Assembly: GCF_000020525.1 (NCBI RefSeq)
Contig: NC_011026.1
Span: 1,470,001-1,534,000 of the forward strand
DNA: 64,000 bases
From: Chloroherpeton thalassium ATCC 35110
GTDB taxonomy: Bacteria > Bacteroidota > Chlorobiia > Chlorobiales > Chloroherpetonaceae
Reading direction: 5' to 3'
Every line of letters begins with the position of its first letter. The first letter of the stretch is position 1. This document shows positions 1-64,000 of this stretch, piece by piece. The notes below the pieces were generated by a model. That model did not search any database, was not told the DNA's origin, and worked only from the letters and a program-made list of their open reading frames with translations. The translations under genes and the position numbers were made by a program.

Positions 1-306
1 TGGAAGACTTAAAAATGCGTGACTAACCAAAACGGTAAGGGTTTCCTTGCTTCTTATTATGAGGTGAGGAGATTACCAATTTTTAACTTTTAGCTTTAAG
101 AAAAATAATCGAGAAAATTGCATATTAAAGGCGTCGTGCAGAATGTAGTTTCAACCGCAAGTCTTTGATATTCCCCGAATTTTTGAACATGAAGGCGCAG
201 GGGAATTTGGAGGCAAAAGTCAAGCCATGAACTTGAAAAATATATTTGCCAAAGGGTTTCTGCACAATCCTACAAGATGAAAAATTAAAACCAAATCCTT
301 TGTAAT
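1..306. other. window-edge stretch without a recognisable gene
   Basis: Nothing here can be assigned. A few codons open at the left edge in two plus-strand frames and stop at bases 22 and 26, so one may be the last residues of a gene outside the window. The rest is AT-rich and presumably carries the promoter of the chlorosome gene that starts at 307. I see no clear Shine-Dalgarno sequence before that start. Confidence 0.4.
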
Positions 307-1098
307 ATGCCGCAAGTAGAAATAAATGGAACACTTTTCCACGCCGATTTAGAGGACTCCATACTTGATGTTGCAAGAAAAGAAAAAAGTCATATAGGAT
401 ATTCATGTGGCGGAAATGGGGCTTGCCAAACATGCGAAGTGGTTGTGCATGAAGGCATGGAAGCGCTCTCCGAAATTAACCCAACGGAAATGGCCTGGCT
501 AACGCCGCAAAAGCGCGAAGAAGGGCACCGTTTGGCCTGTCAGGCTAAAATTGTTCAGGATGGTATTCCTATTCGTGTGACAACGCGAGTTCAAATGCTG
601 ATGGAAATTTTTACAAAGACGTTTAACAAAGAAGATCGTGCAGAGGATACGCCAGGGCCTGATCCAAAAGCGGTTTCTGCTTTCATTAAGTTTATTGGGA
701 AAGAAACGGTTTCCCATTTAGCCGTTGTCCCTTCTGCGGCAATGAATTCAGCTTTCAAACTGGTCGAGGGAGACTACTCGCCGAGTACCATCAAAGAAGC
801 GCTAAAAGCATGGCGGGAACAAATACCAGATATCGAGCCCAGATTTGATAAACTTTCAGACGCCGTCGCTAAACTTTCCCAAATGAAGCCGGAAAATTTG
901 CCAAAATCGTTGCAACCGGTGTTTGAATCCGCCGAGCCGCTTGCGAAAGGACTTTCAGAGTTGGTTGGCAATTTTATCGGTGCAGCGGCAAAAGGCAATC
1001 CGTTTGCACCGAAAAAGCCGCGCCCAGGTGTGCACCACATAGATATTGAAATGCCTGAGAAAAATACAAAGCACTTCAGTGAAGAAAATAACGGATAA
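307..1098 (+). CDS. chlorosome-envelope [2Fe-2S] protein, CsmI/CsmJ/CsmX type
   Basis: This 263-residue protein has an N-terminal plant-type [2Fe-2S] ferredoxin domain (about residues 1-95). The ligands are visible as Cys34, Cys40 and Cys43 (CGGNGACQTC) and Cys78 in RLACQ. The C-terminal part (about 115-240) is alanine-rich and helical and resembles the rest of the next gene's product. Chlorobi chlorosome envelopes contain CsmI, CsmJ and CsmX with this architecture, thought to carry electrons that control quenching of the antenna. The 3' neighbour is a paralog with the same cysteine positions, 92 bases downstream, so the two probably arose by tandem duplication. Which of the three Csm names applies cannot be decided from the sequence alone. 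Confidence 0.85.
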   Translation: MPQVEINGTLFHADLEDSILDVARKEKSHIGYSCGGNGACQTCEVVVHEGMEALSEINPTEMAWLTPQKREEGHRLACQAKIVQDGIPIRVTTRVQMLMEIFTKTFNKEDRAEDTPGPDPKAVSAFIKFIGKETVSHLAVVPSAAMNSAFKLVEGDYSPSTIKEALKAWREQIPDIEPRFDKLSDAVAKLSQMKPENLPKSLQPVFESAEPLAKGLSELVGNFIGAAAKGNPFAPKKPRPGVHHIDIEMPEKNTKHFSEENNG

Positions 1099-1190
1099 CC
1101 GAATCTTAAATAAATTCTTCGCGTTGTTCTGGTGTTTTCTGTTCTGATGGAAAAATTGATTTCACTAACCTTAAATATTAGTAATTACTT

Positions 1191-1916
1191 ATGCCAACAG
1201 TTGAAATTAATGGACAAAAGTCTCAGGCATTCGTCGAAGAAACCCTATTGGCCGTAGGCCGCAGAGAAAAAAGCCATATCGGTTATGCGTGTGGCGGAAA
1301 TGGTCTTTGCCAAACTTGCGATGTTGTTGTGCATGAAGGTGGAGAATTGCTTTCTGAGCCAAACGAGGTAGAAAAGGCATGGAATCCGCAAAAAAAATTG
1401 GACGACGGCCATCGTTTGGCATGCCAAGCGCGTGTGATGAAAGAAGGTACGGTCACGCTCACCACTCGCCCTGAAAAAACAAAGATGCTTTATGAAGAAG
1501 CGTTTGGCATGGCGGGCGAAGACGGTAAAAAGCACACCAATATGGCAGCTATCGGTGAACTGATGGCCTTCATTGGAATTGAAACCGTTGAGCACACCGT
1601 TCGGATGCCGTTTGTCTTTATGAACGCATTCCAGCGAATTTCTGCCGGTGAATTAACTGAGCAGGCCAATCAAGATATTCAAGAAGCGTGGAAAGAGCGC
1701 ATGCCTGAAATCCAAGAGTTGATGAGCAAATCAACCTTCGGTGTTTCGGACTCGCTGACGCCACTTCTCGGATCGCTAACAGCCACAGTTCAAAATTTAT
1801 TTGGTTCTTTAACGGGCATGTTTGGCGGTGGAAATCCACAAACAGCGGAAGCTTCCTCTGAAGGAACAGCATACACCGTTCAGGACTTGCCAATTGAACT
1901 TGGTAAAAAAGCTTAG
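1191..1916 (+). CDS. second chlorosome-envelope [2Fe-2S] protein, CsmI/CsmJ/CsmX type
   Basis: A 241-residue paralog of the preceding protein. Cysteines 34, 40, 43 and 78 fall at identical positions, and the segment GYxCGGNGxCQTC is shared. The C-terminal halves also match in pattern (FIGxETVxH, then KExMPEI-like and EAWxER motifs), so this is a full-length paralog and not a borrowed ferredoxin domain. By family knowledge it sits in the chlorosome envelope and binds one [2Fe-2S] cluster. The C-terminus is rich in Gly, Leu and Phe (LFGSLTGMFGGG), which could contact the lipid monolayer. The sdhB gene follows 35 bases later on the same strand, so co-transcription is likely. Confidence 0.85.
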   Translation: MPTVEINGQKSQAFVEETLLAVGRREKSHIGYACGGNGLCQTCDVVVHEGGELLSEPNEVEKAWNPQKKLDDGHRLACQARVMKEGTVTLTTRPEKTKMLYEEAFGMAGEDGKKHTNMAAIGELMAFIGIETVEHTVRMPFVFMNAFQRISAGELTEQANQDIQEAWKERMPEIQELMSKSTFGVSDSLTPLLGSLTATVQNLFGSLTGMFGGGNPQTAEASSEGTAYTVQDLPIELGKKA

Positions 1917-1951
1917 TTGTTTTTTTATTTAACTCTAAAGGATTTTTCCTT

Positions 1952-2653
1952 ATGCAGCTCGAGGTCACCATTAAACGATTCAATCCTGAAAAGGATAGTG
2001 CCCCATCTTACAAAACGTATCAAGTAGAGGCGGAAGAAAATGAGCGCGTGCTTGATGTGTTGAACAAGGTTAAATGGGAGCAAGACGGTACGCTTACGTA
2101 TCGAAAGTCTTGTGCCCATGGTGTTTGTGGCAGCGATGCAATGCTTATCAATGGTGAAAATCGTTTGGCTTGTTCTACTTTGGTAAAAGATTTAAAATCC
2201 AATAAGCTCAAAGTAGAGCCATTGCCCGGTTCTTCAGTCGTCAAAGACTTGGTTGTTGATATGGATCCGTTCTGGAACAAATATGTGACCATCAAGCCCT
2301 TCCTTATTAATGACGAGCCTGTGCCAGAAACCGAGCGTTATCAAAGTCAGGAGGCACATTCGCTCATTGAAGAAGCCACTCGCTGTATTCTTTGCGGCGC
2401 GTGCACTTTTTCGTGTCCTTCTTCTTGGGGGGATGATGAATACCTCGGGCCTGCGGCACTGTTAAAAGCCTACCGGTTTATTTTTGACTCACGGGATCGA
2501 GCTGGCGATGAACGCCTTCAGATTATCGATAACAACAAAGGGCTTTGGAAGTGCTACACCATTTTCAACTGCGTGCAGGCTTGCCCAAAAGAGATCGATA
2601 TCACGAAGCACATTTCCGCTCTGAAAAGAAAAACGGTGGCAGAAAAATATTAA
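1952..2653 (+). CDS. sdhB: succinate dehydrogenase/fumarate reductase iron-sulfur subunit
   Basis: A 233-residue SdhB/FrdB protein. The N-terminal ferredoxin domain has CAHGVCGSDAM and RLACS for the [2Fe-2S] cluster. The C-terminal domain has CILCGACTFSCP and a CVQACPK segment for the [4Fe-4S] and [3Fe-4S] clusters. In the complex it passes electrons between the flavoprotein subunit and the membrane quinone site. In green sulfur bacteria it would serve the reductive TCA cycle as fumarate reductase or run in the oxidative direction. No flavoprotein or membrane-anchor gene is adjacent, so the partner subunits must be encoded elsewhere. It lies directly after two ferredoxin-domain chlorosome genes. 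An AAGGA ribosome-binding site lies about 9 bases upstream of the ATG. Confidence 0.9.
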   Translation: MQLEVTIKRFNPEKDSAPSYKTYQVEAEENERVLDVLNKVKWEQDGTLTYRKSCAHGVCGSDAMLINGENRLACSTLVKDLKSNKLKVEPLPGSSVVKDLVVDMDPFWNKYVTIKPFLINDEPVPETERYQSQEAHSLIEEATRCILCGACTFSCPSSWGDDEYLGPAALLKAYRFIFDSRDRAGDERLQIIDNNKGLWKCYTIFNCVQACPKEIDITKHISALKRKTVAEKY

Positions 2654-2668
2654 TCCTTTAAGCGCCTT

Positions 2669-2761
2669 CCTTGATTTTTGCCTCAAGGTTATCAGGAGTA
2701 TTCTTAACTTATTTGTAACTTCGTCAGTTAGAAAGCTTCTGATAACCTCAAGGTTTTTTTT
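2669..2761 (+). terminator. structured sdhB-ald intergenic RNA with U-run, terminator or attenuator
   Basis: AGGTTATCAG (2686-2695) is complementary to CTGATAACCT (2739-2748), and a smaller stem TAACT/AGTTA (2716-2720/2726-2730) nests inside. A run of eight to nine T follows at about 2753-2761. CCTTGA (2669-2674) could also pair with TCAAGG at 2683-2688 or with the second copy at 2748-2753, so exclusive folds are possible. The simplest reading is an intrinsic terminator of the sdhB transcript. The alternative pairings would also allow attenuation of ald. Confidence 0.6.
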
Positions 2762-2783
2762 CTCATAAAAAGAGCAGTAACGC

Positions 2784-4007
2784 ATGAGTTATACCAGCGA
2801 CTTTGGTAATTTAGATTTTGATATTGGTTTAGAAACGCTTGAACGGGTCATTATTAAAACCGACAAGCGGATGCACGTCGACCTTGGCGTTCCCAAGGAA
2901 ATCACGCCCGATGAAAAACGGGTTGCATTGACTCCGTCCGGTGCTCAAATTTTAGTTGAGCAAGGCTATTGTGTTTGCATCGAAAAAGGCGCTGGTGAGC
3001 ATTGCAATTTCACAAATGAAGATTATGCAAACGCGGGCGCTTCTGTGGTTACTTCAGCTGAAGAAGTATTTAAGCGCTCGAACGTGATTGTAAAGGTTGC
3101 GCCGCCACTTCCCGCAGAATTTGATTATTTGCAGCGCAATCAAGTGTTGGTTTCTGCCTTGCACCTTGGAATGGTAAAAAATGACTTCATTGAAACCCTT
3201 CTTAAAAAAGCCATTACGGGGCTTGCTTTTGAATTTATTGAAACCAGAGATGGCGAATTTCCAATTGTTCGTTCCTTAAGTGAAATTTCTGGTACACTTG
3301 CCATTCATATTGCCGCTAAGTATTTGGAAACTGGCAATGGCGGGCGAGGCATTTTGCTCGGCGGAATTGCCGGTGTGCCGCCAGCCAATGTGGTGATTAT
3401 CGGTGCGGGAACAGTCGGGCAATATGCTGCGCAAGCTGCGCTCGGGCTTGGCGCGCATGTGATGGTGATTGACAAGGAACTGAATCGTTTGCGAAAATTC
3501 CAAACCCTGTTTAATCGGCAAATTTCAACAGCAACAGCCAACGATCATTATATCGCCAGAGCTGCCAGAACTGCCGATGTGATGATTGGGGCACTCAGCC
3601 CCAGAGCAAAAATGATGAAGCCACTTGTTAGCGAAGAAGTGGTAATGGGAATGCGTAAAGGGTCTGTTATCATTGATGTGTCCATTGATCAAACGGCTTG
3701 TTTTGAAACCAGCCAGCGAACCTCTCATTCCGAACCCACTTTTGTAAAGCACGGCGTCACGCACTATTGTGTTCCAAACATTCCTTCTGCCGTCGCCCGA
3801 ACCGCTTCCTATGCACTCACCAACGCGCTCATTCCATTTTTAACCAAACTTGGCGAATACGCCAGCATTTCGGATGCACTTTGGAAAAGCACCAGCTTGC
3901 GAAATGGAACTTATGCTTATAAAGGATATTTAACCAAGAAAGTGCTGTCCGACCTTTCTGGCCTTGCCTATCGCGAAGTGCAAATGCTACTGGCCACGGA
4001 CTTGTAA
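2784..4007 (+). CDS. ald: alanine dehydrogenase
   Basis: A 407-residue NAD-dependent alanine dehydrogenase, interconverting L-alanine and pyruvate plus ammonia. The AlaDh/PNT N-terminal domain begins at about residue 33 (LGVPKEITPDEKRVALTP). The Rossmann motif is VVIIGAGTVGQYAA at about residues 203-216. Typical enzymes are about 370 residues; the extra 30 at the N-terminus resemble the longer forms of the Bacteroidetes-Chlorobi group, so I keep the upstream ATG, although a start at residue 30 is possible. It is preceded by a structured leader with a T-run and ends 4 bases from the end of the convergent carotene isomerase gene. No terminator is visible between the two. Confidence 0.88.
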   Translation: MSYTSDFGNLDFDIGLETLERVIIKTDKRMHVDLGVPKEITPDEKRVALTPSGAQILVEQGYCVCIEKGAGEHCNFTNEDYANAGASVVTSAEEVFKRSNVIVKVAPPLPAEFDYLQRNQVLVSALHLGMVKNDFIETLLKKAITGLAFEFIETRDGEFPIVRSLSEISGTLAIHIAAKYLETGNGGRGILLGGIAGVPPANVVIIGAGTVGQYAAQAALGLGAHVMVIDKELNRLRKFQTLFNRQISTATANDHYIARAARTADVMIGALSPRAKMMKPLVSEEVVMGMRKGSVIIDVSIDQTACFETSQRTSHSEPTFVKHGVTHYCVPNIPSAVARTASYALTNALIPFLTKLGEYASISDALWKSTSLRNGTYAYKGYLTKKVLSDLSGLAYREVQMLLATDL

Positions 4008-4011
4008 ATTC

Positions 4012-5526
4012 TTATAAATATTGGAAACGCGTTCCCAGCTTTTTGCAGATCAAATTGGCGCAGGAAACTCCCGAATACGTGACAGCGATGACGCCTTGCC
4101 CTGGAAAACAGCTATCTCCCACATGATATAAATTCCGTACCGGTGTGAAGTTTTGAGGTTTTTCGAGCACGTATTGGCCTTTTCGCAAAAGCGGTCCATA
4201 AGAACCAAGGTAACGACTGAGGTAGCGCTCATGGGTGTGCGGCGATGCGATAAGTTTTAGATCAATGGCGTCGGATAGACCGGGCAAAAGTCGCTCTGTT
4301 CGGCGAATCAATTGGTTGGCCTGTGCTTCTTTGGCAGCCAGATAATCCGTGTCATTTTTCGAAACCGGCTTTTGCCAATCGGAGGCAAGGGCAGTGGTGA
4401 AAACATGCAGCACATGTTTTCCATCAGGTGCGCAGGTTGGGTCTAAGATGGTCGGCGCAGAAAAGTAAATCGTCCCGCCGATGTTGTCGTATGTTTCCCA
4501 ATCTTCCACGATAATATGGTGCACATTGAATTTTTCTGGAATCAGGGATTTTTTCACACCAAGATGAAGCTGCAGCCAACTTGGCGCTATATCAAATTTT
4601 GAGTTATCAACGCGAAAGCGCTTTTCTTTTATTAAAGAATTAAATGTATCCCAAACGGTTGCATTGCTAACAACAACGCGGGAAAAATACTCTGTCCCGT
4701 CGGAAAGTTTCACGCCAAATGCTTTTCCATTGCGTGTGATGATTTCTGCGACGCGTTTTCCCAGCAGCACCTCGCCACCGAAATGGCGAATGCCTTTTAC
4801 GAGCGCGTTGGCAATGCTGCCCGAGCCTCCCACCGGATAATTAATCCCGCCGTGATGGCGGTCGGCAAGGCAAATACCGGCATTGACAAGCGGTGTGGCC
4901 AGGGCGTCGCGCACAGCCCAAGCATAGCTTTCTATGTCGATAAATTTCAGCAGCTCCTGATTTCGAATATATTTTCTTGCCGTTTTACCCATATTTTTCA
5001 TAGTTTGCACCATCAACTTCAAAACTTTGAGCGGATGCCTCACGCCAATAAACATCAAGTGTTCAAGGTTTTCAAGAGAGCCCGCAGGAAATGAGCCGAT
5101 AACATTGAAAACATCTTCAAGTTCTTGGTAAAACTTTCTGATGCCCGAAGCTTCGCGCGGAAAACGTGCTATCAGTTCAGTTAAAAAGCGTTCTTTATCG
5201 TAGTGGGTGCGTATTTCAAAATCGTTAGGTAAATGGTAATGAATTTGTACGGGATCGGGAATGGTTTTTACTTCGATGCCAAGCCGGTCAAAAATTCTAC
5301 GATGCAAATTGAGCGTTCCGCCCGTTTCATAGCTTCCAAAACCATAGAATAAAGATGCCCCTGCATCGAAAGTGTAGCCACGTTTTTTAAAAAAGGAAGA
5401 ACTCCCGCCAGGTAAGTAGTGCTGTTCAATTGTTAGGGTTCTCAAGCCGGCATGTTGCAAAAGAGCTGCGGTGGTAAGGCCGCCAATTCCGGCACCAACA
5501 ATAATTGCATCGTATTTTTGAGTCAT
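4012..5526 (-). CDS. crtH: carotenoid (prolycopene) cis-trans isomerase, CrtH/CrtISO type
   Basis: A 504-residue FAD-dependent protein of the phytoene desaturase/CrtISO family. The N-terminal dinucleotide motif is DAIIVGAGIGGLTTAALLQ (residues 5-23), followed by PGGSSSFF and GYTFDAGASL. The C-terminal FAD contact is VGDSCFPGQGV. CrtISO enzymes convert poly-cis lycopene to the all-trans form and use reduced FAD. Green sulfur bacteria make carotenoids through the plant/cyanobacterial-type poly-cis route, so the gene is expected here. The GDSCFPGQG signature and the length favour CrtH over the bacterial CrtI desaturase. It diverges from the ECF sigma gene across a 167-base AT-rich region that may hold promoters for both. 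Confidence 0.82.
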   Translation of the reverse strand: MTQKYDAIIVGAGIGGLTTAALLQHAGLRTLTIEQHYLPGGSSSFFKKRGYTFDAGASLFYGFGSYETGGTLNLHRRIFDRLGIEVKTIPDPVQIHYHLPNDFEIRTHYDKERFLTELIARFPREASGIRKFYQELEDVFNVIGSFPAGSLENLEHLMFIGVRHPLKVLKLMVQTMKNMGKTARKYIRNQELLKFIDIESYAWAVRDALATPLVNAGICLADRHHGGINYPVGGSGSIANALVKGIRHFGGEVLLGKRVAEIITRNGKAFGVKLSDGTEYFSRVVVSNATVWDTFNSLIKEKRFRVDNSKFDIAPSWLQLHLGVKKSLIPEKFNVHHIIVEDWETYDNIGGTIYFSAPTILDPTCAPDGKHVLHVFTTALASDWQKPVSKNDTDYLAAKEAQANQLIRRTERLLPGLSDAIDLKLIASPHTHERYLSRYLGSYGPLLRKGQYVLEKPQNFTPVRNLYHVGDSCFPGQGVIAVTYSGVSCANLICKKLGTRFQYL

Positions 5527-5693
5527 GAACGTGTTGGCTGGTTTTCTTAAAAAAGAGAATAGGTATTAATAGGAATAGGTATAACTATTCCATCGAATCA
5601 GAGTATTGTAAGTGTAATATACTTAACAATTTTTTTCCAACTCATTCATAACAAGCAAGCAATCGGCTTGTATAAACTTTAGGAGTATTAGTT

Positions 5694-6494
5694 ATGCTTA
5701 TTGTTTTGACTATAAATACCGGAAAAAATAATCCCCCCAAACATATGATAAAAAGCAAACAGCCAGAAAATTCGTCCGAGAATCTATTCGCTCAGGATTT
5801 TTCTGAACAGCCATCTCCAAATGAGGATATGGAGCATCTTGAAGAAAATCAAGATATGGATGCATTTGCAGATGATGATATGCTATCATCTGTAAACGCG
5901 TCGCCGAAATTAACCAAAGGAGAAATTCTTCGCCAGGTTGATTTTCAAAAAGAAGCCATGATTCATATAGATTCATTGTATAATTTCGCTTTGCGAATGA
6001 CCGGCGATCCTGAGGATGCAAACGACTTGGTTCAGGAAACTTACATGAAAGCCTATCGCTTTTTCGACTCTTTTGAAAAAGGAACGAACTGCAAAGCATG
6101 GTTGTTCCGAATTCTTAAGAACAGCTATATTAATAGGTATAGAAAGGAATCTAAGCAGCCTGACAAGGTCGACTATGACGACATAAAAGAGTTTTACCAT
6201 ACGATTCGTCATAGCTCCTCCGATTCAAATGACATGCAGGAAAAGCTTTTCGGAAATTTGATGGATGAACAAGTTTCGCGTGCGCTAAATAGTTTGCCAG
6301 AGGATTTCAGAGAAGTTGTCCAGTTATGTGATATTGAAGGATTTACTTATGAAGAAATTGCCAATATGGTGGATTGCCCGATTGGCACGGTAAGGTCGAG
6401 GCTGCATAGAGGTAGAAAAATCCTCCGCGATAAGTTGATAGATTATGCAAAGGAGCATGGCTACAAGGTAACTTCGGAGGATTTTGATGATTGA
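5694..6494 (+). CDS. ECF-type RNA polymerase sigma factor
   Basis: A 266-residue sigma-70 family protein. Region 2 covers about residues 88-155 ([20 protein letters not shown], then [13 protein letters not shown]). Region 4 covers about 205-255 ([20 protein letters not shown], a helix-turn-helix). It has an acidic N-terminal extension of about 75 residues not found in typical ECF factors. The upstream ATG is preferred because TAGGAG lies about 8 bases before it; an alternative ATG lies at 5745. A zinc-finger membrane anti-sigma factor follows 56 bases downstream, so this is a stress- or envelope-responsive sigma factor. The target regulon cannot be read from this window. Confidence 0.9.
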
Positions 6495-6550
6495 CATTGT
6501 AGTTTAAAACCCTTTGTTCGAAATAAATCTATAATAAGGAGCCGTTAAAC

Positions 6551-7528
6551 GTGGAATGTAAAGAGGCCTTAACTTTGATTAGCGCCGCCGTGGATGGTGA
6601 ATTAGGCGGCGCAAAGCTAAAGGAGTTCGAAATCCATCTTCAAGAATGCGAAGTTTGCCGCAATGAGTACGAAGCTGAGAAAGCAACAAAGAACATTTTA
6701 AAACAGAAACTGAAAAAAGTAAAAGCTCCGCCGAGTCTTGTGGATGCCATTCGCCGCCAAACGATGGGCAATGTCCCATCTAATGTGCAAGAGTTTTCCG
6801 GCGGCTTTCGCGAACAAGAATTGGTTGTACCTCACGCGTCTTGCTTCGCTGCGCCGTCGTTGGCGATCTCATCAAATTTTGGCGCACGGCTCAAGCATTT
6901 GCTATTTATTTCGCCTGAAGACAGCAAGATCAATACATTTTTTGCTTTTACCTTGGCGCTTTGTGTGTTGGCGATGCTTGTTTTTACAGGATTTGTGAGG
7001 CATCAGCAATCAGCTTTTCAGGATTCGGCATTTTCTCAGAGAGAAATTGAAACCTCAAAAAAAAGCTTAAATCAACTCACGGGAGCGGCGTTTGAAAGAA
7101 CCCTTCAAACCGATGCAGCTCCCGTAACGGATTATCACTCCACGGTTCGTTTTTTAACCAATGCTACCAACACCGATGCGGTGCTTCCTTTAGCCAACGG
7201 CTTTTTTCCGCATACGGTTAGTTCATTTATGTTAGGGAACATTCCTGCTGTTGAAATTAAGTATTATCGGAAGGAAAATCCCGAATCCACACTGTCTATA
7301 TTTGCAATGAATGCAGAGGATATTCAAGGTAGTCAATTTTTGCCCGAATCCATTTTTCAAAAAATCTCTCATGATGAAACAGCCTTTGTCCCTTCATTTT
7401 CAGAAACAGGTAGAAAAACAGTTGTTTGGAAATGGGGCAATACGATCTATTCGGCTATTTCAAACGAATCTGCGTTAGATATGACAAACGGGATATTTGT
7501 AAACCCAAAGAGAATTGCCCTGAAGTAA
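6551..7528 (+). CDS. zinc-finger membrane anti-sigma factor
   Basis: A 325-residue protein starting at GTG behind AAGGAG. The N-terminal anti-sigma zinc-finger (zf-HC2/ZAS) motif is visible as Cys3 and HLQECEVC (His29, Cys33, Cys36). One transmembrane helix lies at about residues 129-149 (FFAFTLALCVLAMLVFTGF). The remaining 175 residues are predicted to be outside the cytoplasm and match nothing I recognise. By family logic the cytoplasmic finger holds the upstream ECF sigma factor until a signal sensed outside releases it. The large outer part suggests an envelope signal over a cytoplasmic redox one. Confidence 0.85.
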   Translation: MECKEALTLISAAVDGELGGAKLKEFEIHLQECEVCRNEYEAEKATKNILKQKLKKVKAPPSLVDAIRRQTMGNVPSNVQEFSGGFREQELVVPHASCFAAPSLAISSNFGARLKHLLFISPEDSKINTFFAFTLALCVLAMLVFTGFVRHQQSAFQDSAFSQREIETSKKSLNQLTGAAFERTLQTDAAPVTDYHSTVRFLTNATNTDAVLPLANGFFPHTVSSFMLGNIPAVEIKYYRKENPESTLSIFAMNAEDIQGSQFLPESIFQKISHDETAFVPSFSETGRKTVVWKWGNTIYSAISNESALDMTNGIFVNPKRIALK

Positions 7529-7591
7529 CTCGTAGAAATGTTCTTTTGGATTGAAACACCTTCCCCCACCCATTGCTTTAAAAAACATTAG

Positions 7592-7622
7592 AACTGCGCG
7601 CAACGTCTTCAGGCAGTTTTTT
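7592..7622 (+). terminator. probable rho-independent terminator after the anti-sigma gene
   Basis: AACTGC (7592-7597) and GCAGTT (7613-7618) form a 6-bp stem followed by a short T-run. It lies 64 bases after the anti-sigma stop codon. The stem is short, so this is moderate support only. Confidence 0.5.
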
Positions 7623-7814
7623 ACCTTCTCTACCGAAAAAACAAAATAAAGGAACGCCTGATATCAATTTGTTTTAAGCAAAATGCCTTTTTTGTGTTAG
7701 GTTTATTGTTATTTGACTTTTTATTACTATTTGATTATATAGTTATTCAATGTGCACGTAAGTCCCCTTTATTCAGCGTTGCGAGGTGATAAAGGAATAA
7801 TTTTACTAAAGGGT

Positions 7815-8183
7815 ATGGCAAAGACAGTAAAAAAAACAGATTATCAAAGCTTTGGCAGGCAAATGCCTGATGAGATGTTGAACTCGATTGCAAATAGATT
7901 TAAGGTGCTTTCCGAGCCGATGCGGTTGAAAATTCTAAGAGCTATTTGTACGGGGGAAAAAACCGTTCAGGAAATTGTTGAAGAAGCTGAAGCCAGCCAA
8001 GCAAACGTTTCCAAGCACTTGTCGCTGATGTACGAAAACGGCTTAGTTGATCGCCGAAAAGATGGCCTGAAATGCTATTACCGACTGGCTGATGAAAGCG
8101 TTTTTCAAGTATGCGGATTGATTTCAAAAAGCATTGAATCCAACCTGCAAGAGCGTTTAAGTTGGGTGACGCTAAAAAAATAG
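7815..8183 (+). CDS. ArsR-family winged-helix transcription regulator
   Basis: A protein of about 122 residues with an ArsR/SmtB winged helix-turn-helix: [17 protein letters not shown], then [19 protein letters not shown] (recognition helix) and the wing around [10 protein letters not shown]. The classical metal-binding CxC motif of ArsR or SmtB is absent from the recognition helix, so it may not be a metal sensor. The best start is the ATG at 7815 (MAKTVKK). An upstream GTG at 7752 would add 21 residues with no similarity to the family, and neither start has a strong ribosome-binding site. It is convergent with the YpdA-like reductase gene. Confidence 0.8.
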
Positions 8184-8249
8184 CTTTTGATACAAACCGG
8201 AAAACACGCTCAACCTGAAAAGGTCGCCATAGCAGTTTTTATTAAAGCA

Positions 8250-9236
8250 TTATTCTTTTTTCTGCTCCGATATAATATGGCGAATGATTTGTTTTGCATG
8301 ACGGCGGCCATTTTCAATAAAAATATTTCCCGTCTTAAAACCTGCAGCAACTGCTCCCGCTAAATAAATGCTTTTCACATTTGTTTCCATTGTTTCTGAA
8401 TCATACACAAATTGCTTGTCTTTTGTAACGCCCACTCCAACGGACTCAAGCAGCTCATAGTCCGGTTGGTAGCCCGTAAGCGCAACCACAAAGTCGTTTT
8501 TAATCGTGAAAGATTTGCCTGTTAGGGCATGTTCCAAAGTCACCGTGTCGCTCTCAATTTGTTTGACATGCGTGCTGAAATACGCTTCAATTTTGCCCGA
8601 TTTTATGCGGTTTTCAAGGTCAGGTTTGAGCCAATATTTAACATTTTCGGCAAGTTCTGGCTCGCGCGAGACGAGCGTTACATAAGCCCCATTTCGATAC
8701 AGATCTAAAGCGGCTTCAACTGCCGAGTTTTTCCCGCCAATCACCAGCACATGACAATCGGTATAAGAAAAAGGCTCTTTGTAGTAATGCGTCACTTTTG
8801 GCAATTCTTCACCAGGCACATTGAGCGGCGTGAAAATATCAAAAGCGCCTGTAGCCAAAATCACCTTTGAGGCTAAATAAGTGGTCTTTGACGAAATGAC
8901 TTCAAAAAATGGTTGATGAACAGAGGTTTCGCGAGGGTTTACTTTTAGGACTTCTTCATATTGCCGCACATTCAGAGAAAATTTATTCTTGACTCGCCGA
9001 TAATAAACCAGGGTTTCTCGCCGTGTGGGTTTTTCATTTGCGGTTGTGAAAGGCAGCTCGCCAAGCTCCAATAAATCGGGTGTAGAAAAAAGCCTCACGA
9101 AAGTTGGCCAATGAAAAATTGAATTGGTTAAGCATCCTTTTTCAAGGATTAAGTAGGAATAGCCGGCGTTTTGTGCCTCAATGCCGCAAGCCAGCCCAAC
9201 CGGGCCAGCGCCAACAATAATAAGGTCGTAGTGCAT
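8250..9236 (-). CDS. YpdA-like FAD/NAD(P)-dependent (bacillithiol-disulfide type) reductase
   Basis: A 328-residue pyridine nucleotide-disulfide reductase-like flavoprotein. The FAD motif is LIIVGAGPVGLACGIEA (residues 5-21), the NADPH motif VLVIGGKNSAVEAALDL, and the C-terminal FAD contact IYLAGAVAAGFKTGNIFIENG. Residue pattern and length match YpdA, the proposed reductase of oxidised bacillithiol. Chlorobi are reported to make a bacillithiol-type low-molecular-weight thiol, so the role fits. The paired CxxC of thioredoxin reductase is absent, which argues against TrxB. It is divergently placed relative to hsp20 across about 295 bases, consistent with stress physiology, but no shared operator is evident. 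Confidence 0.78.
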   Translation of the reverse strand: MHYDLIIVGAGPVGLACGIEAQNAGYSYLILEKGCLTNSIFHWPTFVRLFSTPDLLELGELPFTTANEKPTRRETLVYYRRVKNKFSLNVRQYEEVLKVNPRETSVHQPFFEVISSKTTYLASKVILATGAFDIFTPLNVPGEELPKVTHYYKEPFSYTDCHVLVIGGKNSAVEAALDLYRNGAYVTLVSREPELAENVKYWLKPDLENRIKSGKIEAYFSTHVKQIESDTVTLEHALTGKSFTIKNDFVVALTGYQPDYELLESVGVGVTKDKQFVYDSETMETNVKSIYLAGAVAAGFKTGNIFIENGRRHAKQIIRHIISEQKKE

Positions 9237-9531
9237 AGTTGAATCTGTTTGTTTAATCGAAAGGCTGACATTTTGACATTACGCATCTGACACGAAACGT
9301 GTTTTATTTGACAAGCGGAAATGACAGCCTGACTTTAAATCTGTCCTAACAAATAAAAAACGAGTTGAAATGGCTGGCAAACGCTTGATTTAAAAGCAAA
9401 AATAAAGTTTGGCACGAGGATTGTATATAAATAAGCGAAGTTGAATTGAGAATGGGTTAACAAGCATCATAAAACAACAAATGGCATACTTAGTAAAACA
9501 TTCAAATTGTTTGCAAAAGGAGGATGGCAAT

Positions 9532-9960
9532 ATGTTAGTCAGATTAAATCGTGATCCGTTTGATAAAATCAATCGCTTATTTGATGATGTGTTTACCTCT
9601 GGCGGCTCTGGCGCAATGGTTGCTCCTGAACTAAATGGCGCATTCAGGGTTGATATTTCGGAAGATGAAGCCGCTTTGTATATCGATGCTGAATTGCCAG
9701 GCGTGAAGAAAGAGCAAATTAGCCTTGCAGTTGATGAAAATGTTTTGACTATTAAGGCCGAGCGCAAGCATGAGTCAGAAGAAAAGAAAAAGAATTATCA
9801 TCGTGTAGAAAGAATTTATGGCAGCTTTGCCAGAAGCTTTGCATTAGCTGACAACATTGATCGTGAGAACATTGATGCAACGTATGATAATGGCATTTTG
9901 CACCTCAAACTTCCAAAGATTGAACCGGTTAAAAACGTTCGTCAAATTGAGGTCAAATAA
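9532..9960 (+). CDS. small heat-shock protein, Hsp20/alpha-crystallin family
   Basis: A 142-residue holdase-type chaperone. The alpha-crystallin domain spans about residues 35-130, with the family signature [20 protein letters not shown] and the C-terminal A-x-x-x-N-G-I-L-x-L element ([12 protein letters not shown]). The ATG at 9532 is chosen because AAAGGAGG sits 8 bases before it; the in-frame ATG at 9481 lacks such a site. A rho-independent terminator follows, and dnaK lies 320 bases further on, so the two are neighbouring but separate chaperone genes. No CIRCE element is visible upstream. Confidence 0.92.
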
Positions 9961-9984
9961 AGTCTCGATTGGTAAGGTAAGCAG

Positions 9985-10012
9985 AAAAGCCCGGCTAAGT
10001 CCGGGTTTTTTC
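9985..10012 (+). terminator. rho-independent terminator of hsp20
   Basis: CCCGG (9990-9994) pairs with CCGGG (10001-10005), extended by A-T and G-T pairs, and is followed by a T6 run. It lies about 25 bases after the hsp20 stop. Confidence 0.85.
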
Positions 10013-10143
10013 TCTCTTTAATGCGTTGTTTGGAAAGATGGTTTTTAGTGAATTAATGAGTATTTCTTGTTAGTGGGAACTTAGTGGAAGGTAAAACAGT
10101 TGATGAGCTTAGTTAGATTTCATAGTTATTCTCCTTTTTCAAT

Positions 10144-10187
10144 AGTGCTTTCGCAGTTTCAGCTCATTTCTGCGGAGGCACTTTTTA
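10144..10187 (+). promoter_or_regulatory. terminator-like hairpin in the dnaK leader
   Basis: AGTGC (10144-10148) pairs with GCACT (10178-10182) and CGCAG (10152-10156) pairs with CTGCG (10170-10174), each separated by a 3-base symmetric internal loop, followed directly by a T5 run. It ends about 95 bases before the dnaK start. No gene lies between hsp20 and dnaK that it would terminate, since hsp20 has its own terminator. It may act as an attenuator or thermo-responsive element in the dnaK 5' untranslated region. Confidence 0.5.
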
Positions 10188-10281
10188 TTATTGCCACTAC
10201 TATTTTCCTGCAAACAAAACTGCCTTTTTTATATAAATTCTCTGAATTATTTCAATCAATAAAAGGAAGGATTATTAATTA

Positions 10282-12195
10282 ATGGGTAAGATTATTGGTA
10301 TAGACTTGGGGACAACCAACTCCTGTGTTGCGGTTATGCAGGGAAAAGATCCTGTGGTTATTGCAAATGCGGAAGGATATCGCACAACCCCATCAATGGT
10401 GGCATTTACAAAATCGGGTGAGCGTTTGGTTGGTCATGCGGCAAAGCGCCAAGCAATTACCAACGCAACCAATACGATTTTTTCAATTAAGCGTTTTATG
10501 GGGCGCACCCAGGACGAAGTGCCGGAAGAAACCAAAATGGTGCCTTACCAAATCGTGTCCGAAGGCAATCAGGCGCGTGTGAAAATCGGCGACAAAACGC
10601 ATTCTCCGCAGGAAATTTCGGCGATGATTTTGCAAAAAATGAAGGAAACGGCTGAAGATTTTCTCGGGGAAAAAGTCACCGAAGCGGTCATTACCGTTCC
10701 GGCTTATTTTAACGATGCGCAGCGTCAGGCAACCAAAGATGCTGGTCAAATTGCCGGCCTTGAAGTCAAGCGCATCATCAACGAACCGACAGCAGCCGCG
10801 CTTGCTTATGGCTTGGACAAAAAGCAAAGCAATGAAAAAGTTGCCGTGTTTGACCTTGGCGGCGGTACGTTTGATATTTCCGTTCTCGAGCTTGGCGATG
10901 GCGTTTTTGAAGTTCGCTCAACCGATGGCGATACGCACCTCGGCGGTGACAACTTCGACCAGATTCTCATCGACTTCCTTGCCGACGAGTTCAAAAAGCA
11001 AGAGATGATCGATCTCAGAAAAGATCCGATGGCCTTGCAGCGTTTGAAAGAAGCCGCTGAAAAAGCGAAAATTGAACTTTCTTCCAGCGCCGCAACCGAA
11101 GTCAACTTGCCGTTTATCACGGCAACGCAAGATGGTCCAAAGCATTTGGTTGTTAATATCACGCGTGCGAAATTTGAAGGCCTTTGTGCAAGTTTGTTTG
11201 ACCGAATTCTTGAGCCTTGCCGTCGCGCGGTGAAAAACGCCAAATTAGATGTAAAAGAGATTGACGAAGTCGTATTGGTGGGTGGTTCAACGCGTATTCC
11301 AAAAGTTCAGCAGCTCGTAAAAGAATTTTTCGGCAAAGAGCCAAACCGTTCGGTCAACCCTGACGAAGTGGTTGCAGTTGGTGCTGCTATTCAAGGCGGC
11401 GTTTTGAAAGGCGATGTGACCGATGTGTTGTTGCTCGATGTCACGCCGCTTTCGCTTGGTATTGAAACGCTTGGCGGTGTGATGACGAAGCTTATCGAAG
11501 CCAACACCACCATTCCAACCAAGAAGCAAGAAACTTTCTCGACCGCAGCCGATAATCAGACTTCGGTAGAAATTCACATCTTGCAAGGTGAACGGCCAAT
11601 GTCCACTGATAATAAAACGCTGGGTCGTTTCCATTTGGATGGTATTCCACCAGCACCGCGTGGCGTTCCTCAAATTGAGGTTGCATTTGACATTGACGCC
11701 AACGGTATTTTGCATGTGTCGGCTAAGGACAAAGCGACGGGCAAAGAACAGAGCGTTCGCATCGAGGCAAGTGGCAAGCTTTCTGAAACTGAAATTGAAA
11801 AAATGAAGAAAGATGCCAGCTCTCATGCTGATGAAGACAAGAAGAAAAAAGAAGAAGTTGATACGAAAAACACAGCCGATGCGCTCATTTTCTCAACGGA
11901 GAAACAGATTAATGAGATTGGGGACAAGCTTCCAGCCGAAAATCTGTCTAAAATTCAAGCTGCGTTAGATCGCTTGAAGGAGGCGCACAAAACCGGCAAT
12001 ACGGCAACTATCAAGCCGGCGATGGATGCGCTCACTAAAGAGTGGAACGAAGCGGCTTCGAAAATGTACGGCACAGAAGCGGGGGCTCCAGGTGCAGCTG
12101 GCGCTGCCGGTGCTGCGGGTCAAGGCCAAAGCGCTTCTTCTGGTAAAGATGACGAAGTGAAGAATGCCGACTTTGAAGTGGTCGATGATAAGTAA
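10282..12195 (+). CDS. dnaK: chaperone protein DnaK (Hsp70)
   Basis: A 637-residue Hsp70, full length for the family. The N-terminal ATPase domain starts with [14 protein letters not shown] and contains the phosphate motifs [15 protein letters not shown] and [14 protein letters not shown]. The substrate-binding domain follows from about residue 390, with the linker [15 protein letters not shown]. The C-terminus ends in a Gly-Ala-rich stretch and [13 protein letters not shown], typical of bacterial DnaK. It folds and protects cytosolic proteins together with DnaJ and GrpE, neither of which is in this window. AAAGGAAGG provides a ribosome-binding site before the start. The leader contains a terminator-like hairpin, and a clear terminator follows the gene, so it is transcribed alone. 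Confidence 0.98.
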
Positions 12196-12221
12196 GCGTG
12201 GTTGATGTGTAAGTAAATCCA

Positions 12222-12258
12222 TAAAAAAAGGGCTACTAATTCATAAGTAGCCCTTTTT
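12222..12258 (+). terminator. rho-independent terminator of dnaK
   Basis: GGGCTACT (12230-12237) and AGTAGCCC (12246-12253) form a perfect 8-bp stem flanked by an A-run before and a T5 run after. It can work in both directions but serves dnaK here. Confidence 0.92.
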
Positions 12259-12339
12259 CATTTAGTTCGGATTTACTAACTTGAAAAGATATTCTACTGG
12301 ACAACTCTTATTATTCCTAATCTAAAAACCATATCAACT

Positions 12340-12720
12340 ATGTCTATTTGGCGAACAGGAAATCCAGTCCATAAAATTGATAAATATTTTATTACTAAGG
12401 CTGAGCGAGATGATTATGGACGATTGAATCTCACTTTTGCGTCAACAGGTGGTTATGGGCAGCTAACCAACATTCCCGAAATAAAAAAATTGCTCAAGAA
12501 CCATGATATTCAAGTAGCTGTGTTGTCTTCAAACGAAGACATTGCGATTAATCTTCAAGAGTTTGTCAAAAGCAGCGAAGAGCGTTATGTCACGGATTTT
12601 GACGGGCGCGGTGTGCGTTCAACCATGAGAGAAGTTCAAGTTTTTGTCAATCCAAACACGGATGAAATGGTGGTTGACATCAACGGTCGCCTGTACTCAT
12701 TGAATGAGTTTTTCAAGTGA
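12340..12720 (+). CDS. conserved-looking protein of unknown function, 126 residues
   Basis: I do not recognise this protein. It is soluble, mixed alpha/beta and charged, with no signal peptide, membrane helix or metal motif. It begins MSIWRTGNPVHKIDKYF and ends in RLYSLNEFFK. The gene stands alone between two rho-independent terminators (dnaK's and its own), which together with balanced codon use suggests a real single-gene unit. It has no obvious strong ribosome-binding site. Position next to dnaK is the only context and does not establish a role in stress response. Confidence 0.7.
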   Translation: MSIWRTGNPVHKIDKYFITKAERDDYGRLNLTFASTGGYGQLTNIPEIKKLLKNHDIQVAVLSSNEDIAINLQEFVKSSEERYVTDFDGRGVRSTMREVQVFVNPNTDEMVVDINGRLYSLNEFFK

Positions 12721-12749
12721 TTTTTACAACCATCCAGTTAAAATAAAAA

Positions 12750-12779
12750 GGCAGCTTGATATCAGGTTGTCTTTTTTTT
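12750..12779 (+). terminator. rho-independent terminator after the 126-residue unknown gene
   Basis: GGCAGCTTGA pairs with TCAGGTTGTC (12762-12771), allowing G-U pairs, followed by T8. It lies between convergent genes. Confidence 0.8.
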
Positions 12780-12815
12780 GTTCGAGGCAATTTTCCACTT
12801 TATCAAGCCCGCTTT

Positions 12816-13718
12816 TTACGGTAACGCTGTAATCATCTCATCCAGCGAAGGCATCGGGAAGTTCATCACGGTTAAGAGCGCGTCGCTAATGAGGCTGGTG
12901 TCTTTTGGGCGAGGAACGGAAAGTGTTACTTCGTCTTGCCGTGCCCCTTTATAAAATTGACGGGAAATGCCATACTTTTGGCAAAGCTTTTCTCCTAATT
13001 CGAATCGCGAGACTTTATCTTTTCCTGCCGCATGAAAAAGTCCGGTCACCGAGCGATTGTTACCGCTCGCCAATTTTAGTGTGATGTCGGCCAGCACGCT
13101 TGCTGCAATCGGGTTGCGATATTCATCGGTGAAAAATGTCATGGTTTTGCCAGCTTCTCCATCCGCTTTAAGTCGTTCATCTAAACTGCGCAGCGACTGA
13201 GGCGACGCGCCCAGCAAAAGCGAAGTTCTTAGAATGACATAATCATGCAAGCTGCTCGCCACAATTTCTTCGGCGCGGCATTTGGTTTCTGCATAAAAAT
13301 TCAGCGGATTGGGCGGGTCGGTTTCCAAGTAATCGCCTTTTGTGCCGTCAAAAACCAAGTCGGTGGAAATAAAAATCAATCGGATGCCGAAATGTTCGCA
13401 TAGATCGGCGATAAATTTCACGGCACGGGTGTTAATGGCTTCGGCAGTTTCGCGTTGCCATTCGCAAGCGCCCGGTTCGGAAAGCGCCGCCGTGTGAATA
13501 ATCACCTCTGGTTTCCATTGCGAAATGATATTCCAAAGCCAAGTTTGCGAGCGAATGTCCAACGGTAAAATCTCTTTGTCGCCGCGAAACGCTTCTGGCA
13601 CGGAAAAATCTCCGCCGAGCCGAGTGGGCAAAATATCAAGGGTCTTGTTGGCAAGCGCGTGCTTCAGAATATTTCCGCCGAGCAAGCCGCTTGCACCCGT
13701 GAGTAAAACTTTCGTCAT
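12816..13718 (-). CDS. RmlD-like NAD(P)-dependent sugar-nucleotide reductase/epimerase
   Basis: A 300-residue short-chain dehydrogenase of the RmlD substrate-binding family. The nucleotide motif is VLLTGASGLLGGNILKHAL at the N-terminus. FISTDLVFDG and the catalytic YAETKCRAEE (Tyr-x-x-x-Lys) are visible further in. RmlD makes dTDP-L-rhamnose; other members act on different sugars or on S-adenosylmethionine synthetase (MAT2B-like). No rmlA, rmlB or rmlC gene is near, so a dTDP-rhamnose role is not supported by context and only the family is assigned. It lies 32 bases downstream of bchP on the same strand and may be co-transcribed with it. Confidence 0.75.
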   Translation of the reverse strand: MTKVLLTGASGLLGGNILKHALANKTLDILPTRLGGDFSVPEAFRGDKEILPLDIRSQTWLWNIISQWKPEVIIHTAALSEPGACEWQRETAEAINTRAVKFIADLCEHFGIRLIFISTDLVFDGTKGDYLETDPPNPLNFYAETKCRAEEIVASSLHDYVILRTSLLLGASPQSLRSLDERLKADGEAGKTMTFFTDEYRNPIAASVLADITLKLASGNNRSVTGLFHAAGKDKVSRFELGEKLCQKYGISRQFYKGARQDEVTLSVPRPKDTSLISDALLTVMNFPMPSLDEMITALP

Positions 13719-13750
13719 AAATTCGTTTCAACTTCGAGTTGAGCTGGTGC

Positions 13751-14902
13751 TTAACCGCCTAAAGCCAAATGATAAATATTTTTTGCCATGATTTTCATTT
13801 GTACCCAAAACGGCGCAGGCACCATTTTTTTATACAAGTAAGAATCAAAAGTAATTTGCTGCACGTGCTCGTCGCGGCAAATGGCTACAAAACTTTCTCT
13901 CAGGCGATCGTTGCGATAATACACCGACTGCATCATGCCCAATCCCTTGAAAATTATTTTATAAAGTTTGTGAAAATTTGCCTCGTAAGCGTGCAAGCTT
14001 TTTTCTTGGCCATTGATGAAATTCGCGAGCGTTTGTCCGGCCATTTTTCCCGAGCGCATAGCAAAGAAAATGCCTTCGCCGTTGGAGGGCGTCACCAGGC
14101 CGGCAGCGTCGCCAACGAGCATTGCGCTTTCCTGCGTGAAGGATTTTCGCGGGTGCATCGGCAATTTGGCAGCCTCTTCGAGATACGGCTCAATGTCGAG
14201 GCCAATTTTTTCGCGAAAACGCGCCTGCAATTTTCTGATGTTGCCGTGTTTGTCGTCTGTGCCGGTGCCGATGGCCACATGGTCGGCTTTCGGAAAAATC
14301 CAGCCATAAAAGTCAGGCGAAACTTCGCCGTCGAACCAAATTTCAACCAAATTATTATAGCGCTCCAGTGCCGGTGAATAATGGAACCGTTCTTGAATAG
14401 CGATAGCTTTGTATTCGTTCGGCGGAAAGCCCAATTCGTTGGCAACTTTGGAGTTTGCGCCGTCCGCGCCAATCACGTATTTCGCCTCAATTTCCGAAAC
14501 GCCTTTTGAGGCCGCATCCACAGAAATCTGGTACACGCCGTTCGTTTTGCGAACCTTGCGCATTTTGGCTTCCAAAAGCTCGGTGCCGTCCGCGGCGGCG
14601 CGTTCGCGCAAAAAGCGATCGAATCGCTCGCGACGCACCATCCCGACAAAGCCCGTTGGCATGTGCATTTCAATTACGCGGCCTTTCGGCGAACGAACTG
14701 CCATGTGATCCACTTTTCGCTCGACGATTTCGTCGGGAATCGCAAACTCTTCTATTAATCCGAGCGGAATCGCACCGCCACAGGGTTTGGTATTATTGAA
14801 ATTGCGCTCAATGAGCACATTTGAAATTCCCGCTTTGGCAAGCTCATGAGCCGCCGCCGCGCCAGATGGCCCACCGCCAATAATGGCAACATCGCACTTC
14901 AT
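13751..14902 (-). CDS. bchP: geranylgeranyl reductase, BchP/ChlP family
   Basis: A 383-residue flavoprotein of the geranylgeranyl reductase family. The FAD motif is [20 protein letters not shown] at residues 5-24. [11 protein letters not shown] and the second FAD contact [21 protein letters not shown] follow the family order. BchP reduces the geranylgeranyl tail of bacteriochlorophyll to phytyl. The ATG at 14902 is chosen because AAGGAG lies about 10 bases upstream and because family members begin just before the FAD motif; a start at 14971 would add 23 unrelated residues. Paralogs in this family also act on archaeal lipids and menaquinones, but in a phototroph with neighbouring pigment genes the BchP reading is best. 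Confidence 0.82.
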
Positions 14903-15134
14903 CGATAAACAACTCCTTTTTTTCTGATAAAGGTAAAATGACTTGGCAAAATTTACATTATTCCCGCCCAAACCTCAAGTTTCATTCGCCGCCACGCCGA
15001 TTTTATCGAGTGCCCGCGCCGGGCTTCTACTGCATAGCAATTTGGCGAATCAACAAATACAAGCGCTAACGGTTGTTTTCAGAAAAAACCTTGTATTTTC
15101 CGGCGTGAAGTTGAAACACAAATCCACATTTCTG

Positions 15135-15602
15135 ATGAAAAAAATTAATGTTTTAGGGCTTGGCAATATCATTTTCGGCGACGAGGGCTTTGGCGTCGAA
15201 GCGGTGAAAGCGCTTGAAAAAAAGCGCGATTGGCCAGCTGGCGTTTCCTTTATCGACGGTGGAACGCAGGGAATTTATCTGTTGGATTACATCGAAGCGC
15301 CAGATTGTTTGCTCATTTACGACGCACTAATTCCAGTTGAATATGAGTTCAAAGTCTATACTTATTTCAACGACGAGCTGCCAGCCTTTATTTATCGAAA
15401 AATGTCATCGCACCAAGCCGGACTGAGTGAACTGCTTTCGCTGGCGCGCTTGCACGACAAAATGCCGAAGCAAGTGGCATTTGTTGGCATTCCGCCGAAA
15501 AGCTTGGAAATGGGCATTGGCTTGAGCGCAGAAGTCAAGGCGCTTATGGAAGCAGCGCTAAGCGAAGGTCAAAGTATTTTGGACTCGTGGTTGGCGTCGT
15601 AG
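15135..15602 (+). CDS. hydrogenase maturation protease (HyaD/HupD family)
   Basis: A 155-residue endopeptidase of family M52. The N-terminus NVLGLGNIIFGDEGFGVEAV is the family signature, including the Glu that binds nickel; a second acidic ligand (Asp) lies in IYDALIPVE, and a His in SSHQAGLSELL. These enzymes clip the C-terminal tail of [NiFe]-hydrogenase large subunits after nickel insertion. The track of family starts supports ATG 15135; the open frame to 14943 is unrelated. No hydrogenase structural genes are in the window. The gene is divergent from bchP and convergent with cbiB, so it appears to be a single-gene unit. Confidence 0.85.
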   Translation: MKKINVLGLGNIIFGDEGFGVEAVKALEKKRDWPAGVSFIDGGTQGIYLLDYIEAPDCLLIYDALIPVEYEFKVYTYFNDELPAFIYRKMSSHQAGLSELLSLARLHDKMPKQVAFVGIPPKSLEMGIGLSAEVKALMEAALSEGQSILDSWLAS

Positions 15603-15619
15603 CGATGGCAATGCGTCGA

Positions 15620-16555
15620 TTAAAACGCCATTTTGAGCAGCGAAAAACAGATGGCGAAAAGCAGCATCGTTCGAATATTGATTCCCGCGACTTTTTTAAT
15701 TTCATCAAACTGAATGTCGCGCTCGGTTTCGCCGATGTAGGGTTTTTCTACTAGCTCGCCGTGATACCGATTCGGGCCGCCAAATCGACAATTTAAAATC
15801 CCGGCAAGCGCGGCTTCGGGATAGCCTGAATTTGGGCTTTTGTGTTGCTTGCCATATTTCAGCGCAAATCGAATCGCTCGCGGTGAAAGGCTTGCGAGCG
15901 CCATGAGGAGCGCCGTGAGGCGCGCTGGCAAAAAGTTCAGCACATCGTCGAGCCGTGCGGCAAATTTTCCGAATTGTTCGTAGCGCTCGCTTCGGTAGCC
16001 GATCATCGAATCCAGCGTGTTCGTCATTTTATAGGCCATGATGCCCGGCACGCCGAAAAGCGCGTAATAAAAAAGCGGCGCAATCACGCCGTCGCTTAAA
16101 TTTTCCGACATGCTTTCAAAAACCGCAATCTTGATTTGATTCGCGCTTAGCTCGCCGGTTTCTCGCCCGACGATTCGGCTAAGTTGCGTGCGCCCTGCCT
16201 CAAGCCCGCGCTCACGAAGGGCGGCGAAAATCCCCTTTCCCTCGCGGATGAGGCCTTCGCCCGCGACGCCGTAAAACACAAACACCGCATGAAAACAGAG
16301 CGTCGCCCAAACGGAAATTTCCGCCGAAAGCCGTTCAAGCGCGAAAAAAAAGCCGAACGTGCCTGCAATCAAAACCGCCGAAAAAAGCATTCCTTTGAGA
16401 AAACGGCCTGCGCCGGCGTTCAAACGCTTTTCGCCCCGCGCAATCAAGTTGCCGAAAAAAACAATTGGATGGGGCAACCAAGTCGGGTCGGCCAAAAGAA
16501 AATCCAGCGCAAGGCCGAGCCAAAGCGCCGTAATTACGAGCAAGTTTGAATCCAT
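15620..16555 (-). CDS. cbiB: adenosylcobinamide-phosphate synthase CbiB/CobD(Pseudomonas nomenclature)
   Basis: A 311-residue integral membrane protein of the CbiB family. It attaches (R)-1-amino-2-propanol phosphate to adenosylcobyric acid. The N-terminus LALDFLLADPTWLPHPIVFFG and the segment YKMTNTLDSMIGYRSERYEQFG are strong family signatures. PNSGYPEAALAGIL lies near the C-terminus. The ATG at 16555 overlaps the end of the upstream threonine-phosphate decarboxylase-like gene by 22 bases, indicating translational coupling. Together the two genes make and attach the aminopropanol linker of vitamin B12. Confidence 0.92.
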   Translation of the reverse strand: MDSNLLVITALWLGLALDFLLADPTWLPHPIVFFGNLIARGEKRLNAGAGRFLKGMLFSAVLIAGTFGFFFALERLSAEISVWATLCFHAVFVFYGVAGEGLIREGKGIFAALRERGLEAGRTQLSRIVGRETGELSANQIKIAVFESMSENLSDGVIAPLFYYALFGVPGIMAYKMTNTLDSMIGYRSERYEQFGKFAARLDDVLNFLPARLTALLMALASLSPRAIRFALKYGKQHKSPNSGYPEAALAGILNCRFGGPNRYHGELVEKPYIGETERDIQFDEIKKVAGINIRTMLLFAICFSLLKMAF

Positions 16556-17574
16556 GCTTGAAGTGCGTTGATGAGCCGAGCGTTTTCGGCGTCGGAGAGC
16601 GTGGCGAGGCGAAAATGCCCCGCGCGGCAACCGCGAAAGTTCGAGGCGTCGCGCACGAGCAGGCCGTGCGTCTCGGCTAAATGTTTTTTCAAATCGGCGG
16701 CGCGTCCGATTTTTAGTTCACATAAAAAAAAGTGAACCGCGCTTTCCGAAACCGAAAGTCCCGGAACGGTTTGCAACGCGGCCTTGAACGCGGCGGCTCG
16801 CCGAAGCAACCCGGCCACATCGGGCAGCGTTTCCGGCAAGCGCTCGATTAAATATTTTCCGGCTTCAATCGCAAGCGCATTGACCGTCCAAGGCTGTTTG
16901 TGCGACGAAAGCGCGGCAATTTGCTCGGCGGACGCGAGCGCATAACCCAAGCGAAGGCCGGGAACGGCGAAAATTTTCGTCATCGAACGCAGCAGCGTCA
17001 AGTTCGGATAACGCCTGAGCAGCGGCGCGAGGCTGGCGTTCGGGTCGGCGGTAAATTCCGTAAAGGCTTCGTCCGTCACGAAATGCGTATTCGGATTTGC
17101 CTCAAACAGCCTTGCAAGTTTTTCGCGCGGATGTAGCTGTCCCGTTGGGTTGTTAGGATTACAGATAAAGCAAAGCTTTGTTTCCGGCGGCAAAGAGAAG
17201 GTTTCGTTTGAAAACGCCTCGTGCGAGGCAAATTGCAAGTCGTGCGAATGGAGGCGGCAGGCGTCCTCATATTCGGAAAATGCGGGCGTAAAAATCAGCG
17301 TGCGAGCATTTCGGAATCGCTGCGCAATGAGATAAATCGCTTCAACCGCGCCGTTCGTGACCAGCACTTGCTCTGGCGCGACGCCGTGATGTTCGGCAAG
17401 CAACGCCTGCAACGATTCGCCCGTGACTTCGGGATAGCGATGAACGGCATCCCATTTCTCAAACAGATGCGCCTTCAGGCCTTCGGGCGAGCCGCCTGCC
17501 CAAACATTGCTGCTGAAATTTGCCGAAATCGGATGCGTAAATTGATAGGCATCGTCGCCGTGTCCGTGTAACAT
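16534..17574 (-). CDS. cobD: threonine-phosphate decarboxylase-like PLP enzyme of corrinoid synthesis
   Basis: A 346-residue class I/II aminotransferase-fold protein. The start MLHGHGDDAYQF resembles CobD/CobC (Gly-His-Gly near the N-terminus). The PLP-binding lysine lies in SMTKIFAVPGLRLGYA, and FICNPNNPTGQL is the usual cofactor-phosphate region. CobD decarboxylates L-threonine phosphate to (R)-1-amino-2-propanol phosphate. HisC, histidinol-phosphate aminotransferase, is the main alternative, but the downstream cbiB, overlapping by 22 bases, makes the corrinoid function much more likely. The upstream region holds two inverted-repeat elements and no recognisable cobalamin riboswitch. Confidence 0.87.
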   Translation of the reverse strand: MLHGHGDDAYQFTHPISANFSSNVWAGGSPEGLKAHLFEKWDAVHRYPEVTGESLQALLAEHHGVAPEQVLVTNGAVEAIYLIAQRFRNARTLIFTPAFSEYEDACRLHSHDLQFASHEAFSNETFSLPPETKLCFICNPNNPTGQLHPREKLARLFEANPNTHFVTDEAFTEFTADPNASLAPLLRRYPNLTLLRSMTKIFAVPGLRLGYALASAEQIAALSSHKQPWTVNALAIEAGKYLIERLPETLPDVAGLLRRAAAFKAALQTVPGLSVSESAVHFFLCELKIGRAADLKKHLAETHGLLVRDASNFRGCRAGHFRLATLSDAENARLINALQAWIQTCS

Positions 17575-17653
17575 GTCTGTTAGGCTATTTGGAAAAAACC
17601 GTTCGGATGTTATTTCTAAGAGAATTATTTATGCGAAAAAAACACGCTTTCGT

Positions 17654-17722
17654 GTCGGTCTGAGCGAAGACGAAGACCGCTTGACTTTAAAGACGTCGCC
17701 CATCGTCTCCGCTCAGTGCGAC
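17654..17722. repeat. imperfect inverted repeat, 69 bases
   Basis: The left arm GTCGGTCTGAGCGAAGACGA and the reverse complement of the right arm GTCGCACTGAGCGGAGACGA match at 17 of 20 positions. The core CTGAGCG resembles the CTGAG core of the second repeat 84 bases away, which suggests one small palindromic family. Confidence 0.7.
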
Positions 17723-17805
17723 ATAAAAAATTGTATCGGTAGAGAGGGTGAAAGGCGCTTAAAATACAGGTTGTGTTTCCGCTACCGACGACAAATAAAA
17801 ATCGA

Positions 17806-17886
17806 TGTCATTCTGAGGCATCTTAGCCGAAGAATCCAGCGAACCGGATGAATGGATGCTTCGCCAGAAGAATGCTCAGCATGACA
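17806..17886. repeat. imperfect inverted repeat, 81 bases
   Basis: TGTCATTCTGAG (17806-17817) is repeated inverted, with one mismatch, at 17875-17886. The inner sequence also has partial dyad character around GAAGAATCC and GGATGCTTC. It looks like the dispersed GTCATTCTGAG-type palindromes known from several bacterial genomes, which have no coding content and may be mobilised as miniature elements. Confidence 0.75.
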
Positions 17887-18056
17887 AGTTGCTGTTTCAA
17901 CTCCTGAATCAGGACAACACGTATAAGTAATATTTTGCTATAAAAAGCGTCGGGAATATAACAAAGTTACCAGCACTCTTCGATAGCTCGGAAAAGCGGC
18001 AGGGGTGAAAAAAACAAGCGACTTGCAATTTCGGCAAACAAGCGGAAGGAAAAAGG

Positions 18057-18473
18057 TTACTTTTTCACGGTGACCGGCTCGCCCTTGATGCCCGCGTAAA
18101 AAACGAGAATTTCCGCCGGTTCGTCGCTTTCGTTTTTTCCGTAATGCCATTTATTGACGACTTCCACAATGGCGTCGCCGGCTTTCATGTGCAAAATTTC
18201 CTCGTTTTCCGTCACCACCGTCAATTTTCCCTTGAGCAGCACGCCGGCGTTGATAATCGGATGCCGATGCACTTCCAATTTCATTTTGGGCGGAATGGTG
18301 ATTTTCAGAATGGTGACTTCCGGCTGTCCGGTCGCATAAGTCGGCAGCGTGTTCCCGTCCCAGCTTTCGGTCGTTTTGGCCAAAACTTCAACACCGACGG
18401 TTTCCACCTGCTGCGCCAAGCCTGCACAGGTTGCCGATAGCAAGAAAACGAGTCCTAACAAAATTTTTTTCAT
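18057..18473 (-). CDS. exported cupin-domain protein
   Basis: A 138-residue single-domain cupin with a signal peptide (MKKILLGLVFLLSATCAGLA, cleavage near residue 20). The cupin barrel includes KLEVHRHPIINAGVLLKGKLTV, giving the HxH and the conserved glycine, then GDAIVEVVNKWHYGKN with a further His. These positions could bind a metal. Exported small cupins of this type are seldom characterised and may be sugar- or metal-binding or have quercetinase-like folds. It lies 72 bases after cobQ on the same strand, so co-transcription is possible, but a link to corrinoids is not shown. Confidence 0.8.
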   Translation of the reverse strand: MKKILLGLVFLLSATCAGLAQQVETVGVEVLAKTTESWDGNTLPTYATGQPEVTILKITIPPKMKLEVHRHPIINAGVLLKGKLTVVTENEEILHMKAGDAIVEVVNKWHYGKNESDEPAEILVFYAGIKGEPVTVKK

Positions 18474-18545
18474 GAGCGGATCTTTTTAAAGTTCATCAAG
18501 CGGTTTCCTTATCCGCGAAGACGCTTCTCAATGCAAAATACTTTC

Positions 18546-20048
18546 TTACGCCGGTTTCAATGTGCTATAAATGTAAGCCATGTCGAGGTGCTCGCGCATC
18601 ATAGCGGCAAGTTTATCATACTCGGCGTTGTTTTGTTCGCGCAGGCTCATTTTGGGCGCAGCAGTGGGTGTTTCATCCAAAACTGAAAGATGCGGACGAA
18701 GCACGGCGTCAATCACGATGGGATTATCTAAAATGCCGTGCAAATAGGTTCCCCAGCAAGTTTCGGAAAGGTAGCAGCCGTCGGTTTCGCCATTTTCAAA
18801 ACGAGCAACCGGCAAGGCCGAAGCATTTATCGGCTCAGTTTTCCCCATGTGAATTTCATAGCCATAGCAAATTTCGCTGTGATCGCGAAAATGAAATGCG
18901 CGTTGCAGCGTCGTTTTTTCTGGTTGAAGTTCTGTTTCCATAGGAAGCAAGCCTAACCCTGAAAGTTCGCCCAGCTTGCATTCGACAGCGTAAGGATCTG
19001 AAAGGCGCGTTCCCATGATTTGATAGCCGCCGCAAATGCCGATTACGGTTGTTCCTTTGCGATGCAATTTTCGAATCGCAACATCCAGGCTGCGCGATTT
19101 GAGTTCGGCCAAATCCTCAATCGTGTTTTTGCTGCCAGGAATGAGAATGATTTGGGCTTTTTCGAGTTCATCCGCGTCAAGCGTGTAATAAAGTCGGACG
19201 CGCGGATCGTGTTCCAAAGCGCGGAAATCTGTGTAATTGGCAATGCGCGAAAGCTTCAGCACGGCAATATTAATTTTGCCAGGTTGGTGCGAGGTATGCC
19301 TTTTTTGCAGCGCGACGGAATCCTCTTCATCGATTTGTAAGTCGCGAATGTATGGAAGCACGCCCACAACCGGAACTTGAGTCAAATCTTCAAGGATTTT
19401 TCGTCCTTCATGAAAAAGACGCGAGTCGCCGCGAAATTTATTGATGATGATGCCTTTCATCAGCTTGCGCTCTTCTTCGGGCAAAAGCGCAATCGTTCCA
19501 TAAACCGAGCCAAAAACACCGCCGCGCTCAATGTCGGAAACGAGATAAGTCGCAGCGCCAGCGTGGAGCGCCATGCGCATGTTGGTAATATCGCGCTGCT
19601 TGATGTTGAGTTCAGAAATGCTTCCCGCGCCTTCCATCACAATTGGATTGTAGCGTGCGCGTAGCCGATCGAATGCCAGGCAAACTTCGCGAAAAAGCTC
19701 GTGCCGGTCATCGGCGTTATAATATTCATAAGCTGAGCGCGTGCCGATAGGTTTTCCATTCAGCACGATTTGCGAGCCGGTTTCGCCGGTGGGTTTTAGC
19801 AAAACTGGATTCATATCGGTGTGGCAGGCAATGCCAGCGGCTTCGGCTTGTGTGGCTTGGGCGCGTCCGATTTCAAATCCTTCAGGCGTGGCGTAACTAT
19901 TGAGCGACATGTTTTGCGCTTTGAACGGTGCGGGTGAAAAGCCATCTTGCTTGAAAATGCGGCAAAGCCCTGCAACGAGCAAGCTTTTTCCCGCGTCGGA
20001 AGCTGTCCCGACGACCATCATCGGTTTTAGCGGCTGAATTTTTGACAT
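18546..20048 (-). CDS. cobQ: cobyric acid synthase
   Basis: A 500-residue amidotransferase that amidates adenosylcobyrinic acid a,c-diamide at four side chains. The N-terminal dethiobiotin-synthetase-like ATP domain is VVGTASDAGKSLLVAGL then KAQNMSLNSYATPEG. The class I glutaminase domain has the nucleophile Cys in VIGICGGYQIMGTRL and the His in TYLHGILDN. Length is normal. The minus-strand order is an AAA ATPase/DUF4276 pair, then cobQ, then the cupin. The other corrinoid genes in the window, cobD and cbiB, are about 1 kb further downstream, separated by the palindrome-bearing region. Confidence 0.95.
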   Translation of the reverse strand: MSKIQPLKPMMVVGTASDAGKSLLVAGLCRIFKQDGFSPAPFKAQNMSLNSYATPEGFEIGRAQATQAEAAGIACHTDMNPVLLKPTGETGSQIVLNGKPIGTRSAYEYYNADDRHELFREVCLAFDRLRARYNPIVMEGAGSISELNIKQRDITNMRMALHAGAATYLVSDIERGGVFGSVYGTIALLPEEERKLMKGIIINKFRGDSRLFHEGRKILEDLTQVPVVGVLPYIRDLQIDEEDSVALQKRHTSHQPGKINIAVLKLSRIANYTDFRALEHDPRVRLYYTLDADELEKAQIILIPGSKNTIEDLAELKSRSLDVAIRKLHRKGTTVIGICGGYQIMGTRLSDPYAVECKLGELSGLGLLPMETELQPEKTTLQRAFHFRDHSEICYGYEIHMGKTEPINASALPVARFENGETDGCYLSETCWGTYLHGILDNPIVIDAVLRPHLSVLDETPTAAPKMSLREQNNAEYDKLAAMMREHLDMAYIYSTLKPA

Positions 20049-20108
20049 AATAAAATCATGTAAAGGCGATTAAATGCAAAGTTAATAAACTCAGGAAGAG
20101 AATCTCGT

Positions 20109-20684
20109 TCAGAGCAGCAGCGCTTGAATCGCGTTTATAAAATGCGTGAAACTTGTTGAGCGGTTATTTTCAATGTTAAGAAATGGGCTAATGGCTTCAG
20201 CGGTTTTTCCCTTGGCTAGATGCACCCTGCCTGAATATTCTGGAATAATTTTCATCAATTCTTGACTGGGTTTAATAATCATGTCAGGATTTTCGTACTT
20301 CCTTTTATTTCTGTGCGGGTTTGCTGAAAAACGCGGAAACGCTTTTTCTATCGCGATGAAATCGCCGATGAACCATGCTTCCAATTCTTTACATACAATT
20401 CTGATTTTGAACGGCGAATGGCATTTTCCGTTTATTTTCTCCAGAATATCCCGCTTTAAATCTTGGCAATCTGTGTTGTCTTGATCAAGCGCAACAACAA
20501 TTCGCGCGCCCTCTACTTTGCTCAAACTTGGCAATACGGTCGGCAACGCTTGCAGCAAGTCTCCCTTGCCTTGATGAGGCATTGTGTAATACCAGTAACC
20601 ATGTGGGGTAATGAGTTTTTCCGCAATCGCAGTTATTACCGGCAGAATGGACGGTTCTTCAACCAGAAAGAAAATACCTTTCAT
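20109..20684 (-). CDS. DUF4276-family TOPRIM-like protein
   Basis: A 191-residue protein resembling DUF4276. Acidic residues in a TOPRIM-like order are visible: Glu9-Glu10 after the first strand (FFLVEEPS), then Asp67-x-Asp69 in VVALDQDN, then CKELEAWFIGD. TOPRIM domains coordinate Mg2+ for DNA or RNA cleavage or primase-type chemistry. Its ATG directly abuts the TAG stop of the upstream AAA ATPase, so the two are translationally coupled and probably act as a complex. ATPase plus TOPRIM pairs such as OLD, Gabija and PARIS are anti-phage systems; a nuclease role here is inference. Confidence 0.75.
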   Translation of the reverse strand: MKGIFFLVEEPSILPVITAIAEKLITPHGYWYYTMPHQGKGDLLQALPTVLPSLSKVEGARIVVALDQDNTDCQDLKRDILEKINGKCHSPFKIRIVCKELEAWFIGDFIAIEKAFPRFSANPHRNKRKYENPDMIIKPSQELMKIIPEYSGRVHLAKGKTAEAISPFLNIENNRSTSFTHFINAIQALLL

Positions 20685-21887
20685 CTACTTCAAATTTGCG
20701 CCTTTTATGTAATGATTTCGCCAGAGCCAGCCAAGTTTGTTTCCGTCCGAATGAAGGTTTCGTGTGAGTTCGTCTTCCGATGCCGCTTTGATTTGAGAAA
20801 AACCGCCGTCTTTTACCAAGAAAAAGAGTTCATCAATATCGAGCGCATTGACAAAATCGGGCGAATGCGTAGAAACAAAAACTTGCCCGCCTCTTTCCGC
20901 ATATTCCCTGATTTCTTCCGCCAACGAAACAAGCAAATCTGGGTGAAGAAAGTTTTCCGGCTCTTCTATGCAAAGCAATGGATGCGGATCGGGATCGTAA
21001 AGCAAAATCATGTAGGCAAACATTTTTATCGTGCCGTCGGAGACGAACTTTCCGATAAACGGGTCGACAAAATTTTCATCTTGAAAGCGCAAAACCACTT
21101 TACCTTCAATGGAATCAACCGCTTCAACTTTTGAAATGCCAGGAATGCGTTGAGGAAGTTTATGAAGAATCTGATCAAAAATATCGCGATGGTACTCATA
21201 AATGTATTTCGTGACTTGCGCCAGATTCTCGCCGGTAGCGTTCAAATGTTCGTCAAGTCCGGTGTCCGAAACCCTTCGTGCCGCATCGATGCTAAAGCTC
21301 GAGATGTACCATTTTTCGAGCATTTTGCGAAATTCCGAAACCGCGCGAAACTGCTCAAATTGCCCAAGCCCCTTGACGGCCAGAATGTCAGGGCTGGAAA
21401 GAACTTTATTTTCTCTTTCATCTGTGGCGCCTTCTTCGCCGTAAGCTTGTTCATTAACGATGGCGCTGCCTGCACCATCTTGAAAATCCAGAAAATGCCA
21501 AGGTTTTCCTTTCCTCCCGCGTCGATAGCGAAGAATTTCTCTTCTGACAATTGCTTTTCCTCGTTCAAAACCAATTCGCACTTGATAGGTGATCACCGGA
21601 TTGAAATCATTTTCAAACGCGTTAGGGTTTCTAAATTTCAGTTCAAAAAAAAGTTCATCTTTTTCAGGATCACATCCTCGTGCCAAAACTTCTTTAACAC
21701 CGCCGCGTCGGTTGACGGCAATCGTCACATTGCTTTGCAAGGCGTCACTTAAAAAACCAAAAACGTCAAACAGCGTGCTTTTTCCGCTTCCGTTCGGTCC
21801 CAAGAAAACGCAAAGATTTGATAGGCCGCGAATCTCCGTATCTTTAAAGACTTTATAGTTTTTTACGTGAAGCTGCTCAATTTGCAT
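20685..21887 (-). CDS. ABC/SMC-like AAA ATPase (COG4637-type) of the DUF4276 pair
   Basis: A 400-residue RecF/SMC-like ATPase. Walker A is FLGPNGSGKSTLFDVFGFL near residue 28. Walker B lies in PLLCIEEPENFLHPDL near residue 325, and the switch His is in VFVSTHSPDFVNAL. The signature-like segment FVSDGTIKMFAYMILL precedes Walker B. There is no room for a long coiled coil. The partner TOPRIM-like gene starts at the next base after its stop codon. Such two-gene sets are found in accessory regions; here the set lies between cobQ and rsmB without visible mobility genes. Confidence 0.82.
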   Translation of the reverse strand: MQIEQLHVKNYKVFKDTEIRGLSNLCVFLGPNGSGKSTLFDVFGFLSDALQSNVTIAVNRRGGVKEVLARGCDPEKDELFFELKFRNPNAFENDFNPVITYQVRIGFERGKAIVRREILRYRRGRKGKPWHFLDFQDGAGSAIVNEQAYGEEGATDERENKVLSSPDILAVKGLGQFEQFRAVSEFRKMLEKWYISSFSIDAARRVSDTGLDEHLNATGENLAQVTKYIYEYHRDIFDQILHKLPQRIPGISKVEAVDSIEGKVVLRFQDENFVDPFIGKFVSDGTIKMFAYMILLYDPDPHPLLCIEEPENFLHPDLLVSLAEEIREYAERGGQVFVSTHSPDFVNALDIDELFFLVKDGGFSQIKAASEDELTRNLHSDGNKLGWLWRNHYIKGANLK

Positions 21888-22064
21888 GGCGGTATTTTTG
21901 ACAAGTGAAAAGTATTTAAACTTTCGCCGCTGTGATATGCGTGCGAAAGTTTAAGATTACACAAATCTCCTATCGAATGAAATATATAGTGCGGATAAAA
22001 AACACAGCTGAGTCGCAATGCCGCTAACCACCGCGATTTATATTTATTTAGCGCGCTAAAGGAG

Positions 22065-23396
22065 TCACGCTTTCCTAACCAGCCGCGCGGAAAATGCGCC
22101 ATCGAAGCCGTTTTTGCCAGGTAAAAGCGAAATGTAGCCCTTATCATGAACAACCTCGTGAAACTCATCCGGTAAAATCTCAATTGCCGATTGCAATTGC
22201 CATTCAGGGTGAGCGTTCAGAAATTTTTCAATCAACACTTGATTTTCTTCTGGCTCAATCGAGCAGGTCGAATAAACAATTGCGGCATCAGGCTTAGCCA
22301 TTTTAGCGGCGTTCTCAAGCAATTGGTATTGCAAGTTTGAAAGCGCGGCCAGGTCCGCTTCGCTAAGCCGCCAGCGCAGCTCAGCGCGTCGTGAGAGCAC
22401 GCCCGTTCCGGTGCAAGGCGCGTCTAAGAGAATGGCGTCGAAGCCTTCTTCATGAGAGAAGCGCGTGGCGTCGTGCTTAATTGTGGAAATAATATCGATG
22501 CCGAGAGCGCTTGCAAGCCGGTCGATATCTTCAAGTTTATTGTCATACAAATCCAGCGAGGTGATTTGGCCAGCGTTTGCCATCATCTCAGCCAAATAAG
22601 TGGATTTCCCGCCAGGCGCGGCGCACATGTCCAGCACTTTTTGGCCAGGCTGCGGATTGAGCAAGCGGCAGGCCAGCGCTTGCGCTTCGCTTTGAACCGA
22701 AACTTCGCCGGTGCTTAAAAACGGCTCTAAATCAAAAAAGCGATCGGGTATGACGAAATCCGGCAAAATCGACTTGCGGAAAGTGACATTTTCTGCGAGC
22801 AGCTTTTGCTGAAATTTCTCCGGTGCGTTTTTTAAGCGGTTAATGCGGAAAGCAATTCGTGGGATAAGGTTGTTGGCTTCCATGATATTTTGTGCTTCCA
22901 GAAAGCCGTAAGTGCTGATCCAACGCTCAAGCAACCAGCGGGGATGCGAATACTTTAGGGCGATTTGATCGGCAAATGTGCCGCCTTGAATGGAAAAATC
23001 TACGGATTCTAAATTGTTGCTGATGTTTCTCAGCACGCCGTTTACCAAGTTTCCGAGAAACTGGCCTTTGAGTTTTTTGGCTAACTCAACGGATTCATTC
23101 ACAGCCGCCCAGCGAGGAACTTTGCTCAAAAATAAAAGCTGATAAGCCCCAATGCGCAAAATATTCTTGACATCGATGTCCATTTTATCGTAATCGTGCC
23201 GATAAAATTGTTTAATGACATGATCAATTTTCATTTTTTCGCGCAGCGTGCCATAAACAATTTGCATGGTAAAGGCTCGATCGACGGGCTCTAACGCAGT
23301 AATGCTAAAAAAATGATTCAGTGCAGTGTCCGACTTGGCATGATTTACTTCAACTTCCCTAAGTGCCTGTACTGCAATTTCTCTGGCTTTCATCAT
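22065..23396 (-). CDS. rsmB: 16S rRNA (cytosine-967-C5)-methyltransferase RsmB/Sun
   Basis: A 443-residue methyltransferase. The N-terminal NusB-like RNA-binding domain (about 1-140) precedes a Rossmann methyltransferase domain. SAM motif I is VLDMCAAPGGKSTYLAEMM, motif IV is LLDAPCTGTGVLSRRAELRW, and the catalytic Cys is in VYSTCSIEPEENQ. These match the Fmu/RsmB subfamily. Length equals that of the E. coli protein plus a few residues. The upstream region is AT-rich, and the divergent metY riboswitch begins about 410 bases away. Confidence 0.93.
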   Translation of the reverse strand: MMKAREIAVQALREVEVNHAKSDTALNHFFSITALEPVDRAFTMQIVYGTLREKMKIDHVIKQFYRHDYDKMDIDVKNILRIGAYQLLFLSKVPRWAAVNESVELAKKLKGQFLGNLVNGVLRNISNNLESVDFSIQGGTFADQIALKYSHPRWLLERWISTYGFLEAQNIMEANNLIPRIAFRINRLKNAPEKFQQKLLAENVTFRKSILPDFVIPDRFFDLEPFLSTGEVSVQSEAQALACRLLNPQPGQKVLDMCAAPGGKSTYLAEMMANAGQITSLDLYDNKLEDIDRLASALGIDIISTIKHDATRFSHEEGFDAILLDAPCTGTGVLSRRAELRWRLSEADLAALSNLQYQLLENAAKMAKPDAAIVYSTCSIEPEENQVLIEKFLNAHPEWQLQSAIEILPDEFHEVVHDKGYISLLPGKNGFDGAFSARLVRKA

Positions 23397-23805
23397 GGCG
23401 ATAATGTTTGATTTACCGGTGCTTTGCCGGGTGAATGTTCAATTGCAAAAAAGTGTCGCCTTCTGCCGCTAAAACTTCTTAGGATTCTGTCTGTCGTGTG
23501 TGGGATTTATAAAAATGCCGCCGTTCAAATATAAAGAGGCATTTCTACTTTATCGAAGAAAAAACAGCGTATACTCAAAAAAACAACAACTTAATTTCAA
23601 ATTAAAGCAATTCTTGAAAAAGTAAGCACTTTTTAAAAGGCGACCTTAATTTTTCAGATAAAAAACCATATAAGGCGCAATGCTTCTCAGTTTCAGAAAC
23701 GCATTTTTTTAGCAGCTCTTGGCAGTATAAAGCGATTTTTGTACTTTTAAGGTTAATTGAGCGCAATTCGTTTGCGGAATGCTCTTTAAAATTTGGTTTA
23801 GTAAT
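23397..23805. other. AT-rich divergent intergenic region
   Basis: No coding sequence is visible. It must hold the promoters of rsmB (minus strand) and of the riboswitch-metYX transcript (plus strand), but I could not identify convincing -35/-10 pairs by eye. Confidence 0.4.
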
Positions 23806-23922
23806 CTGTCATCAAGAAAGGTGGAGGGAAAGGCCCTGCGAAACCTTGGCAACCGCTCAAATAAAAATGTGAGTTGGTGCTAATTCCTACCCGGTGTAAA
23901 CTACCAGCGGGATAGATGACGG
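23806..23922 (+). ncRNA. SAM-I (S-box) riboswitch
   Basis: The aptamer core is clear: ATCAAGAAAGGTGGAGGGA, then GGCCCTGCGAAACC and GGCAACC, the hallmark of S-box leaders. The P1 helix is formed by CTGTCATC (23806-23813) and GATGACGG (23915-23922). It lies upstream of metY and metX. GGAAGAT at 23921-23927 can pair with CTCTTCC of the following terminator, giving the classical antiterminator. Binding of S-adenosylmethionine would therefore switch off transcription. Confidence 0.95.
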
Positions 23923-23974
23923 AAGATTCGTATCCAAAATCTTGCCTGAATACACAGGAAATGAATAGATACAA

Positions 23975-24012
23975 CCTCTTCCGGCATCTTCTACGGAAGA
24001 GGTTTTTTTATT
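23975..24012 (+). terminator. riboswitch expression-platform terminator
   Basis: CCTCTTCCG (23975-23983) and CGGAAGAGG (23994-24002) form a perfect 9-bp stem followed by T7. It lies 52 bases after the aptamer and 100 bases before metY, so it acts as a conditional terminator. Confidence 0.93.
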
Positions 24013-24089
24013 TTCACCCAGCGTTTTTCACGAATCATTTTCGCCACCTCATTGCTGACATCTTGCCCAAACCGCATTTCGTAATTTAA

Positions 24090-26569
<2,480 letters not shown>

Positions 26570-26593
26570 TAAAACAAAAAAGCCTTTTGGCTT

Positions 26594-26630
26594 CATAGAG
26601 GCGCTTCTAAACGAATAGCGCGCCTCTATG
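26594..26630 (+). terminator. strong hairpin after metX
   Basis: CATAGAGGCGC (26594-26604) and GCGCCTCTATG (26620-26630) form a perfect 11-bp stem. A T-run is not present, so termination could be inefficient or the hairpin could protect the 3' end. It lies between the convergent metX and phytase genes. Confidence 0.65.
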
Positions 26631-26648
26631 CAACAGCCCAAAAATCAT

Positions 26649-27767
26649 TTATTTCTGATAAGATTTCACCGCATCTGTGCGAAGGCCAAGCGAATCGGCG
26701 ATGGTTTGCCATGAAAACGCAGCCACGTTGCCATCGTCGTGCACGGCGTAGAAAGCGCCATTTTTAAATGGCCCAAAAGCATATTGGCTCAGCGCCACGC
26801 CATCGGTGTTTGCGGTGATTTCACCCAAAAAAGCACCGAGATGTGCGAAGGTTTTCCGGTCAAAAATATGGAAAGTGTTTGCCTTGTAATCTTGGTCAGT
26901 AGCGATCCAATAGCCGGTGCTATCATCGGCGGCGTAAAGCGCAATGCCTTCTGGCTCTTGCTTGAAAATTCCCTTTCCGATAATGGTTCCAGTAAATTTC
27001 CCATCCAGCGTATAAACTTTCAAATCGTGCTCAGAGTCGTGTTCATCGGCTACGAGCAAGGTGTTGTTGGCCGGGTCGGCGTAAATGCTTTCAACGGTTT
27101 TCAGTACGCCCGCGCCCGCCGTGTCGCCGAACACGCCGGCAAGCTTGTAAGTCACTTTTCCGTTTTCAACGCTGAATTGATAGTGATGAACGCGTTCGCC
27201 CAGTTCGTTTGCCGGCGGCAATTTTTCGTCGGGTGTTTCGTAATTGTCGGTGACGTAAAGCTCGTACGTGTTGGGTGCGCTGGCAAAAACGGTCAAGCCA
27301 TAAGGGCGTTTCAAATTATCTGCGCCGATAAGTTCAAGCGGTTTAAAATCCGGCAGCGCGAAAAGCTGCACGCGCTGGTTGTCGCGCTCGACCACCAGCG
27401 CCAAGTCGTCAATCACAGCAACGCCATTTGGACGCTTAAACTCACCGAGCTTTTGGCCAGATTGGCCAACACGCTTAATGATGTTGCCCGTCGCGGCGTC
27501 ATTAACGAGCAGCACATCGGTTTCTTTTGCCGTCGAGATAATCCAGTTTTCCGATTCAGAATGATTCCAAATCGCAGGCGAATCGACATTGTCTTGTTCG
27601 TTGCGCTTGGTGAGAAAATCTTCTTTGATGCGAACCTGTTTGTATGCTGCCGATGGGCTTTCGGTTTGAGCCGGCGTTTGCTTTTCTTTTTGTGTGCAGG
27701 CCGTGTGCGTGAAAAGCAAGAGGACGGCGCTAAAGAGAATTGGCCAGAAGTTTCGAGAGTAAGTCAT
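26649..27767 (-). CDS. beta-propeller phytase-type lipoprotein
   Basis: A 372-residue exported protein with a lipobox signal peptide (FTHTACTQKEK, lipidated Cys near residue 24). The rest matches the 3-phytase/beta-propeller phytase family: NVDSPAIWNHSES, LVNDAATGNIIKRV, RPYGLTV, VADEHDSEHDLKVY, IGKGIFKQEPEGIALY and ATDQDYKANTFHIFD. These enzymes bind Ca2+ and hydrolyse phytate. The start at 27767 is chosen because a signal peptide follows it at once. It lies 110 bases downstream of a TonB-dependent receptor gene on the same strand, a combination found in other bacteria and suggesting phosphate-ester scavenging. Confidence 0.85.
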   Translation of the reverse strand: MTYSRNFWPILFSAVLLLFTHTACTQKEKQTPAQTESPSAAYKQVRIKEDFLTKRNEQDNVDSPAIWNHSESENWIISTAKETDVLLVNDAATGNIIKRVGQSGQKLGEFKRPNGVAVIDDLALVVERDNQRVQLFALPDFKPLELIGADNLKRPYGLTVFASAPNTYELYVTDNYETPDEKLPPANELGERVHHYQFSVENGKVTYKLAGVFGDTAGAGVLKTVESIYADPANNTLLVADEHDSEHDLKVYTLDGKFTGTIIGKGIFKQEPEGIALYAADDSTGYWIATDQDYKANTFHIFDRKTFAHLGAFLGEITANTDGVALSQYAFGPFKNGAFYAVHDDGNVAAFSWQTIADSLGLRTDAVKSYQK

Positions 27768-27827
27768 ATTGAACGGACATGTTTTGGTTTGAACAAAAGA
27801 TAACAAATCGGCGAAACGGAAAATAAA

Positions 27828-27854
27828 GAAGCCATCTCATATTGAGATGGCTTC
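27828..27854 (-). terminator. hairpin between the TonB receptor and phytase genes
   Basis: GAAGCCATCTC and GAGATGGCTTC form a perfect 11-bp stem with a 5-base loop. On the minus strand it is followed by TTTATTTT. It sits right after the receptor stop and would reduce read-through to the phytase gene. Confidence 0.8.
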
Positions 27855-27877
27855 AAAAACAAATGGATCGCAGCGAT

Positions 27878-30658
27878 TTATAAGCTGTACTTAAATCCGA
27901 GACGAGCCCAGAAGCCGTAGTATTCGCGAGTTGCTGGCGTATCCAAGGTGTTGTAGAAATCTACGCGGCGTTCGTTGGTTAAGTTAATAACCTCGCCATA
28001 AACGCTGACGTTGTCGCTCAAGCGTTGGCTGGCGGAAACGTCAATTTGCAAGCGGTCATCAATTTTGTAAAGATCATCACCGTCGATTTCGGAAATGAAC
28101 TCGCCGTTGAAGTTTGCCGAAACACGAGCGTTAAAGCCGCCGCGTGTGTAATACAACGCCAAGTTTCCAACATGTTTGGATTGACCTGGAAGATCGATTT
28201 CCGTTTCTGCTTCGTCTGTGCCAGCTAAGTTTTTAACTGTCGCAGATGAGTTGGTGTAAGTGTAGTTTGCATAAACGCCCAAGCCGCTCAGCACGCCCGG
28301 CAAGAAGGTCAAGTTTTGCTGCCATGCAACTTCAAGTCCCCAAAGGGTTGCGTCATCGCCATTAACCGACTGCGTGATTTCTACATCTTCAACGCCACGG
28401 AACGTGCCGTCATAGGTTTTTTTGTAGATGAAGTCGCTCAGGCTCTTGTAGAAAAAGCCTGCTGAAATAACGCCAACGCTACCAATATAATGTTCTCCGA
28501 AAAGATCCAAGTTGAAGGATTTGACCGGCTCTAAGTCCAAGTTGCCAAGTTCGGCTTCTTTATCGTCAAGGTCGAATTCAGCGCCTTGTACCATGTCGCC
28601 GAAGTTCGGTCTGGCATAAGAGTAAGTGGCTGCCGCGCGAAGGATGGAGAAATCGTTCAAGTTGTACTTCAAGTGAACCATTGGCAGAACAAGGCCATAA
28701 TTGTTCGTGCCGGAGACTTTCACAGCTGCATCGTTTTCAGCATCCCATTCGCCAGCGTCGTATTCCACATCGGTGTATTCATAGCGAACGCCAGCAAGCA
28801 ACATGAGTTTGTTGAACTGGAACTCACTCATCACATAACCAGCGTACACATTTTCAGAAGCATCGTACTCAGAAAGTGTTTTTTCTTCCAATGCGGCTTC
28901 CTCGTCGTTTTCAAAATAATCCGGGTGAGCCAAAAGATAGCGTCTGAATGAAGCGACATCAGGGAATTTGCCGGTTTTGTAATCGCCATTTGCAAAGTCA
29001 TCGGATTCATATTCACCCAAAAATTGAGAAAGGGTGAGGTCGTCGATGCCATCTTTCAACTTCCATTCATTGTAGTATTTATACTCGTAGTCCTTATCCT
29101 TGAAGCGCACTTTTCCACCGAACTTCAGTTTGCCAGGTGTTTTGCCAAACTGGAACGGATAAGCCATGTTGACTTTACCCGTAATGTTTTGGTCGGTAGC
29201 CATGGTTTCGGATTCTTCATACTTGTCAAATTCGAACGCATCGGTTTCGCTGCAGTAGCAGAAGGTGTTTCCATCTTCATCTTTCACAGAAGTAATTTTC
29301 GGCACAAGTGCATCGTCGACATCCAAATCGATATCCAAGCCGCTGACTTCAAAATATAATTGGCGATCGTGCGGGGTTTCTTGGCGAGCGTATGCGTAAG
29401 ACGCTTCGTAATCCAAGTTGAAGTTGTTGGATGCGTGCGTACCGCCCAGGTTGAAGCTATAAACGCCTTGATTTTCAGGGCGCGACTTCATGTTTTTGTT
29501 GATAGTCCATTCGTCATCGTCTTCATCATATGAGAATTCAACGCGGCGACGGTTTTCATGCTCGCGCAAATCGCTATATAAAGCGCGGAGATAAATCATG
29601 TTGTTGTCGTCGAAACGATAGTCAAACGTAGAGCTAAGGCCAACACGATTTCTTTCGATGTCGTAATCGCGAAGCTCAAAGGTTTGAAGCTCTGGCAAGC
29701 CTTCATCGTTATCGAGCGCCCAGTCGTCCATCTCATTTTTTTGAGAACCGCGGTGACTTGGATGATAGCTAAGGTTAAACATGTAACCGAATTTGCCGTC
29801 ATTCAGGCGCTGGCCCAAATTTACAGAAGATTGATAACCGAATTTGGAAACCAAGTCGTTGTATTCGCCAGCCAGCGACGCATTGACTTTCAGCACGTCG
29901 CTCTGTGCGGTGCGCGTGATTAAATTCACGTTACCGCCAATCGCGTCACCGTCCATGTCCGGTGTAAGCGCTTTTGTGACTTCCAACGAAGCCAGCTGAT
30001 CGGCAGGAACAGCATCCAACGCGATGTAGCGAACATCGCCTTCAGGAGACGGAATTTGCTCACCGTTGATGCTCACGTTGGTGTATTGCGGAGAAAGACC
30101 GCGCACAAACACATAGCGGCCTTCGCCTTCGTCGCGCTCGATATTCACACCCGGAATGCGCTGCAGGGCTTCGGCTGCGTTCGGGTCAGGAAAACGGCTA
30201 ATTTGATCAGCCGCAACGATGTTTTTAATTGTTTCAGAAGCGCGCTGCTGGTTCAAGGCTTTGGCTTGGCCTTCGAGCTGTCCGGTAACAACGACTTCGC
30301 CGGTTTGTAGCAACTTGCTTTTCATAATCACGTTCAACGTGACGGTTTCACCAGATTTTACATCAACCTCAACTGTTTGTGTCTCAAATCCGAGGTAGGA
30401 AATTTTAATCTCTTGCTTGCCTTCGAATGTACTTGGTAAAACTAAGCTGAAGTCGCCAGAAAGGTTTGTTGCCGTTCCAATTAAAGTGCCAACCACATCG
30501 ATGGTTGCGCCGGGAAGCGGCACTTTGGCCTCTTCATCAACAACTTTCCCGATGATTCGTCCGGTTTGTTCCGCGTAGCCGTTTTGCAATGAGAACAGGC
30601 TTAGCGCAAACCAAAGAGGAAATAATCTTCCCCAAAAACTGCGTCCCCAATGAGTCAT
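27878..30658 (-). CDS. TonB-dependent outer-membrane receptor, phytase-linked
   Basis: A 926-residue receptor. It has a signal peptide (LFPLWFALSLFSLQNGYAEQ), a carboxypeptidase-regulatory-like domain (GRIIGKVVDEEAKVPLPGATIDV), a plug domain (ISRFPDPNAAEALQRIPGV, then RGLSPQYTNVSINGEQIPSP) and a large beta-barrel that ends in WARLGFKYSL with the terminal aromatic-rich strand. The TIGR01782-type plug is common in receptors next to phytases. The start at 30658 is chosen because the signal peptide follows it; an upstream ATG at 30880 adds a non-family extension. The substrate is not determined, but the adjacent phytase lipoprotein suggests an inositol phosphate or related organic phosphate. Confidence 0.92.
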   Translation of the reverse strand: MTHWGRSFWGRLFPLWFALSLFSLQNGYAEQTGRIIGKVVDEEAKVPLPGATIDVVGTLIGTATNLSGDFSLVLPSTFEGKQEIKISYLGFETQTVEVDVKSGETVTLNVIMKSKLLQTGEVVVTGQLEGQAKALNQQRASETIKNIVAADQISRFPDPNAAEALQRIPGVNIERDEGEGRYVFVRGLSPQYTNVSINGEQIPSPEGDVRYIALDAVPADQLASLEVTKALTPDMDGDAIGGNVNLITRTAQSDVLKVNASLAGEYNDLVSKFGYQSSVNLGQRLNDGKFGYMFNLSYHPSHRGSQKNEMDDWALDNDEGLPELQTFELRDYDIERNRVGLSSTFDYRFDDNNMIYLRALYSDLREHENRRRVEFSYDEDDDEWTINKNMKSRPENQGVYSFNLGGTHASNNFNLDYEASYAYARQETPHDRQLYFEVSGLDIDLDVDDALVPKITSVKDEDGNTFCYCSETDAFEFDKYEESETMATDQNITGKVNMAYPFQFGKTPGKLKFGGKVRFKDKDYEYKYYNEWKLKDGIDDLTLSQFLGEYESDDFANGDYKTGKFPDVASFRRYLLAHPDYFENDEEAALEEKTLSEYDASENVYAGYVMSEFQFNKLMLLAGVRYEYTDVEYDAGEWDAENDAAVKVSGTNNYGLVLPMVHLKYNLNDFSILRAAATYSYARPNFGDMVQGAEFDLDDKEAELGNLDLEPVKSFNLDLFGEHYIGSVGVISAGFFYKSLSDFIYKKTYDGTFRGVEDVEITQSVNGDDATLWGLEVAWQQNLTFLPGVLSGLGVYANYTYTNSSATVKNLAGTDEAETEIDLPGQSKHVGNLALYYTRGGFNARVSANFNGEFISEIDGDDLYKIDDRLQIDVSASQRLSDNVSVYGEVINLTNERRVDFYNTLDTPATREYYGFWARLGFKYSL

Positions 30659-31017
30659 ATAAATTGTCTTTGATTTTTTGAAAAAAGCTGTACCCTCGCC
30701 ATGCCTGGAAAATATCTTTTGTAGGAAGGGGAAATATGGAACTGCGGGGAAAAGAAAAAGAACCTTGCCTGGCCTATTGAGCCCTTTTGGCTCGTGATAG
30801 TTGATGGCAACACACGTGCTTGTTAATTGCTGTGGCGATATTCTCGTTGGCATAAAAAAGTACCCGTGTTCTAAATCCAACCAATTTATTGTGCCACCAT
30901 TAAGAAATAATTAAAAGGATGTTATTTCTACGAAACATACGCAACCTGTTGAAATTGGGGAAAGCTGTTTCTGTTTGAAAACAGGAGGCTAAAAAATGGA
31001 AAGCAAGGGACAATCAT
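30659..31017. other. non-coding region upstream of the TonB receptor
   Basis: No gene supported. On the minus strand, TTAAT repeated with an 11-base period occurs at about 30910-30926, which weakly resembles a pho-type direct repeat; I do not call it an operator. Confidence 0.3.
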
Positions 31018-31074
31018 AAGAAACATCGCCCAACAAAGCGATGCAAAAATCATTTCATTCTGGCGATGTTTCTT
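31018..31074 (-). terminator. hairpin after bchM
   Basis: AAGAAACATCGCC (31018-31030) and GGCGATGTTTCTT (31062-31074) form a perfect 13-bp stem with a 31-base loop. It follows the bchM stop by 11 bases. The T-run is interrupted (TTTCTTATGATT). Confidence 0.75.
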
Positions 31075-31084
31075 TTGGGAAAAC

Positions 31085-31786
31085 TTAGCGCGTTGGAATG
31101 GCTTCTATCAACGCAGCGTGATAAAATCCATGATGGATTTTGGCTTGTTGATTGAGTTTTTTTCCGCCCATACGCAAACTTTCGTTCACCGTGTCGTCTT
31201 TCATCATTTGCAAATTCATGCGGCGGTCGTTTTTGGGGAAAAATTCGCCGATCCACATTTTGAACGCAAGCATGCTATTGTAAGGCGCATAAGTGAAAAT
31301 AAACGGCCCTTTGCTCATTTTCGCCATCTTCGAACACATCTGCTTGAAGCCTTTGGCCGGATAGTGAATCAGCACATCGAAGCAGACCACCGCGTCGAAG
31401 CTGCCGCTGATAGATTCCAAATCGCCGACATTGAAGTTGATTCTATCGGCAACGCCTTCGCGCTTGGCATCGACTTTGGCCTGCTCGACCATTTGCGCCG
31501 CAATGTCAATCGCCGTCACATTAAAACCGCGCTTGGCAATTGCGATGGAAAAAAGTCCCGTGCCGCAGCCCGCATCCAAAATGGTTGCACCCTTTGGCAG
31601 GTTATGCGACATGAGCCAGCTTTCGGCCTGAGCCATCATTTGTGCGTGGCCGTCGCGCACGGTTTTGCGAATAGATGAAACTTCCTTTTGTCCATAAATT
31701 GCTGACCATCTTTGAAACCCAATTCCGTTGAAGTAAGATTGAAGCTCCTCTTTATGAAGCTCCACATCAACGATTTCTTTGCCCAT
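31085..31786 (-). CDS. bchM: magnesium-protoporphyrin IX O-methyltransferase
   Basis: A 233-residue SAM-dependent methyltransferase. The SAM motif is ILDAGCGTGLFSIAIAKRGF at about residues 70-89. HKEELQSYFNGIGFQRWSAIYG near the N-terminus and DGHAQMMAQAESWL are strongly characteristic of BchM/ChlM. It methylates the C13 propionate of Mg-protoporphyrin, the reaction after Mg chelation. It is 116 bases downstream of bchH on the same strand, with GGAG-type ribosome-binding sequence before the ATG, so bchH and bchM form an operon in pathway order. Confidence 0.93.
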   Translation of the reverse strand: MGKEIVDVELHKEELQSYFNGIGFQRWSAIYGQKEVSSIRKTVRDGHAQMMAQAESWLMSHNLPKGATILDAGCGTGLFSIAIAKRGFNVTAIDIAAQMVEQAKVDAKREGVADRINFNVGDLESISGSFDAVVCFDVLIHYPAKGFKQMCSKMAKMSKGPFIFTYAPYNSMLAFKMWIGEFFPKNDRRMNLQMMKDDTVNESLRMGGKKLNQQAKIHHGFYHAALIEAIPTR

Positions 31787-31902
31787 AAGTTTTTTCTCCT
31801 TCTTCTTTCAGAGTAAATGTTTTTTTCAAACAGAAGTTGATTTTCTTGCTATGCTTTCAGCTTCGTTCTCCAAGCCGAATTTATTTTCAAATTCGTTGCG
31901 AT

Positions 31903-34900
31903 TTAAGCATTTTCCGACACTTTTTCCAATCGGTCTTCAAGGTCGTGATAAATTTCCCGAAGTTCTTCGAGCGTCGCTTCGTCGGCTTCCCAAAATCCGC
32001 GACTGTTGGCTTCGAGCAATCTGCGAGCGATGCCCGCCGTTGCATGGGGATTTAATTTGGCCAAGCGTTCGCGCATTTCGCCGTCTTGCAAATACGTTTC
32101 GGCGACGCCTTTATATACCCAGCCTTCCACCGCTGCCGCCGTCGCGCTCCAGCCGTAGGTGTTATTCACATGCGCTTCAATCTCATGGACTCCCTCGTAG
32201 CCGTGCTTGAGCATCGATTCGTACCACTTGGGGTTCAAGACTTTGGCGCGGGTTTCCAAACGAACCATCTCTTCCAAAGAACTCAGCCGCTCGCCCGAAC
32301 CCGTCCCGATCGCGTCGGCGACAACGACCGACGGGCGCTTGCTGCGAAGCTTTTCAACCGTTTTTGTGACGCCGCCAAGATATTCATAATAATGGTCAAT
32401 GTCACTAATCCCGATTTCAAAACTGTCGACATTTTGGAACGCCATATCGACGGTGGACAGCGAACTTTCAAAAAGCTTTTTCTCTTCGCGCCATTCGCCC
32501 TTTTGATTCATGGTAAAACATTTGCGCGTGGTGAAGGCTTCGCCGAGCTGCGAATCGTCCTCCCACGAACTGCCCTCAACCAAGTAATTGACATTTGCGC
32601 CGTAGCTGCCCGGCGCGTTTGAATAGACGCGCGTGGCGGCCTCGTCCAGCGGAATGTTGTAGGCTTTGGCCTGTTCTTTGGCGTGTTTGCGCACGAAGTT
32701 TTTTTCAAGCGGCTCGTTTGCAGTCGCGGCAAGTCGGGCGGCTTTGTCCAACAATTTCATTTGATGCGTCAAAAGGTCGCGGAAAATGCCGCTCACCGTA
32801 ATGACCACATCGATGCGCGGGCGGCCAAGCTCTTCAAGCGGAACGAGTTCGACGCTCGCAATATTTCCAAGCTCGTCCTGAACGGCACGAGCGCCCAGCA
32901 AGGCCAGCGCCTGCGCCACGCCTTCGCCGTCGCTCTTCAAATTGTCCGTTCCCCAAAGCACCATCGCAATGGTTTCGGGCAGCGCGTTTTGTTCTTTTTG
33001 AGCGCGTTCGAGCATGTCATCCACGAGCTTTTGGCCGGCGGTTTGCGCAAAGGCGGACGGCATTCGGAACGGGTCGAGGCCGTGAATATTGCGCCCGGTC
33101 GGCACCACCGCCGGATTGCGCACCACGTCGTTTCCGGGCGAGGGCGAAATGTAGCGCCCGTCCAGCGCCCTGAGTAGGCCTTCCAGTTCCTGCTCGTCTA
33201 TAATATTTATTATCAGCTCGTTTAAGAACTGCCAAAGTTTTTCAAGCGTGCCGGGCTTCAGTCCCGATTCTTTTTCAAGAAACTCTTCGGCAGCCGCGCG
33301 GCGCATGGGGAAAGTGGCGCGTAAAAATTCCGCCTGCGAAATGTTTTTGCCGCTTGTGGTGCGGTGCGGCTCGTTTCCGATTGTAACAAATTGGCGAATC
33401 GCCTCGCGCGAAACCCGTTCAATGTCCTGCCAACGCTGTTGCGAAAGCTTGTCGGTTTTGACGCCCTTTCGAAGCGCGTCGTAATTCCAGCCTTTTTGCT
33501 GCGTTAGCAATTCCGGCAGCGGGGGCAATTTTTCATCCGGCTGATTGAACGAGGCGACGAGCGATAAAATATCGGTCAGCTCGTCCGTCGTGGCCGGTTT
33601 GCCAAGCACATGCAGCCCCATCGGAATCATGCGCTCCTCAATGCGAATGAGGTCGTGCGCAAGCGCCGCGATGTAGGCTTCCTCGTCCTGAATGTCGTAT
33701 TTGGCCGCGCTGTTTTGCTCCGCTTGATTTTCGCTCGTTTGGAACGGCGAGCTGCCGACATTGATTTCCAACTTTTCGGCCTGTGTGCAAATATCTTTGA
33801 AAAGCTCCGCCGACGGCTGCTTTCTATATGCGTCGATTTGGTCTTTGAGTTGGCGCAAGCCTTTGTAAAGTCCGGCCTGCTCGAGCGGCGGCGCCATATA
33901 GCTGACGAGCGTGGCGCTACTGCGGCGTTTGGCGATGGTGCCTTCGCTCGGATTATTGACGCAGTAATAATAAAAATTCGTGAGGTTGCCGAGCAAACGC
34001 GTCGGCCAGCACGAGGCGCTGAGGCCATTTTGTTTGCCGGGCATAAATTCCAGCGCGCCGTGTGTGCCGAAGTGCAAAACGGCGTCGGCTTGATAAATAT
34101 GGTCAAGCCAAGTGTAGAACGCGGCAAACCCGTGATGCGGCGCGGCGTCTTTGGCCATCAAAAGGCGCATCGGGTCGCGCTCGTAACCGAAACTCGGTTG
34201 CTGCCCGATGAACACATTGCCGAATTGTTTGCCCAAAATGAGAAAATTTTCGCCGTCGTTCAAAAGCTCGCCGGGCGCGTCGCCCCAAAATGGCTCAATT
34301 TCGTGGTAATGTTTAAACAGCCGCTTGTAATCTTGCACCGAAAAGCGCGCCTCGACATTGCCCGTTGTTCCGTAAGTCATGTGATTGCCGTTTACAATCG
34401 CTTCGCGCAAAGCGTCGGGTGTTTCGGGAACTTCCACCTGGTAGCCTTTTTCCTTCAGCTCAAGCATGAAGCGGTGCAAGCTGGCAAAGACATCCAAATA
34501 GGCCGCCGTGCCGACATTGCCCAAATTCGGCGGAAAATTGAACAGCACAACGGCAAGTTTTTTATCCGCATTGGATTCCTTGCGAAGCTTGATGCGGCGC
34601 GAAATGCGTTCGGCGGCAAGCTCAATTTCCTCGTCAATCGGAATGATTTTATCGCCGCCGGAAATCGGTCCGCCATACACGCGCGGTTCGGCTGCGCCGT
34701 CAAGCTCGGGAATCGCAACGCTCAAAGCAAGCTGCACGGGCGAAAGTCCCATGTCGTCTTGCTTCCACTCCTTCACCTTTTGGAAGGCCAACGGAATCAT
34801 CTCCAGATAGGCGACGTCCAGCGTATTTAAAATTTTCTGCGCGTCTTGCGGACGGCTTTCCGCCGGGCCGCCGACAAGCGAAAATCCCGTTCCGTTTATC

Positions 34901-35823
34901 AAGAGGTCGATGTCCAGCGTGTCTTTGCTTTGTTTTTCAAATGACGAACTGGACGAGCGGAAAAAGCTTTCGATGGCCGGGCGAAAATCCAACCCGCCAC
35001 AATAAGCGATCGTAACTTCAATGCCGCGCTTTTCCAACGCTTGTGTCAAAGCATGAATATGTGCGGTGTTTCCGCCAAGCGTTGACGCACGCATCGTCAG
35101 TAGCGCCACGCGGCCTTTGTCAGGCGTTAGCCCGCGTTGTTTTTGCCACTTTTTATAAGCGGGAATCGTCTCGAAATGCTCCGGCGCTTCGGGATGGTAA
35201 AGCGCGACGTCGGGATAAAAAAGCGGATCTTTTAATGGCAGCTTGCCTTTGTAGCCTGGGACATACTGATCTATAATATTGCAAAGCATCCGCTCCAAGT
35301 TTTCCGTCGAACCGTTGAGCCAATATTGGTGAGCGGAAATGAAGGTATAAAGGTCGCGGGCTTTGCCGGGAATAAGTTTCAACACCTTGCTCAAATTGCG
35401 AACGATGCCAAGCTGGCGTTGGCTTTCGCCGTGACCGTGTTTCGGCTTCAAGCGCCCCATCAATTTTTTTATCGGGCTGCTCGATTCTTCTGCCTCTTCG
35501 GGCTTTTTCATCACGAACTTGCCGAGCTTGGTCGTCTGAATCAGCGCAGGGTTGCTCGTGATAATGCAAACGGGGCAAGTGGCTTCATCCAAAATTTTTT
35601 CCAACGGCCTAACAATTTCCTCACTAAAAAGCATTGAGCCGAAAATAAAATCGGCGTGACCGACATCCTCAGCCAGCTTCTGCCAAGCGGTTTCGCCGCG
35701 AAGCAACGCCATGTTGTAGAGTTTGAGGTCTATATCAAGCTGATGTTTTTGCTTAAGATTTGCAACTGCCTCACGAATTGCGGAATTGTTGGTGACCTCC
35801 ATGGTCAAAAAGATAAAACGCAT
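31903..35823 (-). CDS. bchH: magnesium chelatase H subunit (BchH)
   Basis: A 1306-residue CobN/BchH-family protein, full length. The N-terminal region (FIFLTMEVTNNSAIREAVANL, DFIFGSMLFSEEIV) corresponds to the DUF3479 part of BchH/ChlH. The CobN/Mg-chelatase core follows, with GTHGALEFMPGKQNGLS, YYYCVNNPSEGTIAKRRS, PTGRNIHGLDPFRMPS and YGANVNYLVEGSSWEDDSQL. This subunit binds protoporphyrin IX and Mg2+ and works with the BchI and BchD ATPases, which are not in the window. Compared with the paralog at 36885-40694, the N-terminal part resembles true BchH more closely, so I name this one bchH. bchM follows in the same operon. Confidence 0.9.
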   Translation of the reverse strand: MRFIFLTMEVTNNSAIREAVANLKQKHQLDIDLKLYNMALLRGETAWQKLAEDVGHADFIFGSMLFSEEIVRPLEKILDEATCPVCIITSNPALIQTTKLGKFVMKKPEEAEESSSPIKKLMGRLKPKHGHGESQRQLGIVRNLSKVLKLIPGKARDLYTFISAHQYWLNGSTENLERMLCNIIDQYVPGYKGKLPLKDPLFYPDVALYHPEAPEHFETIPAYKKWQKQRGLTPDKGRVALLTMRASTLGGNTAHIHALTQALEKRGIEVTIAYCGGLDFRPAIESFFRSSSSSFEKQSKDTLDIDLLINGTGFSLVGGPAESRPQDAQKILNTLDVAYLEMIPLAFQKVKEWKQDDMGLSPVQLALSVAIPELDGAAEPRVYGGPISGGDKIIPIDEEIELAAERISRRIKLRKESNADKKLAVVLFNFPPNLGNVGTAAYLDVFASLHRFMLELKEKGYQVEVPETPDALREAIVNGNHMTYGTTGNVEARFSVQDYKRLFKHYHEIEPFWGDAPGELLNDGENFLILGKQFGNVFIGQQPSFGYERDPMRLLMAKDAAPHHGFAAFYTWLDHIYQADAVLHFGTHGALEFMPGKQNGLSASCWPTRLLGNLTNFYYYCVNNPSEGTIAKRRSSATLVSYMAPPLEQAGLYKGLRQLKDQIDAYRKQPSAELFKDICTQAEKLEINVGSSPFQTSENQAEQNSAAKYDIQDEEAYIAALAHDLIRIEERMIPMGLHVLGKPATTDELTDILSLVASFNQPDEKLPPLPELLTQQKGWNYDALRKGVKTDKLSQQRWQDIERVSREAIRQFVTIGNEPHRTTSGKNISQAEFLRATFPMRRAAAEEFLEKESGLKPGTLEKLWQFLNELIINIIDEQELEGLLRALDGRYISPSPGNDVVRNPAVVPTGRNIHGLDPFRMPSAFAQTAGQKLVDDMLERAQKEQNALPETIAMVLWGTDNLKSDGEGVAQALALLGARAVQDELGNIASVELVPLEELGRPRIDVVITVSGIFRDLLTHQMKLLDKAARLAATANEPLEKNFVRKHAKEQAKAYNIPLDEAATRVYSNAPGSYGANVNYLVEGSSWEDDSQLGEAFTTRKCFTMNQKGEWREEKKLFESSLSTVDMAFQNVDSFEIGISDIDHYYEYLGGVTKTVEKLRSKRPSVVVADAIGTGSGERLSSLEEMVRLETRAKVLNPKWYESMLKHGYEGVHEIEAHVNNTYGWSATAAAVEGWVYKGVAETYLQDGEMRERLAKLNPHATAGIARRLLEANSRGFWEADEATLEELREIYHDLEDRLEKVSENA

Positions 35824-36000
35824 ATAGTCCCCCTCGTTATAGAGTTAATTGGCTGATTTTTTCGCTTTTTAGTGTTGCGCTAACGAACTTGATTGACTAT
35901 GAGAAAAAACTTAGCCACATGCACAACAGCGGCTGAAAGCTGAATAATGATAGAATTTTAAATCGGTGTATCGAAAAAACGCGAAGCCGTTATTGAGAAA

Positions 36001-36477
36001 TCATGTTAGAAGCGGCGTGGAAATTTGGAGCAGATTGCGAGCAGTTAGATGTGCTGATAGAACAGTGAGATGGCTCTCTAACGAATGAAAAACTAAGTGA
36101 TAAGAATTGAATGTGTTAAAAAATGGGGCGTCGCAGGTGAAGGAATGATGCTTTTTTGCTAAACGAGAAATTCGTATGGCGTCGTCGTCATCTGTTGATT
36201 CTTCTTGTACACAAGACATGCGAGGGAGGGCGTCGACTGCCTGAAACGGTGAACCGATGAGCACAAATTTTGGCGGTGCAATCAGTGTCGTTTTTGAGTG
36301 AAGCGGGAGATTTTTTTCAATTTTACGATCGCAATTTCGTTCTTTGCTTTTCGAACTCAGAGACGACGGCGCTTTCCCTAAGCCCGTGCAGCCAAGCACT
36401 GAGACGACGAAGAACAAATACACCTCAAGTAGTCGCCACAGCTCTCGTGTCACTCGTTGAACATGCGTGCAATTCAT
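36001..36477 (-). CDS. small exported protein of unknown function, paralog of the one at 45524-46006
   Basis: A 158-residue protein I do not recognise, but one that is clearly real: it is paralogous to the protein at 45524-46006. Shared segments are WRLLEVYLF, SVLG, LSSKSK and the C-terminal STPLLT/NTPLLT, with mostly synonymous DNA differences. The hydrophobic stretch LLEVYLFFVVSVLGC (about residues 14-28) is a signal peptide or anchor, and VLGC could be a lipobox. The ATG at 36477 is preferred; the frame is open upstream to a TTG at 36546. It sits after the bchS/T-like gene's terminator and before bchH, so it is probably the first gene of the bchH-bchM unit. Confidence 0.7.
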   Translation of the reverse strand: MNCTHVQRVTRELWRLLEVYLFFVVSVLGCTGLGKAPSSLSSKSKERNCDRKIEKNLPLHSKTTLIAPPKFVLIGSPFQAVDALPRMSCVQEESTDDDDAIRISRLAKKHHSFTCDAPFFNTFNSYHLVFHSLESHLTVLSAHLTARNLLQISTPLLT

Positions 36478-36510
36478 TGCGTTGCGAGTAATTTTCCCTG
36501 AATCTCTAAA

Positions 36511-36570
36511 AATAAGTTCCCTCGTTTCACGCGTAAGATAGGGCAATAAAGGGGCTAATGAAAACGCTTT
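36511..36570 (-). promoter_or_regulatory. leader blocks shared with the 46.1-kb paralog
   Basis: Read on the minus strand, three blocks are shared with the leader at 46041-46107: AAAGCGTTTTCATTAGCCCC (36551-36570), GCCCTATCTT, and GAGGGAACTTATT (36511-36523). The order is the same. The blocks precede the small exported protein's preferred start by 34-93 bases. They could be a shared operator, a structured leader or the trace of a duplication. Confidence 0.5.
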
Positions 36571-36829
36571 TTTTCAATTCACCTAATTCCTTGCCAAATC
36601 CATAACGTTTTTTATAAAAAATGCTTATAGCGAAAATCGGCTTTAAAAACTCAAGTGGAAATTAAGCAAATCATTTGATGAAACCCAGCTAAAAAAGCAT
36701 CGCAGAATGAAGTTTTCCTGCTCATTTTTTCTCGATTGTGCAAGCTAATTCAGGAAAATATCAACTTTTTGATTCTTGAATAAAGGGATTTGGCGCGTGT
36801 TAAGCGCAAGCGCGATACACAGCAGAATC
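36571..36829. other. AT-rich intergenic region downstream of the bchS/T-like gene
   Basis: No gene is supported. The region separates the terminator of the upstream H-subunit gene from the conserved leader and must contain the promoter of the small exported protein and bchH. I could not define promoter elements with confidence. Confidence 0.35.
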
Positions 36830-36855
36830 AAAAAAGCCACCTCTACGGAGGTGGC
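36830..36855 (-). terminator. rho-independent terminator after the bchS/bchT-like gene
   Basis: GCCACCTC (36836-36843) and GAGGTGGC (36848-36855) pair perfectly around TACG, and the minus-strand transcript continues into a T6 run. It lies 30 bases after the stop codon, so the downstream bchH set needs its own promoter. Confidence 0.93.
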
Positions 36856-36884
36856 TTTTAATAGCAGAAATAAATTGAGCTGAA

Positions 36885-39800
36885 TTACATGGCGTGTTCG
36901 ATGCCTTCGAGACGATCTTCAAGGTCAGCGTAGATTTCTTGAAGCTTATCGATGGTGTCTTGGTCGGCTTGCCACATGCCGCGTCCGCTGGCTTCGAGCA
37001 TTCGGCCTACGATGTTTTTCATCGCTTCTGGATTGGCTTTTGCAAGTCGCTCGCGAATGTTTGGGTCAAACGCGTAGGTTTCAGCCGCTTCTTTATATAC
37101 CCAATCGTCAACGCTCTTGCTAACGGCGTCCCAACCGAGCATGTAGGTGAAGCGGTTGCTAATTTCCGTTGCGCCGCTGTGGCCTTGCGCCAGCATGTTT
37201 TCGTACCACTTCGGATTGAGCAATTTGGAACGATATTCCACACGCAGCGTTTTTTCCACATCGTCGACTTTCACGTCGGCGGTGAAGGATTCCACATAGT
37301 TGAGCTTTACCGTTTTGCCCTTCTTGTTGTGCAAGCGAGCCGAAAGCTGCAACGATCCCGACGACGAGAAGTAGCGGTCGATGTCGGAAACGCCGAACTC
37401 CGCCGAGTCAACCTGTTGGACAACACGGTCAACCGTGCCGAGCAAGCCTTTGAGCACGTCGGTTTCAAGCGCACCGTTGCGGTTTCCGCCATACGCATAG
37501 CTGGTGCGGCGAACGAAAACGCTGTCCAAGTCTTCCTCAGATTCCCACGCGGAATCTTCAACCATTTCGTCAATCGAGCTGCCATACATGCCTTGCGCCT
37601 GCGTGAAGATACGCGAGGTCGCGCTTTCAAACGATTTGCCTTCGGCAAGCGCTTCATCCACGTGTTTTTTGATGAAGTTCATGTCATGCGGTTCGTCGGC
37701 TTTGGCGGCGTCTTTGACCAAGCGGTCTAAGAGGTTCATCAGGTTGCCGAAGTTGTCGCGGAAAATCGAGCTAACCTGCATGAGCACATCGATACGCGGG
37801 CGGCCAAGTTCCGAAAGCGGAATGAGTTCGTAATGGCTGATTTTGCCTTGCGCATCGTAGCCCGGTCTTGCACCCATCAAGCGAATGACGATACCGATAG
37901 ATTCCCCTTTGGTTTTGATGGTGTCGAGACCCCACAAAACCTGTGCGACGGTTTCGGGAAACTCGTGGTCGTTTTCGGCCAAGTGGCGCTCGATGATGGA
38001 CTCGGCGATTTGCGCACCGCGCGAGTTGGCGACTTCCGACGGAATGCGCCACGGGTCAATCGAGTGAATGTTGCGACCGGTCGGCAAAATGTTTGCCCCG
38101 TCGCGGATGAGGTCGCCGCCCGGGCCTGCCGGCAAATAACGACCGTTCAACACACGAACGAGCGCGTCCATTTCACCCGAATTGTCTTTCATGCCTTCAA
38201 CCGTTTCGCGTCCGGCTCGGAGGCCTTCGTTCAGCGATTTGGCCATCTCTTCGGAAATGCTTGCGCCGCTTGTCAATTTGCCAAAGACGCTACGCGGATC
38301 GTTGTTGGCGAAAATGCACTGCTCAACAAATTCTTTGCAGGCTTGATCAATTTTTTCGCGGAGAGCGATCGCGTTTTTGTCGCCCTTACGCGCAAGCGAT
38401 GCCAATTCAGCATAGCCGCTATATTTTTTGCCTTCGGGATAAGTACTTAAAATGATGGACGGCAACGAGAGATTTTCGCCACGAAGCTTGAGCATTTCGG
38501 TAATCGTCGTGACCTGCTCTTCAACCGGCGTGGATTTGCCGAACACGTGCATTTCGCTGCTAATCAAACGATTTTCCAAATCCATCAAATAGACATAAAG
38601 TCGGCTGACATAATCTTGGAACGGCTCGCCTTCTTTATATGGGCAATCGTCGGAAAGATTGAGTTGGGCGACTTTTTCCAAAACGGCTTCCTGGATTTCT
38701 GCATCGTCGGATTTGTCCAAACCGCGTTCGCGATAATCGGCGATCATGTCTTTGAGCGCGGGCAATTCTTTGTAAAGTCCAGCGCGTGAAAGCGGCGGCA
38801 CGGCGTGCGAAATCATGGTTGCATAGCCGCGACGCTTGGCGATGTTCGCCTCGCTCGGGTTATTGACCGGATAAATATAAACCTGTGGGACTTCGCCGAG
38901 CAGCGCATCCGGCCAGCAATCTTGCGTTAAGCCGAGCTGCAAACCTGGCATCCATTCCGCTGTGCCGTGCATACCGACATGGATGATGCCGTCGGCCATA
39001 AACTTGCGGCTGAGCCAGCGATAGAACGAGATATATTGATGGTGCGGTGTGTTTTCTTTGTCAAACAACAGGCGCATCGGGTCGCCTTGAATGCCGAGAC
39101 GCGGTTGCACACCGATATAGATATTTCCGAAAGTCAAGCCGCCGATGTAGACTTTGTCCTCAGCAGCCGGCGCGATGTCGCCCGGGAAGGAATCCCAACG
39201 CGCGTTGATTTTTTCGCGCTCGCCTTCCGTCGTCATGTTGCGGAATTCATCGTGGGTCACGCAAATGGCATCCGGCGCGTTGAACTGCGTTTGGAAATCG
39301 GTTGCTTTATCCAACATGTTATAAAGCTCGTCAGCAGTTTCGGGAATGTCGCCGACATGATAGCCTTCCGATTTCAGGCGATGAAGCATGGCAAGCAAGC
39401 TTTTCGGCACATCGAGCAGCGCCGCGCTTGATTTTCTGCCCAAGCCAGGAGGATAGTCATAAACGACAAAGCCGAGTTTCTTTTCGCTGTTCGGCTTTTT
39501 GCGAAGCGATGTCCAGCGAACCGCGATTTGCGCCAAACGCTGCATACGGTCTTTGGTCGGTGTGATGCGCCCGTCTTTACCGGCGCCAAGCACCACCGGA
39601 GAAATTGCGCCGTCCATTTCCGGCATGGAATAAAGCATGGCGGACTGGAGCGGTGTGACACCGTGCAAACGCCAAGAATCCATATCTTGGATGAAAAGCG
39701 GCTGTGCCACAATGTACGGCACGTCAATTTTCGAGAAGATTTCATCGCGAGCTTCTGCGGAAGTGCCCGGCGTGGTTGAACCAGCAGGGCCGCCGATTAA

Positions 39801-40694
39801 GCCGAAGCCCATCATGTTAATGAGCAAGTCGATGTTCTCTTTCGGGAACCATTCGCGAACGGCGACATGCCCTTCCACACCCATGACGAACACCGGCAAA
39901 ACATAAAGCCCGGCTTTTTCCAATTCCAAAATGGCAGCATCGATGTAGGCGCGCTCTTGAAGCAAGTGTTTGCGGAAGAAAAGCAATCCGACGCGAGAAG
40001 AATTTTTCGGATCGTTTGATCTTTTCTTCTGCCATTTGTTGTAATGGCTTGCATCTTTGAAATAGTCTGGCGCTTCAGGATGATAAAAGCCCATAGTTGG
40101 GACTTCAACCACCGATTCCACTTTGAGGTTTGCGCCAAAATATTCACGCAAAATTAAGCGGAACATGTTGGCGAGGTTTTCACCCGTCGGATGAAGCCAG
40201 TAAGAGTAGACCTGCATCCAATGCTTGAAATCTTTTGCCTTGTTCGGAATCAAAGGCAACATGGTACGCATGATTTTTAGCAACTTCATGTAGCCATACA
40301 GCGCATCTTCATCGCGTCCTTTAACAAGCATCTTGGCAACCTTCTTGACGATGTCGGGCATACCGCTGCCGTCGCCGGCTGGGTTGTAATCGCCGACTTT
40401 TGTCATGGCCATCACTTCTGGCATCGATTCGTAGGCAAAGATGGTTTCGACCGACGATTTCTCGAGGCATTCTTTGAGCCAGTCTGCCTGAGGCTTGAAC
40501 TGAATCAGCGTCAGAAAAAGGCAATCGGCTGATTGAAGCGCCGTTGCAAGTTCCTCATTTTGTTGTTCGAGGTCAAGGTCGGACCATTCCGTCAGTTCGG
40601 CGGCGTCGCCGAGCATTTGACGGACATCTTTCCAAACCCTACGGTTGTACTGATCCATGCCTAAAATGGCTACAATTTTTTTCTTCTCGCTCAT
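36885..40694 (-). CDS. magnesium chelatase H-subunit paralog, BchS/BchT type
   Basis: A 1269-residue CobN/Mg-chelatase H-type protein, full length. It shares the core of bchH: GMHGTAEWMPGLQLGLTQDCWP, YPVNNPSEANIAKRRGYATM, PTGRNIHSIDPWRIPS, and GRPRIDVLMQVSSIFRDNFG. The N-terminus (KIVAILGMDQYNRRVWKDVRQML) differs from that of BchH. Green sulfur bacteria carry up to three H paralogs, BchH, BchS and BchT, and the extra ones have been proposed to help direct Mg-protoporphyrin to bacteriochlorophyll c. I cannot choose between BchS and BchT. The ATG has AAGGAG 8 bases upstream. The DUF169 gene is 274 bases upstream on the same strand. Confidence 0.9.
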   Translation of the reverse strand: MSEKKKIVAILGMDQYNRRVWKDVRQMLGDAAELTEWSDLDLEQQNEELATALQSADCLFLTLIQFKPQADWLKECLEKSSVETIFAYESMPEVMAMTKVGDYNPAGDGSGMPDIVKKVAKMLVKGRDEDALYGYMKLLKIMRTMLPLIPNKAKDFKHWMQVYSYWLHPTGENLANMFRLILREYFGANLKVESVVEVPTMGFYHPEAPDYFKDASHYNKWQKKRSNDPKNSSRVGLLFFRKHLLQERAYIDAAILELEKAGLYVLPVFVMGVEGHVAVREWFPKENIDLLINMMGFGLIGGPAGSTTPGTSAEARDEIFSKIDVPYIVAQPLFIQDMDSWRLHGVTPLQSAMLYSMPEMDGAISPVVLGAGKDGRITPTKDRMQRLAQIAVRWTSLRKKPNSEKKLGFVVYDYPPGLGRKSSAALLDVPKSLLAMLHRLKSEGYHVGDIPETADELYNMLDKATDFQTQFNAPDAICVTHDEFRNMTTEGEREKINARWDSFPGDIAPAAEDKVYIGGLTFGNIYIGVQPRLGIQGDPMRLLFDKENTPHHQYISFYRWLSRKFMADGIIHVGMHGTAEWMPGLQLGLTQDCWPDALLGEVPQVYIYPVNNPSEANIAKRRGYATMISHAVPPLSRAGLYKELPALKDMIADYRERGLDKSDDAEIQEAVLEKVAQLNLSDDCPYKEGEPFQDYVSRLYVYLMDLENRLISSEMHVFGKSTPVEEQVTTITEMLKLRGENLSLPSIILSTYPEGKKYSGYAELASLARKGDKNAIALREKIDQACKEFVEQCIFANNDPRSVFGKLTSGASISEEMAKSLNEGLRAGRETVEGMKDNSGEMDALVRVLNGRYLPAGPGGDLIRDGANILPTGRNIHSIDPWRIPSEVANSRGAQIAESIIERHLAENDHEFPETVAQVLWGLDTIKTKGESIGIVIRLMGARPGYDAQGKISHYELIPLSELGRPRIDVLMQVSSIFRDNFGNLMNLLDRLVKDAAKADEPHDMNFIKKHVDEALAEGKSFESATSRIFTQAQGMYGSSIDEMVEDSAWESEEDLDSVFVRRTSYAYGGNRNGALETDVLKGLLGTVDRVVQQVDSAEFGVSDIDRYFSSSGSLQLSARLHNKKGKTVKLNYVESFTADVKVDDVEKTLRVEYRSKLLNPKWYENMLAQGHSGATEISNRFTYMLGWDAVSKSVDDWVYKEAAETYAFDPNIRERLAKANPEAMKNIVGRMLEASGRGMWQADQDTIDKLQEIYADLEDRLEGIEHAM

Positions 40695-40968
40695 GTGTCA
40701 TTGTCTCCTTTTGTGGGATGCCGAAAAACGCGACTTGTGAACCAACAGGCTTTTTTGCCAGGTGGGTGTTTCAACTCGCCCTTTTACGGCCACAGGTATT
40801 TTTCTCAGTGTTAATGGTTCAAAAATTCTCAAAATCAAAAAACGGTAAAAAAAATTCAGCCATACATTTTTACCCGGCCTTAACCGAAATGGAAAAATGA
40901 ATGTGAAAGAACAGCCTCCAATAAAGCGTAACCAAACTGTTTGGGAGCGCTTATCGTTGCAAAAGCTT

Positions 40969-41718
40969 TTAAGATTCCCCTTTTTCGTGGTAAAGCGTGT
41001 GCTTATACATGCTCGAAACCCGGCAGATTCGGTTCAAATTTTTCACGGCCTGCTCCAGTTTTCTGTAAGGAAAAACCACCAGAACTTCATCGTCGTTCAG
41101 CGGCAAGCCGGCATTTCCGCCGACATCGCCGAGCGTAAAAGTCGGCTCGTTCGTTTTATAAACAAAACTTGAAATCATCTCGCAGGTTGAACTGCCGGCA
41201 ACACCACGAATTAGCTCGCCCGTGTCAAAACCGTAGGCTCGCAAAATTCGCTGTCCTTGGGCAGGTTTGCAAATAATAAAAACCAAATCGGGCGAAAGGG
41301 CGTCGTCGTTCATTTTCTCAAGCGGTGAAATGAGTTGCGCCTCGAATTCGCCGTCTTCGAATGGCAAGGTGGCTTTCAACGCATTTTTCAAGGCGTCCAT
41401 CGTACCGAAAATTTTGTTATCGCCAATCATAAACTTTTCGGCCATTTCGATCGGCATGGTGCTGCCGAAGCCAGCGCCCATGGCGCCACCGCCGCAAAGC
41501 TGTTGCGATTTGACCGTGTAGAACGGCCCCGCACCGTAAAACGCATCGCCCCACATGGCGCAAAGCATAGATTTTGCCTCGCCTTCTGGCGCATCGCTCC
41601 CGAAGCGCTTCACGCCTTCGGGAATATCCGCAAGCCGCTGGATGAATGTGATTGCAACGGGCTTGCGCTCAAGCGATTCTATTTGGCAAAGCGAATCGGA
41701 AAGCTCTTTCGGTGTCAT
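40969..41718 (-). CDS. DUF169 family protein (COG2043)
   Basis: A 249-residue protein of the DUF169/COG2043 family, function unknown. Recognisable family segments are LERKPVAITFI at residues 15-25, the central QQLCGGGAMGAGFG and PEDLVFI-like PDLVFIICKP, and RGVAGSSTCEMISSFVYKT near the C-terminus. There is no signal peptide. The start at 41718 follows the stop of the TonB receptor gene by 19 bases, so the two are very likely co-transcribed; the longer frame to 41805 would overlap the receptor. Location between a TonB receptor and an H-subunit paralog suggests a link to tetrapyrrole or metal handling, but this is only context. Confidence 0.82.
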   Translation of the reverse strand: MTPKELSDSLCQIESLERKPVAITFIQRLADIPEGVKRFGSDAPEGEAKSMLCAMWGDAFYGAGPFYTVKSQQLCGGGAMGAGFGSTMPIEMAEKFMIGDNKIFGTMDALKNALKATLPFEDGEFEAQLISPLEKMNDDALSPDLVFIICKPAQGQRILRAYGFDTGELIRGVAGSSTCEMISSFVYKTNEPTFTLGDVGGNAGLPLNDDEVLVVFPYRKLEQAVKNLNRICRVSSMYKHTLYHEKGES

Positions 41719-41737
41719 GCGCGGTGTTCCTTCACGA

Positions 41738-44200
41738 TTAATATTGATATTCAACTCCAAAATGGAAACTCCTCCCTGGCGCACGGTAATGCTCAAGCTC
41801 TTCATATTGGACGTTGCCTAAATTGCGTACAGCGGCGGTTAAAACGACCCCATCCATTACATCATACTTTGCACCTGCATTCATGACAAAAAAGCCGCCT
41901 GGATAGTCCGTGCCTTCTTCGTTGGCGTACATTCTGACGGACTTAATTTCGCTAACGAACCTGCCCGAATAATTCAGGATGACGTTGCCGATGTGGTAGG
42001 TTGTATTAAAATTAAAAGTATGCTCCGGTCGGTACGACAACCAATCTTTGCCATCTTCAGGATTCAGATTACCACCAAGTCGCCGGTCACTATCGCTGGA
42101 CACATCTTTTGCATTCATATAATTATAGCCGAACTGCAAATGTAGTGTCTCTATCGGTTGGCTCGTTAGGCTGAGTTCAAGCCCAATAATGCGGGCTCTG
42201 GAAACATTTCGAAATTGGAAAATTACCGAGCCAATATCAGTGGAAACGGCATCTGGATTGACATTTTCCGACTCAATCAAATCTTGATACTCGTTCCAGT
42301 AGGCAGAAATATCAAAGGAAAAATATCGAGAAAAACTCTTGAACATGCCGATTTCCGCACCGGTCATGCGTTCGGCGTCGAGTTCTCCGTTCGGAATTCC
42401 CTTAAAAAATCCAGCGTCGGTTACAAAGCGTTCGGCAAGTGTCGGCGCTCTCATGCTTCGGCCAAGTGAAGCTCGAATAGAAGTTTCTTCATCTAAAAGA
42501 TAGGTTGCTGCAACACGTGGGCTAAATTGCCAAAGCGTTTTGTATTTTATGGATTCTGTTTTATAGGAATAAATCGATTGGTAATTCTCGTCTATACCTG
42601 TTTGGTCTAAATAATTTTTGTAGGTAATTGAGGTGCGGTCGATATGGTCAACATCGAAGCGGGCCCCAAAGCTAATGCGGATTTTGTCGCTTGCCTGAAA
42701 ATCATCTTGTGCGAAAATTCCCACGCCATAGCCCGAATTATTTTTATAGATCGTAGAAGTAACATCGTCATAACGAAAATCTGTTCCCGCTACAATTCTG
42801 TGCCCACCTGAAAATAAATTGAATTGGATGCTGCCTCCGTAGCGTCTTGCATCTGAATCATTGTACGTTGATGGGTCGTCCGGGTCATACGGGCGTCTAT
42901 CACCGGCAAGATAACGCTGGTAATTATCTATGACCTCTCCGGTAGCGTTTGTTTTATCAAATGCAGAATTTTTTTCCGGATAATACTTAATCAACCAATA
43001 GGAGCGATTAAAATAGAGCTTTGATTCCAGACTTGCAGAATTGCTTAAGGTCGCCACATGCGTGAGACCGATGAGTTGCACTGAGTTATCCTTAACATCA
43101 TCATCAAATGTATAATTTTGGGCATCGGCTGCAAGTGCGTTGTAGCGGTTTTGCCAAGGATATGGAATCCCTCCAGTGACAAAGGTCAACATGCTTGTAA
43201 GCTGCAAATAATTGCTGCCGTTCAAGTCATAGCGGGCTTTTATTTTAATATCGTCACTTTCCATTTGCGCCGATTGGCGATAGCCATCGTCGTCGGAATG
43301 GGAATACACTAAGTTATAGCGAAGATTGTTGATTTTATTACCATGCTGAATTTCCGCACTGTAAAAGTAAGGCGTAGAACCTCCGGGATAAACTGATGTG
43401 TTGGTTTCATTAGAAGCAGGCTTATCGTAAAAACCGTTTTGAAAACGGGCTTTGAAGGTAAATTCTTTTGGCAATGCTGCCGTTGCACTAATGACGCCCC
43501 CCATAGCCCCCATACCATAAAGCGAGGACGCATTGCCTTTAACGACTTCTATTCGTTCAATGGCGTTCATGGAGAGCATAGACCAATACAGCGAACCAGC
43601 ATCAGGAGAGTTCAACGGAAACCCGTCGTAAAGCATTAAGACGCGCGTGCCGAGGCCACCGCCAGAATAAGTATTTGAACCACGAATTTGCACCGTGCTT
43701 GAACCGTAGCCACCTGAACGCACCATATCAACGCCAGGAACGGTTTCAAGCGTATGATCCAATTGTGGCGTGGGAAGGGCAACTATGGCTTCTTCAGAGA
43801 TAACGCTTGTGGTGATGGGAGTTTCTACTTTATTTTGCTCGTAGCGTGAAGCCGAAACAACAACTTCTGAACCCGTTACGCTACCCTGCTTTAGGCTAAA
43901 ATTGAGTTCAAGCGTTTCTCCATCCCCAATTGAAATGCGTTTTTTTATGTTCTTGTAGCCGATAGCCGAAATTCTTATTACAAATGAGCCTGACGGAACA
44001 CGTTGAATTTCATAATACCCATCCAAGTCGGAAGCAGCACCGAGCATGGTTTCTTGAATCATGACCGTAGCGCCGGGCAGAGGCTCAGATGTTTCCGCAT
44101 CGGTAACAACACCTTTAATAGTTGATTTTCCATGTGTATCAGCAAACACTGCTTCGGAAAACCAACACAACCCGATGATCAACCAGACTATTTTTTTCAT
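41738..44200 (-). CDS. TonB-dependent outer-membrane receptor, BtuB/FepA-like
   Basis: An 820-residue receptor. It has a signal peptide (VWLIIGLCWFSEAVFA), a carboxypeptidase-regulatory-like domain (TIKGVVTDAETSEPLPGATVM), a plug (ASRYEQNKVETPITTSVISEE, QIRGSNTYSGGGLGTRVLML, GNASSLYGMGAMGGVIS) and a 22-strand-type barrel ending in GRSFHFGVEYQY with the terminal aromatic. The plug resembles vitamin B12 and siderophore receptors, but the sequence does not fix the ligand. The ATG at 44200 is preferred, since GAGGGA precedes it and the signal peptide follows. It lies between a lipoprotein and DUF169 on the same strand. A corrinoid or heme-like ligand would suit the neighbouring B12-dependent and chelatase genes. 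Confidence 0.9.
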   Translation of the reverse strand: MKKIVWLIIGLCWFSEAVFADTHGKSTIKGVVTDAETSEPLPGATVMIQETMLGAASDLDGYYEIQRVPSGSFVIRISAIGYKNIKKRISIGDGETLELNFSLKQGSVTGSEVVVSASRYEQNKVETPITTSVISEEAIVALPTPQLDHTLETVPGVDMVRSGGYGSSTVQIRGSNTYSGGGLGTRVLMLYDGFPLNSPDAGSLYWSMLSMNAIERIEVVKGNASSLYGMGAMGGVISATAALPKEFTFKARFQNGFYDKPASNETNTSVYPGGSTPYFYSAEIQHGNKINNLRYNLVYSHSDDDGYRQSAQMESDDIKIKARYDLNGSNYLQLTSMLTFVTGGIPYPWQNRYNALAADAQNYTFDDDVKDNSVQLIGLTHVATLSNSASLESKLYFNRSYWLIKYYPEKNSAFDKTNATGEVIDNYQRYLAGDRRPYDPDDPSTYNDSDARRYGGSIQFNLFSGGHRIVAGTDFRYDDVTSTIYKNNSGYGVGIFAQDDFQASDKIRISFGARFDVDHIDRTSITYKNYLDQTGIDENYQSIYSYKTESIKYKTLWQFSPRVAATYLLDEETSIRASLGRSMRAPTLAERFVTDAGFFKGIPNGELDAERMTGAEIGMFKSFSRYFSFDISAYWNEYQDLIESENVNPDAVSTDIGSVIFQFRNVSRARIIGLELSLTSQPIETLHLQFGYNYMNAKDVSSDSDRRLGGNLNPEDGKDWLSYRPEHTFNFNTTYHIGNVILNYSGRFVSEIKSVRMYANEEGTDYPGGFFVMNAGAKYDVMDGVVLTAAVRNLGNVQYEELEHYRAPGRSFHFGVEYQY

Positions 44201-44291
44201 TGTAAATATTCCCTCGTCAAAACGTTTAAGCATAAAATTGCCAAAATTCAGAGGGCGGAAACCGTCCGCCCCCTATTTAATCATCATGCGA

Positions 44292-45335
44292 TTAAGGCAA
44301 CGTGATATTTGTTTGCCAAACCAAAAGCGGATATGTTACATTGAATGTGAAAGACCCATCACCAGTTGTTAGGTTCTCATATTGTGCGAGAGGTTCCGCT
44401 GTGTCATCGGTATAGGATATTCCTGTAAATGAATCAATGATGATACATTTATAAGTTTGGTCACCGCTTGCAAAACTGATATGTGTTTTATCAATGAATG
44501 CCATAATGTTCACATCGGTAGTAGCCGGCTTAGGAATGACGACATAAAGATCCGGAGCGACGCCGCCTGCCGCAATCGCAGCTGCTTTTGTTTCATAATC
44601 TTTATATCCGATAAGCGCCAAATAAGGCTCGGTTTGTCCGAATCCAGGCGTTCCAGTCGGCCAGTTTGTCGCGTCGTCAACAGTAACGGTACCAACAACC
44701 GAGCCGCTATCGAGACCTGCGCGGCGCATAGCATCATAAGCATACGCGCCAACAGCCATATCACAGTACATGTCAATGTTTTGATGAGCATCGCTGTTAA
44801 CCGTTATGGATGTCCCATAGCCATATTTTGTTGCGTCTCCCCAATGTCCAAGTCCAACAGATTTTCTAACCGTATTTGCATCCCGAATATTTTCATAAGT
44901 CGGAGCAACAAGGTAAGTCCCGTTTATCACATCTGTGAACTGATACTCCAACGTATTATTAGTGAGCATACAATATTTCATTCCGGTTCCCATTCCGGTT
45001 CCTCCAAGCAGGTAAGCGGGCCCTGATGTTGCCATTCCAGCTGATGTTGCGGGAATAAGACCAATGCGAAAGTACCCTGCAACAGCATCGCTAGTGCTTG
45101 CACTGTGTGGCCATAAGCTTTCACTAATTGCTCCCCCTGCATAAGTGAATTTTAATGTACCAGTGATGGTATTCGAGGTGGTCGGGTCAATGATTTCGAG
45201 AGGCGTACAACTTTCGTCTGTATTTGTCCCATTATCATCGTCGTCGCAGCCTACTGTGCCTACAGAAAGCGTGAAGGCAAAAAGTACCAAAAACAGTCTT
45301 TTTAGGAATGAGTGTTTGGTTGATGTAATACGCAT
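44292..45335 (-). CDS. exported lipoprotein of unknown function, upstream of the TonB receptor
   Basis: A 347-residue lipoprotein. The signal peptide FLVLFAFTLSVGTVGC ends with a lipobox Cys followed by an acidic run DDDDN. The mature part is rich in Thr, Gly and Ala and lacks any motif I know. Its pairing with a TonB receptor 91 bases downstream resembles systems in which a surface lipoprotein hands a ligand to the receptor, as with HmuY-type proteins, but I see no direct similarity. The ATG at 45335 has GGGGAG 7 bases upstream, which decides the start over the upstream codon. Confidence 0.8.
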   Translation of the reverse strand: MRITSTKHSFLKRLFLVLFAFTLSVGTVGCDDDDNGTNTDESCTPLEIIDPTTSNTITGTLKFTYAGGAISESLWPHSASTSDAVAGYFRIGLIPATSAGMATSGPAYLLGGTGMGTGMKYCMLTNNTLEYQFTDVINGTYLVAPTYENIRDANTVRKSVGLGHWGDATKYGYGTSITVNSDAHQNIDMYCDMAVGAYAYDAMRRAGLDSGSVVGTVTVDDATNWPTGTPGFGQTEPYLALIGYKDYETKAAAIAAGGVAPDLYVVIPKPATTDVNIMAFIDKTHISFASGDQTYKCIIIDSFTGISYTDDTAEPLAQYENLTTGDGSFTFNVTYPLLVWQTNITLP

Positions 45336-45523
45336 AGCGTTTCTCCCCATTTTAATTATTTTTTTGAATGATCACGATTAATGTACTGCAATGAAACTAA
45401 GCACTTTTTTATGGAGGAAAAGCTCATTTCTCAAAATTTTCGCGTGCATCTCTGGGACTTATTCCACCTAATGCAGTATGTGAAAAAGCAGAACGGCGGT
45501 ATGCAATACCGACCAAAAGTAAG

Positions 45524-46006
45524 CTACGTTAAAAGCGGGGTGTTTATTTGAATCAAATTGAACGGAGTTTTCAGTCTCTGCGGGATATAAGCAATTGGTG
45601 ATGCGAATTGAACCTGAAAAAGTTGAGCAAAATTTTGCAAAAACGGCACGGATGTGCTTAATGAAGATCTTTCAGCAAAGAAGTGTTTCTTTACAAAAGC
45701 GCAACCGTGCGAATCGGAATTGTCTTGTTTTTCTGCGGTTGCAGCACGCGCATCTTGATTAGGGTAATGCGCACTGCGAGCCATCGAAGAAGCGGGAATG
45801 TTTAACCCAAGCGGATAAGTTAAAAGTGCTTTTCTAGAAAGTAAAAGCCGAGTTTCGGCGGTTTTGTCTTTTGACTTTGAGCTTAATAAGTAAGTATTCT
45901 TGGCAATGGCCTGGCCACCTAAAACTGAAATAACTAAGAATAGATAAACCTCCAGCAACCTCCAGAACTCTTTTGCAACCAAATGTATTTTACTTCGAAA
46001 AATCAT
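45524..46006 (-). CDS. small exported protein of unknown function, paralog of the one at 36001-36477
   Basis: A 160-residue protein, unrecognised but paralogous to the protein at 36001-36477. Matching segments include EFWRLLEVYLF, ISVLG, LLSSKSK, a hydrophobic PF-x-x-F segment near the end and the terminal NTPLLT. The hydrophobic stretch LLEVYLFLVISVLGGQAIA (residues 17-35) looks like a signal peptide; unlike the paralog, it has no Cys after SVLG. A TAA codon stands 4 codons upstream of the ATG at 46006, so this start is well bounded. It is followed by the lipoprotein-TonB-DUF169-H-subunit series on the same strand. Confidence 0.7.
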   Translation of the reverse strand: MIFRSKIHLVAKEFWRLLEVYLFLVISVLGGQAIAKNTYLLSSKSKDKTAETRLLLSRKALLTYPLGLNIPASSMARSAHYPNQDARAATAEKQDNSDSHGCAFVKKHFFAERSSLSTSVPFLQNFAQLFQVQFASPIAYIPQRLKTPFNLIQINTPLLT

Positions 46007-46040
46007 GAGACTTTATGACACAAGTTTCAGTTGGTGCTTC

Positions 46041-46107
46041 AATGAGGTCCCTCAGATACCCAGTCTTGAAAAACCCGAACAAAAGATAGGGCTCATTAAA
46101 ACGCTTT
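46041..46107 (-). promoter_or_regulatory. leader blocks shared with the 36.5-kb paralog
   Basis: On the minus strand, AAAGCGTTTTAATGAGCCC (46089-46107), GCCCTATCTT and GAGGGACCTCATT (46041-46053) follow the order seen before the paralog at 36.5 kb. Here the first two blocks are fused (GAGCCCTATCTT), while the other copy has about 10 extra bases between them. AATGAG and CTCATT could pair in this copy. Confidence 0.5.
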
Positions 46108-46267
46108 AAAAATATGATGCGATATCAAGAAAATGTTAAGTTCTTTTTATAAGAAGAAATAAAAAAAAAGCTTAAAAAGAATATCGACTAAAACGGCTTG
46201 CGCAATACTTCCCCTGTTTTACAAAGCCGTCCTTCTCAAAAACAGATTGTACATCCATTTCTTTAAA

Positions 46268-46308
46268 AAGCAAAACAGCGGCTATTTTTTTTGAGGCCGC
46301 TGTTTGTA
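46268..46308 (-). terminator. terminator after the B12 radical-SAM gene
   Basis: AAACAGCGGC (46273-46282) and GCCGCTGTTT (46296-46305) form a 10-bp stem. On the minus strand it is followed by TGCTTTTTAAAG. It lies 23 bases after the radical-SAM stop codon and separates that gene from the small exported protein. Confidence 0.85.
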
Positions 46309-46327
46309 CGTACTTTCAAACTTTCCT

Positions 46328-47911
46328 CTAAGCTTCCTCTTTGATGCCTTCCTTCTGAGTTGTTGAAGTGGCAATTTTATTTTTCGCTTCCGCTTCTTGA
46401 ATGCTTTGAACAGGACGAATTTTTCCCGCTTTGATTTTTTCAAGCTGCTCTTGCAAGTTTTTTCTAAACATCACGCTGGTGACCAAGTTAATCAACTTGT
46501 GCGGATTGTTCCAAACGCGCTTGAAGATGGTTTTCCACGAATAAAACGCCAGGTAATGTTCTGTGAATTTAATCTGGTATTCTAGTGGATCGAACTTCGT
46601 GCAGCGTACGACAAGGTTTGTGGCTGTGTATTTGTCCCAATCTTCATCCACGATCAAGCCTTTGGTCTTGTATTCCTTATAAAGCTCGGTTCCTGGATAC
46701 GGCGTAATCAAAGAATAAATCGGCATCATAATGTGATTTTCTTTGATAAATGTCTCCGTTGCGTCCATGTCGTGATAATCATCGAGTTCTGGGTTTACAA
46801 GGAAGTTGCCTTGAACATTCAGGCCAGCTTTGCGGCAATGCTCCACAATTTTCGAATACTTTTGAACTTCGCCTTTTTTGTTGTAAAGCGCTAAACGCTC
46901 TTGGTTGACCGATTCGAAGCCGACGAGCGCCATCACACAACCCGATTCGGCCAAATGCCGAACGGTTTCTTCATCTTCAAGAAAATGAATGCTGATAAAC
47001 GTGCTATAATTAATATTGCATTCTTTGACGACCTTCAGCACTTCCAAAAGCTTCTTTTTATTGACGCCGAGATTTTCGTCCGTCAGCATGAACCAAGGCT
47101 TTTTATTCGTGCCGTAGTGTTTGAAGAAAGCTTTCTTCGCATCTTCAATTTGCTGGCGAACGGTTTCTGCCGATTGAATCCGATAAAGCCTGCCGATGAA
47201 GTTTGGCGTCACGCAAAAGTTGCATGTGTGAGGGCAGCCGCGCGTTAAATAGATCGGGATGGATTTTGTGGTATCAACTTTGCCTCGCTTGCTGGCGTTA
47301 AAAATACGCTGATAATCGAGCGTTGGCGCTTCAAGAACTGGCGGAAAATGTCGGGAATTGTAGAACGGTTTGAGTTCGCCGTTGGCAACATCCTGCAAAA
47401 GTGTTTCCCAAAGATGTTCGGCTTCACCGATGACCACGCAGTCCGCGTGAGGCTTGGCTTCCTGATAGTTAAACGAAACATGCACGCCGCCTAAAACCAC
47501 TTTTTTTCCATGCTTGCGAAACTCATCAGCGATTTCATACGCGCGATTGACGTTCATGGTGCGGGTTGTGATGCCGACCAAGTCGTAATTGCCGCCGTAG
47601 TTGAGCGTGTCGTCAAAGAGTTCGTCGGCGATTTCCACATGGTGCTGCTTTGGGGTAATGCTAACCAGCACACCAACCGCCATCAAAAATAGTGCACGCT
47701 GGCTGGAGTCATCCTCTTTTTTGCCTTTTGGAACGATTAGCAAAATCCTTAAAGGACGAATCGATTCAGGCGGCTGCAAGCGTTCATAGATATGAGCATA
47801 AGCGTCGGGGTCTTTGCTCCAGGTCTTAGCCAGAGAAAGGTTTTCTTCCGTTTCAATGTACATTGATTCAACAGAATGCCCATTCAACGATGAGCCATTT
47901 GATTTGCTCAT
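46328..47911 (-). CDS. B12-binding radical-SAM enzyme, probable bacteriochlorophyll methylase (BchQ/BchR class)
   Basis: A 527-residue protein with an N-terminal cobalamin-binding domain (LRILLIVPKGKK, VGITTRTMNVNRAYEIADEF, VVLGGVHVSF) and a radical-SAM domain with the cluster motif Cys-x3-Cys-x2-Cys in TRGCPHTCNFCVTP. The C-terminal part (SLITPYPGTELYKEY, WDKY) resembles DUF4070-type enzymes. Green sulfur bacteria use enzymes of this class (BchQ, BchR) to methylate C8 and C12 side chains of bacteriochlorophyll c, and BchE for the cyclase. The pigment context supports one of these, and length and C-terminus favour BchQ/BchR over BchE. GGGGGAG precedes the ATG. The enzyme would need cobalamin, consistent with nearby corrinoid genes. 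Confidence 0.8.
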   Translation of the reverse strand: MSKSNGSSLNGHSVESMYIETEENLSLAKTWSKDPDAYAHIYERLQPPESIRPLRILLIVPKGKKEDDSSQRALFLMAVGVLVSITPKQHHVEIADELFDDTLNYGGNYDLVGITTRTMNVNRAYEIADEFRKHGKKVVLGGVHVSFNYQEAKPHADCVVIGEAEHLWETLLQDVANGELKPFYNSRHFPPVLEAPTLDYQRIFNASKRGKVDTTKSIPIYLTRGCPHTCNFCVTPNFIGRLYRIQSAETVRQQIEDAKKAFFKHYGTNKKPWFMLTDENLGVNKKKLLEVLKVVKECNINYSTFISIHFLEDEETVRHLAESGCVMALVGFESVNQERLALYNKKGEVQKYSKIVEHCRKAGLNVQGNFLVNPELDDYHDMDATETFIKENHIMMPIYSLITPYPGTELYKEYKTKGLIVDEDWDKYTATNLVVRCTKFDPLEYQIKFTEHYLAFYSWKTIFKRVWNNPHKLINLVTSVMFRKNLQEQLEKIKAGKIRPVQSIQEAEAKNKIATSTTQKEGIKEEA

Positions 47912-48015
47912 AACATTTATCTCCCCCTTATTCTCTTTCTATTTTAAGAGAACCGATTTCACATGGTTGGCTAAAATTAATTGATGCTCTAAGAGAATCC
48001 AAATGCAAATCCTTC

Positions 48016-48795
48016 TTATATAGGAAAGTCGAGAACCAGTGTCACGGGGGAATGGTCTGAACTTTTCTCTTCGGTATCGACTTCCACTTTTCTTGTGCGT
48101 GTGGCCAGTTGCGGCGACACGTAGAAGCAATCGATTCGCCAGCCTAAGTTTTTTTCCCGAGCGCCTTTCCAATAAGGCCACCAGGTAAAAAGCTCGCTGT
48201 TGTCAGGATAAAGTGCGCGCGTGATGTCAATCAGGCCAGCCGAAAGCAATCGGTCGATAGCTGCGCGTTCTTTTGGGCGCAAGCCGGTTGCGTTGGGTTT
48301 ATTTTGCGAGGAGTGCACGTCCTTTTCGGTGTGTGCTACATTAAAATCACCGCAAATCAACACGTCGGCGCCATTTTGCATCAAGCCCTGCGCACGCAAG
48401 GTTAATTGCTCAAGCATTTGGAGTTTCAACTCGTAATGGTCATCTTTTTCGCCGCGCGGCGTATAGATGCCAATCAAAACGGTTTGCTTAAAAGCCGCTT
48501 CTACAATGCGGTTTTCTGCATCAAACTCAGGTATGGAAAAGATCGGATTTCCCAGCGATTCTTTTAATGACTTTTTAACCAAAATGCCAGTTCCGCTGTA
48601 ACCGCCTTTAAAAGTAGAGTCATTCCAGAAGGCGTCATAGTCAGGCAACTCGGAGAACACCGGCGGAATTTTCGCGATATCAGCCTTAATTTCTTGAAGA
48701 AATAAAATGTCTGGCTTGTTGGAAGCAAGCCAATCCACCAAGCTATCTTTTCGTGCGCGAATGCCGTTAATATTCCATGTGCTAACTGTGAAAAT
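48016..48795 (-). CDS. xth: exodeoxyribonuclease III, apparent ATT start
   Basis: A 259-residue AP endonuclease/exonuclease III. The family motifs are TWNINGIRARKDSL, ILFLQEIKAD (catalytic Glu), IGIYTPRGE, CGDFNVAHTEKD and SDHSPVTLVLD. Family proteins start two to four residues before TWN. No ATG lies there. An ATT at 48793-48795 is preceded by GGGAGGT with a 5-base spacer, an excellent ribosome-binding site, so I choose it as the probable start (MFTVSTWN). The alternative ATG at 48861 adds 22 residues unlike the family. The enzyme repairs abasic sites and trims 3' ends. Confidence 0.85.
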   Translation of the reverse strand: MFTVSTWNINGIRARKDSLVDWLASNKPDILFLQEIKADIAKIPPVFSELPDYDAFWNDSTFKGGYSGTGILVKKSLKESLGNPIFSIPEFDAENRIVEAAFKQTVLIGIYTPRGEKDDHYELKLQMLEQLTLRAQGLMQNGADVLICGDFNVAHTEKDVHSSQNKPNATGLRPKERAAIDRLLSAGLIDITRALYPDNSELFTWWPYWKGAREKNLGWRIDCFYVSPQLATRTRKVEVDTEEKSSDHSPVTLVLDFPI

Positions 48796-49196
48796 AAGAC
48801 ACCTCCCAAAGTTGTCAGAACGAAAATTCCTCACTCTCGAAACACACTGAACGGCCAGCATAGCCCAGGCCGTTTTGGAAACGAGAACTTAATTATCAGC
48901 GCTGTTTTTTAAAACAAAAAATGTAGGAAAAATGTGGATTTTTTATTTTTAGGCTTTTTCATGGGCGAAAATGAAAAAAGAACGCTGCTAACCGAAATGA
49001 AATATTCACGATAGACTGAATTTTCTGGGTGAATCCTCGTATAATCCAGAACACAATTTTTTGGGCAAATCAATTTTCTTAAATTGAAAATGTTTATTGT
49101 ATCCACCCCCAAACTTGCTGATGTGCTTATATCATCGGTTTTGGCATGGGCCTCAAATCTTAGAAAAGCTTCTTTCAATCTTAATTGTCAAGCGCC
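48796..49196. other. divergent intergenic region, xth to WD40 gene
   Basis: No supported gene. The stretch includes the xth ribosome-binding site and, further right, the promoter of the WD40 gene. The open frame on the minus strand from about 49178 lacks similarity to anything and overlaps this AT-rich leader. Confidence 0.35.
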
Positions 49197-51212
49197 ATGT
49201 CTACAATTTACACAGGTCAATCTTCCAGTAAAGTTAATGCGTTCGCGTTTAGTCCAGACCACAGCTTTTTAGCGGTAGCAAACTGGAAAATTATCATCAC
49301 TGATATTTTAACCGGTAAGGAGTTTCGCTCTCTCATCACTCCTTCAATGACGGAGTATATTTACACGATTGCTTATAGCCGCGATGGGAAAACGCTTATA
49401 TCGGCAGGAAGCACGAAAGATATACGGTTATGGAACACCGGTAGTGGCCGAGAATCTGGGCTTCTGACAGGGCATAAGTTGGCCGTCAATAAAGTGGTTG
49501 TCAGTCCAAATGGAAAACTGCTGGCTTCCGCCAGTAACGATGGCACGGTTCGACTCTGGGACACGCAAACTTGGCGGGCGTTGCACACCTTAAAAGGCCA
49601 CGAACAGGAAATCAACGCGGTTGCTTTTTCTTCGGATAGCCGTTTCGTGGTGTCAGGAAGTACCGACAAAATGGTTCTTGTTTGGAACGCGCTATCAGGA
49701 GAGCTCATCCATTCGTTTGTTGGGCACACACGACTCGTTGCAGCAGTCGCCTTCAGTCCCGACGATCGGTTGGTGGTTTCTTCCGGTTGGGATAGCCAAA
49801 TTAACATTTGGAGCATGGAAACCGGCAATGGCATTGGTTCATTAACCGGGCATCCAAACGGCATTCACAAGCTGTGCTTTTTGCCTCGCACAGGGGAATT
49901 GCTCTCTGTCAGTTATGATCGGTTCAGAAAAAGCTCAAATGTGAAGCTTTGGGATATTTCCGCGCGCAAAGAATTGAATAGCTTAACGGGGGATTTTTAC
50001 AACATAGAAGTCAGTCAAAACGGCAATTATCTCGCTATTGCCAAGCCAAACCGCCAAATTATGGTTAGCCATATCAATGATCTATCTGCAAAAACATTTG
50101 GGCAGTTGAAAGCTGAAATCGCTCAGCCGGAAGATCAGGGCAAAGAATCGGCAGAAAATGGCACGGAAAATGATGATCGCAAAGTGGCTGCGCCGCGTCG
50201 TCACGACAATCGCTATGAGCTTGGGGATGTATTTGAGCCCACGCAAGTGCTAAACGAACATTCATCGAGTCGTATCAATTCGCTGGCGTTTAGTTCTGAT
50301 GGTTCACTGCTGGCTTCGGCAAGCTGGAAGCTATCATTGATGGATGTGGAATCTGGGGACACAAAATATAATCTGATTGAGTTTGTCAAAACGGGCTACA
50401 TCTACGCGTTGGCGTTTAATCCAAAGGGAAATCTATTTGCAGCGGCAGGAACAGACAAGTTTATTCGCATTTTCGAAACCAGCTCCGGCAACGAAAAAGG
50501 GCAAATTGAAGGGCATAATCAGGTTATCAATAGTTTGGCTTTTCATCCAAACGGCTATCTGCTCGCTTCTGGCGGCAATGATGGATGGGTTAAAACATGG
50601 GACACCCGCAAGGAAAGCGAGATTGATTCGTTTCACGAGCATGAAGATGCTGTTACTTCGGTGGCCTTTAGCAGCGATGGTCGGTTCTTAGCTTCTGCTG
50701 GAAATGATAAAATTGCCGTGTTATGGAATGCCGGCACGGGCAAGAAAAAACACACGCTTGTTGGGCATTCTCGGCCTGTAACCTGCGTTGCCTTCAGTCC
50801 AAATGCGAAGTTTTTAGCCACAGGCAGTTGGGATCGCTCTATTAAACTTTGGAATCTCGAAACCGGGCTTGAGGAAATTTGCTTAGCCGGTCATCCAGTC
50901 GGCATTGATTTCATTGCGTTCAGCCCAAATGGCAAAATGATGATCGCTTCGGGTTACAACCGCGTCAGAAAGCTCAGCATTATGAGATTGTGGGACATTG
51001 AGAAAAAATCTACGGTTGCGGCGCTTTCTGGAAATTTCTACACATTGGCACTTTCCGATGAAAAGATCGCCTTTGCTTATACCAACAGAACGATTCAGAT
51101 TTCCAAAGTGCCCGTATTTGAGCCCGAAACATTCAAGCATTTAGAAGCATTGCTTCATGCTTATGTTGCTGAAGATCAGCGTCCCGATCCTGAAAAACGC
51201 GTTAAAGCTTAG
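49197..51212 (+). CDS. double WD40 beta-propeller protein with internal duplication
   Basis: A 671-residue cytoplasmic-type protein built from two similar seven-blade WD40 halves, about residues 8-305 and 350-650. The halves match in order: a first blade with SSS-K/R-V/I-N and xWK, then TxYIYxxAY/F, RLWNTGSGRE-like and GH-x-x-x-V repeats, a later blade with SFVGH/LVGH, and a last blade with YDRFRKSS/YNRVRKLS. A charged linker (QPEDQGKESAENGTENDD) joins them. There is no signal peptide or extra catalytic domain. WD40 propellers are protein-interaction scaffolds. The function is unknown. The ATG at 49197 is preferred over a TTG at 49185; no strong ribosome-binding site is seen. Confidence 0.88.
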   Translation: MSTIYTGQSSSKVNAFAFSPDHSFLAVANWKIIITDILTGKEFRSLITPSMTEYIYTIAYSRDGKTLISAGSTKDIRLWNTGSGRESGLLTGHKLAVNKVVVSPNGKLLASASNDGTVRLWDTQTWRALHTLKGHEQEINAVAFSSDSRFVVSGSTDKMVLVWNALSGELIHSFVGHTRLVAAVAFSPDDRLVVSSGWDSQINIWSMETGNGIGSLTGHPNGIHKLCFLPRTGELLSVSYDRFRKSSNVKLWDISARKELNSLTGDFYNIEVSQNGNYLAIAKPNRQIMVSHINDLSAKTFGQLKAEIAQPEDQGKESAENGTENDDRKVAAPRRHDNRYELGDVFEPTQVLNEHSSSRINSLAFSSDGSLLASASWKLSLMDVESGDTKYNLIEFVKTGYIYALAFNPKGNLFAAAGTDKFIRIFETSSGNEKGQIEGHNQVINSLAFHPNGYLLASGGNDGWVKTWDTRKESEIDSFHEHEDAVTSVAFSSDGRFLASAGNDKIAVLWNAGTGKKKHTLVGHSRPVTCVAFSPNAKFLATGSWDRSIKLWNLETGLEEICLAGHPVGIDFIAFSPNGKMMIASGYNRVRKLSIMRLWDIEKKSTVAALSGNFYTLALSDEKIAFAYTNRTIQISKVPVFEPETFKHLEALLHAYVAEDQRPDPEKRVKA

Positions 51213-51280
51213 GTGAAAAACGCAAAGTGGCTTGCAAAAAATTTGGCTGAAATGCGTTGATTTCTGGCATAATAAAATTG

Positions 51281-51312
51281 AAAAAGCGCTTCTTTAAAAA
51301 AGAAGCGTTTTT
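51281..51312 (+). terminator. rho-independent terminator of the WD40 gene
   Basis: CGCTTCTT (51287-51294) and AAGAAGCG (51300-51307) pair perfectly and are followed by T5. Confidence 0.9.
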
Positions 51313-51375
51313 CGTTTTGGTGAAAGTAGCTCGGTTGCTTGTTGCTGGAGAAACATGTTTTCAAAGGAGTTAAAG

Positions 51376-51504
51376 ATGAAAGCGACTGAAAAGGACGATG
51401 ATTTGCCAATCTTCTTTGATTTGAAAAATGCTATCTTCAGCTATGGCTACGCAGAAAATTATTATTACCGGAGGCCCAGGCAGTGGAAAAAGCACTTTGC
51501 TTGA
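51376..51504 (+). CDS. possible 42-residue leader ORF overlapping the next ATPase gene
   Basis: An ATG at 51376 with AAAGGAG 6 bases upstream opens a 42-codon frame, MKATEKDDDLPIFFDLKNAI and onward, ending at 51504, overlapping the start of the ATPase gene in another frame. The ribosome-binding site is better than either candidate of the ATPase itself. It could serve translational coupling; a frameshift in the ATPase's 5' end is another explanation. No homology recognised. Confidence 0.35.
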   Translation: MKATEKDDDLPIFFDLKNAIFSYGYAENYYYRRPRQWKKHFA

Positions 51505-52018
51505 GGCGTTAAAAAGAAAAGGTTACACTTGCTACGATGAAGTGTCGCGCAGATTAATTAAGCAAGAAGCTGAGAGGCAAAGCGGCATTTTGCCGTGGGA
51601 CAACCTGCCGGCTTTTGCTGAAATGGTTTTCTCCGAAATGCTGGCGCAGCACAACGAGGCTGAGCAAAAACCCGGAACTTGCTTCTTTGACCGTGCCCTT
51701 CCCGATGTGTTGGGCTACTTGAAAAACAGCAACCTTCCAACACCAGCGCGCTACATTGATGTAATCAATCGCTGCTCGTATGAGCGCAACGCGTTTATTT
51801 TGCCGCCATGGTCGGAGATTTTTGTACAAGATAGCGAGCGCCCGCAGACTTTTCATGAGTCGGTTTCGCTGTATCATTCGCTTTTTGACGCATATAGCGA
51901 GCAAGGATTTCGGTTGTGGAAAGTGCCGTTTGGCACGATCGATGAGCGAATCGCGTTTGTGGAAGATGTGTTGGAAGCGATGATCGAAGCAAATTCTGTT
52001 CCCTCACTTCCAAAATAG
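51443..52018 (+). CDS. P-loop NTPase, AAA_28 family
   Basis: A 191-residue ATP-binding protein. Walker A is IIITGGPGSGKSTLLEALK at residues 6-24. An LQ-type region (YDEVSRRLIKQEAERQSG) and CFFDRALPDVLGYL, with a conserved Asp-Arg near the Walker B position, follow. These match the AAA_28 family of small NTPases, whose roles are mostly unknown. I use the second ATG at 51443, matching family starts; an ATG at 51428 would add five residues. A small frame with a strong ribosome-binding site overlaps its 5' end. Confidence 0.78.
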   Translation: MATQKIIITGGPGSGKSTLLEALKRKGYTCYDEVSRRLIKQEAERQSGILPWDNLPAFAEMVFSEMLAQHNEAEQKPGTCFFDRALPDVLGYLKNSNLPTPARYIDVINRCSYERNAFILPPWSEIFVQDSERPQTFHESVSLYHSLFDAYSEQGFRLWKVPFGTIDERIAFVEDVLEAMIEANSVPSLPK

Positions 52019-52233
52019 AGGCGCTTATAAAATTCCCTAATGCGTCGCCGTGATCGGGTTTGATTCAGTTGGAAATGAAATGCGTGTTCATGTGTCAGTG
52101 CGCAAGTGCGTAAAAGCATAGCAGCGCGTGCAGCGCCGGTTGGGACAGGCTCAAACTTTGTATCGCGATAGCCGATGATTTCGTATGTTTACCGAATATT
52201 TCACTCGGACGACTAAATTAAATCAGCTTCAGC

Positions 52234-52941
52234 ATGGCGACGGTAAAAATTTTAGAGGAATCCGTTCAAGTGGGCACGATTTACGCGATCGGCAAAAATT
52301 ACGAGGCTCACGCAAAAGAAATGCAAGAATACGAAACGAAAAAACTTCGCGAAGTGCCTTCTCCAAGCGAGCCCATTGTTTTTTCTAAACCCGCTTCTTC
52401 TCTCATTACTTCTGGCGAACCAATTTCTATCAGTCAAGTAAATGGACAGCCGCTTGGCCACGATTTGCATCACGAGGTCGAGCTGGTTGTGCTCATCGGT
52501 CGCGATTGTGTGAATGTGACAGCGGAAAATGCGCTAAACTTTGTTGCTGGCTACGCAGTTGGGTTAGATATGACATTAAGAGATCGCCAAACCAAAGCCA
52601 GAGAGCAAGGCCATCCGTGGTTTATCAGCAAGGGATTTCGTTCATCCGGCGCTGTTTCTGGGTTTGTTCCAGCGGCAGGACTTCAGCCCAATCATCTTTT
52701 TTTGGAGCTCAAGCGCAATGGCCTGGCTGTGCAGCGAGGTTCAACCAGCAAAATGATTCACTCCTGCGAAAGCTTGATTTCCTATCTCTCGCAGGTTTTT
52801 AAACTGGAGGCCGGCGACTTGATTTTCACAGGAACGCCGGAAGGCGTGGGCGCCGTTTTTCCTGGCGATCTGCTTGAGGCCAAGTTGCTCGAGGAATCAA
52901 CCGGCAAGCTTTTGGCTCAGCTAAGCGTATCTGTTCAATGA
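52234..52941 (+). CDS. fumarylacetoacetate hydrolase-family protein
   Basis: A 235-residue FAH-fold enzyme. Metal-binding residues are indicated by HHEVELVVLIGRD, and TGTPEGVGAVFPGDLLEA is the C-terminal family signature. GYAVGLDMTLRDRQTKAREQGHPWFISKGF is typical of acylpyruvase and oxaloacetate decarboxylase members (FAHD1/YcgM). The reaction could be acylpyruvate hydrolysis or 2-hydroxyhepta-2,4-diene-1,7-dioate isomerase-type chemistry, and the sequence does not decide. The membrane protein gene follows 12 bases downstream, so the two probably share a transcript. Confidence 0.85.
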   Translation: MATVKILEESVQVGTIYAIGKNYEAHAKEMQEYETKKLREVPSPSEPIVFSKPASSLITSGEPISISQVNGQPLGHDLHHEVELVVLIGRDCVNVTAENALNFVAGYAVGLDMTLRDRQTKAREQGHPWFISKGFRSSGAVSGFVPAAGLQPNHLFLELKRNGLAVQRGSTSKMIHSCESLISYLSQVFKLEAGDLIFTGTPEGVGAVFPGDLLEAKLLEESTGKLLAQLSVSVQ

Positions 52942-52953
52942 AATTAGCTAATC

Positions 52954-53415
52954 ATGAAATTTCGGGATTTTAACACGTCGGAATTTGAAACCTTCGAAGA
53001 AGATGTTCTTTCCCAGAATTCCGATTCGATCGACAAGAAACCTGGCAAAACGCCATTTTGGCAAAACTACAAAATGATGCTGTTGGCTTGGGTGGTGATT
53101 CTCATCATTATCGAAGTGGGCATTTACTTCAATTTGGATAAGTTTATTATTGGAAACGTCGTTTTCCTTTTTGGGCTGCTCTCCTACGCGTTCACCGGTT
53201 TGCTTTCACTATTTGGGTATGTTCCTTTTGTCGGGCCGCTGATTGTCAAGGCGCTTGGGTTTCCGTTTGTTTGGCTTCTAAACGGCGTTGGCTATTTGGT
53301 TTCGTTAGTTGCCATTCGTCGAGGCTATTCCAAAGATGTGCTCACGTATCGAGGCTTTACAATTGCATTAATCATTGGCATTACAATTGGATATGCCATT
53401 GGCAAAATTATGTAG
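52954..53415 (+). CDS. small integral-membrane protein of unknown function
   Basis: A 153-residue protein with a charged N-terminal cytoplasmic segment (about 1-35) and four probable hydrophobic helices: MMLLAWVVILIIIEVGIYF (about 48-66), VVFLFGLLSYAFTGLLSLFG (about 71-92), a proline-containing segment near 95-125, and FTIALIIGITIGYAIGKIM at the C-terminus. I do not recognise the family. It follows the FAH-family gene by 12 bases on the same strand and ends in a strong hairpin shared with the convergent exported protein gene. Confidence 0.72.
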   Translation: MKFRDFNTSEFETFEEDVLSQNSDSIDKKPGKTPFWQNYKMMLLAWVVILIIIEVGIYFNLDKFIIGNVVFLFGLLSYAFTGLLSLFGYVPFVGPLIVKALGFPFVWLLNGVGYLVSLVAIRRGYSKDVLTYRGFTIALIIGITIGYAIGKIM

Positions 53416-53421
53416 CGGAAA

Positions 53422-53455
53422 AAAGCGCAGTCCTTTTTGAAAGACGCTGCGCTTT
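53422..53455. terminator. hairpin between convergent genes
   Basis: AAAGCGCAG (53422-53430) and CTGCGCTTT (53447-53455) form a perfect 9-bp stem. Read on the minus strand it ends in CTTTTTT, giving a good terminator for the exported protein gene; on the plus strand the T-run is short. Confidence 0.8.
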
Positions 53456-53466
53456 GAGCAGTGGGC

Positions 53467-53916
53467 TTATCGTTTTTTATCGGTTCCAGCAACCGAAATG
53501 TGGAGGGTTTTCGCGGCTTTTTGCAATTTATACTGTGATGATCTTTGCTGGTCGGCCAATTTGTTGAACGCTTTTTGTTCCGATCTATAATGCGCTTTTG
53601 CTGCTTGATATAAATTCTCGGCAAATGCCAAATCGTCTTCAAAACCAGGATATTTTCCTCCACTTTTAAATGTGTGAAAATACAGGCTCGCTTTTTCCAC
53701 CCGCACATGCAACACCATTAAATCAATCGCTTTGGCCTGCAATTGGTCACTGGCATCGGAAAACCGTTCAAACGCGTTTATGTAATGGCGCTTCACGTCG
53801 CTCGTCGAAAGATTCTGGTTGTTTTTCTCATGAGAATCAATCGCGTAGCTCAGCGGGGCGTGCATCAAAAAAGAAATCACCAGTAAGCCAGTAGAAAGTA
53901 ATGAGTTGATTTTCAT
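53467..53916 (-). CDS. exported alpha-helical protein of unknown function
   Basis: A 149-residue protein with a signal peptide (INSLLSTGLLVISFLMHAPLSYA, cleavage near residue 25). The mature part is highly charged and helical (RFSDASDQLQAKAIDLM, ENLYQAAKAHYRSEQKAFNKLADQQRSSQYKLQKAAKTL), like a coiled-coil periplasmic protein. No enzymatic motif or cysteine is present. ATG 53916 fits the signal peptide and has AGGATGGAAC just before it, a weak ribosome-binding site. The upstream extension to 53985 is not protein-like. Confidence 0.65.
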   Translation of the reverse strand: MKINSLLSTGLLVISFLMHAPLSYAIDSHEKNNQNLSTSDVKRHYINAFERFSDASDQLQAKAIDLMVLHVRVEKASLYFHTFKSGGKYPGFEDDLAFAENLYQAAKAHYRSEQKAFNKLADQQRSSQYKLQKAAKTLHISVAGTDKKR

Positions 53917-54412
53917 AGTTCCATCCTGTTTTAATGTTTGGCAAAGCTGCTTCGTGCTTGTAATCGCTGATTTATTACACGTCAAATATTAGACCATATT
54001 TTCCCATTATGGTCGGATTTTGCGCAATTTGCTTGCAACGGATGCTCGTTTATCGTAATTCGCACGCTTTTCCACATTTTTTGATTTCAAAAAATCAGGT
54101 TTTTATGCGCTTAAAGTTTTGCGGAAAAAGGCGTTTCAGATGAGAATTTATTTGTGCCGATAATTTTTTTTTTGATAGGCTATGAGCGTTTGTTTAAAAA
54201 ACTCACAAAAAGTAATGCGGTAGGGAAAAAACGTATTCCGCAAAATTCTCACGACACGCAGCAAGGCGGAATTCTCTCCATTTTTGCCGGAATGAAAATC
54301 CCAAATAGCGGTTCAATAATCACTTGTAGGGTCGTATCTTTATGGGAAATAAACACGGGCAAACTTCTTTCGGCCTGATGATTTTCATAAGCCGGCAAAT
54401 CGTTTGGCAAAG
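53917..54412. other. intergenic region upstream of the potassium channel gene
   Basis: No supported gene; a 74-codon frame at 54154-54378 starts at a non-ATG codon, lacks a ribosome-binding site and has no family features. The region is AT-rich and divergent between an exported protein gene and the channel operon, so promoters for both are expected. Confidence 0.35.
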
Positions 54413-55624
54413 ATGAAGCACCAAGCTGGGCAAAAACATCCAGAAAAAGCAGGGTTTGGAGACGCGCTAAAACAGCGGTTGGCGGGATTCTTTAGAGACA
54501 TGCGCGAGACTTTTAGCAGCGAGTTGCTCAAGGTGCTCCTTTTTATTCTCGTGTTAGGATTTTTTTCCGCAGCGCTGGTTTTTTGGTTTGAAAACACGGT
54601 CAATCAAGGTTTTAAAACAATTGAAGATGCCATTTGGTGGGCTTTTGTGACGCTGACAACCACCGGCTACGGCGATATTTATCCAATTACAACGCCAGGT
54701 CGAATGGTCACGGTTGTGGTGGTGTTGGCTGGCGTTGTCACGCTCTCGATTCTTTCCGGTGTCGTCTCATCCATTTTAGTGGCTCGAAAAATTAAAGAAG
54801 ATCGCGGCTTGCAGGAGGTCAAATTGAAAGGTCATATTTTAATTTGCGGCTGGAATCACAACGCCGAAAAAATTCTATCGCTTTTTCGTGATTCAGGCTC
54901 GAGCAAAAACAAATTCGTGCTCATCAACGAACTGCCCGAATCGCAAATTTCAAACGTGATTTATGCGTTTAAGTCGCTTGAAATCAAGTTCGTGAGCGGA
55001 AAATTCATCAACGAAGAGGTGCTGCAACGCGCCAACGCCAAGCTGGCCGAAGCGGCCATTATTTTAGCAGATTTTTCGAGCGCCGATTCGGCTAAGGTCG
55101 ATGAGCGCACGCTCTTGGCCACGCTCACCTTGAAAAGTATTAATCCGAAGCTAAAAGTCTGTGCGCACATTGTTCATCCGGCCAACCGCGCGCCGCTGCA
55201 ACGCGCCAACGCCGATGCCATTGTTTTAAGCGATCAGCATGTTGGATATTATTTGGTCAATCATGTGATTTCGCCCGGCATTCCAGAGGCGATCGACAAT
55301 CTGTTCGACTACAAAACCGGATCGCAATTTCAAAAAACAGCGATTCCGCCGGAGTTTAAAGGACGCTCGTTTGGCGAACTTTTCCAATATTTTAGGCAGC
55401 ATCAACAGGCCATTCTTATTGGTGTGATTACGGAGGAAAAAGGACTGAGCGTAGACGATATTCTTTCCAGTGAGTCGAGTTCTTATCTCGATGAATTTAT
55501 TCGTCAAAAATTTGCCGAGTCTGGAAAGCAAGTTGGCCAAAAGCGTTCTGTTGTGATGCTCAACCCAAGTGATGATTATGTGATTCTCGATACGGACTCG
55601 GCATTGACGATTGCAAGCAAATAA
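54413..55624 (+). CDS. two-transmembrane potassium channel with RCK/TrkA-N domain
   Basis: A 403-residue channel. The first helix is LLKVLLFILVLGFFSAALVFW (about 40-60), the pore helix and selectivity filter are IWWAFVTLTTTGYGDIYP (TTTGYGD), and the second helix is VTVVVVLAGVVTLSILSGVVSSILV. An RCK/TrkA-N nucleotide-binding domain starts at HILICGWNHNAEKILSLF, and a second regulatory domain follows (HVGYYLVNHVISPGIPEAIDNL, FKGRSFGELFQYF). Such proteins are MthK-like ligand-gated K+ channels. The Rossmann Gly motif is altered (CGWNHNAEK instead of GxGxxG), so nucleotide binding may be weak. A cyclic-nucleotide-binding gene follows 32 bases downstream. Confidence 0.9.
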   Translation: MKHQAGQKHPEKAGFGDALKQRLAGFFRDMRETFSSELLKVLLFILVLGFFSAALVFWFENTVNQGFKTIEDAIWWAFVTLTTTGYGDIYPITTPGRMVTVVVVLAGVVTLSILSGVVSSILVARKIKEDRGLQEVKLKGHILICGWNHNAEKILSLFRDSGSSKNKFVLINELPESQISNVIYAFKSLEIKFVSGKFINEEVLQRANAKLAEAAIILADFSSADSAKVDERTLLATLTLKSINPKLKVCAHIVHPANRAPLQRANADAIVLSDQHVGYYLVNHVISPGIPEAIDNLFDYKTGSQFQKTAIPPEFKGRSFGELFQYFRQHQQAILIGVITEEKGLSVDDILSSESSSYLDEFIRQKFAESGKQVGQKRSVVMLNPSDDYVILDTDSALTIASK

Positions 55625-55656
55625 TTTTTTTGAATGTAAACTGTTCGGAGCAAGTT

Positions 55657-56160
55657 GTGGTTCAACTCGGATTTTTGAAAAACGTGCCGGTTTTTATTGG
55701 GCTGCCCGAAGAAAAACTGAAAAAAATTCAAGAAATTATAACAGAAGAACAGTACGCCGCTTCGGAAATCATTATCAAAGATGGCGACCACGGCGAAACG
55801 ATGTACATTTTGCTCGATGGCGAAGTGTCTATTTCCAAAAAGCTAACGCTTTTGCCGAGCGACGATGAGCACGATGTGAAGGATAAAGTGTTGATTAAAC
55901 TTTCAGCTCGGCATTATGCGATCTTTGGCGAAATGGCACTTTTTGAGGAAAAAAGCGAGCGATCGGCCACCGTCGGCGCGCTGACGCACTGCAAAGTAGG
56001 CACCATTAATCGCGCCGATTTTTTGCAACTTGTAGAAAAAGATTCCGAACTCGGTGCAATTACTTTTAAAAATATCGCAATTATTTTGAGCGAACGGCTC
56101 AAAAAAGCCAATAAAGACATTGTAAAACTGACCACAGCCTTGAGCCTTGCGCTGGGGTAA
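55657..56160 (+). CDS. stand-alone cyclic nucleotide-binding domain protein
   Basis: A 167-residue cNMP-binding domain without a helix-turn-helix or membrane helix. The beta-roll includes IIIKDGDHGETMYILLDGEVSISKKL, and the phosphate-binding cassette is FGEMALFEEKSERSATV, with the Glu and Arg that usually contact the cyclic nucleotide. I choose GTG 55657 because CGGAG lies 6 bases upstream; an upstream TTG at 55630 would add nine residues. It starts 32 bases after the K+ channel gene and precedes pyrC by 29 bases. It could gate the channel in trans in response to a cyclic nucleotide; this is inference. Confidence 0.85.
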   Translation: MVQLGFLKNVPVFIGLPEEKLKKIQEIITEEQYAASEIIIKDGDHGETMYILLDGEVSISKKLTLLPSDDEHDVKDKVLIKLSARHYAIFGEMALFEEKSERSATVGALTHCKVGTINRADFLQLVEKDSELGAITFKNIAIILSERLKKANKDIVKLTTALSLALG

Positions 56161-56189
56161 TCTACATTCAATCGAAATGGCCAACCGTT

Positions 56190-57518
56190 ATGAGTAGCAC
56201 TATTTTAAAAAATGCCCTGTTAATAAATCCTGCGGAAAAATTAAATGCTGTCGGGAGTATGAAGCTTTCTGAAAGCGGCGTAATCGAAGCCGTGGCGCTG
56301 GCGCCCGATGAACTTTCGGCACAGCCAGATGATCGCGTAATCGATTTCACAGGTCGAATCATCTGCTCGGGTCTTTTTGACATGCACGTGCATTTTCGTG
56401 AGCCCGGCTATGAGTACAAAGAAACGCTTGAAACCGGCTCTCGGGCAGCTGTTGCCGGTGGTTTTACCGGCGTGGCCGTGATGCCCAATACAAATCCACC
56501 AATTGATAGCGCGCCAGTGGCATCGTATATCTTTCGAAAATCGGAAAAGTTGCCGATCGATATTCACGTGATTGGTTGCATAACGGAAGGTCGCAAAGGT
56601 GAAAAAATTGCGAATTATGGCGAGCTAAGCGGCGTAGGCGTTTGCACGCTTTCCGATGATGGCAGCGCTGTGATGGATGTCAATGTGATGCGGCTTGCAA
56701 TTGAATACGCAACCGGCTTCGATATGCTGCTTATTCAGCATTGCGAAGATGATCATCTTTCGAAAAAAGGCGTCATGAACGAAGGTTATTTTTCATCGAT
56801 GCTTGGTTTGGCTGGAATTCCCGCAATTTCTGAATCAACTTTGCTTGAAAGAGATATTTCTTTATTGAAATATTTAATGGAATCAAAAGGGAGCGCGTTT
56901 CGGCATACGCCGCGTTATCATGTGGCGCATGTGAGCACCAAAACCTCGCTCGAATTGGTCAAGCGGGCAAAAGCCAGTGGATTGCCTGTGACTTGCGAAG
57001 TCACGCCGCATCATTTCACGCTAACCGAAAAAGATGTGTTTGAGGCGAACTACGATGGCAATTTTATCATGAAACCGCCACTTTGTACGGAATCCGACAA
57101 AGCCGCCATCCTTGAAGCGCTTGTTGATGGCACGATCGACGCCATTGCAACCGACCACGCGCCCCACGCGTCGCATGAAAAATCGGGTGGCATGGCACAA
57201 GCCTCGTTTGGGATTATCGGGTTGGAAACAGCGGTTGGCTTAACTTTTACAGAATTGGTTCATAAAGGTATAATTTCGACATACCGCGCGATTGAATTGC
57301 TTTCGAGCAATCCACGACGTATTTTAAAGCAGGCACCCGTTCGTTTTCAGCCTGGCGAGACGGCAAACCTGACATTTATCGACCCGAGTTATAACTGGAC
57401 ATTACAACCTGAGAACATTTGCTCAAAATCAACCAATACGCCGTTTATGAATCGAGCATTCAAAGGCAAAAGTATTGGCATTTGCAGCAGAGGGACTGTA
57501 ACAATTAACTTGGCATAG
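56190..57518 (+). CDS. pyrC: dihydroorotase
   Basis: A 442-residue amidohydrolase of pyrimidine synthesis, converting carbamoyl aspartate to dihydroorotate. The zinc-binding HxH is in DMHVHFREPGYEYKETL, the second site in ATDHAPHASHEKSG, and VAVMPNTNPPIDS is the classical type I signature. The segment MLIQHCEDDHLSKKG provides another ligand-type His. It belongs to the longer type I (PyrC/PyrX) group by length. It follows the cyclic nucleotide-binding gene by 29 bases and precedes fur on the same strand. Confidence 0.93.
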   Translation: MSSTILKNALLINPAEKLNAVGSMKLSESGVIEAVALAPDELSAQPDDRVIDFTGRIICSGLFDMHVHFREPGYEYKETLETGSRAAVAGGFTGVAVMPNTNPPIDSAPVASYIFRKSEKLPIDIHVIGCITEGRKGEKIANYGELSGVGVCTLSDDGSAVMDVNVMRLAIEYATGFDMLLIQHCEDDHLSKKGVMNEGYFSSMLGLAGIPAISESTLLERDISLLKYLMESKGSAFRHTPRYHVAHVSTKTSLELVKRAKASGLPVTCEVTPHHFTLTEKDVFEANYDGNFIMKPPLCTESDKAAILEALVDGTIDAIATDHAPHASHEKSGGMAQASFGIIGLETAVGLTFTELVHKGIISTYRAIELLSSNPRRILKQAPVRFQPGETANLTFIDPSYNWTLQPENICSKSTNTPFMNRAFKGKSIGICSRGTVTINLA

Positions 57519-57550
57519 GAATCACAAACCAACATGGAGATGAATTTTCA

Positions 57551-57985
57551 ATGACCTACAATGAAAAATACGTAAGCATCTTGCGCCAACACGATTTCAA
57601 GGTTACCCTCCCGCGTGTAAAACTATTAGAAATCCTTGATGGATCGGGTGAACCTCTGAGCGCATTCGATATTCACAAAACGCTTTCAAAGCACGGAACA
57701 GATTTGGCGACCATCTACCGTTCGCTCAGCAAATTTGTTGAAGCCGGCTTGCTCAATAAAATTGACTTTGGCGATGAATTTTCAAGGTATGAGTTGGCAA
57801 CCAACGAGCACTATCATCACTTTATCTGCAACGAATGTGGCAAAGTGATTAAAATTCACCAGTGCAATTTTGATAAACTTTCTAAGGACATTGAAAAAGT
57901 CGCTGGGCACAAAGTGCTTTCACATGAGATTATATTCAGAGGCATTTGCAATGAGTGCGTTTCCGTTGCAAGTGTGGCGCACTGA
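57551..57985 (+). CDS. fur: Fur-family metal-responsive transcription regulator
   Basis: A 144-residue winged-helix regulator. The DNA-binding domain (HDFKVTLPRVKLLEILDGSG, then DLATIYRSLSKFVEAGL) is typical. The metal site includes YHHFICNECGKVIKIHQCNF and the C-terminal GICNECVS, giving two CxxC pairs for structural zinc. It could be Fur, PerR or Zur; the residues visible do not settle which metal is sensed. The gene follows pyrC by 32 bases, with GGAG before the ATG, and is followed by a 12-bp terminator stem. Confidence 0.9.
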   Translation: MTYNEKYVSILRQHDFKVTLPRVKLLEILDGSGEPLSAFDIHKTLSKHGTDLATIYRSLSKFVEAGLLNKIDFGDEFSRYELATNEHYHHFICNECGKVIKIHQCNFDKLSKDIEKVAGHKVLSHEIIFRGICNECVSVASVAH

Positions 57986-58004
57986 ATTTTAAACTGAATG
58001 CAAA

Positions 58005-58056
58005 AAGAAACCGAATTAACCAGCTTTTTTGAAGCCAATTAATTCGGTTTAAAAAT
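58005..58056. terminator. bidirectional terminator between fur and ribBA
   Basis: AAACCGAATTAA (58009-58020) and TTAATTCGGTTT (58040-58051) form a perfect 12-bp stem flanked by A-rich and T-containing runs. It separates the convergent fur and ribBA genes. Confidence 0.85.
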
Positions 58057-58075
58057 TAAAATCCTCCACAGGTGG

Positions 58076-59359
58076 TTAATGCGAGCCAAGAATTTTTTGC
58101 AAAATGAGTTGCTCTTGGTCTGAAGTCGCGCCCATCAAATGCCCTAACTTATCGCGTTTGGTTTCCAAATAAGAGCGGTTGATATGGTTCGGTTTCATTT
58201 CAATTGGAATGCGCTCGACAACCTTCAATCCATAGCCTTCCAGGCCAACCACTTTTTTCGGATTATTTGTCATCACGCGCATTTGCTTAACACCCAGATC
58301 GAGTAAAATTTGTGCGCCAATGCCATAATCGCGCAAATCCGCTTTGAACCCAAGCATTTCGTTGGCTTCAACCGTGTCGTAGCCTTGATCTTGGAGATTA
58401 TACGCTTTGAGTTTATTGATCAATCCGATGCCTCGTCCTTCTTGCATCATGTAGAGCAAAACGCCGCGACCTTCTTTTTCGATGTTCATCATGGCGGTGG
58501 CGAGTTGCTCGCCGCAATCGCAGCGCATAGAACCGAAAATATCGCCTGTGGCGCATTGAGAATGCACGCGCAGCAAAACTGGTTCGTTGGTTGTTACATC
58601 GCCTTTTACAAGCGCCAGGTGATTTTTGTCGTCGATGAACGTTTCATAAGCAATTAAGCGAAACGTACCAAAATGAGTTGGCAAAGATGTTTCGACGGCG
58701 CGCCGCACAATTTTTTCGCGCTGCATTCGATAAGCGACCAAATCTTTGATCGTGATTAACTTGAGGTCGAATTTCCTGGCAAATTGCACCAAATCCGGCA
58801 CGCGCGCCATTGAGCCGTCTTCTTTTAAAATTTCGCACAACACGCCGCAAGGTTGAAACCCGGCAAGTCGCGATAAATCAACAGCCGCTTCCGTGTGGCC
58901 AACACGGCGAAGCACGCCACCATCCATGGCGCGAAGCGGAAAAATATGTCCGGGTCTGGCAAAATCCGACGCTTTTGAATTTGGATTGGCAAGTTGCTGA
59001 ACAGTAATGGCTCTATCGTGTGCGGAAATGCCAGTCGAAACGCCCGGCAAGCAAGAGTCGACCGATACGGTAAAATTGGTTTCGTGCATGGAGGTGTTGA
59101 CCTGCACCATCGGTTTGAGTTCGAGTTCATTTGAGCGTTGCATTGTAATGGCAACACAAAGCAGCCCGCGCGCTTCTTTGGTGATGAAATTGACCATTTC
59201 AGGCGTCACATTCTCGGCAGCTGTGATCACATCGCCCTCGTTTTCTCTATCTTCATCGTCAACAACTACCACAAGCTTTCCCTGACGAATATCCTCTAAA
59301 GCAGATTCTATACTATCGAATTGCCCGTTGCTCATTTCATTTTCAATTTTAATTGACAT
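58076..59359 (-). CDS. ribBA: bifunctional DHBP synthase/GTP cyclohydrolase II
   Basis: A 427-residue fusion of two riboflavin-pathway enzymes. The N-terminal half is 3,4-dihydroxy-2-butanone-4-phosphate synthase: [20 protein letters not shown], then [28 protein letters not shown]. The C-terminal half is GTP cyclohydrolase [23 protein letters not shown] holds the zinc cysteines, and [22 protein letters not shown] follows. The lengths of both halves are normal, and the order is the usual RibB-RibA. The ATG is at 59359. No FMN riboswitch is visible upstream. Confidence 0.95.
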
Positions 59360-59669
59360 CGCTAAAGTTTGTTAGGAATCGCCCGACTTTCAGGCAAAAG
59401 TTAAAATAAAAAATCACGAAGTAGTAACAAGCTACGCCGAAAGAATTTCTGTTCATTTTTCAAATCATTTGCAAATAGAAGCTCATCCCGCAGCGGTTTC
59501 TTTCAGGCAGCAAGCCGGCCGTTTTAGATTCAAAAGCATTTCCCGCGAGCATTTTGCGTCGAAAAATCGACAATTCACAAGAAATGCTTTCATTTCAGTT
59601 GAAAATCTTGTAATTAAGGCCGTCACATTAACTTCTATCAACATATTTTTTTGCAGTTTCTTAGGTCGT

Positions 59670-61103
59670 ATGGTTTCTCAGGACAACACGAAGTTAGTGA
59701 ATTTCAACGCTGAAATTTTTAGAAAAATAGGCGCGCTCGCCGATGAAATGCAGCTTCCCTGCTACGCGGTTGGTGGATTTGTGCGAGATTCATTGCTTCA
59801 GCGCAAATGTAAAGATATTGATATCATGGTGGTTGGCGAGCCAATTGCGTTTGCCAAAGCTGCCAAAACCAAGTTGAACGGATTTGGGTTTGCCGTTTTT
59901 GAGCGTTTTCGTACGGCGAGGCTTTCGTTGAAAGATCGCGAGATGGGCGAAATTGAGCTGGAGTTTGTTGGTGCGCGAAAAGAAAGCTACTCGCCGGAAT
60001 CCAGGAAGCCAATTACCGAAGTCGGCACGCTTCAAGACGATTTATCTCGGCGCGATTTTACCATCAACGCGCTTGCCGTGAGTTTAAATCAGGCAACCTT
60101 TGGCAAATTAACAGATCTTTTCAACGGGCGGAATGATTTGAGCGCGCAACTGCTTCGCACGCCGCTTGAACCAGAAAGCACGTTCTCGGACGATCCGCTT
60201 CGCATGATGCGCGCCGCGCGTTTTGCCTCGCAACTCAATTTCAACTTAGAGCCGGAGATTTTCGTGGCGATGCAAAACATGCACCGGCGAATTGGCATTG
60301 TCTCCAAGGAGCGCGTGAGAGACGAATTATTTAAAATAATGGCCTCGCCAAAGCCATCGGTCGGATTGGATATTCTTTATAAAACTGGCGTTTTGAAAGA
60401 AATTCTGCCGGAGCTGACAGCAATGGCTGGTGTTGAGCAAATCGATGGCGTTGGTCATAAGGATACGTTTTACCATACGCTCAAAGTGGTCGATAACATT
60501 TCTGAAATGTCGGAGAAGTTTTGGCTGCGCATGGCAGCGCTTTTCCACGACGTGGGCAAACCGAAAACCAAGCGGTTTAAAGAAGGTCATGGCTGGACAT
60601 TTCACGGCCACGATGCCGTGGGCGCAGCAATGATGCAGCGAATTTTCCGCAAGCAAAAATTTCCGTTGGATCATTTAGAATATGTGCAAAAACTGATTCG
60701 GTTGCATTTGCGGCCTATTCCACTTTCCGGTGAGGAAATCACGGATTCGGCTATTCGGCGCTTGATGTTTGAAGCTGGCGAAGAACTTGATGATTTGATG
60801 ATGCTTTGCCGCGCCGATGTGACCAGCAAAAATCCCCAAAAGGTCGAAAAAATCATGAGCAACTTTCTTTTGGTTGAAGAGAAAGTTTCTCAGGTTTGCG
60901 AAAAGGATTTGCTGGCAAAATGGCGTCCGCCGATCAACGGTGTAGAAATCATGGAAATGTTTAACCTGTCGGAAGGGAAAATAGTTGGGCTGTTAAAAAA
61001 GTCGATGGAAAATGCTATTATCGACGGTGTTATTCCTTATGATAAAGAAGCGGCTATGCGCTTCTTAAATGACGAGTTTCAGAAGATAAACGACAAAAAT
61101 TAA
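59670..61103 (+). CDS. poly(A) polymerase/CCA-adding tRNA nucleotidyltransferase with HD domain
   Basis: A 477-residue class II nucleotidyltransferase. The catalytic head has YAVGGFVRDSLLQRKCKDIDIMVVG (GG and DxD). DDLSRRDFTINALAVSLNQ and EPESTFSDDPLRMMRAARF follow in the usual order. The C-terminal HD domain includes AALFHDVGKPKTKRF. These enzymes add CCA or poly(A) to RNA 3' ends, and the sequence alone does not decide between CCA-adding and polyadenylating activity. Start ATG 59670 is chosen because the family begins about 30 residues before GGFVRD; the long upstream frame to 59469 is not family-like. Confidence 0.88.
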   Translation: MVSQDNTKLVNFNAEIFRKIGALADEMQLPCYAVGGFVRDSLLQRKCKDIDIMVVGEPIAFAKAAKTKLNGFGFAVFERFRTARLSLKDREMGEIELEFVGARKESYSPESRKPITEVGTLQDDLSRRDFTINALAVSLNQATFGKLTDLFNGRNDLSAQLLRTPLEPESTFSDDPLRMMRAARFASQLNFNLEPEIFVAMQNMHRRIGIVSKERVRDELFKIMASPKPSVGLDILYKTGVLKEILPELTAMAGVEQIDGVGHKDTFYHTLKVVDNISEMSEKFWLRMAALFHDVGKPKTKRFKEGHGWTFHGHDAVGAAMMQRIFRKQKFPLDHLEYVQKLIRLHLRPIPLSGEEITDSAIRRLMFEAGEELDDLMMLCRADVTSKNPQKVEKIMSNFLLVEEKVSQVCEKDLLAKWRPPINGVEIMEMFNLSEGKIVGLLKKSMENAIIDGVIPYDKEAAMRFLNDEFQKINDKN

Positions 61104-61200
61104 CCATTTTCTATTGGGGCGATTTATCATATTCTCAAAAGAATTTGCTATCATCACGGAAAAATAAAGCAGCGCTTACACTCACGAAAAATTTATCATC

Positions 61201-62103
61201 ATGAAAAAGGCAATTTTCCTTGTTGCTTTACTCTTTAGCTTTATTCCCACTTTGGCCAACGCGCAATCCATGGATGGCGAAGTAGCGCCATCAGATTCAA
61301 CCCTGCAGATTGAAGATGACGCTGCGCTCTCCGAAGAACCAGTTACAACTGAAGACTCGGCATCAGAGGCGGTGGCGGAACCCATCGGTGAAGCAGTTTC
61401 CTCTGAGGAAGCGGTTACCATGGAAGCGCCGGAATCTGCTGATTCAAGTGCGGCGGTGCAAACATCTGAACCTGAAGCGGTAACTACGGCAAGTGAAAAA
61501 GTTGTAGAACCAACTCCGCAGCCACCACAGAAAGCGGTTTCCAAGCCAGAGCCAAAAGTGCAGGCAGCTCGAGAAGAAAAAGAGCCTGTTTCTGAAGCGC
61601 CTCAGTACGGAACTGATGAAGCAACTGAAACGATTGTTAGAGGGAGCTTTGGTTTTGGTGTGACGATGGGACAAGGTGATTTTTCTGATTTTAGTGGATA
61701 TAACGCCGCCGGAAAAATGAAAATCAGTCCGCCAAACTTGCCGTTTAAAATTGTCGGTTTACTACAAGTCAATGCGTTGGATTACAACAATCGGAATCAA
61801 GATGTGAATTCGGTTGGCGCTGGCATTGAATTTCCATTGACCACTATTTCAGAAAAATTGACGCCATATATAAGCGCTGAGCTTTCAGCTGTGTATTTGC
61901 ATGGACAATATTATAACTCTAATGCGTTTAACCGTTTGGGTGCTGGTTTAGGGGTTGGTGCAGAGTTGGAATTGGAGGATTTCCCCGTCGTATTTGATGC
62001 CGAGTTCAAATATCGAATGGCGAACTTAGTGAATAAACTTCCAGATGAAATCGATATCAGTCTGATGCAATTTTGGGTTCACTTTTTATTCCCGATGTTA
62101 TAA
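61201..62103 (+). CDS. exported outer-membrane beta-barrel protein with an acidic repeat-like N-terminus
   Basis: A 300-residue protein with a signal peptide (KKAIFLVALLFSFIPTLANA). A long, acidic and Glu/Ser/Ala/Pro-rich, likely disordered segment (about 22-140) precedes a C-terminal barrel-like part (FGFGVTMGQGDFSDFSGY, LLQVNALDYNN, GAGIEFPLTTISEKLTPYISAEL) that ends in a phenylalanine-containing strand. The barrel is small, perhaps eight strands, like porin-family OmpW/OmpX-size proteins. Function unknown. A strong hairpin follows, and the gene stands alone. Confidence 0.75.
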   Translation: MKKAIFLVALLFSFIPTLANAQSMDGEVAPSDSTLQIEDDAALSEEPVTTEDSASEAVAEPIGEAVSSEEAVTMEAPESADSSAAVQTSEPEAVTTASEKVVEPTPQPPQKAVSKPEPKVQAAREEKEPVSEAPQYGTDEATETIVRGSFGFGVTMGQGDFSDFSGYNAAGKMKISPPNLPFKIVGLLQVNALDYNNRNQDVNSVGAGIEFPLTTISEKLTPYISAELSAVYLHGQYYNSNAFNRLGAGLGVGAELELEDFPVVFDAEFKYRMANLVNKLPDEIDISLMQFWVHFLFPML

Positions 62104-62112
62104 GTTTTGAAC

Positions 62113-62160
62113 AGTCCTTCTGGCGTAAAGTCGCGCCAGGCTTTCACCTGAAGGACTTTC
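62113..62160 (+). terminator. rho-independent terminator after the beta-barrel gene
   Basis: AGTCCTTC (62113-62120) pairs with GAAGGACT (62150-62157), and an inner CTGGCG/CGCCAG stem (62120-62125/62134-62139) nests within. A T-containing tail follows. Confidence 0.8.
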
Positions 62161-62238
62161 ATTTCACTGTTTTCTAAAGGTTTTCATCGATTTCACCCCC
62201 GCCATCACGCGAATCAAACGAGTTTCCTGGCATCGCAT

Positions 62239-62664
62239 ATGAAAGACACGCACTTTTATCTATCGCTTTTCATTGTTTTCTTTATCATTGGTTCGTTGCC
62301 TGTGCTTGAAAAAGTGACTTTGGGACGGCTGTCGCCGCCGCAATTGGCGTTTTTGCGAGGTTTATCTCAAACGTTTTTTTATGGCGTGCTGCTTTATGCG
62401 AGTGGTGGGCTTTTTGAGCTAAAAACGGCACCCGCCAAATTTGTCATTTTTGGACTTTTGCAAGGCGTGGCAACTGCCGTGATGCTTTATTTTTACTTTT
62501 CGGCAATGCAGCATGGAGAAGCATCTACGGTAAAAACACTTACCTCAGCTTCCCCAATGCTGACCTATCTTTTAGCCATTTTTTTTCTGAAAGAACCGTT
62601 TTCGCTCGAGCGCAGCATCGGGATTTTGCTCGTTATCGCGGGAATTTATCTTCTGATGAGATAA
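62239..62664 (+). CDS. single-domain EamA-like membrane transporter
   Basis: A 141-residue membrane protein with four to five helices: YLSLFIVFFIIGSLPVLEKV, LAFLRGLSQTFFYGVLLYAS, FVIFGLLQGVATAVMLYFYF, TSASPMLTYLLAIFFLKEPF and SIGILLVIAGIYLLMR. The LTSASPMLTYLLAIFFLKEPFSLERSIGI stretch is the EamA/DMT signature. Typical EamA transporters have two such domains, so this is a half-size (EmrE-like) member that would work as a dimer. The substrate is unknown. Start ATG 62239. Confidence 0.82.
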   Translation: MKDTHFYLSLFIVFFIIGSLPVLEKVTLGRLSPPQLAFLRGLSQTFFYGVLLYASGGLFELKTAPAKFVIFGLLQGVATAVMLYFYFSAMQHGEASTVKTLTSASPMLTYLLAIFFLKEPFSLERSIGILLVIAGIYLLMR

Positions 62665-62673
62665 AGGCCTGAA

Positions 62674-63108
62674 TTAATGCTTGTGATCTTTATTGCAGGA
62701 GCATTTTGGCGGTTCTAAATCATCGTCGTCTTCGTCTATTTGTTCGGCTGCTCCAGCAAAAATCGTGTAAATTTGCTCTTCCGTAAAGCCTTGTTTCTCC
62801 AAAAATGACATAAATCGAAACATCCCTAAATCCGCGAGCATGGCTTTCGGCTTCTCTTCGTCCGAGATTTCATAAGCTTTGCAGTTGCTATTCGAAGCGG
62901 CGATCCATTTTGAAATAAACGCAGCAGCTTCGCCTTTTTCAGTGAAATATTCCGTGATGATGCGCACCGCATCGTCGTAAGTTGGGTTCGGATTTTCCGT
63001 AAAGATTTTTTCCATGTCTCTGGAAATCTTGCCAAATTCGGTCATGCCGGGGCCGTCGAGTGTCTCTTCAAGCAATTCGATCGCTTTGTCACTTAAATTC
63101 GTGTTCAT
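62674..63108 (-). CDS. soluble acidic protein of unknown function with a CxC-His tail
   Basis: A 144-residue soluble protein, unrecognised. It is helical and acidic, with EEQIYTIFAGAAEQIDEDDDDLE and a C-terminal CSCNKDHKH. This tail (Cys-x-Cys, His-x-His) might bind a metal. No membrane segment or signal is visible. The ATG at 63108 is preferred over a TTG two codons earlier. It is convergent with the EamA-like gene, separated by 9 bases. Confidence 0.65.
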   Translation of the reverse strand: MNTNLSDKAIELLEETLDGPGMTEFGKISRDMEKIFTENPNPTYDDAVRIITEYFTEKGEAAAFISKWIAASNSNCKAYEISDEEKPKAMLADLGMFRFMSFLEKQGFTEEQIYTIFAGAAEQIDEDDDDLEPPKCSCNKDHKH

Positions 63109-63196
63109 CAGCAAAATCAGATTTATTAGTGAAAGTAAAATAGGTACTTTTACAACCGATTCCGGTAAGATACACCTTTAACTCATTTTTACTATC

Positions 63197-64000
63197 ATGT
63201 CAATAAAACCCTTTTTCTTGCTACTACTTGGTTGGATTTTCTTTTGTCAAAGCCCATTATTTTCTCAAAATAAGCCCGATTCGCTCCTCCTGGCTTGGTG
63301 GAATGTTGAGAATCTTTTCGACACAACCGACGATCCGCAAACCAAAGATGAGGAGTTTACGCCCAACGGAAAAAAACAATGGACAGAAGTTCGACTTGCG
63401 CAGAAAATGAAAAATTTGGCACAAGTGATTCTCGATATGAAAACTGCGCCAATCGCGTCCGGCAAAATGCCTGACATAATTGGTTTTTGTGAGGTTGAAC
63501 ATCAGGCGCTGTTGGATACGCTTTTCTGTGATTATATAAAATCAAGAAATTATGCGTTTATATACAAAGAGACGGAAGATTTTCGCGGCATCGATATTGG
63601 ATTTGCTTATGATAAAAATCGGTTGCAAGTGAAAAGCTTTAAAGCGCATCCGGTTGTTATCAACGAGGAGCATTCACGAGATATTCTGGAAGTTGAATTC
63701 GAGGTTCAAGGAAAAACGCTGGTTGTGTTTGGAAATCATTGGCCATCGCGTTCCGGCGGAAAAAAGCGTTCTGAGCCGAAACGCGCAAAAGCCGCTGCAA
63801 TTTTGCGCGCTGCAATAGATGCGCGCTTGGCTAAAAATCCCTCCGCCGACATTGTGCTGCTTGGCGATTTCAACGACGAGCCGAAAAGTCCGTCCATCAA
63901 AAAGTCGCTCAAGGCAAATGGTTCGTTTGAAGAAGTCAAGCAGGCCAGCGACGGCAGGCTCTACGATTGCTGGAAAGGCAGTGATGCTCCCGGATCATAC
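63197..64000 (+). CDS. exported endonuclease/exonuclease/phosphatase-family protein (truncated by window end)
   Basis: The first 268 codons of a gene that runs off the right edge. It has a signal peptide (FFLLLLGWIFFCQSPLFSQ) and then WWNVENLFDTTDDP (the EEP motif Asn and Glu), IIGFCEVEHQALLDTL (catalytic Glu), FGNHWPSRSGG and IVLLGDFNDEPKSPSI. These match the DNase I/exonuclease III fold, in exported members that may cut DNA or phospho-lipids. The end, including the C-terminal catalytic His, is not visible. Confidence 0.85.
   Translation, partial: MSIKPFFLLLLGWIFFCQSPLFSQNKPDSLLLAWWNVENLFDTTDDPQTKDEEFTPNGKKQWTEVRLAQKMKNLAQVILDMKTAPIASGKMPDIIGFCEVEHQALLDTLFCDYIKSRNYAFIYKETEDFRGIDIGFAYDKNRLQVKSFKAHPVVINEEHSRDILEVEFEVQGKTLVVFGNHWPSRSGGKKRSEPKRAKAAAILRAAIDARLAKNPSADIVLLGDFNDEPKSPSIKKSLKANGSFEEVKQASDGRLYDCWKGSDAPGSY

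Follow-up and report, generated by a model that had tools for sequence, protein, structure and literature searches.

The window analysed here, a stretch of 64,000 nucleotides that runs from base 1470001 to base 1534000 of a single contig (3,293,456 bases) of Chloroherpeton thalassium, contains two adjoining genes that encode an ABC ATPase and a DUF4276 protein (Table 1). On the minus strand, the gene order is rsmB, the ATPase gene, the DUF4276 gene and cobQ. Both open reading frames, their coordinates and the abutting TAG/ATG junction between them had been described in a sequence-only reading of this DNA, and all were confirmed from the sequence. Overlap or abutment is common among homologous pairs (the overlap is 4 nt in 30 of 74), and the junction is consistent with translational coupling of the ATPase and its partner. 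A search for promoters and terminators around the pair returned nothing beyond chance. Cobalamin genes, encoding CobD/CbiB, an aminotransferase and CobQ, form a cluster with a cupin gene, and the pair lies at the edge of this cluster.

Table 1. Features of the ATPase-DUF4276 locus, its surroundings and related loci. Positions are those of the window unless given as residues.
Feature	Position	Strand	Remarks
ATPase gene	20685-21887	minus	OLD/AAA_21-type ABC ATPase, 400 aa
DUF4276 gene	20109-20684	minus	191 aa; TOPRIM-like predicted nuclease
Stop/start junction TAG/ATG	20682-20687	minus	read from sequence; zero gap
rsmB	22065-23396	minus	adjoins ATPase side of pair
cobQ	18546-20048	minus	adjoins DUF4276 side of pair
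Cobalamin and cupin gene cluster	15620-20048		pair lies at its edge
SAM riboswitch	23806-23922	plus	86.6 bits
Cys/Met-metabolism PLP enzyme gene	24114-25436		downstream of SAM riboswitch
ATPase Walker A, GPNGSGKST	residues 30-38
ATPase signature-like motif, SDGT	residues 283-286
ATPase Walker B, with LCIEEPEN	residues 304-312 (LCIEEPEN at 305-312)
ATPase switch histidine	His341
ATPase C-terminal conserved G-x-LW	residues 386-389
Loci with adjoining aminoacyl-tRNA synthetase gene			L033, L034, L039, L053, L054, L056, L062, L064, L065, L069, L071, L083

The ATPase matched the Pfam families AAA_21 (5.2e-31) and AAA_15, and its best solved relatives by profile were an OLD nuclease, PtuA, retron effectors and AriA. 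The Walker A and Walker B motifs reported earlier are present. In 69 homologous pairs, these two motifs, the SDGT motif and the switch histidine were invariant or nearly so, which argues that the protein is probably an active ABC-type ATPase. The G-x-LW motif close to the C-terminus was invariant and may serve to dock the DUF4276 partner. The same genome encodes a second OLD-like ATPase, 26% identical to the first, at contig positions 2112971-2114026 (locus L121).

Loci carrying the ATPase were collected from many phyla (80 in total), and a DUF4276 gene lay directly 3' of the ATPase gene in 74 of the 79 that could be tested. The five exceptions comprised one masked sequence, one DUF4276 remnant with an internal deletion and three loci without DUF4276. 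A separate sample from another phylum gave the same arrangement in 50 of 53 loci, and in the sample from the first phylum every DUF4276 match on a long enough stretch had an adjoining ATPase. Across 69 pairs, the divergences of the two proteins were strongly correlated (Mantel r = 0.804; no permutation exceeded 0.142). The pairing of ATPase and DUF4276 is real and not a product of chance. At four loci (L089, at 11143-11337, and L043, L091 and L099), the ATPase was kept where DUF4276 was lost or survives as a deleted remnant; such loci suggest decay or a cost of the effector.

The product of the second gene belongs to Pfam PF14103 (8e-12), scoring 46.2 bits where the family cut-off is 30.2; Pfam still lists this family as a domain of unknown function. 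It had been proposed to carry TOPRIM-style acidic residues at Glu9/Glu10 and Asp67-x-Asp69. In the homologue alignment E9, D67 and D69 were invariant, upholding those positions, but E10 was conserved in only 94% of sequences, which singles out E9 as the likely catalytic glutamate. Invariance or near-invariance also held for S12, G39, K40, C73, K77, R95, E100, E102, D134, S176 and S178. The predicted catalytic residues are E9, D67 and D69, with E100/E102 as likely further members. An AlphaFold2 prediction from the single sequence was too poor for use (pLDDT 48); the model built from 70 homologous sequences reached a pLDDT of 96.1. In that model, strands 3-8, 31-36, 60-67 and 92-97 alternate with helices in β-α repeats, E9 lies at the end of strand 1, and D67 and D69 lie at the end of strand 3. 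A glutamate after strand 1 and a DxD after strand 3 of a β-α repeat are the arrangement of TOPRIM domains. Profile alignment with hhalign to the OLD-TOPRIM and DUF4435 families matched E9, in both cases, to the glutamate of the VEG motif and D67-x-D69 to the DxD. Against shuffled-column controls, these alignments scored z = 10.5 (OLD-TOPRIM) and z = 8.8 (DUF4435), compared with 1.4 for type IA topoisomerase, 1.9 for response regulator and 3.3 for P-loop control families, although the hhalign probabilities for OLD-TOPRIM and DUF4435 were low in absolute terms (11-37%).

With the DUF4276 model, Foldseek returned no match at E<=0.001 in PDB or BFVD, and no TOPRIM was recognised among the 50 PDB matches listed; sequence searches against the PDB gave nothing credible. 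The best structural match in BFVD was an RloB-like protein (probability 0.97, TM 0.48, E 0.017). The lack of a significant Foldseek match to any TOPRIM in these two databases, and the invariance of K40, C73, R95, E100, E102 and D134, which go beyond the minimal TOPRIM motif, would suit a protein that is TOPRIM-like in outline but has other chemistry, for example a nucleic-acid-binding or NTP-handling domain that is not a nuclease. We consider this improbable, given that the invariant glutamate and DxD are in register with two families of TOPRIM nucleases and are placed by the model at the strand ends, as in TOPRIM. Collectively, the strand-end placement and the catalytic register agree with the original description of the partner as TOPRIM-like, and a TOPRIM-like fold for DUF4276 is well supported by the alignments and the model but not proven. 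The analysis thereby provides evidence for DUF4276 as a TOPRIM-like effector with catalytic residues that can be tested.

Both proteins matched PADLOC models for HEC-01 over nearly their full length. The ATPase matched PDLC04144 at 4.7e-162 (residues 1-398 of 400), and the DUF4276 protein matched PDLC04202 (3.5e-37) and PDLC04143 (8e-36). HEC-01, which stands for Hma-embedded candidate 01 (PADLOC-DB 2.0 and a preprint by Payne et al.), has the same two-gene layout of adjacent, co-directional ATPase and DUF4276 genes, as found here on the minus strand with the TAG/ATG junction. The window copy differs in standing alone, embedded in neither an Hma nor a restriction-modification (R-M) locus. Since both proteins match its models, the pair is of an already catalogued candidate type: a plausible HEC-01-type antiviral system, but not a new kind of phage defence. 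HECs, or Hma-embedded candidates, come from a 2024 preprint, which is cited for the antiviral activity of several HECs, with HEC-06 named (PMC12988326). No functional paper on DUF4276 or HEC-01 came up in literature searches.

The sequence-only reading had assigned the pair OLD/PARIS-like logic as an ATPase with a TOPRIM-like effector, and the protein families, the model and the profile register bear this out. It had further called the combination related to but distinct from PARIS, with DUF4276 in place of DUF4435. The distinction holds, in that no match to DUF4435/AriB was found in the protein or in the C. thalassium genome, so membership of PARIS was rejected; the implied novelty does not, because both proteins match HEC-01. 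PARIS also consists of a separate OLD-type ABC ATPase and a TOPRIM-like effector, and the effector profiles are in catalytic register, but the window effector has 191 aa against the 238 positions of the DUF4435 model. The ATPase matched the AriA model PDLC02980 at 5.6e-30, but with a score and span almost the same as those of the generic Pfam AAA_21. AAA ATPases with a small TOPRIM-related effector also make up AbiL (AbiLi/AbiLii) and RloA/RloB, known analogues in which the partner is an RloB/TOPRIM toxin (PMC10440598). The profile link between RloB and DUF4276 is weak (z = 5.7 and 2.4), and membership was rejected on finding no RloB (PF13707) match in the C. thalassium genome. Class 1 OLD and Gabija GajA share the OLD-type ABC ATPase and the TOPRIM catalytic pattern with the window pair, but carry them on one polypeptide, whereas here they are encoded by two genes. 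Class 1 OLD was rejected on this ground and on finding no PF20469 match in the genome; Gabija was rejected given the two separate reading frames and no GajB-like helicase beside the pair. In WonAB/PD-T4-4, too, a nuclease gene accompanies an OLD-ABC ATPase that acts as the sensor. The WonAB nuclease needs its ATPase for action (PMC12137116), and the effectors of these systems are restriction-fold or PD-(D/E)XK nucleases, not DUF4276 (PMC12137116, PMC10952713). Finally, MAD3 of MADS resembles the window ATPase (PADLOC 2.1e-26), but the score with its NCBIfam model, 109.2 bits, falls far short of the cut-off of 420, and no MADS genes were recognised nearby, and MADS was rejected. On the evidence, the pair would work like PARIS and AbiL/RloAB while being a member of neither.

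The distribution of the pair is patchy. In its own phylum, 32 of 394 genomes were positive with the DUF4276 query, and in another phylum 38 of 398 were positive with the ATPase query, with up to three copies per genome. The nearest ATPases (65-67% identical) came from Runella, Symbiothrix (a termite-gut symbiont) and the gammaproteobacterium Thiomargarita, whereas those of most relatives from the same order were only 49-53% identical. The only genome of the same family retains the rsmB-metY junction, with the pair absent there. The GC content of the pair (window positions 20100-21900) is 0.42-0.45, compared with about 0.48-0.51 in most of the adjoining cobQ and rsmB. Patchiness, cross-phylum similarity, the junction without the pair and low GC together point to a horizontally acquired cassette. 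They also bear on a non-defence role, in which a RecF/Rad50-like ATPase and a TOPRIM nuclease would form a repair or surveillance pair serving the cell. Housekeeping neighbours in the window (rsmB and cobQ) and beside many homologues would fit such a role, as would an archaeal OLD-family ATPase reported to act in the cell cycle (PMC12796447). With the scattered occurrence and multiple copies, the similarity across phyla, carriage on plasmids and in a prophage, and the HEC-01 match set against it, we regard this role as highly improbable.

Some homologues lie in settings that clearly relate to defence or mobility. On a Meiothermus plasmid, the pair is enclosed by a type I R-M operon that also has DUF4433 and macro-domain genes; in Rahnella, it is among phage genes in a prophage; in Pseudomonas, it is on a conjugative plasmid; and on Synechocystis pSYSM, it is beside toxin-antitoxin and phosphorothioation (Dnd)-related genes. 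In a Chlorobi-rich sample, HsdM and HsdR headed the list of neighbour families, and neither was among the top families listed for a random-gene control. Near the pair in the 80-locus sample, 284 PADLOC families were counted, including HmaB and MTase_II, against 58 for 98 control genes, a difference that is only indicative because PADLOC models are redundant. Immediate neighbours in the separate sample from the other phylum were mostly housekeeping genes, as are those of the window copy, which stands alone between rsmB and cobQ. A uniform association with defence islands was rejected, as it was in the Chlorobi-rich sample alone that R-M families topped the neighbour list. The neighbourhood survey suggested by the sequence-only reading thus had a divided outcome: defence-island settings were found among Chlorobi relatives and on several plasmids, but many homologues sit alone among housekeeping genes. 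Defence islands are thus a frequent but not a constant setting of the cassette; with the R-M, plasmid and prophage settings in some genomes, homologues are not restricted to housekeeping contexts. The catalogued candidate system proves to be widespread and modular, and its copies outside defence islands, which are common, would be missed by surveys based on such islands.

Carriage on plasmids and the frequency of stand-alone cassettes are also what an addiction module would show, with DUF4276 as a TOPRIM toxin that the ATPase neutralises, the pair kept mainly through addiction and any phage defence secondary; AAA/TOPRIM_OLD pairs do act as toxin-antitoxin systems in neutralisation assays (PMC10440598). 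This reading is unlikely, in our judgment: the ATPase is conserved in all catalytic motifs, more than a passive antitoxin requires, some loci retain it after loss or truncation of DUF4276, and embedding in type I R-M loci suits defence better than addiction alone. The reading we prefer, with a probability of roughly 0.7, is that of a stand-alone, horizontally acquired HEC-01-type cassette whose ATPase would detect infection and license a TOPRIM nuclease of the two-metal type. The OLD-family ABC ATPase would most likely dimerise, bind DUF4276 and keep it in check; once the ATPase has sensed a cue of infection, DUF4276 would be freed or armed through ATP binding or hydrolysis. The effector, most likely a TOPRIM-fold two-metal nuclease, would cut nucleic acid and stop phage replication, probably through abortive infection, in which the infected cell is arrested or dies. 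The complex of the two proteins, its trigger, the nuclease activity and the antiphage effect are all predictions of this scheme. Licensing of the AriB tRNase by AriA in PARIS provides a precedent (PMC12409363). By analogy with AriB, the substrate may be RNA, for instance tRNA; by analogy with OLD/GajA, it may be DNA. The profile matches to DUF4435 (tRNase AriB) and OLD (DNase) are about equally strong and favour neither. If active, the pair would be a further variant of ATPase-gated TOPRIM immunity beside PARIS, AbiL and Gabija, and substrate choice could be compared across them.

Scanning of the neighbours also brought out an excess of aminoacyl-tRNA synthetase genes, noticed only after the scan. 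Such a gene directly adjoins the pair in 12 of the 80 loci, in about seven lineages, and the types represented are Arg, Ser, Met, Pro, Lys, Ile and Cys. None of these seven types was found beside the pair in two other samples (32 and 53 loci), and none was among the neighbour families listed for those samples. The adjoining LysRS was the only close LysRS match in the five genomes checked. Given the absence from the other samples and the LysRS being the sole close copy, the adjacency is a weak lead. On a long-shot reading, DUF4276 would be a TOPRIM ribonuclease that attacks tRNA or some other component of translation, and the pair would watch the translation apparatus; if true, the synthetase adjacency in the 80-locus sample would reflect function.

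Beyond rsmB, the window also contains a SAM riboswitch, located upstream of the gene for the Cys/Met-metabolism PLP enzyme, which is probably an O-acetylhomoserine sulfhydrylase.
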